In this document: positions 1 through 63,085 of the stretch, one piece after another
How positions within the stretch are numbered: the first letter of the stretch is position 1
Layout of the letters: each line of letters begins with the position of its first letter
From: Rhodospirillales bacterium
Lineage (GTDB): Bacteria; Pseudomonadota; Alphaproteobacteria; Rhodospirillales; JAPHRK01
Assembly (NCBI GenBank): GCA_026196105.1
Contig: JAPHRK010000016.1
Span: forward strand, 1-63,085
DNA length: 63,085 nt
Direction: 5' to 3'
Program-made: the position numbers and the translations under genes
Notes under the pieces: model-generated
Databases searched by the model: none
The model's input: only the letters and a program-made list of their open reading frames with translations
What the model was told of the DNA's origin: nothing

Positions 1-98
1 TATCGCAACACGTTACGACCGATGTGCTCACACCTTCTTCTCCGCAATATGCATTGCTGCAATTGTCATATGGTGGATTTAATGAGTCCTGAGCCTAG
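1..98 (+). mobile_element. 3' end of an IS5-family insertion sequence (left boundary)
   Basis: These 98 bases recur exactly, in reverse complement, at 62988-63085. Frame 2 encodes the last 26 residues of a transposase (starting IATRYDRCAHTFFSA and ending VIWWI, stop TAA at 80-82). That matches the C-terminal signature of IS5-family DDE transposases as I know it. The sequence after the stop, ending GAGTCCTGAGCC next to TAG, would be the terminal inverted repeat abutting a TA-containing target. The transposase points into the window and most of the element lies outside it. Family assignment is from motif memory, not a search. Confidence 0.75.
2..82 (+). pseudogene. IS5-family transposase, C-terminal 26 residues only (cut by window edge)
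   Basis: Open from the window edge to TAA at 80-82. The peptide begins IATRYDR and ends in a hydrophobic tail with VIWWI, the usual end of IS5/IS427-group transposases. It is partial because the window starts inside it; whether the full gene is intact cannot be judged here. Confidence 0.65.
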
Positions 99-190
99 AC
101 TTATATAAACAATAAGAAAAACAAACTTTTACGAGAATAAACTATCATAATGGGTAGGGACTAGAAGTCTGTATTAGCGAGGAGCTATAA

Positions 191-2347
191 ATGACCATTA
201 AGTCCCGAGTTGCTATTTTACTTGCCATTGTCGCTGGTGTTTCGGTTGTGACAGGTATTTATTTGTTTTCTGCACTCTCAGCATCAAAAAATGATGCCAG
301 CATTATTGAGGCTTTAGGCCGACAACGAATGCTCAGTCAGGCCATGGCGAAATCCGTTCTTGGATATGCATCTGCCAAGCAAAGTCTTGGCAGTATGGAA
401 ACCAGAATCACATCACTTGATAAATTTATAACTAGCATGCGCAGTCAATATACTAAGTCGGTTATTGGCCCTTCTAAAAAGGTGGAGATGGGGATTTCAA
501 TGACCCCAGAAGCTGAAGAACATGCTTCAGTACCTTTTCCAGCCACATTTACGCGCCTTGTGAACACGAAAACAACAAGCGCCAATGGCTTCTCCGTCGC
601 AATTCTATCTGATTTTCCCATTAACCCGGAAAGCGCTTTTCAATCAGATATGGATGAGAAAGCCAATGAGAGTTTTAAGAAAGAGCCAAATAGCCTCTTT
701 TTTGAGGCCAGCGAAAAAGACGGCAAGATGGTTTTGAATTACTACACAGCAGATCTCGCTGTTACTCAAGGGTGTGCTGATTGTCATACAAAGATGGAAG
801 GTCGCCCATACAAAATTGGGGATGTCTTGGGGATCCGCCGTTATCAAGTACCTTTTGCTGATTCTATGGCAATCGGAAACCAATTAATTAAGCCAAGTAT
901 AAAAGAATACGAAACTGCCAAATTAATCTTTTCTGAAACCCTCACGGCGCTTCGTTCAGGTGGGAAATATTCTTTAGACCTAGGCCGTAAGGCCTTTGCG
1001 CAGATTCCAGCCATTGATGATGAAACTGCACAAAACTTAATGGCGAAAGTTGCTGTCACTTCTGCTGAAATGGAAAAAACCATTGGGACGATCTTAAATA
1101 GTAAAGGCCGTGGGCTGCAAGTTGCGGCGCTTAGACTAGGTAGCCAAGCGAATGAACTTAGAGGTGTAAGTAATGCCGTTGTCGTTCGTTATACAGAAAT
1201 TGCCGCTGGAAACCAGAATACAATCTCATGGGCAATCATGATTTCTACAATTATTATTTTCTGCACAGTTGGTGGCGTCTACGCTTTCATGTCCAATAAA
1301 GTTGTTGGTCGTATCGGTGCTTTATCTGACTCCATGGCAATCTTAGCTCAAGGCGATAAGACAACTGCAATTGCCTATGCAAACGATGAAGACGAGGTTG
1401 GCGGTATGGCGAGAGCCGTCCAAGTCTTTAAAGATAATATGATTAAAGCCGACGAATTGAGAGACGAACAGGTTAAGCAGGAGGCTGATCGAGAACAACG
1501 TCGCATTAAAGTTGAAAATGCTGTTGTTAATTTTGAGCAGGCGATTGGCCAAGTTGTTAAAGGTGTATCACACTCAGCTTCAGGTGTTGAAGACTCCGCA
1601 AACCAAATGGCTGAGCAAGCCAAAGATAACGTTAATCGATCAGGAGCTGTTGCATCAGCTTCAGAACAATCCGCTGCTAATGTTCAAACTGTTGCTTCTG
1701 CAGCGGAAGAACTATCTAGTTCAATTAGTGAAATAAGCAATCAGGTTGCTCAATCTTCTTCTGTAGCTGGACGTGCAGTTCATGAGGCTGAGGAAACCAA
1801 TGAAAAGGTTCAAGGGTTAGTTGATGCTGCTCAGCGGATCGGTGATGTTGTTAATTTAATCAATGATATCGCTGAACAAACAAACTTGTTAGCTCTCAAT
1901 GCAACAATTGAAGCCGCACGCGCTGGCGAAGCTGGCAAGGGGTTTGCTGTTGTCGCATCAGAAGTGAAGAATCTTGCTAATGAAACGGCTAAAGCCACCA
2001 GCGAAATCGGTACCCAAATTTCAGGAATCCAACAAGCAACAGAAGAATCTGTTTCAGCAATTGGCGGGATTACGGAAATTATCCGGGAAATTGATGGTAT
2101 TGCTTCAGGTATTGCTGCTGCAGTTGAAGAACAAGGGGCTGCAACAGGAGAAATTGCCCGAAGTGTCGAGCAAGCCTCTGCGGGAACCCAAGAAGTTTCA
2201 TCAAATATTGAAACGATTAGCACTGCGGCTAAACAAAATGGTGAAAGAGCAAAAGAGATGGCTGAAGCTGCTGTTGATATGCTTGAACAATCTAGAAGCT
2301 TAGATGCTGAAGTTAAAAAGTTCTTAGCTGAAGTAAGTTCGTCCTAA
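191..2347 (+). CDS. Methyl-accepting chemotaxis protein with heme-binding sensor domain
   Basis: A 718-aa chemoreceptor. It has a TM segment at about residues 8-28, a long periplasmic region to about 345, a second TM (about 346-368), a HAMP domain (about 368-425) and a C-terminal signalling domain (about 480-715) with the conserved hairpin tip around [16 protein letters not shown]. The periplasmic part contains GCADCH (C195, C198, H199), a c-type heme attachment motif, in a region resembling the Tll0287-like/DUF3365 heme domain. Near the N-terminus is [13 protein letters not shown], like the P-box of PilJ/NarX-type sensors. A redox, NO or nitrate signal is plausible but inferred. It has a start with RBS (GAGGAGC) and faces the flagellar genes convergently. 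Confidence 0.92.
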
Positions 2348-2367
2348 ATATGAGTTCGTCCTAAATA
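2336..2367 (+). repeat. 17-bp tandem duplication across the chemoreceptor stop codon
   Basis: AGTTCGTCCTAAATA occurs at 2336-2350 and again at 2353-2367 (period 17), duplicating the last two codons and the stop of the upstream gene. It looks like a replication-slippage duplication. The protein is unaffected because the first copy already contains the stop. Confidence 0.7.
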
Positions 2368-2400
2368 GGAGAGGAGGGGGCTATTGATAGCCCTCTCCTT
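2367..2400. terminator. Hairpin between convergent chemoreceptor and fliP
   Basis: GGGCTA-TTGA-TAGCCC forms the core of a hairpin, extended by GGAGA/TCTCC with a small bulge on the left. It lies between two convergent genes and overlaps the end of fliP. There is no long T-run, so termination is inferred from position and stem strength. Confidence 0.45.
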
Positions 2401-3154
2401 ATCCTCCAAAACTCTTAACAAGACTTCCGACTAGCAAATACCATCCATCTACCAAGACAAAGAAAATGATCTTGAAAGGCAATGCCACGATGATGGGCGG
2501 GAGCATCATCATACCCATGGACATGAGGACCGATGCCACCACCATGTCGATAACCAGGAAAGGAACGAAGATCAGAAAGCCGATCTCAAAAGCCCGTCGA
2601 ATTTCACTCAGCATAAATGCTGGAATGAGAGCTTTCATGGGAACGCTTTCGATACCATCTAATTTTGTGTCATCAATTTTAGCAATATCAAAGAAAAGCT
2701 GAAGATCTTGCTCTCTAACATGTCTTGACATGAATCTATGGAAAGGCACCAAAGCTCTATCAAAAGCTTCTACTTCTTCCATCTGCCCTTCCATCATCGG
2801 TTTCAACGCTTCGTCATAAACCTCTTCAAAGGTGGGCATCATGATGAATAGGGTTAAAAACAAGGCTAAGCTAATCAGAACTTGGTTGGGAGGGGCTTGT
2901 TGTGTTCCCAACGCTGTACGCACAAAAGAAAAGACAATGACGATTCGTGTGAAAGAGGTCATCATTATAAGAATTGACGGGGCGAGACTCAAAACCGTTG
3001 TCAGGGCAATGAGCTGAACAACTCGTGTGGTTGCAGAAGAGTCACCACCAAGGTCTAACGTGAATGATTGGGCGAAAGCAGGTTGGGTCATAAAAATAAG
3101 ACCCGAAGCAACAAGCCCAATAACAAAGACACCTATTGAAATTTTTGCCTTCAT
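2399..3154 (-). CDS. fliP: Flagellar type III export apparatus protein FliP
   Basis: A 251-aa inner-membrane protein with an N-terminal signal-like segment ending near QPAFAQS, then four TM helices. It has the FliP-family stretches [13 protein letters not shown] and [10 protein letters not shown], and a C-terminal half with long hydrophobic helices around [15 protein letters not shown]. FliP forms the core of the export gate with FliQ and FliR, which are encoded in the divergent operon 2.5 kb away. Its start overlaps the fliO stop by 4 nt (ATGA), indicating translational coupling. Length is normal for the family. Confidence 0.96.
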
Positions 3155-3498
3155 TGCACTACATCCGTCGGTTCTTTTGAGGATGTTGCCATATCAAGGG
3201 CTTGTGCAAAATTTGTGTCTCCATCATGCAATATATTCTTTTCAATTAGCGTGTCTGAAGTAGGCCCTAAAAGAATAAGGTGTTCAGCATTGTCCCGGCG
3301 AACGAGAATAAGTCGGCGTTTACCGTCAATTGGTATTACTTCTGTCAGGGCGAGCCGTTTGGATTTGCCCCGTTGAGAAACAATTGCTCCAAAACCAAAC
3401 CGTTTGGCTCCAAAAGCCAGCAAAGCGATTAAGCCTAAGACAAGAGCCAGGGCCATGACAAATTCCAGGTATTCTTGTAATCCTATGACATCATCCAT
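3151..3498 (-). CDS. fliO: Flagellar biosynthesis protein FliO
   Basis: A 115-aa protein with one N-terminal TM helix (about 11-30, [20 protein letters not shown]) followed by a small cytoplasmic domain containing [23 protein letters not shown], the typical FliO pattern. FliO assists assembly of the FliP core. It lies directly upstream of fliP with a 4-nt overlap and 6 nt downstream of the unknown gene at 3505-3846. Confidence 0.88.
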
Positions 3499-3504
3499 AC
3501 AGGT

Positions 3505-3846
3505 TTATTCGCCCTTTTTGGGCTTGTCCTCTTCAGTTTTGCCATAGGCTTCCATTGCCCGCGAACGTGTTGAAAACTCATGAATTTCTGAAAACTCTTG
3601 ATGTTGTTCAACCATTTTATTTTCTAATTCATCAAGGCTTTCCATAATAGCTGTCAGGGATATTTTATGTGGGATATTGTCTTCTGCAGGGTTCTCCTGC
3701 ACATAACGACACAATTCCTCAACGTGGCCTGTTAATGCACTCAACTCAATACTTTGCCCTTCATCAAGAAGGCGTTTGGCCGCATTAACGAGAGAAGATA
3801 CGCGTTCAACTTTGCTGGTGAAATTCGCAAGTTCCGTAGAAGTCAT
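3505..3846 (-). CDS. Hypothetical small helical protein in the fliOP operon
   Basis: A 113-aa soluble protein, predicted mostly helical, with a charged lysine-rich tail (KTEEDKPKKGE). I do not recognise a family. Its start overlaps the stop of the flhB-like gene by 4 nt, and its stop is 6 nt before the fliO start, so it belongs to the same transcript. A role as a flagellar chaperone or export accessory (FlgN/FliT size class) is a guess from size and context only. Confidence 0.75.
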   Translation of the reverse strand: MTSTELANFTSKVERVSSLVNAAKRLLDEGQSIELSALTGHVEELCRYVQENPAEDNIPHKISLTAIMESLDELENKMVEQHQEFSEIHEFSTRSRAMEAYGKTEEDKPKKGE

Positions 3847-4190
3847 TTTCGTGCCTCTTGGTATTTGCTTAATCCAGCCCCAATATCAATGGGCACTTCT
3901 TCACCATTTGCTCGATAGACGTAGGTCAGTATCTCTGAAACAGCAGCAAAGGCTTCTAAAGGTATTTCATCTCCGATTTCAAGAGCTTGTAATACTTCAG
4001 CTAAATCAGCGTCCTCACGGACTTTGACGTCATTTGCGAAAGCTATTTCAAGAATCTTCTCTGCTAAAGCTCCTTTTCCAGAGGCAATAACTTCTGGAGG
4101 ACGGTTGTTATCCCGGTCATGATCGAGGGCAACGGCCAGTTTTCGGGTAGCTATTGCTTCAAAATCTTGATCTTTTTTTGAACTGGTCAA
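3843..4190 (-). CDS. FlhB C-terminal-domain-like protein (FlhX type)
   Basis: A 115-aa protein resembling the cytoplasmic autocleavage domain of FlhB: PPEVIASGKGALAEKILEIA, then a segment with VREDADLAEVLQALEIGDEIP and a C-terminal ILTYVYRANGE. It has no membrane part and no NPTH cleavage motif; full-length FlhB at 6680-7741 has NPTH. In other bacteria such stand-alone paralogues (FlhX) can stand in for the C-terminal FlhB fragment; a similar role here is inferred. The start is TTG at 4188-4190. It is the first gene of the leftward flagellar operon. Confidence 0.85.
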   Translation of the reverse strand: MTSSKKDQDFEAIATRKLAVALDHDRDNNRPPEVIASGKGALAEKILEIAFANDVKVREDADLAEVLQALEIGDEIPLEAFAAVSEILTYVYRANGEEVPIDIGAGLSKYQEARK

Positions 4191-4446
4191 TGGACCGCCT
4201 GTATTTAAAAAATAGGAGAACTTATCTTGAGGGAATTGTGCCGTTATAAGCTTAAAGATTCCTTTAATGCTCTAAAGGTAAATTTAAGTAAGAGAAAATA
4301 GCCGAAAATGAGTCCCAATCTGGCTTTCAAGAGGCCATGATTCATCGTTTCTTAAGGGAACGGATTCAATAATCGAAGAGTTATGTAATGTCGATTCTGT
4401 AGAAAATTTGGACGAGCCAAAAGGCTCTAAAGAGGCGTAATAAGGT

Positions 4447-4848
4447 ATGGATTTCAGCAAAATCTCACTTTTTACCGCGATGAAAAAGCAAATGGGTTGG
4501 CTTACACAACGCCAAAAGGTGTTGTCGGAAAATATCTCAAATGCCAACACCCCTCGCTTTAAATCCAAAGACTTAAAGCCTATCGAATTTAGGGATATGA
4601 TTGGAAAAAACCAATTTAACCTTAAAATGCGGGCAACTTCGGCAAAACACTTAACAGGCTTAAGTGGTGATTCCGGTGATAATAAAGTTGCTAAGGAACG
4701 TAAACCTTATGAAACCTCTCCTGACGGTAACTCAGTTGTTCTCGAAGAACAGGTTCTCAAAGTTAATAAAACACAAATTGATCATCGATTAACCAATGAC
4801 CTTTACAAAAAGCATCTGTCTCTTTTTAGAGCGGCAATTGGTAAGTAA
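4447..4848 (+). CDS. flgB: Flagellar basal-body rod protein FlgB
   Basis: A 133-aa proximal rod protein. The N-terminal helix leads into LSENISNANTPRFKSKDL, the FlgB form of the rod/hook N-terminal motif, and the C-terminus (DLYKKHLSLFRAAIGK) is the usual amphipathic helix. It is the first gene of the rightward flgBC-fliE-fliQR-flhB-cckA run, and shares the 256-bp divergent promoter region 4191-4446 with the fliOP operon. Confidence 0.95.
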   Translation: MDFSKISLFTAMKKQMGWLTQRQKVLSENISNANTPRFKSKDLKPIEFRDMIGKNQFNLKMRATSAKHLTGLSGDSGDNKVAKERKPYETSPDGNSVVLEEQVLKVNKTQIDHRLTNDLYKKHLSLFRAAIGK

Positions 4849-4870
4849 CGGCAAGGCCAGGAAAAAATAG

Positions 4871-5281
4871 ATGGATGACCTTTTTAAAACCATGAGTATT
4901 TCGGCTTCAGGAATGAAGGCTCAAGGGGTGAGACTTCGGGTGATCTCTGAAAATATGGCTAATGTAAATTCTTTGCCAACAAAACCGGGAGAAAGCCCTT
5001 ACCAACGCAAAGTGACTCTTTTTAAAAATAAATTAGACCGGGAGTTGGGGGCTAATACAGTTAATGTTCATCAAGTAAGGCCCGATAAATCAGAATTTAA
5101 AATGCGTTTCGATCCTAATCATCCAGCAGCTGATGCTAATGGTTATGTGCAAACTCCCAACGTAAATACGCTGGTTGAGATGATGAATATGAAAGATGCA
5201 CAACGCTCATATGAGCGCAATGTAAAAGCAATTAAAGCGTCGAAAGATATGATCGGCAAGACTCTCGGTCTCTTACGGTAA
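4871..5281 (+). CDS. flgC: Flagellar basal-body rod protein FlgC
   Basis: A 136-aa rod protein with N-terminal SISASGMKAQGVRLRVISEN and MANVNSLPT, and C-terminal VEMMNMKDAQRSYERNVKAI, both diagnostic of FlgC. It follows flgB by 22 nt and precedes fliE by 27 nt. Confidence 0.95.
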   Translation: MDDLFKTMSISASGMKAQGVRLRVISENMANVNSLPTKPGESPYQRKVTLFKNKLDRELGANTVNVHQVRPDKSEFKMRFDPNHPAADANGYVQTPNVNTLVEMMNMKDAQRSYERNVKAIKASKDMIGKTLGLLR

Positions 5282-5308
5282 AAATTAGATGGAAATGGAA
5301 AGACGGTT

Positions 5309-5620
5309 ATGACAATACCCTTTAATCAAGCTATTAGCGCTTATAATCAAGCTGCCAAAGATGTTGGGGCTGGTGCGACGATAAAAAATGATAAAGTAAC
5401 CTCTAATGATTTTGCTGATATGCTTAAGAATAAAGTTCGTACAGCCATCGACGATAATAAAAATGCCGAGCGACTTTCTGTTGCAGCTGTTGCGGGTAAA
5501 GCAGATTTAAGTCAAGTTGTTACAGCCGTTGCAGAAGCTGAATTCACGGTAAAGGCTGCAGTCGCTATTAAAGATAAGGTGATAACCTCTTACAAACAGA
5601 TTCTCCGGATGCCAGTTTAG
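5309..5620 (+). CDS. fliE: Flagellar hook-basal body protein FliE
   Basis: A 103-aa protein linking the MS ring to the rod. The C-terminal half contains DLSQVVTAVAEAEFTVKAAV followed by the VITSYKQILRMPV ending typical of FliE. It sits between flgC and fliQ, the usual alphaproteobacterial order. Confidence 0.94.
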   Translation: MTIPFNQAISAYNQAAKDVGAGATIKNDKVTSNDFADMLKNKVRTAIDDNKNAERLSVAAVAGKADLSQVVTAVAEAEFTVKAAVAIKDKVITSYKQILRMPV

Positions 5621-5630
5621 GGATACTCCC

Positions 5631-5897
5631 ATGAACGAAGTTGCCGTCCTCGAAGTTGGAAGAGAAGCCTTCTTTGTAATTATGAAGGTTGTCGGTCCTC
5701 TGCTCTTTATTGGGCTTGTGGTAGGCCTTGCCATTGCATTATTTCAAGCGATTACCTCTATCCAGGAAATGACCTTGGTTTTCGTTCCAAAAATTATTGC
5801 TATTTTTGTTGCAATTATCGTTTTTCTGCCATTCATGATGAGGGTTACGATTGAGTTCGGGCAAGATATGTTTAACAAAATAACCCTGCTAAATTAG
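5631..5897 (+). CDS. fliQ: Flagellar export protein FliQ
   Basis: An 88-aa protein with two TM helices and the family core ALFQAITSIQEMTLVFVPKI. It is part of the FliPQR export gate. It lies 10 nt after fliE and 12 nt before fliR. Confidence 0.96.
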   Translation: MNEVAVLEVGREAFFVIMKVVGPLLFIGLVVGLAIALFQAITSIQEMTLVFVPKIIAIFVAIIVFLPFMMRVTIEFGQDMFNKITLLN

Positions 5898-5909
5898 GTT
5901 AGACCGCGC

Positions 5910-6671
5910 ATGTTAAGCGAGGTTCTCAATCTAAATATTTTCTTCTTCTTTGTGATTTTTTCAAGACTTGCAGCAGCAGTCACTGTGATGCCAGGTTTTA
6001 GTGCTACCTACGTTTCTATGCGGATACGGATTGCTTTTATTGTTGTTTTTTCTTTTGTTTTAGTCCCCGTTCTTCAGGACGTTATGCCTCCTATACCCGC
6101 TTCAGCAATGGCGATGACTTTGATTTTTATTGGTGAGGCAATCATTGGCCTATTGATTGGTTCTGTAATGAGGATTTTGCTGGGAGCGCTGCAAACAGCA
6201 GGGACAGTCATTGCGTTTTCTTCATCAATGGCTAACGCCATGATTATGGACCCAATTTCCCAACAACAAAGCGCCGTAGTTAGTGTTGCTCTGACAACAA
6301 TGGCAACGGTGATTATTTTTGTAGCTGATTTACACCACTTGATGATTGCTGCTTACGTAGAAAGTTATACAATGTTCGTTCCGGGCCATGTACCCCCAGT
6401 TTCTGATATTGCTCAGTTGATAGCCAGAATTGTAGCAGATTCATTTTCATTTGGTATTCAGCTTGCTGCTCCTTTTTTGTTAATTTCTTTTACCTATAAC
6501 GTTGCTCTCGGCACGCTTGCCCGATTAATGCCTAAGTTGAATGTATTCTTTGTAGGTATGCCTTTAAGCATTGGTTTAGCCTTTGCTGGTTTAATGATTT
6601 GTATTCCGTCAATTTTGATGATCTTCCTTAAAAATTACGAGGAAACCATCGAGAAATTTTTTATTCCTTGA
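5910..6671 (+). CDS. fliR: Flagellar export protein FliR
   Basis: A 253-aa integral membrane protein with about six TM segments. It has the FliR-typical RLAAAVTVMPGF and LMPKLNVFFVGMPLSIGLA motifs. It caps the FliPQR gate. It is followed 8 nt later by flhB with RBS GAGGTGA. Confidence 0.96.
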   Translation: MLSEVLNLNIFFFFVIFSRLAAAVTVMPGFSATYVSMRIRIAFIVVFSFVLVPVLQDVMPPIPASAMAMTLIFIGEAIIGLLIGSVMRILLGALQTAGTVIAFSSSMANAMIMDPISQQQSAVVSVALTTMATVIIFVADLHHLMIAAYVESYTMFVPGHVPPVSDIAQLIARIVADSFSFGIQLAAPFLLISFTYNVALGTLARLMPKLNVFFVGMPLSIGLAFAGLMICIPSILMIFLKNYEETIEKFFIP

Positions 6672-6679
6672 GGTGACGG

Positions 6680-7741
6680 ATGTCAGAAGATCAAGAAAAA
6701 ACAGAAGAGCCAACTAGCAAAAAACTCGATAAAGCCAGGACAGAAGGTCAGGTTTTACAATCTTCTGAGGTCAAGAACTGGGGGGTGCTTTTAGGCGCCT
6801 CTTTTTCCATGTTTGTTATGGGACCATGGATTATGGGGCACCTTAAACCAATTCTATCAACATTCTTAGAATCCCCCCACGCGATCAGGCTGGATACGGG
6901 GAATGTTAGTGTTTTCTTCTCCGAGCTTATTAGGGACGTTGGACTTTGGACATCTCCTATTTTTCTAGTGGCTATTATCGTTGCATTCGCGACAAATGTT
7001 GGTGTTTCTGGCTTGGTTTATTCGCCAAAAAAGATGGCGCCGAAGTTAAATAGGTTGGACCCTATTAAAGGGACTCAAAAAATTATCTCCCTCAATTCAA
7101 TTTTTGAATTTGTCAAAGATTTCGTTAAGCTTTGTATTGTTGGGATCGTCGTTTTTACTGTTGTCATGCCTATGTTCAGTGATTTGACAACATGGCCAGG
7201 GCTTGCACCTATTCAGATACTCGATCGTATGGGGGATTTTGGGGCGGCAATTCTTGTAGGTACTACTGCCGTTTTAACCGTTCTCGCTTTCTTTGATTTC
7301 TTTTATCAAAAATATACTTTTATCAAGAAGCTGAAGATGAGTAAGCAAGAGGTAAAAGATGAGAACAAGAATACCGAAGGTGACCCCCAAATCAAAGGGC
7401 GTTTACGTCGGATCAGGATGGAGCGGGCGAGGACCAGAATGATGGCTAATGTCCCTGACGCCAGTGTTATCGTCACAAATCCAACGCATTATTCAGTTGC
7501 TCTAGCCTATAGTGAAGACGATATGGCTGCCCCAACGGTTGTTGCTAAAGGGGTAGATAGTTTGGCCCTAAAAATACGTGAAGTAGCGGAAGAAGCCGAT
7601 GTGCCAATTGTTGAGAACCCTCCTCTTGCTCGTGCTTTATATGCTACAGTAGAACTGGAAGAAGAAATTCCTGAGGAACACTATAAACCTGTTGCTGAGG
7701 TTATTGGTTACGTTATGCGCCTTAAGGGTGGGTCTTTATGA
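6680..7741 (+). CDS. flhB: Flagellar export switch protein FlhB
   Basis: A 353-aa protein. The hydrophilic N-terminus carries the EDQEKTEEPTSKKLDKAR signature, four TM segments follow (about 30-210), then a cytoplasmic domain with the autocleavage motif NPTH (about residue 267, within VIVTNPTHYSVALAY). It switches export from rod/hook to filament substrates. Its stop overlaps the cckA start (ATGA, 7738-7741), so translation of the two is probably coupled. Confidence 0.97.
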   Translation: MSEDQEKTEEPTSKKLDKARTEGQVLQSSEVKNWGVLLGASFSMFVMGPWIMGHLKPILSTFLESPHAIRLDTGNVSVFFSELIRDVGLWTSPIFLVAIIVAFATNVGVSGLVYSPKKMAPKLNRLDPIKGTQKIISLNSIFEFVKDFVKLCIVGIVVFTVVMPMFSDLTTWPGLAPIQILDRMGDFGAAILVGTTAVLTVLAFFDFFYQKYTFIKKLKMSKQEVKDENKNTEGDPQIKGRLRRIRMERARTRMMANVPDASVIVTNPTHYSVALAYSEDDMAAPTVVAKGVDSLALKIREVAEEADVPIVENPPLARALYATVELEEEIPEEHYKPVAEVIGYVMRLKGGSL

Positions 7742-10245
7742 TCTCCAGTGGGGAAACAAAGGAAGCAGCAGGAGGTGGGGTAGGTTTTTGGTATTTGTCT
7801 TCATTTTGGTCAATCCTGCTCATTGTTTTCTCGACTTTCTATGTATTATTGTCGTTCTTTGGGGGGGAATATAGCCCTTACAAAGATATTCCAGCCCTAC
7901 TCAGTGTTTTTTCCTTTGGAGGACTTTCATGGTCCTTAGGAAGTTCTCAAGATAAAGCTAAGTTAGATAAATTACTTGCTGCAGCAGCTGAATCTGATGG
8001 TGCAGCTTTGCTTATTGTTGGCCCTGACCGGGAAGCCGTTTATGCCAATGGAGCTTTCCACCGCCTTTTCCCTTCTACAGGCGTTGATGGCCTTCGGGTT
8101 GAGGGAGGAGAGGCCTCGATCTCAGCTATCGCCTCTCTAGTCCATGGTGAGGCCTCGCAAATTGAGCTCGATCGCTTATTAGGAAGTGCCATTGAAGAGC
8201 GTAATGATTCCGGTGAAATATGTATCACTACCCCTTCAGGCCACTATGAATGGCGGGGATTAAATGTTTCCCCAATTCAAAAATTTCCAGGATACCTTCT
8301 GGTTTCAGCACGCGATGTAACAGCTCGGCATGAACTTGAAGTAGTTCGCCGGAGCGAAGAGAAATTGGTGAGGGATTTTATTGATCACTTGCCAGTCGGT
8401 TTCTTTTCTTCAGATGCCGATGGGAGGTTCATTTATGTCAACGAGACTCTGGCAAATTGGCTTGGTATAGAGCCAGGAGAGCAATATGGAGATGAAGGCC
8501 TCGCTGATTTTATTGTTGGTGATGATGCAAAAGAGGGAACACCAGGGAAAGATAAAGAGGCAGATCACGGAGAAGTATTGTTGCATGGCGCGAGTGGGGG
8601 TGATTTTAGTGTTTATTTGCGCCAATCCCAGCGAACCTCGAAAAGTGGTGATTTTGTCTATAGTCGCTCAGTTGTTTTAAGAGATGTTGCAGCGGATAGT
8701 GGCAATGCTGTGGTCGGATTTATTGCTCATAAACTTAAGGCTCTCTTTGATGCGGCTCCGATAGGCATCGCTCAAATGGATATTAGTGGTGAGATTGTTG
8801 AAGCCAATATGGCTTTCACCAAAATGCTTGGTATGGGGCGGGATCAGGCAACGGGGAAGGCACTAAATGAATTTATTAAGAAGGAAGACCGCCAGGATAT
8901 GGAGGTTTTGCTTTCCAAAATCGTTATGGGAACAGTGCCTGCTGGGAATTTTGAAGTCAGGTTTGCCACCAAAGAAGGCCGTGAGAAAGTAAGTACGGTT
9001 TATGCCGGTTGTATTGATGACGGAGATGGTGATGTTTCTGGCTTGATGTTGCATTTCATTGATACGACGGAACGCAAACATCTGGAAATGGAGTTTACCC
9101 AATCTCAACGTATCCAAGCCGTTGGTCAACTCGCGGGGGGTGTTGCCCATGATTTTAATAACCTGCTGACGGCTATGATTGGGTTCTGTGATCTGTTGCT
9201 TGGTCGCCATGGTCCAGGAGACCCGTCATTTGCTGACGTTATGCAGATCAAGCAAAATGCTAACCGTGCTGCCAATCTTGTTCGTCAGCTCCTTGCTTTC
9301 TCCCGTAAGCAAACGCTCCAACCTAAGGTGATTGATGTTACAGGGGCGATCTCTGAAATGTCGAACCTAATTCGCCGCTTGATCGGCGAGAATATGGAAT
9401 TTGAGATCGTTCATGGGCATAACTTGGGTAAGGTCCGTGTCGACCCTGGTCAATTTGATCAAGTTGTCATTAATCTCGCCGTTAATGCCCGTGATGCGAT
9501 GCCCTCTGGGGGGAAACTCACGATCACTACACGAAACCATATATTGGAGCAGCCTGAGCAACGTGACCAAGACGTCATGCCTGCTGGCGATTATGTTTTA
9601 ATTGAAGTCGCTGACACGGGTGTTGGGATTTCTAAAGAAGATATTGGCAGTATTTTTGAACCCTTCTTTTCAACAAAAGAAGTAGGTGCTGGGACAGGTC
9701 TCGGCCTTTCAACAGTCCATGGCATTATTCATCAAACAGGAGGCTTTATCTTTGTTGATAGTGCTCCTGGTGACGGTACTGCCTTTAGTATTTTTCTCCC
9801 TTGTTATGAGGGGGGAGAAGAAGTTTCTGAAGAAGCTGATAGCGCTCCAGAAAAAGGGATTGTTGACCTTACAGGTGTTGGCAATATTTTACTTGTTGAA
9901 GATGAGGATGCGGTACGCCTGTTTGCGGCTCGGGCTCTAACAAATAAAGGATACAAAGTTCAGGAAGCGCAAAATGCTGAAGAAGCTCTAGATATTATCA
10001 AAGAGAATAAAATTAAAATCGATTTGATTGTTACAGACATGGTGATGCCCGGTATGGATGGGTATACCATGGTACGTTATATCCGTGAGAGCCATCCCAA
10101 TATTAAAGTGATCCTGATGTCAGGTTATGCAGAAGATGCGATTCCTGAAGAAATTGGAACTGATACGACTATCAATTTTATGCACAAACCCTTCAGCCTC
10201 AAAGACCTTGCTGCTTTAGTGAAGACGGTTCTGGGTGAAGTGTGA
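7738..10245 (+). CDS. cckA: Hybrid sensor histidine kinase, CckA-like
   Basis: An 835-aa protein with two N-terminal TM helices (about 15-60), PAS-type segments (about 75-460), a HisKA domain with phospho-acceptor H471 in GGVAHDFNNLL, an HATPase domain (N-box NLAVNARDAM, G1 DTGVGI, G2 GTGLGL) and a C-terminal receiver domain with D767 in TDMVMPGMDG and lysine in MHKPF. This order and the receiver sequence NILLVEDEDAVRLFAARAL fit CckA, the alphaproteobacterial kinase/phosphatase feeding CtrA and CpdR through ChpT. It is fused translationally to the flhB operon. A different hybrid kinase is possible but less likely. Confidence 0.87.
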   Translation: MISSGETKEAAGGGVGFWYLSSFWSILLIVFSTFYVLLSFFGGEYSPYKDIPALLSVFSFGGLSWSLGSSQDKAKLDKLLAAAAESDGAALLIVGPDREAVYANGAFHRLFPSTGVDGLRVEGGEASISAIASLVHGEASQIELDRLLGSAIEERNDSGEICITTPSGHYEWRGLNVSPIQKFPGYLLVSARDVTARHELEVVRRSEEKLVRDFIDHLPVGFFSSDADGRFIYVNETLANWLGIEPGEQYGDEGLADFIVGDDAKEGTPGKDKEADHGEVLLHGASGGDFSVYLRQSQRTSKSGDFVYSRSVVLRDVAADSGNAVVGFIAHKLKALFDAAPIGIAQMDISGEIVEANMAFTKMLGMGRDQATGKALNEFIKKEDRQDMEVLLSKIVMGTVPAGNFEVRFATKEGREKVSTVYAGCIDDGDGDVSGLMLHFIDTTERKHLEMEFTQSQRIQAVGQLAGGVAHDFNNLLTAMIGFCDLLLGRHGPGDPSFADVMQIKQNANRAANLVRQLLAFSRKQTLQPKVIDVTGAISEMSNLIRRLIGENMEFEIVHGHNLGKVRVDPGQFDQVVINLAVNARDAMPSGGKLTITTRNHILEQPEQRDQDVMPAGDYVLIEVADTGVGISKEDIGSIFEPFFSTKEVGAGTGLGLSTVHGIIHQTGGFIFVDSAPGDGTAFSIFLPCYEGGEEVSEEADSAPEKGIVDLTGVGNILLVEDEDAVRLFAARALTNKGYKVQEAQNAEEALDIIKENKIKIDLIVTDMVMPGMDGYTMVRYIRESHPNIKVILMSGYAEDAIPEEIGTDTTINFMHKPFSLKDLAALVKTVLGEV

Positions 10246-10458
10246 TTCTTATCTAGAGTGATCCTGTTTTCCGATTCTATTCTATACCGATTTGTTTCAA
10301 AAAAACACTAAAAAAATAAGAACAAAAGATGAAATTAAGTAAATTTTTCTATTATAATCAACAGATTAAAATTTTATCTTGCCAATAAGAACAAAATGAG
10401 TACATTGATCATATTGCATCACACAGTGCCCTGTGAAATAAGAAGGGGAGAAATTCAA

Positions 10459-11532
10459 ATGCAGACAGCTTTACGCTTGGTGGACAAACAGACCATGGAT
10501 AAAAATAAGGCACTAGAGGCAGCCGTTACTCAAATTGAAAGAGCCTTCGGCAAGGGATCAATTATGAAGCTTGGCCAGCGTGAAAGCGCGGTTCAAACTC
10601 CTGCTGTTTCTTCGGGATCATTGGGGCTTGATATAGCTTTGGGGATTGGTGGACTACCTTATGGTCGGGTGGTTGAAATTTATGGCCCAGAAAGCTCTGG
10701 TAAAACCACCTTGGCGCTTCACGCTATTGCGGAAGCTCAAAAGGTCGGTGGGACCTGTGCATTTGTTGATGCTGAGCATGCCCTTGATCCAATCTATGCT
10801 CGTAAGTTAGGTGTGGATGTGGATGAGCTGCTCATCTCTCAACCTGATGCAGGCGAGCAAGCCCTAGAAATTGCGGACACCTTGGTTCGTTCTGGGGCGG
10901 TTAATGTCTTGGTGATTGATAGTGTTGCCGCTTTGGTCCCGCGGGCTGAGTTGGAAGGCGAAATGGGCGATCACCATGTCGGCTTACAGGCTCGCTTGAT
11001 GAGCCAAGCTTTACGTAAGCTTACAGGCTCTATCAATCGTTCAAACTGCCTAATTATTTTTATCAACCAAATCAGGATGAAAATTGGCGTGATGTTCGGT
11101 AATCCGGAAACTACGTCTGGCGGTAATGCCCTTAAGTTCTATTCTTCTGTTCGGCTGGAAATTCGCCGTATTGGGCAAATTAAAGATCGCGATGAGGTGG
11201 TTGGTAACCAGACCCGAGTCAAGGTGGTGAAGAACAAACTCGCCCCTCCCTTCAAGATGGTTGAATTCGATATCATTTATGGTGAAGGCGTTTCCAAGAT
11301 GGGTGAATTGCTTGACTTAGGTGTCAAAGCTGATTTGGTCGAAAAATCTGGTTCTTGGTTCTCCTATGGAGATCAACGCATTGGTCAAGGTCGTGAAAAC
11401 GCGAAAAAATTCTTGCGCGAAAACCCTGAAATTTCAGATGAAATTGAGCTGCTCATTCGTAAAAATGCAGGCTTGATCTCTGAAAAAATGATGGATGAAC
11501 CTGTGAGTGACGCCAAAGATGATACAAAATAA
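10459..11532 (+). CDS. recA: Recombinase RecA
   Basis: A 357-aa protein using ATG at 10459, preceded by AAGGGGAG. An in-frame ATG at 10396 would add 21 residues unlike RecA and lacks an RBS. It has Walker A GPESSGKT, Walker B LLVID-type strand at [11 protein letters not shown], and the L2-loop region [14 protein letters not shown]. It acts in homologous recombination and SOS induction. The 213-bp upstream region is AT-rich, and no strict LexA box (GTTC-N7-GTTC) was found. A strong terminator follows. Confidence 0.97.
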
Positions 11533-11574
11533 AACTTCCCTCTGAATATGATCTTCCCCGAGATCATCACATAG

Positions 11575-11609
11575 CGCACATCTCAAGAATTGAGGTGTGC
11601 GTTTTTTTT
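11575..11609 (+). terminator. Rho-independent terminator of recA
   Basis: A 12-bp stem, CGCACATCTCAA / TTGAGGTGTGCG with one G-T wobble and a GAA loop, is followed by eight T residues. It lies 42 nt after the recA stop. Confidence 0.92.
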
Positions 11610-11723
11610 ATCTCAGGTTATAGATAACTCAAACCACGCGAGGTGTGTTTTCTGGACAGGGGGGCATTGGCGAGGTAAAAGCTCTGGTTTGATTTTTTCA
11701 GCCATAGCTCGTGAAGTATAACC

Positions 11724-14360
11724 ATGCAGACTGCAAACGATATTCGCACCTCTTTTCTCGACTTTTTTGCCAAGAACGGTCATTCCGTTCAGCCATCGAG
11801 CTCATTAGTGCCGTCTAACGATCCTACCCTGATGTTTACCAATGCGGGGATGGTTCAGTTTAAAAACGTTTTCACGGGAGCTGAAAAACGTGATTACTCA
11901 CGGGCTGCAACGTCGCAAAAATGCGTTCGCGCAGGTGGTAAGCACAACGATCTTGAAAATGTCGGGCATACAGCTCGCCATCACACATTTTTTGAAATGT
12001 TGGGGAACTTCTCTTTTGGTGATTATTTCAAGGATGAGGCCATCTCTCTTGCTTGGGAACTGGTAACCAAAGAATATGGCTTACCAAAAGATAAACTAAT
12101 CGCAACTGTCTATGCAGAAGATGATGTTGCCTTTGATCTCTGGAAAAAAATAGCTGGTCTGCCAGATCATAAGATTATTCGTATCGCGACCTCAGACAAC
12201 TTCTGGGCAATGGGCGATACAGGCCCTTGCGGTCCCTGCTCTGAAATTTTCTATGATCACGGTGATAAAATCCCAGGTGGACCTCCTGGTTCACCTGATG
12301 AAGATGGTGATCGCTTTATTGAGATTTGGAACTTGGTGTTTATGCAGTACGAGCAAACACCTGAGGGCCGTCTTGAACTTCCTAAGCCATCTATTGATAC
12401 AGGCATGGGGCTGGAGCGTCTCTCTGCCCTTATGCAAGGTACCCACGACAACTACGAAGTAGATTTGCTTCGGAATCTTATTATGGCTTCTGCAGATGCC
12501 ACTAACACCGACCCAGATGGGGAACATATGATTTCCCATCGGGTTATTGCAGATCATTTGCGGGCATGTAGTTTCTTGATTGCTGATGGTGTTCTTCCGT
12601 CAAATGAAGGCCGTGGTTATGTGCTCCGTCGTATTATGCGCCGCGCTATGCGCCATGCCCAATTGATCGGATGTAAAGATCCCGTAATGTATCGTCTAGT
12701 ACCAGCTTTGGTTAACAATATGGGGCAAGCCTTTGGTGAATTAGTTCGTGCTCAACCCCTTATCGAAGAAACTATGAAGCTGGAAGAAACCCGTTTCAAA
12801 CAAACTCTGGAACGCGGCTTGAAGCTCTTAGATGAGGAAACCGATGGTTTCAATGAAGGCGACCAGCTTTCTGGCGAAGTAGCCTTTAAACTCTATGATA
12901 CTTATGGCTTCCCTCTTGATTTAACCCAAGATGCTCTCAGAAACCGCAGTATTGAGGTGGATATTGAGGGTTATGAAACCGCTATGGAACGCCAACGGGC
13001 TGAAGCTCGTGCCGCATGGTCTGGTTCTGGCGATGCCGCAACTGAACAAATCTGGTTTGATATCAATGAAGAGTTGGGGGCGACTGAATTCCTCGGTTAT
13101 GAAAATGAAACCGCTGAAGGTCAGATAATTGCCCTAGTTGTTGATGGTGAGCGGGTAGAGCAGGCTAGCGAAGGCCAATCTGTTAGCATCGTTACCAACC
13201 AAACACCGTTTTATGGTGAGTCTGGCGGTCAAATGGGTGATGTTGGTTTGGTTAAGGGTGAAAGTTCTGAAACCACTGTTGAAGATACATTGAAAAAGCT
13301 TGGATCATTGCATGTCCATGTTGGCAAGGTTTCAAAAGGGACCTTGGCTGTTGGTGATGCGGTTTCCCTTGAGGTAAACAAAGAGCGTCGGGCCTCTCTT
13401 CGTGGCAACCACTCAGCTACCCATCTATTGCACGAAGCTTTGCGCCGTCGTCTCGGAGACCACGTTACACAGAAAGGTTCTTTAGTCGCCTCTGAGCGCC
13501 TCCGATTTGATATTAGCCACCCAAAAGGCATTACTGCTGAGGAAATGGCGACGGCTGAAGCTGAAGTGAATAGTCGTATTCGCCAAAATAGTGAAGTCGT
13601 TACCCGGTTAATGACCCCAGATGAAGCCATTGAACAAGGAGCTATGGCTCTGTTCGGTGAAAAATACGGCGAAGAAGTCCGGGTTGTTTCTATGGGTGAA
13701 GATGGTGAGCAACCGTTCTCGACAGAACTTTGCGGTGGTACCCATGTGCGCCGTACAGGTGATATTGGTGTATTTAAAGTGGTCAGTGAAGGCGCTGTTG
13801 CTGCTGGTGTGCGTCGGATAGAAGCTCTGACTGGCTCAGCTGCCTTTGCTTACCTTGAGCAGCAAGAAAAAGCCCTGTTTGAAACCGCAGCAGTTTTAAA
13901 AGTAGCCCCCGCAGACGTAACCATACGTGTTGCTGCACTGATTGAAGAACGTAAAAAGCTAGAACGTGAATTAACCGAAGCGCGCAAGGCTGCTGCCTCT
14001 GGGGGTGCTGCTGCGGGTGGTGACGCGGCTAAGGACGTCAATGGCATTGCTTATATGGGTAAAACTGTTGAGAACCTTCCCGCTAAAGAGCTTAAGGGCT
14101 TGGTCGATGACATGAAGCAAAAGCTTGGCTCTGGTGTTGTTGCTGTTATTGCGGTTAATGATGGTAAGGCTTCTTTGGTTGTTGGGGTTACCGATGACCT
14201 TAAAGATAAACTCAGTGCTGTTGACTTGGTACGCGCTGGCTCTGCTGCTGTTGGTGGCAAAGGCGGTGGCGGGCGTCCTGACATGGCTCAGGCTGGGGGA
14301 CCAGATGGTTCCAAAGCAGGTGAGGCTATCGCTGCTATTGAAGCGGTTCTCGCTGGTTAA
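11724..14360 (+). CDS. alaS: Alanine--tRNA ligase
   Basis: An 878-aa class II synthetase. Its order is catalytic core (motifs near [11 protein letters not shown] and GMGLERL), tRNA-recognition region, editing domain with the metal ligands HSATHLLH and CGGTHV, and a C-terminal DHHA1-type domain with the glycine-rich end [16 protein letters not shown]. Length and motif order are normal. It follows recA after its terminator; its last 4 nt overlap the convergent acetyltransferase gene. Confidence 0.98.
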
Positions 14361-14890
14361 ATGGCAAAGGCCTTGGCATAGTGAACCTGACCGCCTTGGC
14401 TAAGGGTTTTCTCTTTTAATTCGAGAGCCATAAAGGCATTTCCAACCTCTTTAAAAGGAGAGGTAAGGAGGGCAGCGAGTTTGGGGGCAAACCCAAAACG
14501 GGGATAAAACTTAGGGTGGCCTAATACGACAATGGCCTCGACACCCAAAATTTGGCAAATCTCAATTCCTTCACGAACTAAAGCGCTTCCGATACCTTTG
14601 TTTTGGTATTCAGGCAGAACTGCCATTGGTGCAAGAGCAACACCATCAACGATCAGGTCATCACGAGTAATAGGTAAATCACTAAACATTATATGCCCGA
14701 CCAGTTGGCCTTCTAAGATAGCGATAAGGGAAAGCCTCAATGCGCCTTCTTCACGCAAAGCAACGATTAGTTGGGCTTCGTCTTTCTGCTCAAAAGCTGC
14801 TTCATTTATCTGTGAGACCAGGGGATGATCGGCGGGTGTTTCTAATCGAATGGTGAGGTCAATCATCGTTTTGCCATTGCTATTGGTCAT
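14357..14890 (-). CDS. GNAT-family N-acetyltransferase (YhbS-like)
   Basis: A 177-aa protein with the GNAT acetyl-CoA loop at about 96-103 ([12 protein letters not shown]) and the family continuation [15 protein letters not shown], typical of the YhbS-type subgroup. The substrate is unknown. The start ATG at 14888-14890 has AGGGA upstream. It is convergent with alaS (4-nt overlap) and divergent from the MFS gene. Confidence 0.88.
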
Positions 14891-14953
14891 CGTTAATCCC
14901 TATATGGTGTCACACCTTTAATCACTGACACGCGGAAAGCCAAGGAGAACTCG

Positions 14954-16147
14954 TTGAATCCCCATCATCAAAAAGGTTGGCGAAGTCCTAAGGGGTTGTT
15001 GATTCTGATTTCAGCCGCAATGCCTTTGTCTCTTGGAACCTGGATGGCTTTGATTAATAATTTTGCTATTGAGCGGGCAGCCTTTGATGGGGCCGATATA
15101 GGGATGCTCCAGAGTATCCGTGAAATTCCTGGTTTCCTTGCCTTTGCCGTCGTCTTTTTATTGTTGCTCTTTAGAGAGCAAACTCTGGCAATGATTGCCT
15201 TGATGATGCTGGGAATCGGTACCGCTTTTACCGGGTTGTTCCCAACCTTCTGGGGGTTGTGTGCTACCACGCTCTTTATGTCTGTTGGCTTTCATTATTA
15301 TGAAACTGTACGCCAATCTCTTGCCTTACAATGGCTTGAGATTGACGAAGCGCCAACAGTTATGGGTAAGCTGGTTGCTGTGGGTTCTTTTGCCTCCCTT
15401 GTATCTTATGGGGTTATTTATTTTGCCCTCGATTTTTTTGGGCTCTCTATGGAATGGGTCTATGCCCTCGGAGGAGGGTTAACGGCGGTACTGACCCTGT
15501 TTGCCTGGATTGCCTATCCGCATTTCCCTGAAAAGGTCGAGCAACGTAAACATTTAGTCCTTCGTAAGCGTTACTGGCTTTATTACGCTATTACGTTCTT
15601 ATCCGGTGCCAGGCGACAGATTTTTACCGTCTTTGCCAGCTTCTTGATGGTGGAAAAATTTGGTTATGATGCCGCTGCAATTACTTTGATGTTCCTGGCT
15701 AATATGGCAATCAATATGTATGTAGCTCCTTTGATTGGTCGGTTGATTTCCAAGTGGGGTGAACGTAAAGCGCTGACCTTAGAATATACCGGCCTTGTCG
15801 TCGTTTTCACCAGCTATGCTTTTGTTGATAATGAGTGGTGGGCTGTGGCTCTCTATATTATTGATCATATGTTCTTCGCCATGGCGATTGCGATTAAAAC
15901 CTACTTTCAAAAAATTGCAGACCCGGCAGATATTGCGCCGACGGCAGGGGTCGCCTTCAGCATTAACCATATTGCAGCCGTTACTTTACCTGTCGCTCTT
16001 GGTTTCATTTGGTTAGTATCACCTATGGCTGTCTTCTTAGTTGGGGCAGGGATTGCCTTCGCTTCTTTAATCCTTGCCAGAATGATTCCGCCTAACCCAT
16101 CTGAAGGAAATGAAGTAATCTCATTTTTTAGGACGGTTCCAGCTTGA
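14954..16147 (+). CDS. MFS transporter
   Basis: A 397-aa membrane protein with about 12 hydrophobic helices and a central cytoplasmic loop rich in basic residues (EKVEQRKHLVLRKRYW). It starts at TTG (14954-14956), preceded by AAGGAG. No substrate-specific motif is recognised. It stands alone between a divergent acetyltransferase and the MoxR gene. Confidence 0.82.
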   Translation: MNPHHQKGWRSPKGLLILISAAMPLSLGTWMALINNFAIERAAFDGADIGMLQSIREIPGFLAFAVVFLLLLFREQTLAMIALMMLGIGTAFTGLFPTFWGLCATTLFMSVGFHYYETVRQSLALQWLEIDEAPTVMGKLVAVGSFASLVSYGVIYFALDFFGLSMEWVYALGGGLTAVLTLFAWIAYPHFPEKVEQRKHLVLRKRYWLYYAITFLSGARRQIFTVFASFLMVEKFGYDAAAITLMFLANMAINMYVAPLIGRLISKWGERKALTLEYTGLVVVFTSYAFVDNEWWAVALYIIDHMFFAMAIAIKTYFQKIADPADIAPTAGVAFSINHIAAVTLPVALGFIWLVSPMAVFLVGAGIAFASLILARMIPPNPSEGNEVISFFRTVPA

Positions 16148-16219
16148 TCATAAGCCTCGCTTTGCCTAATTTGTTGGGTAGTAAACTATCTTTATATTAG
16201 AAATGGATACCGGAAAGTC

Positions 16220-17062
16220 ATGAAATTCACCGGCACTGACGATTATGTCGCTACAGAAGACCTTATGGTTGCGGTTAATGCTGCCATTACATTGGAACGT
16301 CCCCTCCTTGTTAAAGGGGAGCCAGGAACAGGTAAAACTGTTTTGGCTATTGAAGTTGCTAAGGCACTTGGAGCTGACTTCATCCCTTGGCACATCAAAT
16401 CAACAACTAAAGCCCAGCAGGGTCTTTACGAGTATGATGCTGTTTCTCGCTTGCGAGATTCTCAGCTTGGGGACGGCCGGGTTCATGATATTTCAAACTA
16501 CATTGTTAAAGGCAAGATGTGGGAAGCTTTTGAAGCCACCAAACGCCCAGTCCTGCTGATTGACGAAATCGATAAAGCTGATATCGAATTTCCTAACGAT
16601 TTGCTCCTGGAGCTTGATCGCATGGAGTTTCATGTTTATGAAACTCAAAAATTGATCAAGGCAGCTCAGCGCCCGATCGTAATAATTACCTCTAACAATG
16701 AGAAAGAGTTGCCTGACGCCTTCTTGCGTCGTTGTTTTTTCCATTATATCCGTTTCCCAGATGAAGAAACGATGGCGGATATTGTCGAGGTTCATTTCCC
16801 CGGCCTGAAGAAAAATCTTCTACGAGAAGCTTTAGCGGCCTTCTATGAAGTCCGGGAAGTTCCCGGCCTGAAAAAGAAGCCATCAACCTCAGAACTGCTT
16901 GATTGGATTAAGCTTCTCCTAGCGGAAGATATTCCCCCAGAGGCACTGCGCAGTAAAGACAAAAAAGACCTTATTCCGCCGCTCTACGGGGCATTGCTTA
17001 AGAATGAACAAGACGTTCACCTATTTGAGCGTTTGGCCTTTTTGAATCGCCGTGATGGGTAA
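16220..17062 (+). CDS. MoxR-family AAA+ ATPase (CoxD-like)
   Basis: A 280-aa AAA+ ATPase with Walker A GEPGTGKT (about residue 33), Walker B LLIDEIDKAD and sensor 1 ITSNNEKELP. MoxR proteins act with VWA-domain partners as chaperones that mature or insert cofactors into complexes. The likely partner is the CoxE-like VWA protein at 18475-19650, with an MscS channel gene between them. The target complex is not evident from the neighbourhood. Confidence 0.88.
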   Translation: MKFTGTDDYVATEDLMVAVNAAITLERPLLVKGEPGTGKTVLAIEVAKALGADFIPWHIKSTTKAQQGLYEYDAVSRLRDSQLGDGRVHDISNYIVKGKMWEAFEATKRPVLLIDEIDKADIEFPNDLLLELDRMEFHVYETQKLIKAAQRPIVIITSNNEKELPDAFLRRCFFHYIRFPDEETMADIVEVHFPGLKKNLLREALAAFYEVREVPGLKKKPSTSELLDWIKLLLAEDIPPEALRSKDKKDLIPPLYGALLKNEQDVHLFERLAFLNRRDG

Positions 17063-17080
17063 CCCTTAAAAGGGATACAA

Positions 17081-18445
17081 ATGGAAACCATACCCTATTG
17101 GGACAAAATTGAGCCTTATCTGCTGGCACTGAAGGACTGGGTACTAACCACAGTCATCGTGCCAAGCAGTGTGGTTCAGCTTGTTTTGATTTTGGGGGGG
17201 TATTTGTTTGGGCGTTGGCTGGCGCCAAAGCTTAAGAGTCTGCTTGAAAAAATCTTAGTTGTTCCGTGGATTGTGCGGTATTTTTCGCAACTAGCAACAT
17301 CTGTTTTGGAACTCGCCCTACCTATTGTTATGGCCATAACTTTTTGGTTTATGGCGACAATTGCTGAGTTCTCAAGCTGGCCTCATCACTTAATTACTAG
17401 TGTTGTCGGCCTGCTCTTTGCCTGGGTTGTGATACGCCTTATGGCATCGGTGGTGGGGAATGCCTCATGGGCAAGAGTGATTGCTATGGTCGCCTGGACT
17501 TTGGCGGCTTTAAACCTACTTGGTCTGCTTGATAATACCTTAGTTTTTTTGGAGAGCATTGCCTTTGAAATTGGTAAAATTAGAATCTCCCTCCTTGAGA
17601 TAGGAAAAGGGGTCATCGCTCTTGCCTTTATGCTCTGGCTGGCAAGTTTTGCCTCTCGGTTATTAGAAAATCGTTTCAAAAGCTCGAAAAACCTTTCTCC
17701 TTCAGTTCAGGTGCTGTTTAGCAAGCTGAGTCGTGCTGCACTGTTTGTCTTTGCTATTATTATGGGACTGCAATCAGTTGGTATCGACTTGACGGCTTTT
17801 GCAGTGTTCAGTGGTGCCGTTGGTTTAGGGGTTGGCTTTGGCCTGCAAAAGATTGTTTCCAACCTGATCAGCGGTATTATTTTGTTGCTGGATAAATCTG
17901 TGAAGCCAGGAGATGTGATTGCTATTGGGCAAACTTACGGCTCAATCAATTCTCTGGGCGCGCGCTATGTTTCGGTGATTACCCGTGACGGCACTGAGCA
18001 TTTGATACCTAATGAAGAGCTGATCAGTCAGCGGGTAGAAAATTGGTCTTACTCCAATACGGAGGTGCGGATCAAAACGAAGATCGGTATCGCGTATGAT
18101 TCAGATGTTAACAAAGCTCGAGAATTGGTACTTCAGGCAATCGCCAGTGTTCCTCGAGCTTTAAAACATCCGGCTCCCATGTGCCATTTGATTGATTTTG
18201 CTGATAATGGTGTTTTGCTTGAAGCTCGAATTTGGATAAATGATCCACAAAATGGTGTTGCAAATGCACGGAGTGATATGCTGATGAAGGTTTGGGAGTT
18301 ATTTAATGAGCACAATATCAACTTCCCTTATCCTCAGCGTGACCTTCATATCAAAGAGGCGATACCCCTGCGGGTATCTCTTGAAAAAAATAACGAGGAG
18401 GTATCTACGGATAGCTCTCCCCAAGTGAAGAATAAAACAGTATAA
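17081..18445 (+). CDS. MscS-family mechanosensitive ion channel
   Basis: A 454-aa protein with several N-terminal TM helices (about 25-245) and the MscS pore/beta domain: glycine-rich TM3 AVFSGAVGLGVGFGLQKIVSN followed by LLLDKSVKPGDVIAIGQTYG and VITRDGTEHLIPNEELISQ. It releases solutes under hypo-osmotic stress. It starts 18 nt after moxR and 29 nt before the VWA gene, so all three are probably co-transcribed. Confidence 0.93.
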   Translation: METIPYWDKIEPYLLALKDWVLTTVIVPSSVVQLVLILGGYLFGRWLAPKLKSLLEKILVVPWIVRYFSQLATSVLELALPIVMAITFWFMATIAEFSSWPHHLITSVVGLLFAWVVIRLMASVVGNASWARVIAMVAWTLAALNLLGLLDNTLVFLESIAFEIGKIRISLLEIGKGVIALAFMLWLASFASRLLENRFKSSKNLSPSVQVLFSKLSRAALFVFAIIMGLQSVGIDLTAFAVFSGAVGLGVGFGLQKIVSNLISGIILLLDKSVKPGDVIAIGQTYGSINSLGARYVSVITRDGTEHLIPNEELISQRVENWSYSNTEVRIKTKIGIAYDSDVNKARELVLQAIASVPRALKHPAPMCHLIDFADNGVLLEARIWINDPQNGVANARSDMLMKVWELFNEHNINFPYPQRDLHIKEAIPLRVSLEKNNEEVSTDSSPQVKNKTV

Positions 18446-18474
18446 TTAGGTTAAACTAGGAAAGTACGAAGGCT

Positions 18475-19650
18475 ATGTTCCTCAATTTGTTCACAGAACT
18501 CCGCGCTGCTAATCTTCCGGTTTCACTGCGAGAGTACCTTACCTTGCTTGAAGCGGTAGAGAAGAACGTGGCGAACTATTCAGTGGATGATTTTTATTAT
18601 CTCAGCCGGTCCTGTCTCGTTAAAGACGAGCGTAATCTAGATAAATTTGATCGAGTTTTTGGCAGTGTGTTTAAAGGACTTGAGGCTCTTAATGAAGCCT
18701 TTGGGAAGGAAATTCCTGAAGAATGGTTGCGTAAGCTTGCTGAAAAGCATCTAAGTCCGGAAGAGATGGAAAAGATTAAATCTCTTGGTGGTTTCGATGA
18801 GTTGATGAAAACCCTTGCTGAACGCATGAAAGAGCAAGAAAAACGCCACCAAGGAGGCTCTAAATGGATCGGCACGGCAGGTACGTCACCTTTTGGTGCC
18901 TATGGTTATAACCCGGAAGGGGTTCGGATTGGTCAAAAGGAATCTCGCCATCGTCGAGCCGTAAAGGTTTGGGATAAACGGGAATTTAAAAACCTTGATG
19001 ATTCTGTTGAGCTTGGAACTCGAAACATCAAGATCGCCTTGCGCCGTCTGCGCAAATTTGCCCGCGAAGGGGCAGAGACGGAGCTAGATTTACAAGACAC
19101 TATCAACTCTACCGCCAAGCAAGGCTGGCTTGACGTGAAGATGGTGCCTGAGCGCCACAATAAAATCAAAGTGTTATTGTTCTTTGATATTGGCGGTTCT
19201 ATGGACGACCATATTCGTATTTGTGAAGAGCTGTTCTCTGCGGCTGGCTCTGAGTTTAAGCACAAAGAATATTTCTACTTTCACAATTGTATGTATGAAA
19301 ATCTGTGGAAAGATAATGTGCGCCGCTACACTGATACAACAGAGACTTTAGAAGTCATTCGCACTTATCCAAAGGATTATAAGGTTATCTTTGTAGGAGA
19401 TGCCTCTATGAGCCCCTATGAGATCACCTATCCAGGTGGTTCTGTTGAGCATTGGAACGAAGAAGCAGGTGTGGTGTGGATGAACCGCATGCTGGAAAAC
19501 TTCCCTAATGCCATTTGGCTTAATCCTGTACCTGAAAAATGGTGGGATCACACCGCCTCCATCAACATGGTCAAACAAATTATGGGCAACCGTATGTACC
19601 CCCTCACTTTAGGTGGGCTTGATGAGGGTATGAAGGAACTGAATAAATAA
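18475..19650 (+). CDS. VWA-domain protein, CoxE-like
   Basis: A 391-aa soluble protein. The N-terminal helical region (about 1-140) is followed by a linker and a C-terminal von Willebrand A domain with the MIDAS motif DIGGSM at about 239-244. It is the usual partner of MoxR ATPases (gene 16220-17062) in maturation of multi-subunit complexes. No carbon monoxide dehydrogenase or other obvious client is encoded nearby, so its target is unknown. Confidence 0.87.
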   Translation: MFLNLFTELRAANLPVSLREYLTLLEAVEKNVANYSVDDFYYLSRSCLVKDERNLDKFDRVFGSVFKGLEALNEAFGKEIPEEWLRKLAEKHLSPEEMEKIKSLGGFDELMKTLAERMKEQEKRHQGGSKWIGTAGTSPFGAYGYNPEGVRIGQKESRHRRAVKVWDKREFKNLDDSVELGTRNIKIALRRLRKFAREGAETELDLQDTINSTAKQGWLDVKMVPERHNKIKVLLFFDIGGSMDDHIRICEELFSAAGSEFKHKEYFYFHNCMYENLWKDNVRRYTDTTETLEVIRTYPKDYKVIFVGDASMSPYEITYPGGSVEHWNEEAGVVWMNRMLENFPNAIWLNPVPEKWWDHTASINMVKQIMGNRMYPLTLGGLDEGMKELNK

Positions 19651-19681
19651 ACAAGAAGCTTATAGGGAAGGGCGTGCTCAA

Positions 19682-21310
19682 ATGGATTCAATTTTTATAG
19701 CTATCGATTACCGAGATCCATTGTGGATCGCAATAGCCTTTGCTTTTGGCTTGTTTTTCAAACAAATGAAACTGCCGCCTATGGTGGGGTTTCTTGTTGC
19801 GGGTTTTGTTCTAAATTTCCTCGGAGCGGAAAGCGATAAGTTTTTAGTGGAAATTGCTGATTTAGGCATAACATTATTGCTTTTCACCATTGGATTAAAA
19901 CTACGATTAGGCACTTTAATTCGGCCTGAGATATGGGCAACAACCACGATTCATATGACTGCATCTATTATCTTGGCGACTGCTTTGCTCTTAGGTGTAG
20001 GTGCCGCTAATATACTTATGTTTGGTGCGTTGGATCTAACGGGCGCCCTTATCGTTGCTTTTGCCCTTTCATTTTCAAGTACAGTTTTTGCTGTCAAAAC
20101 TCTAGAAGATCGAGGGGCTCTTGCTTCACGATATGGTCAGGTGGCTATTGGTGTTTTGGTTATGCAAGATATCGCTGCGGTTATTTTTCTAGCTGTTTCC
20201 GCTGGAAAAATACCGTCTATGTGGTCAATTGGATTACTTCTACTTATTCCCGGGCGCCATTTATTAGGGTTTATCCTCACCAACACAGGGCATAAAGAAC
20301 TGCTCTCCGTCTTTGGGTTTGTTATGGCTTTGGGAGGCGCAGCCGTATTTGAACTGGTTGGCATGAAAGGCGATCTTGGCGCGCTCATTTTTGGTGTGCT
20401 TTTAGCCCAGCACCCAAGGGCTTCAGAGTTATCTAAAAACTTGATGGGCTTTAAAGATGTTTTCCTTGTCTGTTTTTTCCTAACAATTGGGTTGACGGGA
20501 CTTCCATCGTGGGAAGCTAGTCTTACCGCCCTAGTTCTCCTTATACTCATACCATTTAAAACAGTTCTGTTTCTGTTGTTATTGACTAAATTCCGCCTTA
20601 GAGCATGGGGGGCAACGCTTGGCGCTGCTATCCTTGGTAATTATTCAGAATTTGGCTTAATTGTTGCGGCTATCGCCATTAGTACTGGATGGGTGCAAGG
20701 CGAGTGGCTAACGGTTATTGCTCTTGCTGTCTCAGCTTCATTTCTCTTATCTTCCCCGCTTAATAGCTTTGCAGATGCAATCTATGGGAAATTCAGTTCA
20801 GCTTTACTTCGCTTGGAAAATGATAAACGACTGAAGGGAGATGAAGACATTCCTATCCAGGGGTCCCAGGTTCTGATTTTTGGGATGGGGAGAGTAGGGC
20901 GTGCGGCATATGATGAGATGTTAACTCGTGTTGGTGATGAAATTCTTGGGATAGATTTAGACGAAAAGCAGGTGGAAAAGAACATTGCAGGAGGGCGTCG
21001 TGTTGTTTTAGGTGATGCGACACACCCTGAATTCTGGTCAAGAGTTGGCAAATGGCGTGAGGAAATTAATCTAATTTTATTAGCTATGCCAAATCACACC
21101 GCAAATATTAACGCAACGAAACGTCTTCGAGAACGTGGCTATACCGGGCCAATTGTTGCCACAGCGCTTTACCCAGACCAAGAAGAACACTTGAAAGCAA
21201 ATGGTGTTGACGACGTTTACAATATTTATGCTGAAGCTGGTGCTGGTGCTGCTCTACACTTGTGGAGGGCTATGGAAGAGTACCAATCTAACACAGCCAA
21301 AAAGAGTTAA
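19682..21310 (+). CDS. Cation:proton antiporter, Kef/CPA2 type with TrkA-N domain
   Basis: A 542-aa protein with about 12 TM segments (1-370) in the CPA2 fold, then a cytoplasmic nucleotide-binding domain with the Rossmann motif IFGMGRVGRAAYDEM at about 400. This is the Kef/Ybal layout: potassium or sodium exchange for protons gated by NAD(H) or a related ligand. Its last 4 nt overlap the convergent FAH-family gene. Confidence 0.88.
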   Translation: MDSIFIAIDYRDPLWIAIAFAFGLFFKQMKLPPMVGFLVAGFVLNFLGAESDKFLVEIADLGITLLLFTIGLKLRLGTLIRPEIWATTTIHMTASIILATALLLGVGAANILMFGALDLTGALIVAFALSFSSTVFAVKTLEDRGALASRYGQVAIGVLVMQDIAAVIFLAVSAGKIPSMWSIGLLLLIPGRHLLGFILTNTGHKELLSVFGFVMALGGAAVFELVGMKGDLGALIFGVLLAQHPRASELSKNLMGFKDVFLVCFFLTIGLTGLPSWEASLTALVLLILIPFKTVLFLLLLTKFRLRAWGATLGAAILGNYSEFGLIVAAIAISTGWVQGEWLTVIALAVSASFLLSSPLNSFADAIYGKFSSALLRLENDKRLKGDEDIPIQGSQVLIFGMGRVGRAAYDEMLTRVGDEILGIDLDEKQVEKNIAGGRRVVLGDATHPEFWSRVGKWREEINLILLAMPNHTANINATKRLRERGYTGPIVATALYPDQEEHLKANGVDDVYNIYAEAGAGAALHLWRAMEEYQSNTAKKS

Positions 21311-22158
21311 TTTTTAAAGATAAGCACTTCTTGATTTTGTTCGCCAAGGCCTTCAACACCTAAGCGCATCTTGTCCCCCTGTTTCAAAAAGACAGGGGGC
21401 TTGCAACCCATACCGACTCCTGGCGGGGTGCCTGTCGTGATGATGTCTCCGGGCATGAGAGCCATGAATTTACTTAGGTAGCTGATTAAATCAGCAACAC
21501 CAAAGATCATGCTTCTGGTGTTTCCTGTTTGACGGCGTTCGCCGTTGAGGTCAAGCCAAAGGTTGAGGTTCTGTGGGTTGGGAACATCGTCTTTCGTTAC
21601 CAGCCATGGGCCAATGGGGGCGAAGGTTTCACAGCATTTTCCTTTTACCCATTGTCCGGCTCCGTGTTCCATTTGGAAGGCGCGCTCAGATAGATCATTA
21701 ACGATGGTATAGCCAGCCACATAGTCGAGAGCGTTGGCTTTTTCAACATGCTGGGCTTTTTGCCCGATAATAACGCCAAGTTCTACTTCCCAATCAGATT
21801 TTTTAGAACCTTTAGGGAGAATGACTGTGTCGGAGGGGCCATTGATCGAAGAAGTCGCCTTCGTGAACAAAATTGGCTCTTCAGGTAAGGGCATTCCAGC
21901 TTCTTCTGCATGATCTTTATAATTAAGACCAATACCAAAAATATTGCCGATATTAGCGATAGGAACGCCTAAGCGAGGAGAACCTTCAATAATGGGGAGG
22001 TCGTTTAAATTAAGACGCCCAAGCCTTTTAAGTTGGTCAGGGGCAAGAGCTTGGCAAGTGATGTCTGAAATATGGTCCGACAAGTCACGAATGCGTCCAT
22101 TTTCATCAAGAATACCGGGGTTTTCTTGGCCTTTGTTGCCGTGTCTAACAAGTTTCAT
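21307..22158 (-). CDS. Fumarylacetoacetate hydrolase-family protein
   Basis: A 283-aa FAH-fold hydrolase/isomerase. Its core has IGLNYKDHAEE, the metal-binding acidic pattern DWEVELGVIIG, and GYTIVNDLSERAFQ with the C-terminal DIITTGTPPGVGMG. Members act on 2-hydroxyhepta-2,4-diene-dioates, ureidoglycolate or acylpyruvates; the substrate here is unclear. The start at 22158 (MKLVRHG) is chosen over 22173 because GGGG precedes it and the family begins MKLVR. Confidence 0.9.
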   Translation of the reverse strand: MKLVRHGNKGQENPGILDENGRIRDLSDHISDITCQALAPDQLKRLGRLNLNDLPIIEGSPRLGVPIANIGNIFGIGLNYKDHAEEAGMPLPEEPILFTKATSSINGPSDTVILPKGSKKSDWEVELGVIIGQKAQHVEKANALDYVAGYTIVNDLSERAFQMEHGAGQWVKGKCCETFAPIGPWLVTKDDVPNPQNLNLWLDLNGERRQTGNTRSMIFGVADLISYLSKFMALMPGDIITTGTPPGVGMGCKPPVFLKQGDKMRLGVEGLGEQNQEVLIFKN

Positions 22159-22228
22159 TTTGATGCCCCACATTGATTGGAAGAGGCACGTTACCGAGCC
22201 TCTTCCAAAAGTTAAAGCCCTGGGAGGG

Positions 22229-23317
22229 CTATTTCAAGCCACTGAGAGATTTTTGGGTGTAGGGTTCAATTTTATCCAGACGTCCCTCTTTAATTTTAAT
22301 GGCCCACTCAGCATCAGAGAGCAACTGGCGGCCAACGGCGGCAAGGTCAAATTCACCTTCCCCCATACGGCGGATCAGTTCGTCTACGTCTGTTGATTTT
22401 GCTCCAGCCCAAGATGGGTCATCAAGGCCAATGCTCCCGACAGTGATGACGGGTTTGCCAGTAATCTTCTTGGTCCAACCAGCCAAATTTAGGTCTGATC
22501 CTTCATATTCAGGCTGCCAGAAACGGCGGGTACTACAATGAAAAACATCAACGCCAGCGTTTGAAAGAGCGGTGAGGAATTGTTCTAATTGTTCTGGGGT
22601 TTCAGCAATTTTGGTTTTGTAATCGTCAATTTTCCATTGGGAGAAACGAAAGACGACCATGAAGTCGGGGCTAACGGCTTTGCGAATTGCCTCAACAACC
22701 TCAATACCAAACCGCAAACGGCTTTCAAAGCTACCGCCATATTCATCGGTGCGCTGGTTGGAGCGTTCCCAAAAGAATTGGTCGATTAGGTAACCGTGAG
22801 CACCGTGAATTTCAACACCATCAAAACCAACTTTTTCAGCATTAGCTGCGGCTTCAGCAAAGGCTGCAATGACTTCATCAATATCTGCTTTACTCATCTC
22901 TACAGGGACTTCTCGATCACCTGTTGCAATGGCTGAAGGGGCATAGCCTGGGACACTGCGGTCTGGTTCAACTCCTGTCAGACGTTGAGCCCCTACATGC
23001 CAGATTTGGGGAATGATTTTGGCACCTCCTGCATGAGCTTCATCAACGACATGTTTCCAGCCTTCTAAGGCTGCATCTGAGAAGATATCAGGGACGTTGT
23101 CATAGCCATTGGCTGCTTTGTGGTTAATGAAGGTTCCTTCGGTGATGATAAGGCCAATACCACCTTCCGCTCTTCGGCGATAATAGGCAGCGACATCAGC
23201 GCCTGGAACGTTTCCGGGGCTTTTACGTCGGGTCATGGGAGCCATAACAAGGCGGTTAGGAAGGTTGACGGATTTTACATCAAAAGGCTTAAATAGAATA
23301 TCAGTGGAAGCACTCAT
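22229..23317 (-). CDS. NADH:flavin oxidoreductase (Old Yellow Enzyme family)
   Basis: A 362-aa TIM-barrel FMN enzyme. It has the N-terminal LPNRLVMAPMTR, the active-site EIHGAHGYLIDQFFW and the barrel end VTVGSIGLDD plus AVGRQLLSDAEW. Relatives reduce activated alkenes or nitro compounds. It lies 70 nt downstream of the FAH-family gene's start on the same strand, so the two may be co-transcribed. Confidence 0.93.
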   Translation of the reverse strand: MSASTDILFKPFDVKSVNLPNRLVMAPMTRRKSPGNVPGADVAAYYRRRAEGGIGLIITEGTFINHKAANGYDNVPDIFSDAALEGWKHVVDEAHAGGAKIIPQIWHVGAQRLTGVEPDRSVPGYAPSAIATGDREVPVEMSKADIDEVIAAFAEAAANAEKVGFDGVEIHGAHGYLIDQFFWERSNQRTDEYGGSFESRLRFGIEVVEAIRKAVSPDFMVVFRFSQWKIDDYKTKIAETPEQLEQFLTALSNAGVDVFHCSTRRFWQPEYEGSDLNLAGWTKKITGKPVITVGSIGLDDPSWAGAKSTDVDELIRRMGEGEFDLAAVGRQLLSDAEWAIKIKEGRLDKIEPYTQKSLSGLK

Positions 23318-23472
23318 GGAAGGTTTCCTGTGGGTTTAATTGTTAAACATTGAGTATAATTTAACTGATAATTTTGATGACACAAGCTTGAGACTAAAAA
23401 GATGTTTCATGAGGCCGTACTTTGTATCACGAACTTGTGAGCAAGCGTGAAGCCTAGGTCGCGGTTAGTTCA

Positions 23473-23502
23473 TTGGACGCTTTAAGATGATGGTGTTAGA
23501 TT
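23473..23502 (+). promoter_or_regulatory. Candidate sigma-70 promoter for the small RNA
   Basis: TTGGAC (23473-23478) and TAGATT (23497-23502) are separated by 18 nt, which would put a start near 23510. The promoter reading is by eye. Confidence 0.4.
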
Positions 23503-23509
23503 ATTTTTA

Positions 23510-23671
23510 TCGAGAGACAGAGCAACTTGTACCCCTCCCTCAATAGCCTGTCTCACAAACCAAGCGAAGCAAGTTGGGCCGTTCCTTCCCCCAACAAACC
23601 GACCAGCTTGTTTCGTTATAAAAATAAAACCTGTTCGGGTCCCCCCTCCGAGCAGGTTTTATTATTTGTTG
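23510..23671 (+). ncRNA. Candidate small RNA with pyrimidine-rich (anti-Shine-Dalgarno-like) loops
   Basis: This 372-bp gap between two leftward genes has no open frame of note. It holds a promoter-like pair, then hairpins: CAACTTG (23523-23529) with CAAGTTG (23570-23576), or the alternative GTTGGG (23573-23578) with CCCAAC (23590-23595), and finally the terminator hairpin. Three single-stranded stretches are C/U runs: ACCCCTCCCTC, CCTTCCCCC and GTCCCCCCTCC. CCUCC-type loops are the hallmark of alphaproteobacterial small RNAs that pair with ribosome-binding sites. No family match was tested. Confidence 0.42.
23622..23669. terminator. Bidirectional terminator (small RNA / histidine kinase)
   Basis: AAAACCTGTTCGG and CCGAGCAGGTTTT form a 13-bp stem with one wobble, around a C-rich loop. 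There are T-rich tails on both strands (TTTTATTATT rightward, TTTTATTTTTAT leftward). It can end the rightward small RNA and the leftward kinase gene. Confidence 0.82.
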
Positions 23672-23689
23672 CAGTGAGTGTGACTTGAA

Positions 23690-25831
23690 TTAAGACGACA
23701 AAGTTTTCCCGATCAAGGATATTGCATCAGAAATTTGAATGGGCTTGGTGAGGTAAGCCTTAAAACCAGCCTCTAATCCTTTGCTCACGTCATGAGGCAT
23801 TGCTGCTGCAGAGACCGCAATGACGGGGATATTTCGTGTCCTCATATCAGCTTGTAAAAGCTGTAGAGCTTGGTACCCATCAATGCCTGGGAGGTTGATA
23901 TCCATCAAGATAAGGTCTGGTCTTTCAAGTTGGGCCATGGGTAGACCAACTTCTGCTGACATTGCACTGAGTATTTCCAAGCCAGGTTGCTCTTCAACAA
24001 TACTTTCCATGAGAGAGAGGTTCTCTTGGTTGTCTTCAATATAAAGAATTTTCCCGTTAAGCGATTGATCGTCAAGGTTTAAGCCGTTGTCAGATAGCTC
24101 TTCGGTTTTAACTTCAATTACTTTGTTTTTAGCTTTGGGGAGTTCAAACCAGAATGTACTTCCTGATCCATACTTTGATGAGAAACCAACTTCACCAGCC
24201 ATAGCCTCTACCAACTGTTTGGTAATAGTGAGGCCAATGCCCGTTCCTTCTATACCTGATTGTTCAGCGCCGAGGCGATTAAAAGGCTCGAAAATGGCTG
24301 ACTGGGTTTCAAGGGGAATGCCTTTTCCTGTGTCTTTGACAAAGATACGTACCATTCCGGGGGTTGGTTCTTCATAGCCAACTGTAATCATTCCATTAGC
24401 TTGGTTATATTTAACCGCATTTGACATCAAATTGAGCAGGACTTGTTTCAATCTCGTAGGGTCTGCTCTTACAGATAGGGTTGGTTCGGGTGAATGAACG
24501 ATTTGTATGCCACGATCAGAAGCCGCAACTTCAACTAATTCTTGGCACGCAATATAGGTTCCATCAAGGGGGACATCTGAGATTTCAAGATCTAAGCGGC
24601 CAGCTTCAATCTTGGAGAGATTAAGGACTTCATCAATGAGCTCTAAGAGGTGATTCCCTCCTTTGATGATATGAGTAATGGCATTGGATTGACGTTTGGT
24701 TGGCGGTTCTTTCTTGCTGTTTTGCATAATCTGGCTAAAGCCTAAAACAGCATTGAGTGGAGTGCGGAGCTCATGGCTCATTTTTGACAAGAATTCTGAT
24801 TTTGCTTTTGTGGCTTGTTCAGCTCTTTCTTTCTCAACAATAAGGCGTTCTTCCATCTCAATACGACGAAGAGCCTCTTTGCGTGCTAAAGTATAGACCA
24901 CGATGATAAAGATCAGGGCAAAAACAGAAACGGCCCCCATGACATAAGCATGAGTTGTCCATGCAGTCAGAGCAATACCCTTTGGGATGGAAGCCATCAC
25001 CAGATAGGGGTATTTCTTGATGGGGGCAAAGGCAACTATTTGGGTTGCCTTTGACTCTCTAACTTGTCCTTCTAGAGCCTCTGTAGCATTGGTTTGAATC
25101 CATTTGTTAAAGACATCTGCCGTTATCTTTTTCTTATAGATTTTCTCATCAGGTAGCTCATTTGAAGCTGCCAAAATTCGACCGTTTCTTGATAGGATTG
25201 TTGCATTAAATCCTTGGTTTACAGTCAAAGATTCAAGAGTGGTTACAAAGTAATTGCGGCGCAAAATTGAGACTGTAACCCCAGCGAATTTTCCTTGAGG
25301 TGTAAAATAGGGGCGACTGAGAGCTAAGAACTGTAAATTTGCTTTGCTGGAGTTGACCAATTCCCCGGTAAAGAGCCCTTGCCGACCCCGGTTAACATGC
25401 GCTTTATAACTTCGGAGTTTAGAAGCATCTGTATGAATCGCATTCTTGCTATCGGAGTAAACAACCTTCCCTTTTTCATCTGTAATCAAGATTCGGTAAA
25501 ATTCAGGGCGAGAGCGTTTAATAGAAGCTAGGGATTTAATAATTTTCTCTTGAGGGCGTTTATCCCCCATAAGGTCACGTTCAACCTGCCCCGTAATCGC
25601 TTGGAGAATTAGATCTACGGATTCTAAGGAACGATGGACCTGTTGGGCAAGAATTTGGGCATTGCCTATTGCTTCTGTTTTAATCCATTCTTCTTCTGTG
25701 TCTCGCTGCACGGCAAGTACAACAATTGGCACTAACACGGTAATTAAAACCGCTAGCAAAGTCAGTAGGGATAAGTGTCTTGTCCCTCTTTGGGGGGATT
25801 CAACTTCTAGAATTGTTTCCGGCGTTATCAT
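23690..25831 (-). CDS. Membrane hybrid histidine kinase with Cache-type sensor and receiver domain
   Basis: A 713-aa protein with TM1 at about 20-42, an extracytoplasmic region (about 45-290) that looks like a double Cache domain, and TM2 at about 295-315. These are followed by HisKA with H353 in SKMSHELRTPLNAVLGFSQ, an HATPase domain (NLMSNAVKYN, DTGKGIP, GTGIGL) and a receiver domain with D644 in LMDINLPGIDG and lysine in YLTKPI. No response regulator or phosphotransfer gene is adjacent, so the output is unknown. Confidence 0.93.
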   Translation of the reverse strand: MITPETILEVESPQRGTRHLSLLTLLAVLITVLVPIVVLAVQRDTEEEWIKTEAIGNAQILAQQVHRSLESVDLILQAITGQVERDLMGDKRPQEKIIKSLASIKRSRPEFYRILITDEKGKVVYSDSKNAIHTDASKLRSYKAHVNRGRQGLFTGELVNSSKANLQFLALSRPYFTPQGKFAGVTVSILRRNYFVTTLESLTVNQGFNATILSRNGRILAASNELPDEKIYKKKITADVFNKWIQTNATEALEGQVRESKATQIVAFAPIKKYPYLVMASIPKGIALTAWTTHAYVMGAVSVFALIFIIVVYTLARKEALRRIEMEERLIVEKERAEQATKAKSEFLSKMSHELRTPLNAVLGFSQIMQNSKKEPPTKRQSNAITHIIKGGNHLLELIDEVLNLSKIEAGRLDLEISDVPLDGTYIACQELVEVAASDRGIQIVHSPEPTLSVRADPTRLKQVLLNLMSNAVKYNQANGMITVGYEEPTPGMVRIFVKDTGKGIPLETQSAIFEPFNRLGAEQSGIEGTGIGLTITKQLVEAMAGEVGFSSKYGSGSTFWFELPKAKNKVIEVKTEELSDNGLNLDDQSLNGKILYIEDNQENLSLMESIVEEQPGLEILSAMSAEVGLPMAQLERPDLILMDINLPGIDGYQALQLLQADMRTRNIPVIAVSAAAMPHDVSKGLEAGFKAYLTKPIQISDAISLIGKTLSS

Positions 25832-25923
25832 TCTGACATATTAGAGTGGTTAGAAAATTATTTCTACCTTGAGAAAAAAATAAGAAGAATTGAAGTTTCT
25901 AAATCTGTTTTGCTATTTCAAAA

Positions 25924-26616
25924 TCAACGAATCGCAGTCTCAAAAAAAGGTAATAATTCTGTACAGGCGGAAATGTCAGATGCAGAAGTTGCTTTGAAGT
26001 CAGACGAATCGAGAGCTTGTGATTTTTCTGCTTCCCCTTCGTCTCTGCCATGACCTGTAAGAACATGAATACCCCCAGCTAAACCAGCATTTTTCCCAGC
26101 CCCCAAATCTCCTGCTTTATCACCAATAATCCATGAGGTGGATAAATCGACCTTAAGGGTTTCTTCGGCTCTTAAGAGCATGCCGGGATTGGGTTTACGT
26201 GCTGGGTGGTTATCAATGTTATAAGGAGGATTGCCTTTTTTGTGGTGTGGACAGGCATAAACAGCATCAACAGCTGCTTCAAAATACTTTAGGTCATCCA
26301 GCATCTTTTGCTGAACAATTGCAAAATCACCCCACTCAAAGTACCCCCGAGCGATACCTGACTGGTTGGTGACCACAATGACAGGGATATCTGATTTGTT
26401 ACAAGCTGCTATAAGCTCTCCACTACCTTTGATAAGATGGGTATCTTCGGGGCGGCTTAAGTAGTGTACTTCTTCGACCATAACCCCGTCACGATCAAGA
26501 AAGAGGGCCGCTTTTCCCTTGGTCCACTCTAAATTCCGATCAGGTCTGTTGATTGTTTGACACCAAATACCTTCATGATCGAGCTTTGCACTATCAGGTA
26601 GCTTGATTACGGACAT
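25924..26616 (-). CDS. HAD-IIIA phosphatase, GmhB-like
   Basis: A 230-aa protein with the HAD catalytic motif FLDRDGVM (about 37), VVTNQSGIARGYF, and motif III/IV at RKPNPGML and IGDKAGDLGAGKNAG. This matches D-glycero-D-manno-heptose 1,7-bisphosphate phosphatase (LPS heptose synthesis) or histidinol-phosphatase relatives. The GmhB zinc loop is only half present: CPHH is there, but the second pair of cysteines is replaced by NIDNHPARKP. No other heptose gene is nearby, so the substrate is uncertain. Confidence 0.82.
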   Translation of the reverse strand: MSVIKLPDSAKLDHEGIWCQTINRPDRNLEWTKGKAALFLDRDGVMVEEVHYLSRPEDTHLIKGSGELIAACNKSDIPVIVVTNQSGIARGYFEWGDFAIVQQKMLDDLKYFEAAVDAVYACPHHKKGNPPYNIDNHPARKPNPGMLLRAEETLKVDLSTSWIIGDKAGDLGAGKNAGLAGGIHVLTGHGRDEGEAEKSQALDSSDFKATSASDISACTELLPFFETAIR

Positions 26617-26743
26617 TTATCTTCCTTCGGGCCTTTTAAAAAGAGCAGAGTTCTAAGGGATAAGAAGCTTCTTTGTGATGCATCCTGTGAAACTTACCTA
26701 TATAATAGATGAAATCAATTTGTTATTGCGGCGAAATGAGATC

Positions 26744-27187
26744 ATGCAGGAAGAACAAGTCAACAATCATGTAAGCCCGCCAGCAAAAATACTGTTGCTG
26801 GCTTTTGGGTGGCTTTGTGTTGGTTTGGGTGCGCTAGGGGCGTTTATGCCAGTGCTACCCACGACACCTTTTCTGTTACTTGCTCTTTGGGCTTTTTCAC
26901 GAAGCTCTAAACGGTTTCATGACTGGCTTTATACCCACCCCAAATTTGGTCCTAGTTTAAGAGCTTGGAGAGATCATAAGGTGGTTCCGCTTCGTGCGAA
27001 GATCTTAGCTGTAACTACCATGATGGTAAGCTTCATTTATGTGACATTCTTTTATGCAGAAACTATGGTCCTACCTGTGATTATGGCAACCATCATGGTA
27101 CCGACAGCTTTATGGCTTATCAGTCGAGATAGCCAAATTCCTGAAGGGCGAGCTGTTGTGGTGGGTGAAAGCTCTACTGAGGGGTAA
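26744..27187 (+). CDS. YbaN/DUF454-family inner-membrane protein
   Basis: A 147-aa protein with the DUF454 pattern: TM GWLCVGLGALGAFMPVLPTT, then PFLLLALWAFSRSS and a conserved YTHPKFGPSLRAWRDHKVVP, ending with two further TM helices. Function is unknown across the family. ATG at 26744 is preferred because the upstream in-frame extension from 26675 lacks family similarity, although its RBS is weak. Its end overlaps the convergent lipoprotein gene by 14 nt. Confidence 0.85.
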   Translation: MQEEQVNNHVSPPAKILLLAFGWLCVGLGALGAFMPVLPTTPFLLLALWAFSRSSKRFHDWLYTHPKFGPSLRAWRDHKVVPLRAKILAVTTMMVSFIYVTFFYAETMVLPVIMATIMVPTALWLISRDSQIPEGRAVVVGESSTEG

Positions 27188-27746
27188 TTTCGTTGATTAT
27201 GGAGAAGAGTTGGATTTGGACAAACTCTTCGAAAGATTTATCAAATTGAGTGATTTTGAATTCGGAGAGAGCCTTGTCAAATCCGCGGTCTCGGGCAATT
27301 GCATCTTCAACAGAATCCCAAACAACCTCACTTGCCCGTTCTTTAGTCATTTCAGTGGTGATTACTTTATAAGGGGTCACGGAACCGTTTTCCTCAACAA
27401 CACTGCCATTAAATGAAACACTTACTTTTTGTGTTTTGTCGCTCACCATTAGAATTCGAGTGAAGGCATAACTTGTTGCTGCAGCGCGTAATAAGAGGAC
27501 ACGTTTCTCTTTTACTGTTCCTGCATCCGTATCAATGCTGACGACGCCGGGCGCGGTCACAGCAATTGATTTGATTTTAAAATTATCCACATAGAAGAAG
27601 CCATCAATAGCCTTGCGAACAGTTTCCTCTGTGAAATCATCTCGGGCAAATTTATTGGCACGGATATCAATTTCGTCAGGGCCTTTGTCGCAGGCGCTCA
27701 AGACGAACATTGAAGCGAGTATGATAAAAGCAGAGATTTTTTTCAT
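27174..27746 (-). CDS. Predicted lipoprotein of unknown function
   Basis: A 190-aa protein. The start at 27746 gives MKKISAFIILASMFVLSAC, a lipoprotein signal with the lipobox LSAC; the longer frame from 27812 would bury it. The rest is soluble and mixed alpha/beta with no family I recognise. It may be anchored to the outer or inner membrane. It is convergent with the YbaN-like gene (14-nt overlap), and the palindromic element begins 28 nt upstream of its start. Confidence 0.75.
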   Translation of the reverse strand: MKKISAFIILASMFVLSACDKGPDEIDIRANKFARDDFTEETVRKAIDGFFYVDNFKIKSIAVTAPGVVSIDTDAGTVKEKRVLLLRAAATSYAFTRILMVSDKTQKVSVSFNGSVVEENGSVTPYKVITTEMTKERASEVVWDSVEDAIARDRGFDKALSEFKITQFDKSFEEFVQIQLFSIINEITPQ

Positions 27747-27773
27747 GTGCCAGTCTCGAATTAAGGTTAGGTT

Positions 27774-28037
27774 ATACCAAGTGTCGATAATAAAGACCCA
27801 TAGAGATTCCATAGACGATTCGCCGATTAGGAAGGATGGTGCAGGCGATGCGGGGCATCGTTAAGGCATCCTGACGCAACTCGGCGGATCGTCTATGGAA
27901 CCCTTAAGGGCGGCTTACAACGGGTTTCGGTCGTCGTTCCGTCCATCTGACGATGCCCCGCATCGCTGCGACGAACGCGCCTAGCCGAAATCCGTTGTAA
28001 GCCGTCTCTATGAGTCTTTATTATCGACACTTGGTAT
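27774..28037. repeat. 264-bp nested inverted-repeat element (MITE-like or cruciform)
   Basis: The outer arms 27774-27806 and 28005-28037 are 33-bp inverted repeats with one mismatch, starting ATACCAAGTGTCGATAATAA. Inside lie two independent hairpins: 27807-27900 (20-bp stem beginning TTCCATAGACGATTCGCCGA, one wobble) and 27910-28003 (stem GGCTTACAACGGGTTTCGG with its partner, one mismatch). Their tips contain CGATGC-GGG-GCATCG and GATGC-CCC-GCATC, which are reverse complements of each other. TTA flanks the TACC...GGTA form on both sides (27772-27774, 28037-28039), a possible target duplication. It encodes nothing and lies between a lipoprotein and a peptidase gene. Confidence 0.88.
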
Positions 28038-28082
28038 TAAGCCTGAAAATAGACAGGTCAGTTACGAATGCAAGGTGTGATG

Positions 28083-29246
28083 ATGAATATCAAAAATGAA
28101 ATTAAGAATTTTCATGAAGAGATGACCACTTGGCGGCGGGATATTCATGCCCATCCTGAAACGGCTTTTGAAGAAGTTCGCACCTCTGCCTTTGTCGCGG
28201 AGAAACTCGAAGAGTTTGGTTATATGGTGCATCAAGGATTAGCTGGAACGGGGGTTGTGGGAACCTTATCGACTGGTAATGGACCAACCATTGGCTTGCG
28301 GGCTGATATGGATGCCCTGCATATGCAGGAAACAAACAATCATAATTATAAATCAATTAATGACGGCAAGATGCATGCCTGCGGTCATGATGGCCATACC
28401 ACAATGCTCCTAGGAGCTGCTAAATATTTGGCGGAGACCAAACGGTTTTCAGGGACGATCCATCTTATTTTCCAACCTGCTGAAGAAAATGAGGGAGGAG
28501 GGAAACGTATGGTCGAAGAGGGGTTGTTTGAAAAATTCCCTGTAGAGGCCGTTTATGGCCTTCATAATTGGCCAAGCTTACCTCTTGGGAAAATTGCTGT
28601 GCGCGAAGGGCCGATGATGGCGGCTTATGATCGTTTTGATATTATCGTTAAAGGGCGCGGGGCCCATGCTGCTATGCCTAACCAAGGGGTTGATCCGATC
28701 GTTATTGCTTCTCAAGTAATTATGGCCCTGCAAACCATCACAAGCCGGACTCTAAGTCCCTTAGATTCCGGGGTAGTAACGGTTACGCAAATTCATAGCG
28801 GGGATACTTATAATGTTATCCCTGAGAAAGCCCACATAGGTGGAACCACCCGCTGGTTTAAGGAGGAGGTTCAGGACCAAATTAAATCCTCAATTGAGCG
28901 TATCGTTAAAAATATCTGCCAGGCTCATAATGCCGACTATGAATTGGACTATATGACGGGCTATCCCCCTACTGTTAACCATAAGGAACAAACAGAGCTC
29001 GCCATTCAAACAGCGGGGAAAGTTTTAGGGGAGGAAAATCTGATTTTAGACCCAGACCCAACCATGGGGGCCGAAGATTTCTCTTATATGCTTAAAGAGA
29101 AGCCTGGGTGTTATTTATTCCTGGGAACAGCACGGACGGATAATGATCCAACGCTTCATAACCCAGGATATGATTTCAACGATGATGCCTTGCCCATAGG
29201 AGCAAGTTATTGGGCCCAATTGGTTGAGGATCAACTCAAGGACTGA
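28083..29246 (+). CDS. M20-family amidohydrolase (hippurate/N-acyl amino acid hydrolase type)
   Basis: A 387-aa metallopeptidase-like hydrolase. It has RADMDALHMQE, the metal-ligand segment KMHACGHDGHTTMLLGAAK, the EE pair in QPAEENEGGG, and a C-terminal MGAEDFSYML with histidine in TLHNPGYDFND. Substrates are N-acyl amino acids such as hippurate. ATG at 28083 follows AAGG by 7 nt; in-frame ATGs at 28068 and 28080 are alternatives. If hippurate is the substrate it would release benzoate, which fits the aromatic cluster downstream, but this is inference. Confidence 0.9.
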   Translation: MNIKNEIKNFHEEMTTWRRDIHAHPETAFEEVRTSAFVAEKLEEFGYMVHQGLAGTGVVGTLSTGNGPTIGLRADMDALHMQETNNHNYKSINDGKMHACGHDGHTTMLLGAAKYLAETKRFSGTIHLIFQPAEENEGGGKRMVEEGLFEKFPVEAVYGLHNWPSLPLGKIAVREGPMMAAYDRFDIIVKGRGAHAAMPNQGVDPIVIASQVIMALQTITSRTLSPLDSGVVTVTQIHSGDTYNVIPEKAHIGGTTRWFKEEVQDQIKSSIERIVKNICQAHNADYELDYMTGYPPTVNHKEQTELAIQTAGKVLGEENLILDPDPTMGAEDFSYMLKEKPGCYLFLGTARTDNDPTLHNPGYDFNDDALPIGASYWAQLVEDQLKD

Positions 29247-29293
29247 TTTTTCCTCCTCTAGACATCATGTTTCATAGCGTATTTAATATGAAA

Positions 29294-29668
29294 TTAATTT
29301 AAATACTCAGGGCGCTCAAAGCCATTAAGCCTAGGGTCAATGGCTTCTTCTTGGACATATTGAATAACCCCTTCATCAACTTCTAAACCTGTAATTTCAG
29401 GGAAGTGAGTGGCTAACCACAAGACACACAAGAGGACCCTGTTGTTATCTTGTTGGGCAATAGCATTATAGATTAAAGGAGCTAAAACACCGAGCCGATT
29501 TGAGCGTTTAAGGTAAAACTCTGGCCCGAAGCGGTCGTCTGAAATTGTACGAATTTCACGATCCATAACTCCTGCGGCTTTTTGGGTAAAGGAATCGAGT
29601 GCTTCATCACTATAGCTTATAGGGTGCTGCTCGCCCTCCATTTCTATCACAAATTTTCTTTCTTCCAT
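29294..29668 (-). CDS. Hypothetical protein, 124 aa
   Basis: A soluble, acidic protein without TM segments; no family recognised. The start has a good RBS (GGAGAG, 8 nt upstream). It stands alone between the convergent M20 gene and ridA. Confidence 0.7.
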   Translation of the reverse strand: MEERKFVIEMEGEQHPISYSDEALDSFTQKAAGVMDREIRTISDDRFGPEFYLKRSNRLGVLAPLIYNAIAQQDNNRVLLCVLWLATHFPEITGLEVDEGVIQYVQEEAIDPRLNGFERPEYLN

Positions 29669-29783
29669 TGCGTACTCTCCGCGTTGTTTTCTCGCGTTAT
29701 CAGTCGCCTCCCAATTAGTATATGGGGTCTGTAGGTCGTGTTTTAAAGAGGGTTATGTAAATTTTAGAATCTAAAAAACGGTC

Positions 29784-30179
29784 TTAACCTTCTGGAACCA
29801 CTGCTGTAACTTCGATTTCTAGCTTTGATCCGCGAGCCATTAGGTTGTTAACCTCTACCGCTGTCATGGCAGGGTAATTATGGCCCATTACCGAACGGTA
29901 GGCTTCACCAAGTCTTTTAGTATCGGCGAGATATTCCTCTTTGCTGAGCACATACCAAGTCATTCTGGTCATGTGTTCAGGCATAGCGTCAGCTTCAGCC
30001 ATAATGGTTTTAATATTCTCTAAAGCCTGTTTCGCCTGATCAATAAAATCGTCAGATTCAAAAATTTCCTGAGCATTCCATCCCACTTGTCCGGCAACAA
30101 ATACTTGTTTCCCTGTCGCACTTACCCCATGGACATAACCCCGTGGTTTTTCCCATCCTTTGGGCTGTAAAATATTCAT
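29784..30179 (-). CDS. RidA-family enamine/imine deaminase
   Basis: A 131-aa protein of the YjgF/YER057c/UK114 fold with HGVSATGKQVFVAGQVGWNA, the internal TRMTWYVLSKEEY and the C-terminal arginine signature NLMARGSKLEIEVTAV. RidA proteins hydrolyse reactive enamines/imines. It is divergent from the SDR gene of the aromatic cluster. The product of a 2-aminobenzoyl-CoA monooxygenase/reductase is an enamine-type compound, so a dedicated hydrolytic role is a reasonable inference. Confidence 0.92.
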   Translation of the reverse strand: MNILQPKGWEKPRGYVHGVSATGKQVFVAGQVGWNAQEIFESDDFIDQAKQALENIKTIMAEADAMPEHMTRMTWYVLSKEEYLADTKRLGEAYRSVMGHNYPAMTAVEVNNLMARGSKLEIEVTAVVPEG

Positions 30180-30292
30180 CTGAACGATCTCCGCATAAAA
30201 ATTAATAAGGCCCTTGACGCCGTAACAAAAATTATTTTAAACTTAAACTAATTATAAAACAAGCTTAGAAAATTGTTAGGCAAAAGTTTGCA

Positions 30293-31081
30293 ATGACGGA
30301 TCAAAAAACATCATTTGAAAAAATAGCCGTTGTAACGGGCGGAGCTCGTGGCATTGGTGCGGCGATTAGTCGTGGTCTTGCTTTGCAGGGGTGTGATGTT
30401 GCTGTTATGGGGCGTAACAAAGAGCAGTTATCAGCTTTTTGCCAAGAGTTGTCTAGCGAAACTCAGCGCAAAATTTTACCTGTTGTCGTTGATGTATCGG
30501 ACCCAGAAGCTGTTGCTAAGGCCTTTGGGATTGTGAGTGACGAGCTAGGGGCACCAACATTTTTAATCAATAACGCCGGAATTGCTCCAGCGGCACCTTT
30601 CATGAAAACCGACTTGGCGACTTGGAATAAGGTTTTAGGTGTGGATTTGACGGGTGTTTTTTTGTGCACCCAACAAGTTCTCCCAGCCATGATTAAAGCT
30701 AAAGATGGACGTATTGTGAATGTGGCGTCAACGGCTGGACTTAAGGGTTATGCCTATACCACGGCTTATTGTGCAGCTAAGCATGGCCTTATTGGGTTGA
30801 CCCGCTCACTTGCTTTAGAAACGACAAAGACGGGTGTTACTGTTAATGCGGTTTGTCCAGGCTTTACGGATACTGAATTGGTCGCTGAGGCCGTTCAGTC
30901 CATTGCTGCGAAAACTGGGCGGACTTCAGAAGAGGCTGTTGCTGAATTGGCAGCAAATAACCCCCAAGGTAGATTAATTGACCCTCAAGAGGTGGCTGAG
31001 GCTGTTTTGTGGCTTTGCCAGGAAAGTTCGGGTTCAATAACCGGGCAATCAATTGCTGTGGCTGGTGGAGAAGTGATGTGA
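30293..31081 (+). CDS. SDR-family oxidoreductase (3-hydroxyacyl-CoA dehydrogenase-like)
   Basis: A 262-aa short-chain dehydrogenase with the NAD-binding VTGGARGIGAA, the NNAG motif, catalytic serine in VNVASTAG and YxxxK in YCAAKHG. Members next to CoA ligases commonly oxidise 3-hydroxyacyl-CoA or cyclic hydroxy intermediates. Its stop overlaps the MarR start (TGATG at 31079-31083), tying it to the regulator and the CoA-ligase genes that follow. Confidence 0.93.
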   Translation: MTDQKTSFEKIAVVTGGARGIGAAISRGLALQGCDVAVMGRNKEQLSAFCQELSSETQRKILPVVVDVSDPEAVAKAFGIVSDELGAPTFLINNAGIAPAAPFMKTDLATWNKVLGVDLTGVFLCTQQVLPAMIKAKDGRIVNVASTAGLKGYAYTTAYCAAKHGLIGLTRSLALETTKTGVTVNAVCPGFTDTELVAEAVQSIAAKTGRTSEEAVAELAANNPQGRLIDPQEVAEAVLWLCQESSGSITGQSIAVAGGEVM

Positions 31082-31569
31082 TGGATAAAGAACAGGAGCC
31101 CTTGGATTATGAAACTGCCCTTACCGAAGATGATCAATTGGATCTGAAGGTTTGGTTGCGGCTTTTCACTTGTGAAAACCTTATTGAGTCCAAGGTTCGT
31201 AATCGCTTAAGGGAAGATTTCGGGACAACCTTACCCCGTTTTGACTTAATGTCGCAGCTTGATCGAGCACCTGATGGTTTAACGATGGGGCAGCTTTCTC
31301 GGCGCCTCATGGTTAGTAATGGGAATGTTACAGGCGTGATTGATCGATTTGTTAGCGAGGGTTTGGTTGATCGTACCCCGACGCCAGAAGATAGGCGTGT
31401 CTTGGTGGTGAAGTTGACCCCCAAAGGAAAAAAAGAATTTTCCCACATGGTTCCGGAGCATTCCAAGTGGATTTCTGATGTGATGTCAGGAATGTCACGA
31501 GAGGAACTTGTTAAGTTTTATGAGCTATTAGGGGTATTTAAAAAGTCTATTACGAGAGAGGGAGAGTAA
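31081..31569 (+). CDS. MarR-family transcriptional regulator
   Basis: A 162-aa winged-helix regulator. The recognition region LTMGQLSRRLMVSNGNVTGV and the wing DRTPTPEDRRVLVVKLTPKG are typical MarR. Located inside the aromatic-CoA operon, it probably controls that operon in response to a CoA thioester or the free acid, as with BadR/HcaR-type regulators (inference). The start is ATG 31081, overlapping the SDR stop. Confidence 0.93.
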   Translation: MDKEQEPLDYETALTEDDQLDLKVWLRLFTCENLIESKVRNRLREDFGTTLPRFDLMSQLDRAPDGLTMGQLSRRLMVSNGNVTGVIDRFVSEGLVDRTPTPEDRRVLVVKLTPKGKKEFSHMVPEHSKWISDVMSGMSREELVKFYELLGVFKKSITREGE

Positions 31570-31573
31570 GGCC

Positions 31574-33226
31574 ATGTCTGCACCTGGAAAAGGCGCTTCG
31601 GCACATGTTGATCAATTTGTGAAAGGGATGTTACCTCCCGCTGAATTGATGCCTGATATGGATTTCTCAGGAACCAAGGCTTTAGCGAGTTACCCGGACC
31701 GCCTCAATATCACTGCAGAATTGCTCACCAAACATATAGAAGAGGGGAATGGTGATCGTCCGGCCCTTCATTTTGGTGATGTGACCTGGACCTATAACGA
31801 CCTACAAGACAAATCCTCTCGGATCGCTCGTATTCTTATGAATAATATGGGGGTGAAAGCTGGTAACCGTGTATTGCTACGAGCGCCTAACAACCCAATG
31901 GCTGTCGCCTGTTGGTTTGCTATTCTAAAAGCTGGTGCTGTCGTTGTGGCGACCATGCCTTTGTTGAGGGCGAAAGAACTCAAATATATTATTCAAAAAG
32001 CTAACGTGACTTTTGCTCTTTGTGATCTGGCCTTACAAGAGGAATTAGATGCTGCTCGGATGGATTGCAAAGGGGTTTTGACTTCACTGAAGAGCTTTAC
32101 GCCTTTAGGAGACAGCAATATCCAGTTGGCTCACTTAGATTGGAATATGCAAACTGGGGATGGTAGTTTTGGCTACGTGAACACCTCGGCTGATGACCCC
32201 GCAATTATTGCTTTTACTTCAGGGACAACAGGTGACCCCAAAGGAACCATTCATTTCCACCGTGACCTCTTAGCAGCGGCTGACTGCTTCCCGCAAAATG
32301 TATTGCCAATTAAACCAAGTGATAGAACAACAGGTTCTCCGCCCTTAGCTTTCACCTTTGGTCTTGGTGCTTTTGTCTTATTTCCAATGCGTTATGGGGC
32401 ATCGACGATCTTGCTCCCGATTCCAACACCGGACCTGATCTTAGAGGCCATTGTTAAATATAAGGCAACGACCCTTTATACCGCACCGACCATGTATCGC
32501 GCCCTGATGGATATGGTTAAAAATGCAAACCTGAATAGCCTTAAGTGGTGCATCAGTGCGGGTGAGCATCTGCCTAAAGCGACTTGGGAAGATTGGCATG
32601 AGACGACGGGCATTAAGATTATTGATGGTATTGGTTCTACGGAACTGCTGCATATCTTTATCTCTGCAGGTGGTGGTGCTATTCGCCCCGGTTCTACAGG
32701 AAAAGCTATTCCAGGTTATCAGGCAAAAATTGTCGATGATGAGGGCAATGAAAAACCTCGTGGTGAACCAGGGCACCTTGCCGTTAAAGGCCCAACAGGT
32801 TGTCGTTATTTGGAAAATGAAGAGCGCCAAAGGGCTTATGTGCAAGATGGCTGGAACCTCACAGGGGATATCTTCAGTCAAGATGAGGAAGGTTACTTTT
32901 GGTTTGTCGCGCGTGGTGACGACATGATTATTTCTGCCGGTTACAATATCTCCGGCCCAGAAGTGGAAGACTGTTTGCTTACCCATCCCAATGTTTTTGA
33001 ATGTGCTGTTATTGCCTCCCCTGATGAAGAGCGCGGCAATATCGTCCATGCTTATGTTGTTCTCAATCAAGGTGGAGACGCCTCAGAATATACAGCTATG
33101 GAGCTTCAAAACTTCGTCAAAAAGAACATTGCACCTTACAAATACCCTCGGGCAATTACCTTTGTGAATGAGTTGCCAAAAACCCAAACGGGGAAACTGC
33201 AACGGTTCAAGCTTAGGGAGAGATAA
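31574..33226 (+). CDS. Aromatic acid CoA ligase, 2-aminobenzoate-CoA ligase type
   Basis: A 550-aa ANL-superfamily enzyme with P-loop FTSGTTGDPKG, the adenylate motif DGIGSTELLH and the hinge/lysine end LPKTQTGKLQRFKLRER. The N-terminal half (RLNITAELLTKHIEEGNGDR; GNRVLLRAPNNPMAVACWFA; TMPLLRAKELKYII) resembles 2-aminobenzoate- and benzoate-CoA ligases. It converts the aromatic acid, ATP and CoA to the aroyl-CoA. The next gene, a monooxygenase/reductase, would use the product. Exact substrate (anthranilate or salicylate) is not settled by sequence reading. Confidence 0.88.
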   Translation: MSAPGKGASAHVDQFVKGMLPPAELMPDMDFSGTKALASYPDRLNITAELLTKHIEEGNGDRPALHFGDVTWTYNDLQDKSSRIARILMNNMGVKAGNRVLLRAPNNPMAVACWFAILKAGAVVVATMPLLRAKELKYIIQKANVTFALCDLALQEELDAARMDCKGVLTSLKSFTPLGDSNIQLAHLDWNMQTGDGSFGYVNTSADDPAIIAFTSGTTGDPKGTIHFHRDLLAAADCFPQNVLPIKPSDRTTGSPPLAFTFGLGAFVLFPMRYGASTILLPIPTPDLILEAIVKYKATTLYTAPTMYRALMDMVKNANLNSLKWCISAGEHLPKATWEDWHETTGIKIIDGIGSTELLHIFISAGGGAIRPGSTGKAIPGYQAKIVDDEGNEKPRGEPGHLAVKGPTGCRYLENEERQRAYVQDGWNLTGDIFSQDEEGYFWFVARGDDMIISAGYNISGPEVEDCLLTHPNVFECAVIASPDEERGNIVHAYVVLNQGGDASEYTAMELQNFVKKNIAPYKYPRAITFVNELPKTQTGKLQRFKLRER

Positions 33227-33288
33227 GAGACAAAGCTGGGAGGACAAAATTCTAACAAACGTCGGGGGGCGAACAAGGAAAATGAAAA

Positions 33289-35559
33289 ATGAGAATAGCT
33301 TGTGTAGGTGGTGGCCCCGGAGCCCTGTACTTCTCCATTCTAATGAAGAAGGCACGCCCTGATTGGACCGTTGATGTTTTTGAACGTGAACGTCGCGATG
33401 TCACTTGGGGCTTTGGTGTGGTGTTCTCTGATGCCACTATGGGCGGTTTTGCGGATGCAGACCTTGATAGCTATGAGAAAATTAGTGCTGCCTTCCGCCA
33501 TTGGGATAACATCGACGTCTTTTATCAAGGGGAAAAAATAACCTCTAAAGGGCACGGCTTTGCAGGCATGTCTCGTATGGGCTTGATCAATATACTTCAA
33601 GATCGCGCTGAAGAACTGGGGGCTAACCTTAACTTTGAGCATCCTGTTGATGATGCCAGTGAATTTGATGATTACGACTTGGTTTTAGCCTCTGATGGCA
33701 TCAACTCTATCGTGCGTGAAAAGTACAAAGAGACCTTCCAACCCTCTATGGATTGGCGCAAAAATAAGTTTGTTTGGCTCGGTACTACCCATACATTTGA
33801 AGACGCTTTCACCTTCTATTTCAGAGAAAATGAAGCAGGTTTGTTCCGTGTTCATGCTTATCAATTCGAAGGCGGGAAAGCGACTTACATCGTTGAATGT
33901 GCAGAAGAAACATGGCTCAAGGCAGGTATGGACAAAGCCAGCGAAGAAGAGACCGTTTCTTATCTTGAAGAAGTTTTTAAGGAAGAACTTGAAGGCCACC
34001 GGTTGCTTAACAATAAATCGATCTGGCGCACCTTCCCGACGGTTAGAAATGCGCGTTGGCATCATGGCAAATATGTTTTGCTAGGCGATTCTATGCATAC
34101 CGCCCACTTCTCTATTGGTTCAGGAACAAAATTGGCCATGGAAGATGGTATTGCTTTGGTGGATGCTTTGACAGCCAACGAAGGAGATTTGGAAGCAGCG
34201 CTAAATGCCTATGAAGATGATTGGAAGCCTCAGGTTGAAAGTCTTCAACGTTCTGCTCACACCAGCCTCCAATGGTTTGAGGATGTAGAACGTTACTATG
34301 GTAAGCTTAATCCTTCGCAGTTTGCTTATAGCTTACTGACACGCTCATTGCGTATTAACCACGAAAACCTCAAATTACGTGATGAAGGGTTCGTTGATGG
34401 AGTCGATAAACTCTATGCAAAGCAGGCATCAGAGCAGAGCGGACAGATGATTCCGTTGGATGATAATGTTCCACCACCGATCTTTACGCCATTTAAGCTC
34501 CGAGAAATGGTTTTGCAAAACCGAGTTGTCGTTTCGCCTATGTGCCAATATTCCTCTACCGATGGGTTGGTAGATGATTGGCATATGGTGCACTACGGGA
34601 GCAGAGCCATGGGCGGTGCTGGACTGATCATAACCGAAATGACAGATATTTCTCAAGATGCTCGAATCACTGAAGGTTGTGCCGGAATTTATAAGGAAGA
34701 ACATGCAACAGCCTGGAAACGGATCATTGATTTTGTTCACCAAAATTCCTGGGCTAAGGTTTGTTGTCAATTAGGCCATGCGGGGCGCAAAGGCTCTACC
34801 AAGCTTTTATGGGATGGTATTGATGAACCTCTCGTTGACGGCAACTGGACTGTCATCGGCCCATCTCCTATTCCTTATACCCCTGCTAACCAGGTGCCAA
34901 AGATAATGGACCGTTCCGATATGGACCGGGTGATAGCTGATTATGTCAATGCGACAAAATTGGCTGAAAAAGCTGGCTTTGATATGCTTGAAGTCCATTT
35001 TGCCCACGGGTACCTTCTCTCCACCTTCCTGTCGCCTCTTACTAACCATCGTGATGATGAATATGGTGGATCTATTGAGAATCGTATGCGTTTCCCTATG
35101 GAAGTTTTTGAAGCTGTTCGTAAAACCTGGGCAACCAACAAGCCAATTTCTGTACGTATTTCAGCTACAGATTGGGCTGAAGGCGGGTTTACTCCTGAAG
35201 ATGCTTTGGCTGTTGCTCGGGCTCTTAAAGAGGCAGGTTGTGATATTATTGATGTTTCCGCAGGACAGGTGGTTGCCGAACAAGAGCCTGAATATGGCCG
35301 TTTGTTCCAAACTCCTTTCAGTGACCACATCCGTTTAGAAGCAGATATCCCAACTATGACCGTGGGTAATATCGGGTCTTACGGCGATGCCAACTCCATC
35401 CTCGCAGCAGGTCGTGCTGATCTTTGCGCTATCGCTAGAGCTCATCTCTTTGACCCTTACTGGAGCCGTCATGCCGCTACAGAATACGGCTATGATATGC
35501 CATGGCCTAACCAATATTCCAGTGTTCAAGGGTACGTCCCAAGGTTCACTAACGACTAG
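33289..35559 (+). CDS. Fused FAD monooxygenase / OYE reductase (2-aminobenzoyl-CoA monooxygenase/reductase or salicylyl-CoA 5-hydroxylase)
   Basis: A 756-aa two-domain enzyme. Residues 1 to about 385 form an aromatic-ring hydroxylase FAD domain: GGGPGALY near the start and the second FAD motif VLLGDSMHTAHFS. Residues about 393-756 form an Old-Yellow-Enzyme barrel: LQNRVVVSPMCQYSS, CQLGHAGRKGS and EVHFAHGYLLSTFLSP. The fusion and length (about 84 kDa) match the 2-aminobenzoyl-CoA monooxygenase/reductase of Azoarcus evansii and enzymes annotated as salicylyl-CoA 5-hydroxylase. It hydroxylates, and in the former case also reduces, the ring of the CoA thioester made by the preceding ligase. A terminator follows. 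Confidence 0.9.
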   Translation: MRIACVGGGPGALYFSILMKKARPDWTVDVFERERRDVTWGFGVVFSDATMGGFADADLDSYEKISAAFRHWDNIDVFYQGEKITSKGHGFAGMSRMGLINILQDRAEELGANLNFEHPVDDASEFDDYDLVLASDGINSIVREKYKETFQPSMDWRKNKFVWLGTTHTFEDAFTFYFRENEAGLFRVHAYQFEGGKATYIVECAEETWLKAGMDKASEEETVSYLEEVFKEELEGHRLLNNKSIWRTFPTVRNARWHHGKYVLLGDSMHTAHFSIGSGTKLAMEDGIALVDALTANEGDLEAALNAYEDDWKPQVESLQRSAHTSLQWFEDVERYYGKLNPSQFAYSLLTRSLRINHENLKLRDEGFVDGVDKLYAKQASEQSGQMIPLDDNVPPPIFTPFKLREMVLQNRVVVSPMCQYSSTDGLVDDWHMVHYGSRAMGGAGLIITEMTDISQDARITEGCAGIYKEEHATAWKRIIDFVHQNSWAKVCCQLGHAGRKGSTKLLWDGIDEPLVDGNWTVIGPSPIPYTPANQVPKIMDRSDMDRVIADYVNATKLAEKAGFDMLEVHFAHGYLLSTFLSPLTNHRDDEYGGSIENRMRFPMEVFEAVRKTWATNKPISVRISATDWAEGGFTPEDALAVARALKEAGCDIIDVSAGQVVAEQEPEYGRLFQTPFSDHIRLEADIPTMTVGNIGSYGDANSILAAGRADLCAIARAHLFDPYWSRHAATEYGYDMPWPNQYSSVQGYVPRFTND

Positions 35560-35582
35560 ATAATACAGTATAAAAACTAATA

Positions 35583-35621
35583 AATACGGAGAGTGGATAG
35601 CTTATTCCTCTCCGTATTTTT
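35583..35621 (+). terminator. Rho-independent terminator after the monooxygenase gene
   Basis: AATACGGAGAG (35583-35593) pairs with CTCTCCGTATT (35608-35618), followed by TTT AT. It lies 24 nt past the stop and separates the ligase/monooxygenase operon from the cupin genes. Confidence 0.85.
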
Positions 35622-35748
35622 ATATCTATCTAGAAGGGCTATTCCTTAAAAATCTATTTTTTGCTGTTCTCGTTGGGTTAAATATGAGACAAGACAAAAA
35701 AAGAGGTAAAGAAATACCTATTTCTTCCACGGGATGGGGAAAATTGAT

Positions 35749-36162
35749 ATGGCCTATATTTTTAATCAAGATGAGTTGCCAAAACTTGTTTCGGTGGTAC
35801 CGGGACGGGAACGGGTTTTCTTTGTTGACAGGGACCTAGCCGGGACCGACGATATGGCGGCAGGGATTATGCGCTTTGCCAAAGGCACAGTATCGCCCTA
35901 TCACTTTCACGATAATTGTGATCACTTTTACCTTATTTTAGAGGGAAAAGGTCTACTAGAGACATCGGAAGGCTCAATTTCTTTGGTTAAAGACGATTTG
36001 GTTTTTATTGGGGCTAATGACAAGCACCGCTTGACTGCAGCTGAAGATCTCACCTTTTTTGAATGCAAAGCCCCTAACCACTTTAAGACCAATATTCTTG
36101 AGGGGTCAGAACAAGAACTTAAGTGGCGCCAGGTTGACGGCAACGTTTGGGTTCAGAGTTAG
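35749..36162 (+). CDS. Single-domain cupin protein
   Basis: A 137-aa beta-barrel protein. Cupin motif 1 is SPYHFHDNCDHFYLILEGKG, with an HxH pair but an Asp/His in place of the usual Glu; motif 2 lies around VFIGANDKHRL. ATG at 35749 is chosen because GGGGA lies 9 nt upstream; the in-frame ATG at 35734 has no room for an RBS. It is followed directly by a second cupin gene. Function is unknown; context suggests a role with the aromatic CoA pathway. Confidence 0.85.
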   Translation: MAYIFNQDELPKLVSVVPGRERVFFVDRDLAGTDDMAAGIMRFAKGTVSPYHFHDNCDHFYLILEGKGLLETSEGSISLVKDDLVFIGANDKHRLTAAEDLTFFECKAPNHFKTNILEGSEQELKWRQVDGNVWVQS

Positions 36163-36176
36163 AGGAGGGCAGATTA

Positions 36177-36527
36177 ATGGCAATTACCCATATTAAAACA
36201 ACAGATTGTCCTCGCAAACGTTTGGGCATTGGTGAAGGTCTTGTCGCAAATGTGCTGGAAGAAGGAGCCTGTGGCGCGCGCAATATCATAGCAAAGCTGC
36301 GCTGGCTTAAAGATGATGACCGTTTCGACCTCGTTCCTTTGCCAGGAACTCATCAACTGGTCTATTTTAAGAACGGCGAAGGGGCTATTACCTTAGAGGG
36401 CAAAACCTACAATGTCTCAAAAGGGGCCGGTATTTACCTCGCCCCTACTGAAACAGCTTATTTTGAAGCTCGCGGGGACGGTATCCTGGAGTTTTTCCAC
36501 CTTATCGTTCCGGAAGCTTTGGATTAG
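36177..36527 (+). CDS. Second small cupin protein, metal ligands lost
   Basis: A 116-aa cupin-like protein with the barrel strands LVYFKNGEGAITLEGKTYNV and GAGIYLAPTETAYFEARG, but without the HxH pair of motif 1 (PLPGTHQ instead). It is probably not a metal enzyme by itself. ATG 36177 is preceded by GAGGAGGG. It lies 14 nt after the first cupin; the two may form a heteromer, but this is inference. Confidence 0.78.
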   Translation: MAITHIKTTDCPRKRLGIGEGLVANVLEEGACGARNIIAKLRWLKDDDRFDLVPLPGTHQLVYFKNGEGAITLEGKTYNVSKGAGIYLAPTETAYFEARGDGILEFFHLIVPEALD

Positions 36528-36550
36528 GTGACTTTTGGTTCAATCAATCT

Positions 36551-36579
36551 CGTCATGCCCGATCAGCTCGGGCATGACG
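36551..36579. repeat. Perfect 12-bp palindromic hairpin (REP-like)
   Basis: CGTCATGCCCGA / TCGGGCATGACG with a TCAGC loop, between the convergent cupin and CoA-ligase genes. There is no T-run. CGTCATGCCCG-type palindromes recur as dispersed repeats in alphaproteobacterial genomes. It may act as a bidirectional transcription barrier. Confidence 0.6.
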
Positions 36580-36601
36580 GTAAAGAGACAGATTGAAAAT
36601 C

Positions 36602-38242
36602 TTACTTATCCGTTGGTAAGGTATAGTCCTCAAACTTCTCCCGAAGGTGAAGCTTAGAAAGTTTACCTGTCGCTGTGTGAGGAAGTTCGTTGACGAAGAC
36701 AACATCGTCAGGCATCCACCATTTAGCGATTTTTCCATCCATGTAAGCGAGCATATCTTCTTTGCTGACTTCTGCGCCTTCATTCTTAACGCAAACGAGA
36801 AGAGGGCGCTCATCCCATTTTTTGTGGGTGATGCCGATGACGGCAGCTTCTTGAATGGCGTCGTGTCCAACAGCTACATTTTCAAGATCAATAGAGCTGA
36901 TCCATTCACCACCCGACTTGATCACGTCTTTGGTCCGATCCGTAATGATCATGTAGCCATCAGGATCGATTTTGGAAACGTCCCCGGTGCTGAACCAATT
37001 GTTCTCATCAATAACTTGTCCGCCTTCACCTTTGAAGTAGCTCTCACAAACCCAAGGACCACGGACTTGCAGGGTGCCAAAAGCAACGCCATCCCAGGGG
37101 AGTTCATTACCTTCATCATCAATGATACGCATATCAATACCAAACATACCGCGGCCTTGCTTCATGCTGAGGTCGATATATTCCTCATCGGTGAGGTTCT
37201 CCATACCGGCTTTCGGTCGGTTGAAGGTGCCTAAGGGACTAAGCTCAGTCATGCCCCAGGCATGATCAACAACAGCGCCATATTCCATACGGAATCCCTC
37301 AATGATAGCTCGTGGGCAGGCAGAACCACCAATGACCAAACGCTTGACCGTATCAATACGTTTGCCTGAGGAGCGAAGGTATTGTAGTAAACCGAGCCAG
37401 ATGGTGGGAACACCTGCTGAGAAAGTGACTTTCTCGCTTTCCATCAACTTTTGAATAGACTCACCATCCAAATGGGCACCAGGGAAAACCAGCTTAGCAC
37501 CTGCCATAGGACAAATATAAGCATTACCCCAAGCATTCACGTGGAACATGGGGACAACAGGAAGGACCACGTCTAAAGCGCTTAATCCCAAAACATCAGG
37601 TTGGTTTGCTGCGTATGCATGGATAATTGTTGAGCGGTGACTGTAGAGAACGCCTTTAGGGTTTCCTGTTGTGCCTGAGGTATAGCAAAGACAAGCTGCC
37701 GTGTTTTCATCAAACTCAGGCCAGTCGAATTCGGTGCTTTCGCCCGCGATCAGAGTTTCATAGCACATGACCTTAACTTTTCCAGATAGGCTGGTTTCCG
37801 GCATGTGTTCTTCATCGGTTAAGATGATGACGCCCTTCACGGTGGGTATTTTGTCAGCTAGAGCCTCAACCAAAGGAACGAAGGTCAAATCTACAAAGAT
37901 ATAGCTATCTTCGGCATGGTTGACGATGTAGTCCACTTGCTCCGGAAAAAGCCGAGGATTAATGGTATGCATGACCGCCCCAAGGCCAGAAATACCATAA
38001 TAAAGTTCAAAGTGGCGGTATCCGTTCCAGGCTAAAGTGGCGATACGATCACCTAGCTTTACGCCTAAGTTGGTCAATGCGTTTGCCATTTGGCGGGAGC
38101 GCTTGGCTGCGTCCGCATAGGTGTAACGATGGATGCCGCCCTCAGTGGTATTAGACACCACTTCAGTTTTTGGGTGGTTCTTTTCGGCAAATTCGATGAT
38201 TGAAGAGATTAGAAGTTGTTTACTCTGCATTGAGCCAAGCAT
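36602..38242 (-). CDS. Acyl-CoA synthetase, DmdB-like (fatty acid / 3-methylmercaptopropionate-CoA ligase type)
   Basis: A 546-aa ANL enzyme. P-loop [18 protein letters not shown], the motif [26 protein letters not shown] and the C-terminal lysine region [16 protein letters not shown] are all present. The N-terminus (starting [16 protein letters not shown]) and the stretch [19 protein letters not shown] closely resemble DmdB of marine Roseobacters and medium-chain fatty acid CoA ligases. It is convergent with the cupins, and a terminator separates it from the upstream hydratase gene. Confidence 0.88.
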
Positions 38243-38340
38243 GTCTTTATATACTCCCTGTATGAGACACTTAATCTTTTGTAGTCGCTTTAAAAATTTT
38301 GTCGGATACTTTGTCGGTTTACATACTCTTGAGTCAAGAA

Positions 38341-38366
38341 AAGGGAAGCTAATGCCTCCCTTTTTT
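38341..38366 (-). terminator. Terminator after the enoyl-CoA hydratase gene
   Basis: Read leftward, AAGGGAGGC-ATTA-GCTTCCCTT is a hairpin with one G-U pair followed by TTCTTG. On the other strand the wobble becomes an A-C mismatch, so it is built for leftward transcripts. It lies about 30 nt downstream of the hydratase stop. Confidence 0.6.
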
Positions 38367-38394
38367 AAGAATTTTTACGATTCCAGATAAGGAA

Positions 38395-39162
38395 CTAGTT
38401 AAATTTTGAGAAATCGGGTGCCCGTTTTTCTAAAATTGCACTCATGGCTTCTTTTGCTTCGGGTGAGGCTAGGCGTTCGCCAAACAGTTTACTTTCTTTT
38501 TCCATACGCTCTAAAACCTCCGTCGTATCGCCTTTTAACAAAGCTTTGGTGAGCCGAAGGGAGGCTGGGGGTTTCATAGCTAAAGCCTTGGCTTTTCCTA
38601 AGGCTGTTTCAAAGAGTTCTTCCTCAGAGGTGATGCCATTAATCAAGCCTATTTCCACGCCTTTTTCAGGTCCGAAAGGTTCACCGAGCATAAGGAGCTC
38701 TGCGGCTTGTTGATACCCTGTCAGTCGGGGGAGAATTAATGAAGAAGCAGCCTCTGGGACCAAGGCTAAATTTACAAAAGGCATGGTAAGCTTGGCTGAT
38801 TGGCTAGCATAAACGAGGTCGCAATGTAGAAGCATGGTTACCCCAACCCCAACTGCAATGCCGTTAACTGCAGCGACGAGGGGAACCTCCGCAGTGGCTA
38901 ATTTCTTTAAGAAACGGAAAACCTGACTTTCCCCTTGGGTTGGCGGCGTATTTAGAAAATCGTTGAGATCATTCCCGGCTGTAAAGCTGGTTTCGGTTCC
39001 GGTAAATAAAACAACCTTCAAGGCATCTTCGTTTTCGACACGTTCAATTGAATCACAAAGAACTTTATACATATCCTGAGTGAACGCGTTCTTTTTGTCG
39101 GCTCTGTTGATCCGGACAACTAAAACACCATCAATTTCTTCTGTTAATACCAAGTCAGTCAT
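38395..39162 (-). CDS. Enoyl-CoA hydratase/isomerase family protein
   Basis: A 255-aa crotonase-fold enzyme. The oxyanion hole segments are FTAGNDLNDF and AAVNGIAVGVGVTMLLHCDL, followed by MPFVNLALVPEAASSLILPR with the catalytic glutamate position. The pattern (PEAASS) fits the PaaG/FadB1x-like isomerase/hydratase branch. It likely serves beta-oxidation or ring-derived acyl-CoA breakdown with the neighbouring CoA ligases. Confidence 0.92.
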   Translation of the reverse strand: MTDLVLTEEIDGVLVVRINRADKKNAFTQDMYKVLCDSIERVENEDALKVVLFTGTETSFTAGNDLNDFLNTPPTQGESQVFRFLKKLATAEVPLVAAVNGIAVGVGVTMLLHCDLVYASQSAKLTMPFVNLALVPEAASSLILPRLTGYQQAAELLMLGEPFGPEKGVEIGLINGITSEEELFETALGKAKALAMKPPASLRLTKALLKGDTTEVLERMEKESKLFGERLASPEAKEAMSAILEKRAPDFSKFN

Positions 39163-39236
39163 ACTAGCCTCTCGTCATAAAATATTATTATAGTTACCAT
39201 TACGTCACTCATTAGACCATAAGGAAAGAAAAGCAC

Positions 39237-40271
39237 ATGGGCAAGGTTGGGGTTTTAGCGGGATTAGTTATGACGAAACTACCGGAGCCTTTGGTTAAGC
39301 TCCTTTATATGGGGCGGCGAGAGAAGCTTGGAAAGCGAGTGATCGATGCTAAGGCCCAAGCGGTAGGCCGTTTTTCGCAGTCCTTGCGCATTCCTGGATA
39401 CATTCCGACTATTGAGGAAACTCGGGTCCAAACCAAGAAAATAGTTGAGGTTTTTGATGAGCCTAGCCCTCCCATAAAACGACTGGAAGACTTTACTCTC
39501 CAAGGCGCCGCCGGGGAATTAAAGGCGCGCTTATATAGTGATTCGGATAAAGGGGAGACCCAACTTCCTGTCTTGGTATTTTTCCATGGTGGAGGATATG
39601 TTCAAGGTGATTTGGATACCCATGATGGGATTTGTGGGAAGTTAGCCAAGTGGTCAGGGGGGATTATTATCTCTGTTGATTATAGGCTCGCCCCCGAACA
39701 TAAGTTCCCGGCGGCAGTCGATGATTCTATTGCAGCCTATCTGTGGGTAAGAGAAAATGCCGCCTCTTTTGGCGGAAATCCTGACAAGGTAGGGGTAGGT
39801 GGTGATAGCGCCGGAGGCAACCTCTCAGCAGCAATTAGCCAACAAATGATCCTTACAAACCAAAGAGTACCTGATTTTCAGGCCCTGATATATCCAGGCA
39901 TCAACGGGCAAATGGAAACAGCCTCCCATCAAGAACTAAAAGAGGCCTACATTATTCCTCGAGATCGGATGGAATGGTATCGCGATACTTATATTAATGA
40001 TCTATCTGATGTCGCGGACCCTCGCTTTTCCGTTAACCTGAACCAAAACCTGCAGGGGCAGCCGACAACATTTATCGTTACCGCTGGTTTCGACCCCTTA
40101 AGAGATGAGGGAATTGAGTTTGCGGATGCATTAAAGAAAACAGGCACCCTTGTTACCCATGCCCACTATCCAGGGCAAATTCATGCTTTTGTCAGCCTTT
40201 GTAAAGTAATCCCGCAAGGAAACCAATGTATCCGAGGAACAGCTGGTTGGCTTCGGAAAACCTGGAGTTAA
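39237..40271 (+). CDS. Alpha/beta hydrolase (hormone-sensitive lipase family)
   Basis: A 344-aa esterase. The HSL-family oxyanion motif FFHGGGYVQGD and the nucleophile GDSAGGNLS are clear, with the C-terminal acid around FDPLRDEG and histidine in GQIHAF. A paralogue lies at 59425-60372. The substrate is unknown. It is divergent from the enoyl-CoA hydratase gene. Confidence 0.93.
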   Translation: MGKVGVLAGLVMTKLPEPLVKLLYMGRREKLGKRVIDAKAQAVGRFSQSLRIPGYIPTIEETRVQTKKIVEVFDEPSPPIKRLEDFTLQGAAGELKARLYSDSDKGETQLPVLVFFHGGGYVQGDLDTHDGICGKLAKWSGGIIISVDYRLAPEHKFPAAVDDSIAAYLWVRENAASFGGNPDKVGVGGDSAGGNLSAAISQQMILTNQRVPDFQALIYPGINGQMETASHQELKEAYIIPRDRMEWYRDTYINDLSDVADPRFSVNLNQNLQGQPTTFIVTAGFDPLRDEGIEFADALKKTGTLVTHAHYPGQIHAFVSLCKVIPQGNQCIRGTAGWLRKTWS

Positions 40272-40351
40272 ACCAATGATTTGCGAAAGACAATTATTTT
40301 AAGTAGGATCATTGTAGCTTGTGTAAATGGGGATTCTAAGAAAGGTCTTGG

Positions 40352-41506
40352 GTGGACGATACATCTAATACACCAGACTTAATGAGTCTGATCTATGATG
40401 CTGCTACCGAGTATCGGAAGTGGCCCTATGTGCTTGCGAGTCTCATTCGCACATTGGACATAGAAAGCGCAGCCTTATACTTTATCGACTCTCGTACTCA
40501 TGAGTTAAGCTTTCTTACCACGGCAGGCATGACGAAGGAGCTTATCGAGGGCATAAAAGAAAATTATGGACAATCGGCACCCTTTTATAATTTGACCTTT
40601 AAAGGCCCTGTTGGTGACATCATGACAGCAAATATGCTGCCCAAAATTGATGCTTTTACCAATGACCCTTTGGCTCAAAATGTTTTGTTACCCACAGGGT
40701 TGGACAACATGGTTGCTGAGGTGCTTATCCGGGATGAGGCCTTTACAGCCGTTATTAGCCTGCATTCAACAGCCCAAACAGGCCCCTTTAGAAAAGGGCA
40801 AATGGCGACTTTTAATAAACTTTCTCCCCACTTGATCCGAGCGATTAATATTCTCAGGCGATTTAATGCCATTGAAGGCCAACGCCAGGGCATGACAGAG
40901 CTTCTTCAACGTCTTCCTTTGGGCGTTATGCTCCTGAGCAAAGAAGGCTTGGTGATGGAGATGAATAAGCGCGCTGATAAAATTATAGAAAATGGAGATG
41001 GCCTGGCCGTTGATCGGGCCGGGCATTTGCGCAGCCTTAATCAAAAGGATAACCGCGCTTTAAAAAAGCTGATCAAACAATCTGTTGGTACGGGACAAGA
41101 TAAGCAAATCGGAACCCCAGATGCGATGACGGTTGAGTCCATGGCCAGCGGAAAAAAACTAAATATTCTCGGAACCCCTTTGCGCCGGCTTCCAACCGTT
41201 ACCGCAGGGCATTTCCCGGCAGCGGCTATATTTATTGGCGACCCGGGGGGAGAAACAGGCTCTTCAATTGCGACACTGCGCAAACTTTACGGCCTGAGTA
41301 AGTCAGAAGCACGTCTGGCAGAAGCCCTTTCGAAGGGTAAGAACCTCAAAATGATTGCGGAAGAATTTGGGGTTTCCATCAGTACCCTAAGGAGCCAGCT
41401 CCACAGCGCCTTTGGTAAGACGTCTGCCTCTAACCAAGCAGACCTCATCCGTTTGGTTTTGACCGGCCCTGCGGCTTATGAAGACCACAGCGCTGAAAAA
41501 AAATAA
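40352..41506 (+). CDS. LuxR-type transcriptional regulator
   Basis: A 384-aa protein. The N-terminal region (about 1-170) may be a GAF/PAS-like sensor, followed by a PAS-like segment (LPLGVMLLSKEGLVMEMNKRA). The C-terminal helix-turn-helix is KLYGLSKSEARLAEALSKGK plus FGVSISTLRSQLHSAFGKT. This domain order is common in regulators next to hydrolases and acyl-CoA genes. It starts at GTG 40352 with GAAAGG upstream. Its ligand is unknown. Confidence 0.85.
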   Translation: MDDTSNTPDLMSLIYDAATEYRKWPYVLASLIRTLDIESAALYFIDSRTHELSFLTTAGMTKELIEGIKENYGQSAPFYNLTFKGPVGDIMTANMLPKIDAFTNDPLAQNVLLPTGLDNMVAEVLIRDEAFTAVISLHSTAQTGPFRKGQMATFNKLSPHLIRAINILRRFNAIEGQRQGMTELLQRLPLGVMLLSKEGLVMEMNKRADKIIENGDGLAVDRAGHLRSLNQKDNRALKKLIKQSVGTGQDKQIGTPDAMTVESMASGKKLNILGTPLRRLPTVTAGHFPAAAIFIGDPGGETGSSIATLRKLYGLSKSEARLAEALSKGKNLKMIAEEFGVSISTLRSQLHSAFGKTSASNQADLIRLVLTGPAAYEDHSAEKK

Positions 41507-41714
41507 TCTAAGTAAAATTTTCCTAAAATACTGATTATAAAAGACAATTATCTGCTTCATGTTAAAATATAGAAGCATTCCAATTATTTTTGGTTTTTTT
41601 TCATTTTTCAATCACTTGATGGATGTTCTCAATCTGGTGAGGACTTATCTTACTTAGCATATTCTATTTATTCTTTTTGGAATTTAGACCCTTGACCCCA
41701 AGGGTAACCAACTT

Positions 41715-41747
41715 AAGGAGCGGATTTTTCCGCTCCTTCTTTTTTGG
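41715..41747. terminator. Terminator between LuxR regulator and cytochrome c genes
   Basis: AAGGAGCGGA-TTTT-TCCGCTCCTT followed by CTTTTTT. A smaller hairpin (CCCTTG/CAAGGG type, about 41688-41705) precedes it. It lies between convergent genes, 209 nt past the regulator stop; the gap 41507-41714 shows no coding sequence. Confidence 0.85.
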
Positions 41748-41751
41748 GGAA

Positions 41752-42096
41752 TCAGGTTTGATTAGTATGCTTCCTCAAGCTCTCAATAAAGTCGATGATG
41801 GCCTCTACATTTCGCTCAGAGAGAATAAACTTCTGCATGGGGTAGTGAGGCGCACGCAGCGCAGCGCGCAGGCGCTCGGGCGTATAGGTTTTGGGGTTCT
41901 TCGCCATATAAAGAAACGAAGGTTCATTTAAAGTAGGGTGCCCTTCTTGGTTATTATAGGTGGGCACCTGATGACACTTCACACAATGCTCGACAATAAT
42001 CCCCTTAGCCCCATCTGACAGCCCATCCGCCAAACTAGGCACCGGCAGCAAGGTTGTCATAGCCAGAAACCATAAAAAAACAATCAACAGTCTCAT
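41752..42096 (-). CDS. Small periplasmic cytochrome c
   Basis: A 114-aa protein with a signal peptide (cleavage probably after PSLA in LLPVPSLADG), one heme motif CVKCH about 15 residues into the mature part, and a distal methionine candidate in APHYPMQKFILS. It is a class I mono-heme cytochrome. ATG 42096 is 6 nt after GAGG; a GTG one codon upstream is possible. No oxidoreductase partner is adjacent. Confidence 0.88.
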   Translation of the reverse strand: MRLLIVFLWFLAMTTLLPVPSLADGLSDGAKGIIVEHCVKCHQVPTYNNQEGHPTLNEPSFLYMAKNPKTYTPERLRAALRAPHYPMQKFILSERNVEAIIDFIESLRKHTNQT

Positions 42097-42181
42097 CACA
42101 TACCTCTTCTCTCAAACGAGCACAAAAAAAGCTAAAAACTGCGGGCCGGGCGAGGGCTATTGGCCGGGGTAAATTATAGCA

Positions 42182-42204
42182 GATATTGGGAGGAAAGTCT
42201 GTAG
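42182..42204 (+). repeat. Direct repeat, copy 1 (bracketing the toxin-antitoxin pair)
   Basis: GATATTGGGAGGAAAGTCT (42182-42200), then GTAG. The same 19 bases occur at 42950-42968, followed by TTAG. The copies are 768 bp apart in the same orientation, with the toxin-antitoxin genes between them. Confidence 0.85.
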
Positions 42205-42212
42205 AAGATGAG

Positions 42213-42545
42213 CTAAATCACATTCGCTGTAATGTGGTCGAAAGGTAGCCGCAGTTCCTCTGTCACAAAGCCGCTTTGCTTAAGAAAACTCACGTCCTTA
42301 TGGACGTTTTTGTAATCCTTGCCTAGCTCCTTGCTTAGGGCGCGTATGCTCTTGACCTCGTGTGTGCTGAGGTGTTTCAAGATATCGTAGCGTGCACTTG
42401 TCAGAGTTTTGATCATGGTATCGTATGATTCAAAGGCAATCGTGCGTTCTTCAAAATCCTCACCCGCCTCGGCCCGTTGCCAAGCCTCTTTGAACTGAGC
42501 CATGGTTTCATCAATGGTTTTGATTTCAAGCTTTACGTCAGTCAT
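42213..42545 (-). CDS. Antitoxin/regulator, HVO_A0114 (MarR-like) winged-helix family; TumA-type
   Basis: A 110-aa winged-helix protein. The region ARYDILKHLSTHEVKSIRAL and the segment ELGKDYKNVHKDVSFLKQSG form the DNA-binding fold. Such genes follow DUF6516/TumE toxin genes as their antitoxins. The start overlaps the toxin stop by 4 nt (ATGA), so the pair is translationally coupled. It probably autorepresses the operon. Confidence 0.82.
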   Translation of the reverse strand: MTDVKLEIKTIDETMAQFKEAWQRAEAGEDFEERTIAFESYDTMIKTLTSARYDILKHLSTHEVKSIRALSKELGKDYKNVHKDVSFLKQSGFVTEELRLPFDHITANVI

Positions 42546-42826
42546 TTGCGGGCTTCCTTCATATCGGCCATAAAATCTGCAATTAGGGTGTCGATGTCGG
42601 TAAAATTGTAGGGAAATTCTTCATTCCCAATATGCCGGTGGTCGCCTTTACCACGTTCATTGTCGTAAGAAACCAAGCGCTTACCGTCCTTGCCGAAGTA
42701 AAGGCTATACTTCAAAGAGTGCTCGGACGGTGGTACTGGTTCCGGTACACGCCAAACCCTAATCTGAAGGATCGCCCCATCCTCCAATATTTGCTTAGTC
42801 TCAAAAAGCAGCTTCGCTTTACCCAT
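42542..42826 (-). CDS. TumE-family (DUF6516) toxin
   Basis: A 94-aa protein with the family pattern ILQIRVWRVPEPVPPSEHSL, YSLYFGKDGKRLVSYDNERGKGDHRH and a C-terminal FPYNFTDIDTLIADFMADM. Known members are ribonuclease-like toxins. It lies immediately upstream of, and overlaps, its winged-helix antitoxin gene. The pair is bracketed by a 19-bp direct repeat, which suggests insertion as a unit. Confidence 0.82.
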   Translation of the reverse strand: MGKAKLLFETKQILEDGAILQIRVWRVPEPVPPSEHSLKYSLYFGKDGKRLVSYDNERGKGDHRHIGNEEFPYNFTDIDTLIADFMADMKEARK

Positions 42827-43247
42827 GGGGAATTATAGGGGAATTATATTATGGTGTCAATGCCATATGGTTATTGTGCCATAGTTTTATTGGGATGTAT
42901 GAGAAGTAAAAGTGTTTTGGTCTAATTTAGTAAACTGTCAACGTAATCCGATATTGGGAGGAAAGTCTTTAGGGAGGGGGTGTTTTCGGCCCGATGTTCC
43001 ACTCGTCAATACCGGACATTAGTGGCCTTGACCTGACAATCTTATTTTTTAGCGTAATTATGTTTTTTATCTCCAAATATTTGTACAAAATGGTTGCTGT
43101 AATTATCTTTTTTTGGAACAAAATGTTAATTTAAATTGAAAGTATACTGAACAATACCATAAAATTCTTCAAAATAAGCAAAATATTTGACTGTAAAATT
43201 TTGTTATGATATTCGTAGTGATAGTTGGCAAGAATTGTAGGTAAGAT
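42827..43247. other. 421-bp AT-rich gap between toxin-antitoxin and ATPase module
   Basis: It holds copy 2 of the direct repeat (42950-42968) and, from about 43030 on, very AT-rich sequence leading to the 75-aa gene. TTGACT at 43187 and TATGAT at 43205 are only 12 nt apart, so no confident promoter can be named. No gene was seen. Confidence 0.6.
42950..42972 (+). repeat. Direct repeat, copy 2
   Basis: Same 19 bases as 42182-42200. The following four bases differ at one position (TTAG versus GTAG). It marks the upstream side of the toxin-antitoxin unit. Confidence 0.85.
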
Positions 43248-43475
43248 ATGAAAAATTCTATTCAAAAACGAGAAAAATTCGTGAAATTAGCGGAAGGACG
43301 TACCCAGTCTGCCCTCACGGCATTGCGAAAAATTGGCAACCTCTCAAATAAGCGCGCTTATGATTACACTGATGCAGACATCAAAAAAATAATCCGCGCG
43401 CTCAAGGAAGCCGTGAGCGACGTTGAACGTAAATTCAACTCGTCAGGCGAACAACAAGACAGTTTCAAATTGTAG
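43248..43475 (+). CDS. Small conserved-type protein paired with GHKL ATPase
   Basis: A 75-aa, strongly basic, helical protein: EKFVKLAEGRTQSALTALRK followed by IGNLSNKRAYDYTDADIKKI and an acidic/basic coiled C-terminus. Small proteins with a LAExRTxxALxAxRxIGNLSN-like core are widespread in accessory regions as I recall them, but their function is unknown to me. It lies 9 nt upstream of the ATPase gene, whose RBS overlaps its stop, so they form one operon. Confidence 0.78.
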   Translation: MKNSIQKREKFVKLAEGRTQSALTALRKIGNLSNKRAYDYTDADIKKIIRALKEAVSDVERKFNSSGEQQDSFKL

Positions 43476-43484
43476 GAGCCTAAA

Positions 43485-45350
43485 TTGACCTCTGAACCAT
43501 TGAATATCGCGGACAAAACGTTTCTAATTAATCGCCTTATCCAACAGGCGCCTCGTTCAACCCTAATTCGTGAGTTTTTCAAAAATGCTGAAGAAAACGC
43601 AGCACTTACCCCTAACGGATTAGGCAAGGTTAAGATTTACCCCGTGGAAATCGAGGGGATTAGGAAGCTAGCGTTTTGGAACACTGGTGTCGGAATGAGT
43701 GAATACGAGTTGAAAAAAGCGACTGATTTAAGCTCTTCTGTTAACAAGACTATGGCGCTTGACGGAAATTTTGGAATCGGCGCTAAAGTTTCTGGGTTGG
43801 CAGTTTCACCTAATGGTATCCGATACCGCTCATGTAAAAATGGTTCCGTTTCTGAAGTAACCGTCGGTTACGACCCTGAACAAGATACTTATGTACGGTT
43901 CGCGTTTGAATTTGAAGACGGGACGACAGACACCATTATTGATGTCACGGAAACGGCAATAGAGGAAGGTCAAAGTTCCGACTACGATTGGACTGAGGTC
44001 GTTTTGATGGGAGAGTCTGACGATCACGATACCATATCAGAGCCCCTCAAACAGGGTGAACTACAAGAACGCAGCTACGTTTCTAGTGAAATTTTCCGGA
44101 GGTTTTCACGTTTTGAAGCTGAACTGGAGGTGATGGTAGATGTAGCTATGACTAAGGGTGGAGGTAAGGAGGAGACAGGACGGTATCGACGCGTCCGCAC
44201 ATTGGAAGATATTTTGCACGACCTCCCAAGATATGAAACATGCATGGACCCCGAAACAGGTATTTCTGTTCGCTACATCCACGATCCGAAACATCAGACA
44301 TCAAGCCATACGGAAAGTGCGCGGAAAATTCCCGCTGTAGCCTCGACAACTTTCTGTGCCCTTGTCTACAAGGGAGAAAGGTATGACTATAAAACGAAGA
44401 AGGCTTGGTCTTCTGCCGCGCCAAATTTTGGAATCCCCTTTGGATCACGTGTGCTGACGGTGGAAATACTGCTGCCAGACGAACTTGCTTCGCCCAATCA
44501 ATACCGAGATGGTCTAACGGACCCAGGTGACCGATCTATTATCGAAGCTCGTGACTTTGATCACCTTGTCCACGAGTTAATGCCTGAGTGGGTAAAAGAC
44601 ATCATCAGGGCAGAATCTCCTAAATCCATAGAAAACCTTGATGATCTCCAAGCTGATCTCCAAAAATTATTGGATGAGTTTCGCGTGCCGACACCGGCAT
44701 TACGAGAACTAAAATCCAAATCCGCACTGCCAATAGAGAAAGATGACTCAGGCCAAGATGAGTCACAACCTGTTTCTGAAGACTTCTCGGAGTTTCCGGG
44801 AAAAATTAATTTTGGCCTCAAACCCCATGACAATGAAATAAATTCAGGACAACGCGCACAAGATAAAAAAGTTCGAACTGCACCGAAAGGAGCAAAGACC
44901 TCAAAGGCTCTTCAAGCCCTTGAGAGGGTGCCAAATATTACAGTGTTAGACGACCCTGAGGAGATTAATGATAAGGGTATTAAGGGGCGAGCCGCCAAGT
45001 ATTACAAAGATAGCCAAGAAATTTTTGTAAATGGTCTGTATCCTGTGGTTGACCGGATGTTTGCTGAACTTGAAAATGAAATGGTGACGGAAGGTGAACC
45101 AGAAGAACGTCGTGCAGTAATTGTCAAAGCGGCACGTCGATCAATGGCTTTTCGCGTAGGCAAAGCAGTGTGTTACGCAATAAGTAAGCGTCTCTCGGAT
45201 GACTGGAATTCTGATGCTTTGGACAAGGCAACTTCACCCGAGTCGCTCTCTCTTGCTGCCGACGACTTTCGACAAGGATTGAATGAGGCAAAAAGATACG
45301 CACGTGTCCAGTTGAAAATTATGGAAGTAGAGAAGCTAAAGGCCGTCTGA
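43485..45350 (+). CDS. Stand-alone GHKL (Hsp90/MutL-type) ATPase of unknown function
   Basis: A 621-aa protein with the Bergerat ATP-binding fold at the N-terminus. It has the N-box REFFKNAEENA (E30, N34), the G1 box WNTGVGM (residues 65-71, with N66 where most members have Asp) and the G2 box GNFGIGAKVSG (94-104). There is no histidine-kinase phospho-acceptor, receiver or membrane segment. A middle domain (about 110-400) is followed by a lysine-rich, low-complexity linker (about 400-480) and a helical C-terminal domain containing RRSMAFRVGKAVCYAISKR. It starts at TTG 43485 with AGGAG 6 nt upstream. It sits in an accessory region, which suggests but does not prove defence or phage origin. Confidence 0.88.
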   Translation: MTSEPLNIADKTFLINRLIQQAPRSTLIREFFKNAEENAALTPNGLGKVKIYPVEIEGIRKLAFWNTGVGMSEYELKKATDLSSSVNKTMALDGNFGIGAKVSGLAVSPNGIRYRSCKNGSVSEVTVGYDPEQDTYVRFAFEFEDGTTDTIIDVTETAIEEGQSSDYDWTEVVLMGESDDHDTISEPLKQGELQERSYVSSEIFRRFSRFEAELEVMVDVAMTKGGGKEETGRYRRVRTLEDILHDLPRYETCMDPETGISVRYIHDPKHQTSSHTESARKIPAVASTTFCALVYKGERYDYKTKKAWSSAAPNFGIPFGSRVLTVEILLPDELASPNQYRDGLTDPGDRSIIEARDFDHLVHELMPEWVKDIIRAESPKSIENLDDLQADLQKLLDEFRVPTPALRELKSKSALPIEKDDSGQDESQPVSEDFSEFPGKINFGLKPHDNEINSGQRAQDKKVRTAPKGAKTSKALQALERVPNITVLDDPEEINDKGIKGRAAKYYKDSQEIFVNGLYPVVDRMFAELENEMVTEGEPEERRAVIVKAARRSMAFRVGKAVCYAISKRLSDDWNSDALDKATSPESLSLAADDFRQGLNEAKRYARVQLKIMEVEKLKAV

Positions 45351-45430
45351 GCAAGATAATCGTATTTAATTTAACCCAGGTGCCAATAACAATTAGCAGG
45401 TTTTAAATTACGGACTTATTCCCTTTTAAC

Positions 45431-45474
45431 AAAGAAAAAGCCCCGCCCAGTTCACCAGGCGGGGCTTTTTCTTT
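45431..45474. terminator. Bidirectional terminator between ATPase and isocitrate dehydrogenase
   Basis: AAAGAAAAAGCCCCGCC (45431-45447) and its exact complement GGCGGGGCTTTTTCTTT (45458-45474) form a 17-bp stem with T-tracts in both directions. Confidence 0.95.
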
Positions 45475-45494
45475 AACTTAAGGAACATGCGGTT

Positions 45495-48976
<3,482 letters not shown>

Positions 48977-49238
48977 GTTGTTATCTCCCAATATCCAACA
49001 AAAAACTTAACAAAATAGTGCCGAACATAGGGGGGGATCAACGCCTTGGCAAGCAAAGGATTGGTAGGACCAATGCCGTGTTAAACTTGGTTGTTAGGAG
49101 GCTAAAAAAGAACCCCATATGATACAACATGAGAAGCTCTTTTTAATAATGGAAATTTTGTAAAATGCTCAAGCTGTTTGAGCCTACAATAAAACTATTT
49201 AATTGTAGAAATATCACCGAAATGATTTTTTTATGTGA

Positions 49239-49823
49239 TTATAAGTGGCTAGTTAGGACAATTTTGTCAGGTTGTGGAGCTTCGCTGATTGCTTCCATTA
49301 CGTCGTCAACGCTCTTCACCATAGTGAACAGGTCCATTATTTTCGGATGAGCAAACCCGTTGTCAATAACTTGTTCAAGAAGGCCTATCAAAGGGTCCCA
49401 AAAGCCATTTTGATTAACGAGAATAATGGGCTTGGCATGAACCTGTAATTGTTTCCAGGTCATGATTTCCATAGTTTCATCAAGGGTGCCAATGCCTCCT
49501 GGCAAAATAACAAAAGCATCTGAGTGTTCAAACATCAGGTTTTTACGTTCGTGCATACTCTCGACAACGGTGGTTTCCACTCCATCCACGTTGCCAACTT
49601 CGTATTCCATTAAGAACTTAGGAATTATGCCGGTAACTTGCCCGCCGTTTTCAATAACAGTTTCTGCGACGACCCTCATAATGCCCACGCCGCCGCCGCC
49701 GTAGACAAGCCTTATATTTCTCTTCGCAAGGATTTCTCCTAATTGTTTCGCGCTTTCTTCAAAAGCAGGGGAGGAACCCAAGCGGGAGCCGCAAAAAACG
49801 CAAAGAGATTTAATATTTTCCAT
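49239..49823 (-). CDS. LOG-family nucleotide phosphoribohydrolase (TIGR00730)
   Basis: A 194-aa Rossmann-fold protein with CVFCGSRLGSSPAF, the loop RLVYGGGGVGIMRV and the catalytic PGGIGTLDE motif. Members hydrolyse nucleoside 5'-monophosphates such as cytokinin riboside phosphates, giving the free base. Length is normal. It is separated from icd by 262 bp in which I see nothing. Confidence 0.94.
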   Translation of the reverse strand: MENIKSLCVFCGSRLGSSPAFEESAKQLGEILAKRNIRLVYGGGGVGIMRVVAETVIENGGQVTGIIPKFLMEYEVGNVDGVETTVVESMHERKNLMFEHSDAFVILPGGIGTLDETMEIMTWKQLQVHAKPIILVNQNGFWDPLIGLLEQVIDNGFAHPKIMDLFTMVKSVDDVMEAISEAPQPDKIVLTSHL

Positions 49824-49854
49824 GAAAGACCTGCTAATGGGTATTGTAATAAAA

Positions 49855-49888
49855 CGCCGAGGAGCTTAGCGGACAAAGTTCCTCGGCG
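49855..49888 (-). terminator. Terminator of the second chemoreceptor gene
   Basis: CGCCGAGGA / TCCTCGGCG, a 9-bp perfect stem, followed leftward by TTTTATTAC. It lies 33 nt after the chemoreceptor stop. Confidence 0.82.
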
Positions 49889-49921
49889 ATATAGATAGTT
49901 TTTAGTATTTCTTTATTTGAT

Positions 49922-52096
49922 TTATCCTGTCCGTACCGCTGTGAGGAATTTATCCACTTCAACTGAAAGAGCATCTGCGATCCCAGAAAGTTCTTTGGCC
50001 CCAGTTTCAATAATATGAGCAGAATCGTCTGTTTGTTTGGCTGCAACGGTAACACCCTGGATATTAGTTGATACTTCTTCAGTACCACCAGCGGCTTGTT
50101 CAACGTTTCGGGCGATTTCCTGAGTTGAAGCGCTTTGTTCTTCAACAGCCGCGGCAATACTCGATGAGATGTTGCTGATTTCCCCAATGGTTACGGCTAT
50201 ATGTTCAATAGCAACAACTGCTTTTTGGGTTGCTGATTGAACCCCATTAATTTGAGTATTGATTTCGTCGGTTGCACGGGCTGTTTGCGTTGCTAAGTTT
50301 TTCACCTCTGAGGCAACCACGGCAAAGCCTTTGCCTGCATCGCCGGCTCTAGCTGCCTCAATTGTTGCGTTTAATGCCAGCAAGTTGGTTTGCTCAGCAA
50401 TGTCAGTAATCAAATTAACAACGTCACCAATTTTCTGAGAAGCGTCTGCTAGACCACGAACAAGCTGAGTACTTTCTTCTGCTTCATTGACAGCATCAGT
50501 CGCAACCCGAGTTGAATCAGCTACCCTATTGCTGATCTCGCTGATTGCGCTGGAGAGTTCGTCAGCAGCAGCGGCAACGGTTTGAACGTTACTTGAGGCT
50601 AGCTCAGAAGCTGAGGCAACCGTAGAAGCGCGTTCAATGTTTTCAGATGCACTGGTCAGCATTGAATGGGCTGATGACTGCATCTTGGTTGCTTCGTCAG
50701 ACAGAGACGTCACAATTTCACCAACGCTTGATTCAAGTTCAGAGGCCATTTTATCAAGCATTTGTCGTCTTGCTGCGGCTGTTCTACGTTCAGTCTCTTC
50801 TTGTTCCGCAACAAGCTTGATATTCTCTTTTGCATTTTCGCGGAAAACCCGAACTGCTAAAGCCATTCCAGTAATTTCATCATTCCCTGTGCGGGGAATG
50901 CGTGTTTCAAGCTTACCGTCAGCAATTTCATTCATGCAGTTAGAAATATGGGTTAGGCGGGCAACGATTTGGCGACGTACATAAACCACAGCAATGAGGA
51001 GGGTACCTACGACAGCTATAATTGCGAGAGCAATTAAGAGCCATTTGGTTTTAGCTACGGTCTTGCCAACTTCCGCTTGGGTTGTTGCAATTTGCTCTTG
51101 GGTAATACCAACCAATTTATTGGCATTTGCTCCCATTGAGGCACTAAGCTTGGCACCGATCGCGAGAATTTGTTTTTCTTTAGCAATAATATTTAGTTCT
51201 TTTTTGCGCAGTGCAAAAATACCGTTTTTATCTTCACCTATTTTTGCGAGTTTTTCAAAGCTATCGACGAGGTGTTTTCCTTCCTCGTCTTTCGCAAGTT
51301 CAGTTATGCTAATCGTTGCTCGAGCTAAATCTACAAACTCAGTAAATTTTTTGACGAAAGCATCAACATCAACTGCTGTTGGGGCGTTAACTGTGCCGCT
51401 CATAGCAGCAACAAGCTGGTCCGATGCCGCAGGAATTTTATTAAGGTCTTGGAGGTTGCCTACTCGACTAAATGCAACCCTCATCAAGTTGCCCCTTAAT
51501 TCATCAGCGTCAATTACGTCAGGAGAATCTTCGCGCATAGCCCCAATAATGCCAGTGCGCTGCCCATCCATAATTGTTTCAAAACCACTCCCGAGTAAAT
51601 TACGGTACTCAAGCATTTTCGTTATCATTGCTTTGATTTCGTTGCCCGTTTTAAGCCGGTCATCAATTGTGGTCTTAAGCTTACCCATATTGGCAGAAAA
51701 ACTATTGTAGCTTTTTTGGATAGATCCAGTGATTTCACCTTCTTTATCAGCAGTAGACAGTCCTTTCATCAGGTCTGTCACCGTTTGATCTTTTTTGGCT
51801 AAAATTGAAAGCTGCTTAGCCCTTTCGTCTTCGGATTTTGCTGAAGCAACAGAAGCACCTACAGCCACAATTGAACTGGCTTCTTTTTCCAGTTTTAAGG
51901 CTGCGGTAATAGCTGGTAAGCTCTCTTCAGCAACTTGTTGGAAAGAAGTGCTTAGGTTTGTATAAGAATAGAGAGCGACGTAAATGGCGATAACTGTCAA
52001 AGCTGTAACGGCGATAAATGCTACGCTAAGCTTTTTGCCAATACCAAAGCGAATTGAAAGTTTTACTGGCTCTTGCGGATTTTCAGCAGAAGTCAT
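49922..52096 (-). CDS. Methyl-accepting chemotaxis protein
   Basis: A 724-aa chemoreceptor with TM1 at about 28-48, a long helical periplasmic sensor (about 50-350), TM2 at about 352-374, a HAMP domain and a signalling domain with [20 protein letters not shown]. The receptor at 191-2347 has a nearly identical signalling tip but a different sensor; this one has no heme motif. The ligand is unknown. It probably signals to the same CheA/CheW as the first receptor; neither of those is encoded here. Confidence 0.95.
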
Positions 52097-52403
52097 TATT
52101 TTTCCCTTTAATTGATAACCAATGCCACCCTTATTTTATTTTTCTTATTGAGCGGTTTTTTTAGGGCTTTTTAAAAAACGGAAATGGTCAACGTTCCGCC
52201 TTTCTCCCAGATATGTGTAATTTAACATAGTTGTAAATCAATTGGAGGTAAATAAAAAGGGTAAATCGGTATTGTTTTACCGATTTTTAATATCTTATAG
52301 CTTTTGCTCTCTATCTTGTAGAATAGCGGCTAGGCATTGCGTCCTTTCGCGCTGCGTACTAAGGTTATTCAAATCTCGGGATGTAAAAGGACTGGGGGTT
52401 ACC
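52097..52403. other. 307-bp leader between chemoreceptor and LysM gene
   Basis: It contains the divergent promoter region and one hairpin, AAATCGGTA (52263-52271) / TACCGATTT (52278-52286), followed by TT. On the LysM-gene strand this resembles a weak intrinsic terminator, so it could be an attenuator or end a short transcript. No gene was seen. Confidence 0.4.
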
Positions 52404-53402
52404 GTGAATCGACCACTCATCGTTGCTATTATTGGCGCTATTGTTGTTATCGCAGCAATTGCCCTCAATTTTATTTTGGGGGGAGGGGATGAGGAAACGT
52501 CTCCAGCACAAACCAGTCAACAACAAGAGAATGCCATAAATTCTTCGCCGCCGGCTTCTACGCCAATTTCAAAATGTGTGAAGCCTAGCTTTGACGTCGT
52601 TAGAATTAATCCTTTTGGTGATTCTGTTATGGCTGGCCGTGGGGCACCTAATGGCACAGTTAAAATTCTTGATGATGGGAAACCTATTGGAGAGGCGAAG
52701 GCTGATAGCCGAGGTGAATGGGTTTTTGTCCCGACATCTGCTCTACCTCCCGGCAGCCGTCAGCTTAGTTTAGCGATGATTGTTGAGGGATGTGACAAGT
52801 TACTTTCAGAATCTGTTGTTGTCTTGGTGGTCCCAGAAAGTGGAAAAGATATTGCTGGAATGCCAAGTGAACAAGAGGCAAAAGCATTAGCTCTCAAAGT
52901 ATCAAGAGACGGCTCTAAGCCTTCACAAGTCATGCAAACCCCGAGTGAATCAGGTGATAAGTTTAGCCTCACTGTTGATGTGGTAGATTATGATGAAACG
53001 GGACGTTTAGGCGTTAGTGGGCATGCGGTTCCTTCTGCCAAGGTTCATGTTTATCTCAATAATAACCATATGGGGGGAACGGTTTCATTGGATAATGGTG
53101 CTTGGAATTTAATTTCTAAAAAGACTGTATCACCTGGAGTTTATACCCTGCGGGCAGATCATGTGGACGATAGTGGGAAAGTTCTTGCCCGTGTCACTAT
53201 GCCCTTCTCTAAAAGTGATTTTGCAGGTGAGTTAAAACCTGGGACTTTTATTATTGTAAAGCCAGGGCATAGTCTGTGGCGGTTAGCCCATAAAAAATAC
53301 GGTTCAGGCTTTAATTACTCAGTAATTTATGAAGCCAATAAAGAACAAATAGATAACCCTGATCTCATCTACCCAGGTCAAGTGTTCACATTACCAGATT
53401 AA
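52404..53402 (+). CDS. LysM-domain cell-envelope protein
   Basis: A 332-aa protein with an N-terminal TM/signal anchor (RPLIVAIIGAIVVIAAIALN), a low-complexity linker, two Ig-like/beta-sandwich segments (about 65-150 and 185-280, the second with ETGRLGVSGHAVPSAKVHVY) and a C-terminal LysM domain (VKPGHSLWRLAHKKYG, ending YPGQVFTLPD) that binds peptidoglycan. The start is GTG 52404 following GGGGG; the longer frame from 52242 would add a non-matching Cys-rich stretch. It is probably anchored in the inner membrane with LysM in the periplasm. Confidence 0.87.
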   Translation: MNRPLIVAIIGAIVVIAAIALNFILGGGDEETSPAQTSQQQENAINSSPPASTPISKCVKPSFDVVRINPFGDSVMAGRGAPNGTVKILDDGKPIGEAKADSRGEWVFVPTSALPPGSRQLSLAMIVEGCDKLLSESVVVLVVPESGKDIAGMPSEQEAKALALKVSRDGSKPSQVMQTPSESGDKFSLTVDVVDYDETGRLGVSGHAVPSAKVHVYLNNNHMGGTVSLDNGAWNLISKKTVSPGVYTLRADHVDDSGKVLARVTMPFSKSDFAGELKPGTFIIVKPGHSLWRLAHKKYGSGFNYSVIYEANKEQIDNPDLIYPGQVFTLPD

Positions 53403-53429
53403 GTTATTAGCTGAGTAAAAAGCCTGGGG

Positions 53430-53729
53430 TCAGTTTCTGATCGTCAACTTGATTTGCTCAATTTGAGTGATCATAGCGTTGACGTCACTTTTTGCTTCAG
53501 CGTAAGGGGAAATCGTTACGTTAAGCTGATTTAAGGCGTCTTCAATTTCACCGCAAGCTGCATTGAGTTCAGATTGTGTCGCTTCGTGACTTAAGGCCTC
53601 AAGCATAAGGCGAGCCGCGAATAGGCATTGAAATGTATCTTCGCTCTCCAGTTCATTGCCTAAGTTTTTTGAACGCAAAGCTTCCGTAGTCTTATTTAAC
53701 AACGCGGAAATATCTGAATGCGTATGCAT
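53430..53729 (-). CDS. Hypothetical protein, 99 aa
   Basis: A soluble, acidic and mostly helical protein with a heptad-like C-terminus (VNAMITQIEQIKLTI). No family recognised. Its start overlaps the stop of the upstream small gene (TAATG), so the two are coupled. It is convergent with the LysM gene. Confidence 0.65.
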   Translation of the reverse strand: MHTHSDISALLNKTTEALRSKNLGNELESEDTFQCLFAARLMLEALSHEATQSELNAACGEIEDALNQLNVTISPYAEAKSDVNAMITQIEQIKLTIRN

Positions 53730-53947
53730 TAAACAAAGCGCTCCATTAAATTTTCTATTTGGGTGTTTATTAAATCAACTATTAAGTTTGACAGTTGAAA
53801 TGCGTTGACTACTTTAGAGTGTTTATCACGGCTATAAAAAATTGCAAACAAAACATTTGTACTGCCTTTAAAATTCAACCATAAGGGTTTGTTGCGAAAT
53901 TGGAAATATACAAAATAAAGAGAGACAAAACACCCTAAATATGCCAT
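53729..53947 (-). CDS. Hypothetical small membrane-anchored protein, 72 aa
   Basis: The N-terminus is aromatic and hydrophobic (MAYLGCFVSLYFVYFQF), probably one membrane segment; the rest is helical. AGGA lies 8 nt before the ATG, and its stop overlaps the next start, which supports a real gene. It is divergent from the hydrogenase operon with only 31 bp between starts. Function is unknown. Confidence 0.5.
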   Translation of the reverse strand: MAYLGCFVSLYFVYFQFRNKPLWLNFKGSTNVLFAIFYSRDKHSKVVNAFQLSNLIVDLINTQIENLMERFV

Positions 53948-53978
53948 AATATTTTCCTATCAATGAGCAGAAAAAGAC

Positions 53979-55112
53979 ATGGGTACGGAAACGTTAAAAT
54001 ACGTTATCAGTTTGTCTGAGGTGGGGAAGCTTTTAGGTAATATTAAAGGTCAAGGCTTCCATGTGGTTGGTCCTGTTCTGGCTGATGGCGCCATAATCTA
54101 CGACACAATCCATTCAATTGAAGACTTACCTTCTGGGTATCAAGACGAGCAAGAGGGTGGTCATTATCGCCTAAAGAAATCCACTGGCCGTCGAGGTGAG
54201 AGGGACGCTTTGTTTCGCTATACTGTCGGTCCATCAAGCTGGAAGCGTTTCCTGTTCCCACCTGAGCAAAAGCTTTGGAAAGCCGTGCGTGAGGGTAAGA
54301 GTTTTTCGATTGAATCTCCTAAAGAAAAACCTCCTCGATATGCATTTTTTGGGGTCAGGCCTTGTGAAGTCTCTGCTCTTAAAATTCAAGATAAAGTCTT
54401 TTGTAATAATGACTTTCAAGATAAAGGCTATGCAGAAAAGCGAAAGAAAAGTCTCGTCATTGCGGTTAATTGCACACGCTCAGTCTCTACTTGTTTTTGC
54501 CGCTCAATGGACACGGGGCCAAAAGCAAATGGCGGTTTTGATTTGGCTTTAACTGAAATTTCTGATGGCAAAAACCATCGCTTTATTGTTGAGGTTGGAA
54601 GCAAAAAAGGCAGTAAGCTGCTCAAGGGGATTGACCATACTCTTGCAGAGCGCCACGATCTTTCTTCCGCAGCTGCTCGTGTCAACAGCGCCAAACGAGC
54701 TATGAAGCGCCAAATGCCTAAGGATGCGGCAAAAATTTTATCAAAAAATAGTGAGCACCCTCATTGGAAAGACGTTGCGGCACGTTGCCTTAATTGCGCC
54801 AACTGCACAATGGTTTGTCCTACTTGCTTTTGTTCAACAGTTGAAGACACGACCAGCTTGAGCGGTGATGTTGCTGAAAGATGGCGTCGTTGGGATTCAT
54901 GTTTCACGGTTGATTTCAGTTACATCCATGGTGGTCCTATACGTCGTGATAGTGCAGCTCGTTATCGCCAATGGCTAACCCATAAGTTGTCAAGCTGGCA
55001 TGACCAATTTGGCACTTCAGGTTGTACCGGGTGTGGTCGCTGTATTACTTGGTGCCCTGTTGGGATTGATATAACTGAAGAAATTAAAGCCCTTCAAAAG
55101 GGAGGAAAATAA
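53979..55112 (+). CDS. hydB: Group 3b [NiFe] hydrogenase/sulfhydrogenase beta subunit (iron-sulfur)
   Basis: A 377-aa electron-transfer subunit. Cys-containing segments [20 protein letters not shown] and two 4Fe-4S ferredoxin-like clusters near the C-terminus ([16 protein letters not shown] and [16 protein letters not shown]) match HydB/HyhB. It relays electrons between the small hydrogenase subunit and the FAD-containing gamma subunit. It is the first gene of a five-gene hydrogenase operon plus protease, with all spacers 3 nt or less. Confidence 0.92.
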
Positions 55113-55113
55113 G

Positions 55114-55677
55114 ATGGTAAAGAAAACGGACCTTGGCCCGATCTTGGAAGGCCATCCTTTTTTCGATGGCATGGATGAGGGGGCCCGGAAATTAATTGTC
55201 GGCTGTGCTAAAAACGCCGTCTTTCATGATGATGATATGGTTTACAAAGAAGGCGCCGCTGCCGATACATTTTATCTTATCCGGCATGGTTCCATTGCTT
55301 TAGAGGTTCACACCCCAGCAAGGGAACCTCTGGTTATTGAAACTCTGAGTAATGGAGAAATATTAGGCTGGTCATGGTTGGTTCCACCTTACCGCTGTAG
55401 ATTTGATGCCCGGGCAATTGGTGTCGTCAGAGCCATAGCCATAGATGCAAAGTGTCTTCGCGGTAAATGTGAGAAAGATCATTCCTTAGGATATCAATTC
55501 TACAAGCAGTTCCTTCCTGTTATCTCAAGTCGTTTAGGGGCTGCTCGTTTGCAGATGATTGATATGTATGGGGATCCAATCGCATATGCCCAAAAAACAC
55601 AGGCTGTTGAAAAGGATACGCTTCCAGCAAAACCTACCCCAGGAAAAGTTAAAAAGGCGAAGGGGAAAAAATCGTGA
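55114..55677 (+). CDS. Cyclic-nucleotide-binding-domain protein of the hydrogenase operon
   Basis: A 187-aa protein. Residues about 10-125 form a Crp-like beta-roll (GAAADTFYLIRHGSIALEVH; LSNGEILGWSWL), followed by a helical segment and a lysine-rich tail. There is no helix-turn-helix, so it is unlikely to be a transcription factor. It lies 1 nt after hydB and overlaps hydG by 4 nt. Such a gene recurs in proteobacterial group 3b operons; it may be a regulatory or structural partner of the enzyme. Confidence 0.88.
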   Translation: MVKKTDLGPILEGHPFFDGMDEGARKLIVGCAKNAVFHDDDMVYKEGAAADTFYLIRHGSIALEVHTPAREPLVIETLSNGEILGWSWLVPPYRCRFDARAIGVVRAIAIDAKCLRGKCEKDHSLGYQFYKQFLPVISSRLGAARLQMIDMYGDPIAYAQKTQAVEKDTLPAKPTPGKVKKAKGKKS

Positions 55678-56534
55678 CCCAGGCCCAAGTCAAATATGCA
55701 GGGACAGCTGTTGCTGATCCTATGACTCCGGTCCTGTTTGAGGTTGGCAAGATCAAGCGTGAACTGTCGGATACATTTACCCTTGAACTGATATCCCAAT
55801 CTGGAAATCCGTTTTCTTTTAAACCCGGCCAATTCACCATGCTATATCAATTTGGCGTAGGGGAAGTGCCTATCAGCATTAGTGGTGACCCATTAAACCC
55901 AAGCAAACTTACCCATACCATTCGCGCCGTCGGTAAGGTTACTGAAGCCATGATGCGTCTCAAGAAAGGCGATATGGTTGGGGTCAGAGGACCTTTTGGC
56001 ACAAATTGGCCTGTTGAAGCAGCGGAAGGCTCTGATGTTGTAATTATCACAGGCGGCGTTGGCTTGGCTCCTTTGCGCCCTGCTATTTATCATCTGCTCG
56101 CTAACCGTAAGCGCTATGGCAATATTTGCATCTATTATGGTGCTCGAACGCCTGAAGATATTCTTTTTCGCAAGCAGCTAGAAAAATGGCGGGGGCGATT
56201 TGATCTTAAAGTTGAAGTGACTGTTGATCGGGCTTTGGCTGGTTGGAATGGACGAGTTGGTGTTGTGACCAAGCTCTTAGATTTAGGTGGTTTCGATGCG
56301 GACCAAACTGTCGCTATGGTCTGTGGACCAGAGGTGATGATGCGCTTTTCAGTGCGCGCCCTAAATGAGTTGGGCGTTCGTAATGACAGTATTTATGTTT
56401 CTATGGAGCGTAACATGAAATGCGCTGTCGGCTTCTGTGGCCATTGTCAGTACGGCTCGGCTTTTGTCTGCAAGGACGGTCCAGTTTTCCCCTTTAGTGA
56501 CCTCGAAGAGATTTTCGATGTAAGGGAGTTGTAG
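55674..56534 (+). CDS. hydG: Hydrogenase gamma subunit, FAD/NAD(P)-binding
   Basis: A 286-aa ferredoxin-NADP reductase-fold protein. The FAD domain has [15 protein letters not shown] and ISISGDPL, the nucleotide site is [18 protein letters not shown], and the C-terminal 2Fe-2S cysteines lie in [17 protein letters not shown]. It exchanges electrons with NAD(P)H. It overlaps the previous gene (ATGA-type, start GTG 55674) and precedes hydD by 3 nt. Confidence 0.94.
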
Positions 56535-56537
56535 GCC

Positions 56538-57314
56538 ATGGCAAAAAATCGCAAACCCAAATTGGCTGTATGGAAATTCTCTTCATGTGACGGCTGCCAA
56601 TTGAGCTTACTTGATTGCGAAGATGAGTTGCTGGCGGTAGCTGATTCCGTTGAAATTGCCTATTTTCTGGAAGCGTCACGAGCTGAAATTGCCGGACCAT
56701 ATGATATTTCTTTGGTGGAAGGTTCTATAACCACGCCTCATGAGATAGAACGCATTAAGAAAGTGCGTGCCCAATCACGAGCCCTCATTTCCATTGGAGC
56801 CTGTGCTACAGTTGGGGGAATACAGGCTTTAAAAAACTATCGTAATGTTGATGACCTGATTATGACAGTTTATGCCCATCCTGAATATATCGACACTTTG
56901 ACGACCTCAACGGCCATTGCTGATCATGTAACTGTGGATTTTGAGCTTCGCGGTTGCCCGATTAACAAAGAGCAATTGTTAGAGCTAATTAATGCTACTT
57001 TGAACGCGCGCAAACCCAATGTATCCCAACATAGCCAATGTATAGAGTGCAAGCTAGCTGGTACGGTTTGCGTTATGGTAAGCCAAGGAAAGCCCTGTCT
57101 TGGGCCTATTACGCAAGCTGGGTGCGGTAATGTATGCCCTCGGTGTGATCGGGGTTGTTATGGCTGCTTTGGCCCTAAAGAAACCCCAAATCCTGCCGCT
57201 CTAAGCACACGGATGAAAGAACTTGGTTTGAGTGACCGGGAAGTGAAGCACTTCTACCGCCTATTCAATACTGGAGCCCCAGCTTTCCACGATGAGGGAA
57301 ACGCCCATGAGTAA
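56538..57314 (+). CDS. hydD: [NiFe] hydrogenase small (delta) subunit
   Basis: A 258-aa small subunit without a Tat signal, so cytoplasmic. The proximal cluster motif is [18 protein letters not shown], with further cysteines in [22 protein letters not shown] and [18 protein letters not shown], supporting three 4Fe-4S clusters. It matches the group 3b small subunit. It overlaps hydA by 8 nt. Confidence 0.95.
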
Positions 57315-58602
57315 AAAACGTATCATTAAAGTTGATGCTTTAGCTCGGGTTGAAGGGGAGGGGGCACTTTATCTCCGGGTTAAAGACAACAAGATAAAAG
57401 ACCTGAAATTCCGCATCTATGAACCACCACGCTTTTTCGAAGCCTTGCTCCAAGGGCGAATCTATAGTGATGCTCCCGACATTACAGCCCGTATCTGCGG
57501 TATCTGCCCCATGGCCTATATCATGGGAGCGAGCCATGCCATGGAGGATTCCCTTGGTGTGCAAGTTACAGGGGCGCTGAGAGATTTGCGCCGCCTTGCT
57601 TATTGCGGGGAGTGGATTGAAAGCCATGTGCTCCATGTTTTTCTTCTCCACGCTCCCGACTTCTTAGGTTATCAAGATTCCATCCAACTTTCTAAAGACC
57701 ACCCTGAGGTGGTAAAGAAAGCTCTGAACTTGAAGAAAATTGGTAACAAAATAATCGAGGTTATTGGCGGTCGAGCGATCCATCCAGTTAATTTGGCAGT
57801 AGGGGGCTTTCACGGCGCTCCCAAGAAGAAAGAGGTCAAAGGTCTTGCCGAGGGCCTCAAATGGGGAATTGAAACGTCCCGAGAATTGGCTCTCCTCGTT
57901 GGTAGCTTTACCTTTCCAGATTATACATACGATTACACCTCGGTTTCTATGCGCCATGCGGATGAATATGCTATTACCGAAGGCAATATTATTTCCAGCA
58001 GAGGCTTAGATATTCCCATTAGTGAGTTTGAAAACCACTTTGATGAAGAACATGTCGCCCACTCCAATGCTTTGCATGGAGTAATGGGGGATGGTTCCAA
58101 ACCATATCTAACAGGCCCCATCGCCCGCTATAACAATAATTTTAACCAACTCTCCCCATTGGCAAAGGAAACCGCCAAAGCTGCCGGATTAGAAAAGACG
58201 GTCAACAATCCTTTTAAGTCCATTGTCGTGCGCATGGTAGAAACCCTTTATGCTTTCGAGGAAGCCTTGCGTTTGGTTGAAGCCTATGAAACCCTTGAGG
58301 CCGCTCACATCGAGATCACCCCCAAAGCAGGACGGGGAACAGGTTGTACAGAAGCACCACGCGGTATTTGCTATCACCGTTATGAGTTGGATGAGGAAGG
58401 GCGCATAGAAACCGCCCGGATTATGCCCCCCACCTCACAGAACCAAAAGCAAATTGAACGTGATTTGTGGGGCGTGGTAGAAGGCCATCTGCATCTGCCA
58501 GATGAGGACCTCAAGTGGGTGTGCGAACAAGCTATCCGCAACTATGACCCCTGCATCTCCTGCGCTACTCATTTCCTGAAGCTGACCGTCGATCGTGACT
58601 AA
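57307..58602 (+). CDS. hydA: [NiFe] hydrogenase large (alpha) subunit
   Basis: A 431-aa catalytic subunit. The two nickel-binding cysteine pairs are in [17 protein letters not shown] and, at the C-terminus, [13 protein letters not shown]. About nine residues after the final His would be removed on maturation by the protease encoded next. ATG 57307 has GAGGGA upstream and overlaps hydD (ATGAGTAA). With the NAD(P)-linked gamma subunit this indicates bidirectional group 3b activity, possibly also sulfur reduction. Confidence 0.95.
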
Positions 58603-59059
58603 CAAGCGTCCGCTTATCCTATGTGTAGGTAATCGCCTCCGCCGAGATGACGGTTTCGGCCCTGTTGTTGCCGACGAACTTCGTTCGCTAGAAATTTCTG
58701 ATATGGATATCGAAGAGTCCTGGGGGGAGGGGACGAAGCTTATGCAGGCTTGGGAAGGCCGTTCCCATGTCATCATCGTCGATGCCGCCCATTCCGGCAC
58801 TGCAGAACCTGGAGTCTTCCACTACTTCAACGCCACTGAAACAGAAATTCCCCGCGATTTCTTCCGCTACACAACGCATAGGTTTGGGGTAGCGGAGGCC
58901 GTGGAGTTAGCCCGAAACCTCAAAGCCCTCCCTCCCCAAGTTGAAATCTACGCCGTTGAAGGGGAAGATTTCGGCAATGGAGAAGGATTGACTCTGAGAG
59001 TGGAACAAGCTGTTGAAGGGATACTTAAACGGCTACTGCCAAATTATAAGCCTGATTAA
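58595..59059 (+). CDS. Hydrogenase maturation protease (HycI/HyaD family)
   Basis: A 154-aa endopeptidase with the family motif CVGNRLRRDDGFGP (metal-sensing Asp/Glu), a second acidic residue in VIIVDAAHSG and histidine in TTHRFG. It trims the C-terminus of the nickel-loaded large subunit. The start is GTG 58595, overlapping the hydA stop in the form GTGACTAA, the same 8-nt overlap as between hydD and hydA. Confidence 0.92.
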   Translation: MTNKRPLILCVGNRLRRDDGFGPVVADELRSLEISDMDIEESWGEGTKLMQAWEGRSHVIIVDAAHSGTAEPGVFHYFNATETEIPRDFFRYTTHRFGVAEAVELARNLKALPPQVEIYAVEGEDFGNGEGLTLRVEQAVEGILKRLLPNYKPD

Positions 59060-59203
59060 TCGCTCTTTTGGCATCCAGTTCTGAAGCTTCAAAAGCTCCA
59101 CCGACCAAATGAGTTCTTATACCAGTGTCTTTCGATTCATCATAAAGCTCACGTAGTGAGGCTTGTTCCACGTAGACGATACATGGTGTTAACGTCTAGA
59201 ACC
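59025..59203 (-). pseudogene. C-terminal remnant of an FAD/NAD(P) oxidoreductase
   Basis: On the minus strand an open stretch of about 58 codons reads TPCIVYVEQASLRELYDESK, then GIRTHLVGGAFEASELDAKR and AINQAYNLAVAV before a stop inside the protease gene. This resembles the extreme C-terminus of 2,4-dienoyl-CoA-reductase or NADH:flavin oxidoreductase-type enzymes (GG-x-ELDAKRAI-Q pattern). An in-frame stop precedes it and no start or upstream domains exist, so it is a decayed fragment. Family assignment is from pattern memory. Confidence 0.55.
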
Positions 59204-59424
59204 TCTAGTATTGTCTTGTAATGAAGGAGGGATGTGTTGCTGTCTGTAGTCTTAATTATGGGCTTAGCTTCAACCACGTTACCGTACCGATGATTTTTGA
59301 AATTATGTTCTATTTTTTAGCAAAAATTACACAATGGTTGCCTATTTTATTTTTATGATTGAGAATGTTTATTAACTAAGAAGTCAGGTTAAGTAAATAC
59401 GAAGTGCAGGTGAAGGATGGATAA
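59204..59424. other. AT-rich spacer after the gene remnant
   Basis: About 220 bp with no open frame or clear terminator; it leads to the esterase gene, whose start is preceded by GAAGGATGG. With the remnant at 59025-59203, the whole gap between coding genes is 365 bp. Confidence 0.5.
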
Positions 59425-60372
59425 ATGACACTCGACCCACAAGCCAAAATGGTTCTTGATATTGCGGAAAAAAGTGGGCGGCCTTTGTTGGAAAGCCTTG
59501 CGCCAGTTGAAGCGCGAAAGCTTTATGAAGGGATGGCGAAGGTGGGTGGAGGGAAACCTCCTAAGGTTTTTAAAACTGAGGATTTGGAAGCTGATGGTCC
59601 CTTTGGCGCTATTCCGCTTCGAGTCTATACGCCTCGTGATCCTAAAGAGGAAAAGCTCCCCGTCCTTATCTATATCCATGGTGGGGGTTACGTGATTGGC
59701 AGCCGTGATAGCCACGATGTTCCTTGCCGATACCTTGCCCTTGAAGGGGATTGCATTGTGGTCTCTGTAGATTACCGTATGGCCCCAGAGTTTCCCTTCC
59801 CCCAACCCGTTGAAGACTGTTGGGCTGCGGCGAAATGGATTGCAGCTAATGTGGAGTCTTTTGGTGGCAGGGCTGATAAAATCGCCATTGGCGGAGATAG
59901 TGCGGGGGGGAACCTTTCGACAGTACTTTGCGCAATGGCGAAAGAGCAGAGCGGCCCAAACTTTGTCTACCAGTTGCTGATTTATCCTGGCATTGATATG
60001 ACGGGTAGCTTTGCTTCCCACGAAGCCCTCTCAGAAGGTTACCGCCTGACCAAGCCGTTGATCAATTGGTTCATGGATGCTTATTTCAGCGGGGATAACA
60101 AAGATCGCAAAGACCCTCTATGCTCACCGTATTTCGCAAAAGACCTGAGTGGTTTGCCTCCAGCCCTCATCATTTCCGCCGGTTACGATCCTTTAAAAGA
60201 TGAAAATGCGGCTTACCATAGGATGCTTTTAAAGGCGGGTGTTAAATCTCAGCATAGTCATTATTCAGGCATGATTCACGGCTTTATCAATATGCCCGCT
60301 TTTCTGGATGCGGCTAAAGATTGCCTTAAAGAATGTGGGAGTGGCTTAAAAGCTGCCTTTGCACAACTATAA
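59425..60372 (+). CDS. Alpha/beta hydrolase (hormone-sensitive lipase family)
   Basis: A 315-aa esterase with the HSL motif YIHGGGYVIGSRDSHD, the nucleophile GGDSAGGNLS, the acidic residue in YDPLKDEN and histidine in GMIHGFINM. It is a paralogue of the protein at 39237-40271. It is followed 28 nt later by the nitronate monooxygenase-like gene, probably in one transcript. Confidence 0.94.
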   Translation: MTLDPQAKMVLDIAEKSGRPLLESLAPVEARKLYEGMAKVGGGKPPKVFKTEDLEADGPFGAIPLRVYTPRDPKEEKLPVLIYIHGGGYVIGSRDSHDVPCRYLALEGDCIVVSVDYRMAPEFPFPQPVEDCWAAAKWIAANVESFGGRADKIAIGGDSAGGNLSTVLCAMAKEQSGPNFVYQLLIYPGIDMTGSFASHEALSEGYRLTKPLINWFMDAYFSGDNKDRKDPLCSPYFAKDLSGLPPALIISAGYDPLKDENAAYHRMLLKAGVKSQHSHYSGMIHGFINMPAFLDAAKDCLKECGSGLKAAFAQL

Positions 60373-60400
60373 TTTTAATACCATCGGAGCTATAAACAAT

Positions 60401-61366
60401 ATGTCTTTACCTCAAGTTCTTCAGGGGCGCCTATCTGTGCCTGTTGTCGGTTCACCCCTATTTATTATTTCAAATCCAGACATGGTTATCGCCCAATGTA
60501 AGGCTGGAATTGTCGGATCTTTCCCATCTCTGAATGCTCGCCCAGCTGAAGTTTTTGAGCAATGGCTTATTAAAATTACCGAGGAGCTGGATGCCTATAA
60601 TCAAGACAATCCAGATAATCCCGCGGCACCATTTGCCGTAAATCAAATCGTTCATAAATCCAATGACCGTCTGATGCACGACGTAGAGATGTGTGTGAAA
60701 TATAAGGTGCCGATTGTCATTACCTCCCTAGGCGCTCGCGTTGAGGTTAATGACGCTATTCATTCCTATGGTGGGATTGTTATTCATGATGTGATCAATA
60801 ATTTCTTTGCTAAGAAAGCTGTTGAGAAAGGGGCTGATGGAATTATTGCCGTTGCATCTGGCGCGGGTGGTCATGCGGGAACTCTTTCCCCCATCGCTCT
60901 TATCCATGAAATCCGCGAATGGTTTGATGGATTCTTACTCCTTGGTGGCTCGATCTCAACGGGGAACGGTGTTCTAAGTGCTCAAGCTATGGGAGCAGAT
61001 TTGGCTTATGTGGGCTCGGCCTTTATTGCGACCCAAGAAGCCAATGCATCAGATGATTACAAAGAAGCCATTGTTGAAAGCTGTGCTGACGATATTGTTT
61101 ATACCAACCTGTTTACCGGAATCCATGGTAACTATTTGAAGCCTTCAATTATTAACGCGGGTCTTGATCCTGATAATCTACCTGAGAGCGACCCTAGCAA
61201 AATGAACTTTGGTTCGGGCGGGACAACTTCGGCTAAAGCCTGGAAAGATATCTGGGGCTGCGGGCAGGGGATTGGGGCCGTTAAGAACATACCTACATGT
61301 GGAGATATGGTTGAACGGCTCAAAACTGAATATGCTGAGGCTCGGGCACGGGTATTGGGGAGCTAA
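60401..61366 (+). CDS. Nitronate monooxygenase (NPD family)
   Basis: A 321-aa FMN TIM-barrel enzyme with PVVGSPLFIISNPDMV at the N-terminus, the FMN-binding VASGAGGHAGT (His in GGHAG) and LLGGSISTGNGVLSA. Members oxidise alkyl nitronates such as propionate 3-nitronate, or act as related flavoenzymes. ATG 60401 has CGGAG upstream; an in-frame ATG at 60359 overlaps the previous gene and adds a non-family extension. Confidence 0.92.
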   Translation: MSLPQVLQGRLSVPVVGSPLFIISNPDMVIAQCKAGIVGSFPSLNARPAEVFEQWLIKITEELDAYNQDNPDNPAAPFAVNQIVHKSNDRLMHDVEMCVKYKVPIVITSLGARVEVNDAIHSYGGIVIHDVINNFFAKKAVEKGADGIIAVASGAGGHAGTLSPIALIHEIREWFDGFLLLGGSISTGNGVLSAQAMGADLAYVGSAFIATQEANASDDYKEAIVESCADDIVYTNLFTGIHGNYLKPSIINAGLDPDNLPESDPSKMNFGSGGTTSAKAWKDIWGCGQGIGAVKNIPTCGDMVERLKTEYAEARARVLGS

Positions 61367-61369
61367 GGG

Positions 61370-61990
61370 GTGGCGGATAACACCGATATCAATTGGAATA
61401 AAAAATACAGTAGTAAAGAGTATTTGTTCGGCACCGAACCTAATAAGTTCCTCACCAGCCAAGCTTCTTTGCTTGTGAAGGGGCAACGCTGCTTAGATGT
61501 GGGTGGCGGTGAGGGGCGGAATTCAGTTTGGTTGGCAGAGCAGGGGCTGAAAGTTCTTTCCATCGATCAATCCGATGTTGCCCTTGGTAAGGCTCAAGCC
61601 TTAGCGGGGGAACGAGGCGTCAAGATTGAAACCTCTCCCGCTGATCTATTTGCTTGGGACTGGCCTAGAGAGGTATATGAAGTGCTTGTCTCCATGCATG
61701 TACATTTCCCCTCTTTTGGACGAAAACAGATTAATAAGTTGATGCTGGAGGCTTTGACCCCAGGCGGAGTCTTGATCTTTGAAGCTTTTCACCCTGACCA
61801 AGTTGCCAACGATACAGGAGGCCCTTCTGATGTGAACTATCTGGTGAGTGCCGAGATATTGAAAACTGATTTTGAAGGCTGTGAATTTATCCATCTTTCA
61901 GAAGAGACCGTTGATCTCCCCACACGCCCTCATAAGCCTGCAGGGGCCGCCGTGGTCACTCGCGCTGTAATAAGAAAACCTGGAGCGTAA
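61370..61990 (+). CDS. Class I SAM-dependent methyltransferase
   Basis: A 206-aa methyltransferase with the SAM motif I CLDVGGGEGRNSVWLAEQ and the acidic motif II end VLSIDQSDVAL. The N-terminal WNKKYSSKEYLFGTEPNKFL is typical of the TehB-like group of small thiol/oxyanion methyltransferases. The start is GTG 61370 with AAGGGG upstream, 3 nt after the previous stop. Confidence 0.9.
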   Translation: MADNTDINWNKKYSSKEYLFGTEPNKFLTSQASLLVKGQRCLDVGGGEGRNSVWLAEQGLKVLSIDQSDVALGKAQALAGERGVKIETSPADLFAWDWPREVYEVLVSMHVHFPSFGRKQINKLMLEALTPGGVLIFEAFHPDQVANDTGGPSDVNYLVSAEILKTDFEGCEFIHLSEETVDLPTRPHKPAGAAVVTRAVIRKPGA

Positions 61991-62014
61991 CTTTCCTTAA
62001 CTTTGGAGTTTCAT

Positions 62015-63007
62015 ATGAAGAAGTTCACCTTGGCGATTTTGATTGTTGCTGTCCTTGGGGTTTTAAGCACCCAAGATTTTAGCCCTAAACAACCAGCCCC
62101 CGTCAATGTGGATGCCAATGCAGAGCTCCATGCTCATACGGCGGAGTTCCATAAAGAAGTTATCAAAGTTACTGAGGGGGTTTATGTCGCCGTAGGCTAT
62201 GGCCTTGCTAACTCGATCCTGCTTGAAGGTGATGACGGGGTTGTCATTGTCGATACAATGGAGAGCAACGAAACCGCTCGGGCTGTTAAAGCGGATTTTG
62301 CAAAGATTACCCAAAAGCCAATTAAGGCCCTAGTTTTTACCCATAACCACACAGACCATATTTTTGGCTCAGGAGTTTTTGCTGAAGGGGGAAGCCCCAA
62401 AGTTTTTGCCCACAAAAGCACAAACTATTACATCGACCGAGTGGTTAATGTCATTCGTCCCGCTATCTACACCAGAGCCATGCGCCAATTTGGCAGCTAT
62501 CTCCCCCCTGGAGGGCGGATCAATGATGGTATTGGACCTTTTTTGGCGAAGGTTGATGGGGAAAACGCCCTAAGCCTTGCCCGCCCTACCGACACTTTTG
62601 ACAAAGTTCTCAAAACTGAAGTCGCAGGGATAAAGATGGAACTCTACCATGCGCCGGGTGAGACAGCGGACCAGCTTTTTGTTTGGCTTCCAGAAAAGAA
62701 AGTTCTGTTGCCTGGGGACAATTTTTACAAAGCCTTTCCCAATCTCTATGCCATTCGTGGCACTGCCTATCGAGATGTTTTAGAATGGGCCAAGAGCCTT
62801 GATATGATGCGTGAATTGGAACCGGAATTCTTAGTCCCTAGCCATACAAGACCCCTAGTTGGAAAAGAGAAAATTCTTGGCATTTTGACGGATTATCGTG
62901 ACGCAATTCAGTTTGTCCATGACCAAACGGTGCGTGGAATCAACATGGATTTAGGGCCTGATGAAATTGTTGAGCGAGTAAAATTGCCTAGGCTCAGGAC
63001 TCATTAA
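62015..63007 (+). pseudogene. Metallo-beta-lactamase-fold alkyl sulfatase-like protein, truncated by the IS
   Basis: An N-terminal signal peptide (KKFTLAILIVAVLGVLS) is followed by the MBL metal motif VFTHNHTDHIFGSG and later ligands around YHAPGETADQ and HTRPLVG. The sequence from FTHNHTDH to the segment YRDAIQFVHDQTVRGI resembles BDS1-type alkyl/aryl sulfatases, which are about 650 aa with extra C-terminal domains. Native sequence ends at about 62987; the last residues RLRTH and the stop at 63005-63007 come from the IS end. So about half of the protein is missing. ATG 62015 follows GGAG. Confidence 0.85.
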
Positions 63008-63085
63008 ATCCACCATATGACAATTGCAGCAATGCATATTGCGGAGAAGAAGGTGTGAGCACATCGGTCGTAACGTGTTGCGATA
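62988..63085 (-). mobile_element. 3' end of an IS5-family insertion sequence (right boundary)
   Basis: Exact reverse complement of 1-98. On the minus strand it encodes the same transposase C-terminus (63004-63084). The element end GGCTCAGGACTC abuts CCTAG inside the sulfatase-like gene, which it interrupts. Transposase reads into the window, opposite to the left copy. Confidence 0.75.

Follow-up and report, generated by a model that had tools for sequence, protein, structure and literature searches.

A small gene and a GHKL ATPase gene form a tightly coupled pair

The window (the whole stretch of 63,085 nucleotides analysed here, from a Rhodospirillales bacterium) carries a small gene followed on the same strand by a gene for a GHKL ATPase (Table 1). 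An earlier note, made from the letters of the DNA, had proposed these two ORFs as a tightly coupled module, and the ORF list confirms that both are genuine. The genes are 9 nt apart and the likely ribosome-binding site of the second spans the stop codon of the first; gap and site are both seen directly in the sequence. The TTG start of the ATPase gene is in register, by alignment, with the starts taken for nine close relatives.

The 408 bases upstream of the pair (42840-43247) are AT-rich (GC 0.321) and include a possible promoter. A promoter scan of the region found seven sites compared with 4.1 (sd 1.9) in shuffled sequence, which argues weakly for this site. The earlier note had also placed the module in DNA of different composition, and this applies to the upstream stretch only: the ATPase gene has a GC content of 0.458, compared with 0.460±0.022 for the 38 ORFs of at least 200 aa in the window, and ranks 18th of these 38 in codon distance. 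The toxin-antitoxin pair described as adjoining the module lies upstream on the other strand and was identified by Pfam as a TumE toxin (PF20126) with its PF25212 partner; no other defence gene was recognised by eye in the window. Downstream, a perfect inverted repeat is possibly a terminator between the ATPase gene and a convergent gene, which we take to encode a monomeric isocitrate dehydrogenase (read by eye). The repeat is not in the list of the terminator scan, in which the loop limit was 8.

Table 1. Features of the two-gene locus, with positions in the window
Feature	Position	Strand	Basis or remark
Possible sigma-70-like promoter, 10/12 consensus matches	43136..43165	+	within AT-rich upstream stretch
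Small gene, 75 aa, ATG start	43248..43475	+	ORF call
Likely ribosome-binding site TAGGAG of ATPase, over stop codon of small gene	43473..43478	+	sequence
GHKL ATPase gene, 621 aa, TTG start	43485..45350	+	ORF call
N box, E30 to N34	43572..43586	+	E30, N34 invariant 13/13
G1 box NTGxG, Asn66	43680..43694	+	N66, G68, G70 invariant 13/13
G2 box NFGIGA	43767..43784	+	N95, F96, G97, G99, A100 invariant 13/13
Perfect 17-bp inverted repeat, 10-nt loop, flanking A/T runs	45431..45474	.	repeat search

The ATPase belongs to the GHKL superfamily and to no curated family among those searched

We refer to the window ATPase and its relatives as lineage A, and to two other groups of ATPases found beside the small gene as lineages B and C (see below). 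The N, G1 and G2 boxes read by the earlier note are genuine and occur in this order. In GHKL proteins the G1 box usually has an Asp, which is replaced by Asn66 in the window ATPase; its invariance in the 13 aligned ATPases makes it a conserved trait of the lineage. Lineages B and C, unlike lineage A, have an invariant Asp in a G1-like motif. The protein consists of an ATPase and putatively transducer-like part (residues ~1-378), a variable linker (~401-475) and a conserved C-terminal alpha/beta-helical domain (~480-620).

In Pfam, the window ATPase scored below the HATPase cut-off (16.5 of 25 bits); its relative L079 passed HATPase_c (26.9 against 26.4 bits). The proteins of the window had no significant match in NCBIfam, PADLOC or PHROGs and matched Pfam below cut-off only. 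Sequence searches of the PDB with the ATPase, the small-protein profile and the three ATPase profiles returned no GHKL or meaningful match. In line with the earlier note, the ATPase showed neither a kinase nor a MutL-endonuclease domain in Pfam; a Shedu nuclease domain was likewise absent. Profile searches reached the GHKL superfamily only, and the ATPase belongs to no curated family among those searched. We also considered a histidine kinase and rejected it, there being no HisKA/DHp match in Pfam and no common third gene as a receiver partner.

The AlphaFold2 model of the ATPase, made from a nine-row alignment, was weak (pLDDT 60, pTM 0.35); its C-terminal domain (~481-610) reached a pLDDT of 76-87 by blocks. 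Foldseek searches with this weak model matched HtpG, MORC2 with DNA, topoisomerase VI-B, MORC3 and SMCHD1 with E-values of 2.4e-8 to 2.1e-7, at low TM-scores (for the MORC matches 0.26-0.44, depending on the target). By VIA-align, residues 1-241 matched the GRP94 N-domain with a Z score of 14.2, and residues ~1-378 of the low-confidence model matched Hsp90 chains (N plus middle domain) with Z scores of up to 13.3. MutL was absent among the 50 Foldseek and 50 VIA matches listed, which leaves room for a likeness to it. Profile (L079) and fold (Foldseek, VIA-align) thus agree with the three boxes in placing the protein among the GHKL ATPases. The predicted likeness to MORC, Hsp90 and topoisomerase VI-B goes beyond what the earlier note could see. 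As modelled, the ATPase combines a GHKL domain with a second domain that is probably transducer-like, and MORC and Hsp90 are not told apart by the fold scores.

The best Z scores, those to Hsp90 and GRP94 N-domains, would suit an Hsp90-like chaperone pair acting under stress, with the small protein as co-chaperone. As modelled, the window ATPase shares with Hsp90/HtpG the fold of ATPase plus middle domain. However, this fold is also that of MORC and topoisomerases, and the window ATPase differs from Hsp90/HtpG in its Asn66 in G1 and its mobile two-gene context. Given in addition the patchy, mobile distribution of the pair described below, we regard a chaperone function as very unlikely.

The small protein is conserved and predicted to form a two-helix hairpin

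The small protein is basic (17 K+R against 10 D+E) and helical, both as proposed in the earlier note. Its AlphaFold2 model is confident (pLDDT 87) and predicts a two-helix hairpin (residues 2-33 and 42-64) with the loop motif IGNLSN, a disordered linker and a C-terminal FKL tail. An IGNLSN-like loop was present in all members of two alignments (18/18 in A1 and 22/22 in A4), and a C-terminal F-[KRTS]-[LIF] tail in 16/18 and 21/22, respectively. By its upstream position, motif and tail, the protein belongs to a group that we propose as 'small partner of GHKL ATPases'. No family fitting it was found in Pfam, PADLOC or the PDB, nor did PADLOC hold a fitting model for the small gene. Literature searches, the scope of which did not extend to bioRxiv itself, found no description of the protein or of the pairing. 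We conclude that the small protein is an unrecognised, widely shared putative subunit.

With E-values of at most 0.1 (best 0.0036), eight of the 18 members of A1 showed a weak likeness to DUF4145; the window protein scored 16.3 of 23.1 bits, below the curated cut-off. HEPN RNases have the motif R-x4-6-H, and no conserved His was present in the small-protein alignments. A HEPN (DUF4145-like) identity was rejected, the matches being below significance and the catalytic motif absent.

The pair is a mobile, conserved two-gene unit

Nine relatives found through the ATPase (six genome contigs and plasmids of Dinoroseobacter, Agrobacterium and Rhizobium; 56-80% ATPase identity) keep the pair in differing surroundings, and in all nine the small gene was situated just upstream of the ATPase gene. 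Two further relatives with 34-35% ATPase identity (L078 and L079) came from the small-gene survey described below. In a comparison of ORFs of at least 70 aa within 8-10 kb at the window and these 11 positive loci, both genes of the pair were common to 12/12 loci and any other family to at most 2/12. Among 100 genomes of the order to which the window belongs (its own included), the full-length ATPase was present in its own genome only; two others gave ATPase matches of 77-78 residues with E near 1e-3. Distant plasmid relatives in Acidisoma (33%, L013) and Caballeronia (24%, L014) had no small gene in the stretch examined. Several loci are located on plasmids next to conjugation genes, plasmid and mobilisation contexts both being seen, and many are chromosomal.

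Since the pair is conserved, shares no third family and is patchily distributed, it moves as a unit. We conclude that the module proposed in the earlier note is borne out and that it is mobile and conserved. The note would have been refuted by a profile match to a characterised family or by homologues found only in prophage structural regions; neither was the case, since relatives also occur elsewhere and the profile searches went no further than the superfamily. The identity of the small protein exceeded that of the ATPase in 32 of 36 lineage-A pairs, and the two identities were correlated (r 0.93 over nine taxa, a value inflated by shared ancestry).

The small gene accompanies several GHKL lineages

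We surveyed genomes with the small-protein profile A1, which was seeded mostly from lineage A and used no ATPase information. Matches were present in 21 of 385 genomes of the class and nine of 398 genomes of the phylum (some in both). Strong matches (E <1e-15) identified 25 distinct places, the window included; outside this count are seven weaker rows with E 5.4e-4 to 1.9e-8 (G396:3352523 and G396:3352662, pieces of one broken copy, and G240, G107, G418, G338 and G163). At 23 of the 25 strong places, a GHKL gene was next or next-but-one to the small gene. The profile was seeded mostly with lineage A, yet lineage A accounted for only four of the 25 places; eight had an ATPase of lineage B, nine of lineage C and two of a fourth type. 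The latter two (L063, L064) have an identical layout, in which a 219-aa gene separates the small gene from a 558-aa GHKL gene whose product passes HATPase_c_3 (47.2 of 25 bits). Three lineage-C genes were cut short or interrupted (L069, L071, L074). No GHKL neighbour was found at L068 and L073; the gene after the small gene in L068 presumably encodes a DUF262 protein (by reading). As controls, we took 16 stretches of 10 kb from the same genomes at a distance of ~100 kb. Of their 275 ORFs of at least 150 aa (overlapping frames included), none matched the small profile or any of the three ATPase profiles, a count that does not cover other GHKL genes such as those for histidine kinases.

Lineages A, B and C were not joined by BLAST at 1e-10, and the fourth type had no BLAST match to any of them at 1e-3. 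The Ensifer locus (L017) has an apparent further GHKL type by motif, for which Pfam found nothing. In order, the motifs are RExxQNSxDA, DxNTxGL and GGSFGIGK in lineage B and ExxxNxxDA, DxGEGQ and QGKxNMG in lineage C. Pfam HATPase matched none of 12 lineage-B ATPases and two of eight of lineage C (best 2.6e-4; 21.5 of 25 bits, below cut-off), and the GHKL label of B and C therefore leans on the motifs and on the comparison of N-terminal profiles. Full-length profile-profile comparison of the lineages was not significant (Prob 1-3). When an N-terminal lineage-A profile enlarged with viral relatives was used, A matched B with Prob 91 (E 1.1e-6) and, more weakly, C with Prob 52 (E 1.5e-4); for B against C, Prob was still 3.

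Judged from sequence comparison, the small gene accompanies at least four putative GHKL lineages unjoined by BLAST. The ATPase that the earlier note called stand-alone is part of a two-gene unit, and its description is revised to one among several GHKL lineages with a common small protein. It is the small protein as common neighbour of these lineages that is new.

Small genes and ATPases also occur apart

In a reverse search with the ATPases, the small gene was beside the ATPase gene in two of six genomes for lineage A, five of 18 for B and five of nine for C; four of the other genomes were not judgeable, showing a contig end or a C-terminal piece only (G402 for A, G368 for B, G176 and G361 for C). 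For lineages A and B, the places with a small gene were the top-scoring ones, a ranking biased by query alignments composed almost wholly of such members; a strong lineage-C match (614 bits, G152) had no small gene. Because the more distant members of each ATPase lineage are without it, the small gene is an add-on. At four of ten small-less loci examined, an m5C methyltransferase gene was located directly upstream, with gaps of -53 to +55 nt.

We examined 12 of 15 plasmid records, leaving out three near-duplicates by organism. A GHKL gene adjoined the small gene in eight (in Ensifer by motif only) and was absent beside it in four (L015, L016, L022 and L018). In L018, the small ORF is shortened and an IS3-family transposase comes after it. 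One plasmid record has a second place (L130), which is likewise without a GHKL neighbour.

Small genes without a recognised GHKL neighbour were also present, in the stretch examined, in the phages S-CRES1 and MT837361 and on the viral contigs L128 and L129; the viral contig L127 has a small gene together with a lineage-C ATPase. A viral scan with the small protein of the window itself returned no match. Relatives of the ATPase were found on 26 viral contigs (22-38% identity), none of which had a small gene in the stretch examined.

These viral relatives bear on the idea of counter-defence, according to which the pair would serve the mobile element that carries it and shield it from host exclusion systems, as RIIA serves phage. 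The phage RIIA proteins resemble the window ATPase in having a GHKL N-terminus and a variable C-terminus in a length of mostly 600-900 aa. An excerpt of a jumbo-phage review terms rIIA orthologues GHKL counter-defence proteins (PMC7824862). The presence of relatives on viral contigs, the naming of RIIA or RIIA-like proteins in 15 of the 50 viral fold-search rows listed (best 1.1e-7) and the location of several loci alongside conjugation genes on plasmids are consistent with such a role. However, the RIIA matches reflect a fold that is general among GHKL proteins, and the two top-scoring named viral matches are giant-virus proteins. Ten viral relatives had no PHROG family match at 1e-3, many loci are chromosomal and, unlike the window ATPase, the viral relatives have no small gene alongside in the stretches examined. 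We consider counter-defence unlikely.

Plasmid carriage and the solo small genes would also suit an addiction unit similar to a toxin-antitoxin system, with a toxic ATPase that is held off by the small protein made first. Type II toxin-antitoxin pairs have a similar gene order and tight coupling. Antitoxins are generally fast-evolving, unlike the small protein, which is the more conserved partner in most of the pairs compared (32 of 36). It is moreover common to ATPases unrelated by BLAST, and many relatives of the ATPase exist without it. Taken together, these points make an addiction unit improbable.

Lineage B and some members of lineage A are linked to restriction or defence genes

The PADLOC models PDC-M33A, B and C matched five, three and three proteins of the tested set (best 9.7e-210, with PDC-M33A). 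In the set submitted, lineage-B ATPases, second genes and third genes of DUF6339 type were present in just these numbers, from which the identity of the matched proteins was deduced. By this sequence match, lineage B corresponds to the PADLOC candidate PDC-M33, where we take 'PDC' to mean 'phage defence candidate'. Its ATPases, too, follow a small gene of the family present in the window. The window ATPase is of a different lineage, without a PADLOC match at E 1, and this lineage has neither a third common gene nor a methyltransferase nearby.

Genes for m5C methyltransferase and Vsr were near 10/12 and 9/12 lineage-B loci and near 3/12 and 2/12 lineage-C loci (L017 and L127 included), numbers obtained on stretches of differing length with profiles seeded largely from B loci, which match by construction. 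With the same profiles, neither gene was found at 12 lineage-A loci (window included), eight other small-gene loci or 16 controls; a dcm gene annotated at the edge of L019 was excluded from the methyltransferase count.

According to Iyer et al. 2008 (PMC2292703), MORC and paraMORC1-5 occur in restriction operons alongside methylases, Vsr and helicases; the accessible part of this source mentions no small partner for them. Two further papers describe additional relatives of paraMORCs and proteins in which HEPN is fused to a paraMORC (PMC8011034, PMC3710099). The window ATPase resembles the proteins of PMC2292703, as far as the excerpt describes them, in its N-terminal GHKL domain and its sporadic, laterally moving occurrence; a transducer-like region may follow the GHKL domain, to judge from the low-confidence model, and MORC2 and MORC3 are among its best fold matches. 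A regular expression for the MORC motif GhXhhpXXRhl of the S5 domain, as given in that excerpt, matched none of 13 lineage-A, 12 lineage-B or eight lineage-C proteins. The lineage-A loci also differ from paraMORC operons in having, in the stretches examined, no methyltransferase, no Vsr and no common third family.

The module might be a minimal offshoot of modification-linked restriction that works with methyltransferases or nucleases encoded elsewhere, along the lines proposed for paraMORCs in the part of PMC2292703 available. The methyltransferase and Vsr genes near its sister lineages B and C and the methyltransferase directly upstream at four of the ten small-less loci point in this direction. 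The lineage-A loci themselves, in the stretches examined, have neither of these genes nor any other in common, and we think such an offshoot rather unlikely.

The earlier note had suggested an anti-phage or DNA-associated system, and some relatives are indeed in defence neighbourhoods. Downstream of the module, GajA and GajB follow directly in Agrobacterium (L011) and at a distance of no more than one gene in Dinoroseobacter (L010). Both were mapped to these loci by record annotation, without a control for defence neighbours of lineage A, and are the only families cited here from a search in which the first 25 of 108 families were listed. Further annotations in the Agrobacterium record are a caspase-family protein, an AbiE pair and a restriction endonuclease, the last of which is also present at the Rhizobium locus. 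No defence gene was recognised by eye at L001, L002 and L004. We conclude that the link to defence is thinner for lineage A than for lineage B. By eye, L003 has a metallo-beta-lactamase/E2-like/patatin cluster, L079 a reverse transcriptase and L005 a TIR-like ORF.

A GHKL ATPase in a mobile defence region is also known from type I-D Shedu: VcSduA, as far as the available part of the source describes it, is a fusion of GHKL with a DUF4263 nuclease (Shedu) and has anti-phage activity (PMC12137116). The window ATPase differs from it in having no match to DUF4263 or another nuclease family in Pfam (at E 1) and in being accompanied by a separate small gene.

A putative clamp gated by the small subunit

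Our preferred reading, which we hold tentatively and rate at somewhat below an even chance, is that of a mobile two-subunit module that most likely defends against invading DNA by means of an ATP-driven clamp gated by the small subunit. The small subunit would be made first and would gate the ATPase after docking on it with the hairpin and with the F-[KR]-L tail at the C-terminus. On binding ATP, the ATPase dimer would clamp shut in the manner of MORC and topoisomerase VI-B. The clamp would close on invader DNA, or on a complex on that DNA, and block its use; because no nuclease was seen, the block would probably be physical or act through host enzymes. Clamp and DNA target are proposed by analogy with the folds of MORC2, MORC3 and topoisomerase VI-B, and Hsp90 scores equally well. 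The small protein varies less than the ATPases, and what it senses is therefore probably something constant, for instance the core that the ATPases have in common or a shared signal.

A wider hypothesis casts the small protein as a plug-in regulator for immune GHKL ATPases in general. At least four lineages in several phyla, both two-gene and RM-linked, would have taken it up independently to read one common infection signal, and the solo phage copies (S-CRES1, L025, L128 and L129) would be jamming decoys. We consider this bolder proposal unlikely. GHKL ATPases of the MORC kind recur in the vicinity of genes for restriction and defence, and little is understood of what activates them in bacteria. 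As a conserved companion of several such lineages, the small protein may offer a handle on the control of the whole class, by way of a single binding site, a single tail motif and one mutant set. The small gene is without a model in the PADLOC defence library, probably because it is short and unannotated. Among the 22 proteins tested against PADLOC, one unnamed protein matched MzaA (6.9e-7) and another PglW (1.5e-5).

The TumE toxin-antitoxin pair beside the module lies between two copies of a 23-bp direct repeat (96% identity, 768-bp spacing), and the pair looks as if it were a separate small insertion adjoining the module.

Positions of the toxin-antitoxin pair, its flanking repeats and small-gene homologues on phages and viral contigs
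Feature	Sequence	Position	Strand	Detail
Toxin-antitoxin pair	window	42213-42826	-	Pfam: PF20126 TumE (3.2e-15), PF25212 partner (2.9e-18)
Direct repeat, copy 1	window	42182-42204		23 bp
Direct repeat, copy 2	window	42950-42972		23 bp
Small-gene homologue	L024	3995-4273		phage record
Small-gene homologue	L025	3983-4204		phage record
Small-gene homologue	L128	2712-3521		viral contig
Small-gene homologue	L129	557-805		viral contig

Homologues of the small gene, which encodes a two-helix hairpin protein, were found on two phage records and two viral contigs, and no GHKL neighbour was recognised in the stretches around these four copies. Shortly after the copy in L129 come putative terminase and portal genes, as read by eye. 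Distant GHKL relatives were present on 26 viral contigs (L084-L109), three of which exceed 330 kb. The complete proteins are mostly about 570-700 aa long, and none of the 10 tested matched a PHROG family at 1e-3.

At one further locus (L068, 6233-8459), a protein that we read as DUF262 (GmrSD-like) replaces the GHKL gene, and the small gene lies 160 bp upstream of this putative DUF262 gene. Four ATPases of lineages B and C (GHKL groups that BLAST does not join) occur without the small gene; in its stead, an m5C methyltransferase gene stands directly upstream (L143, L144, L146 and L160; gaps of -53 to +55 nt). Module copies of lineage C are interrupted in L075, L069 and L074, which suggests decay.
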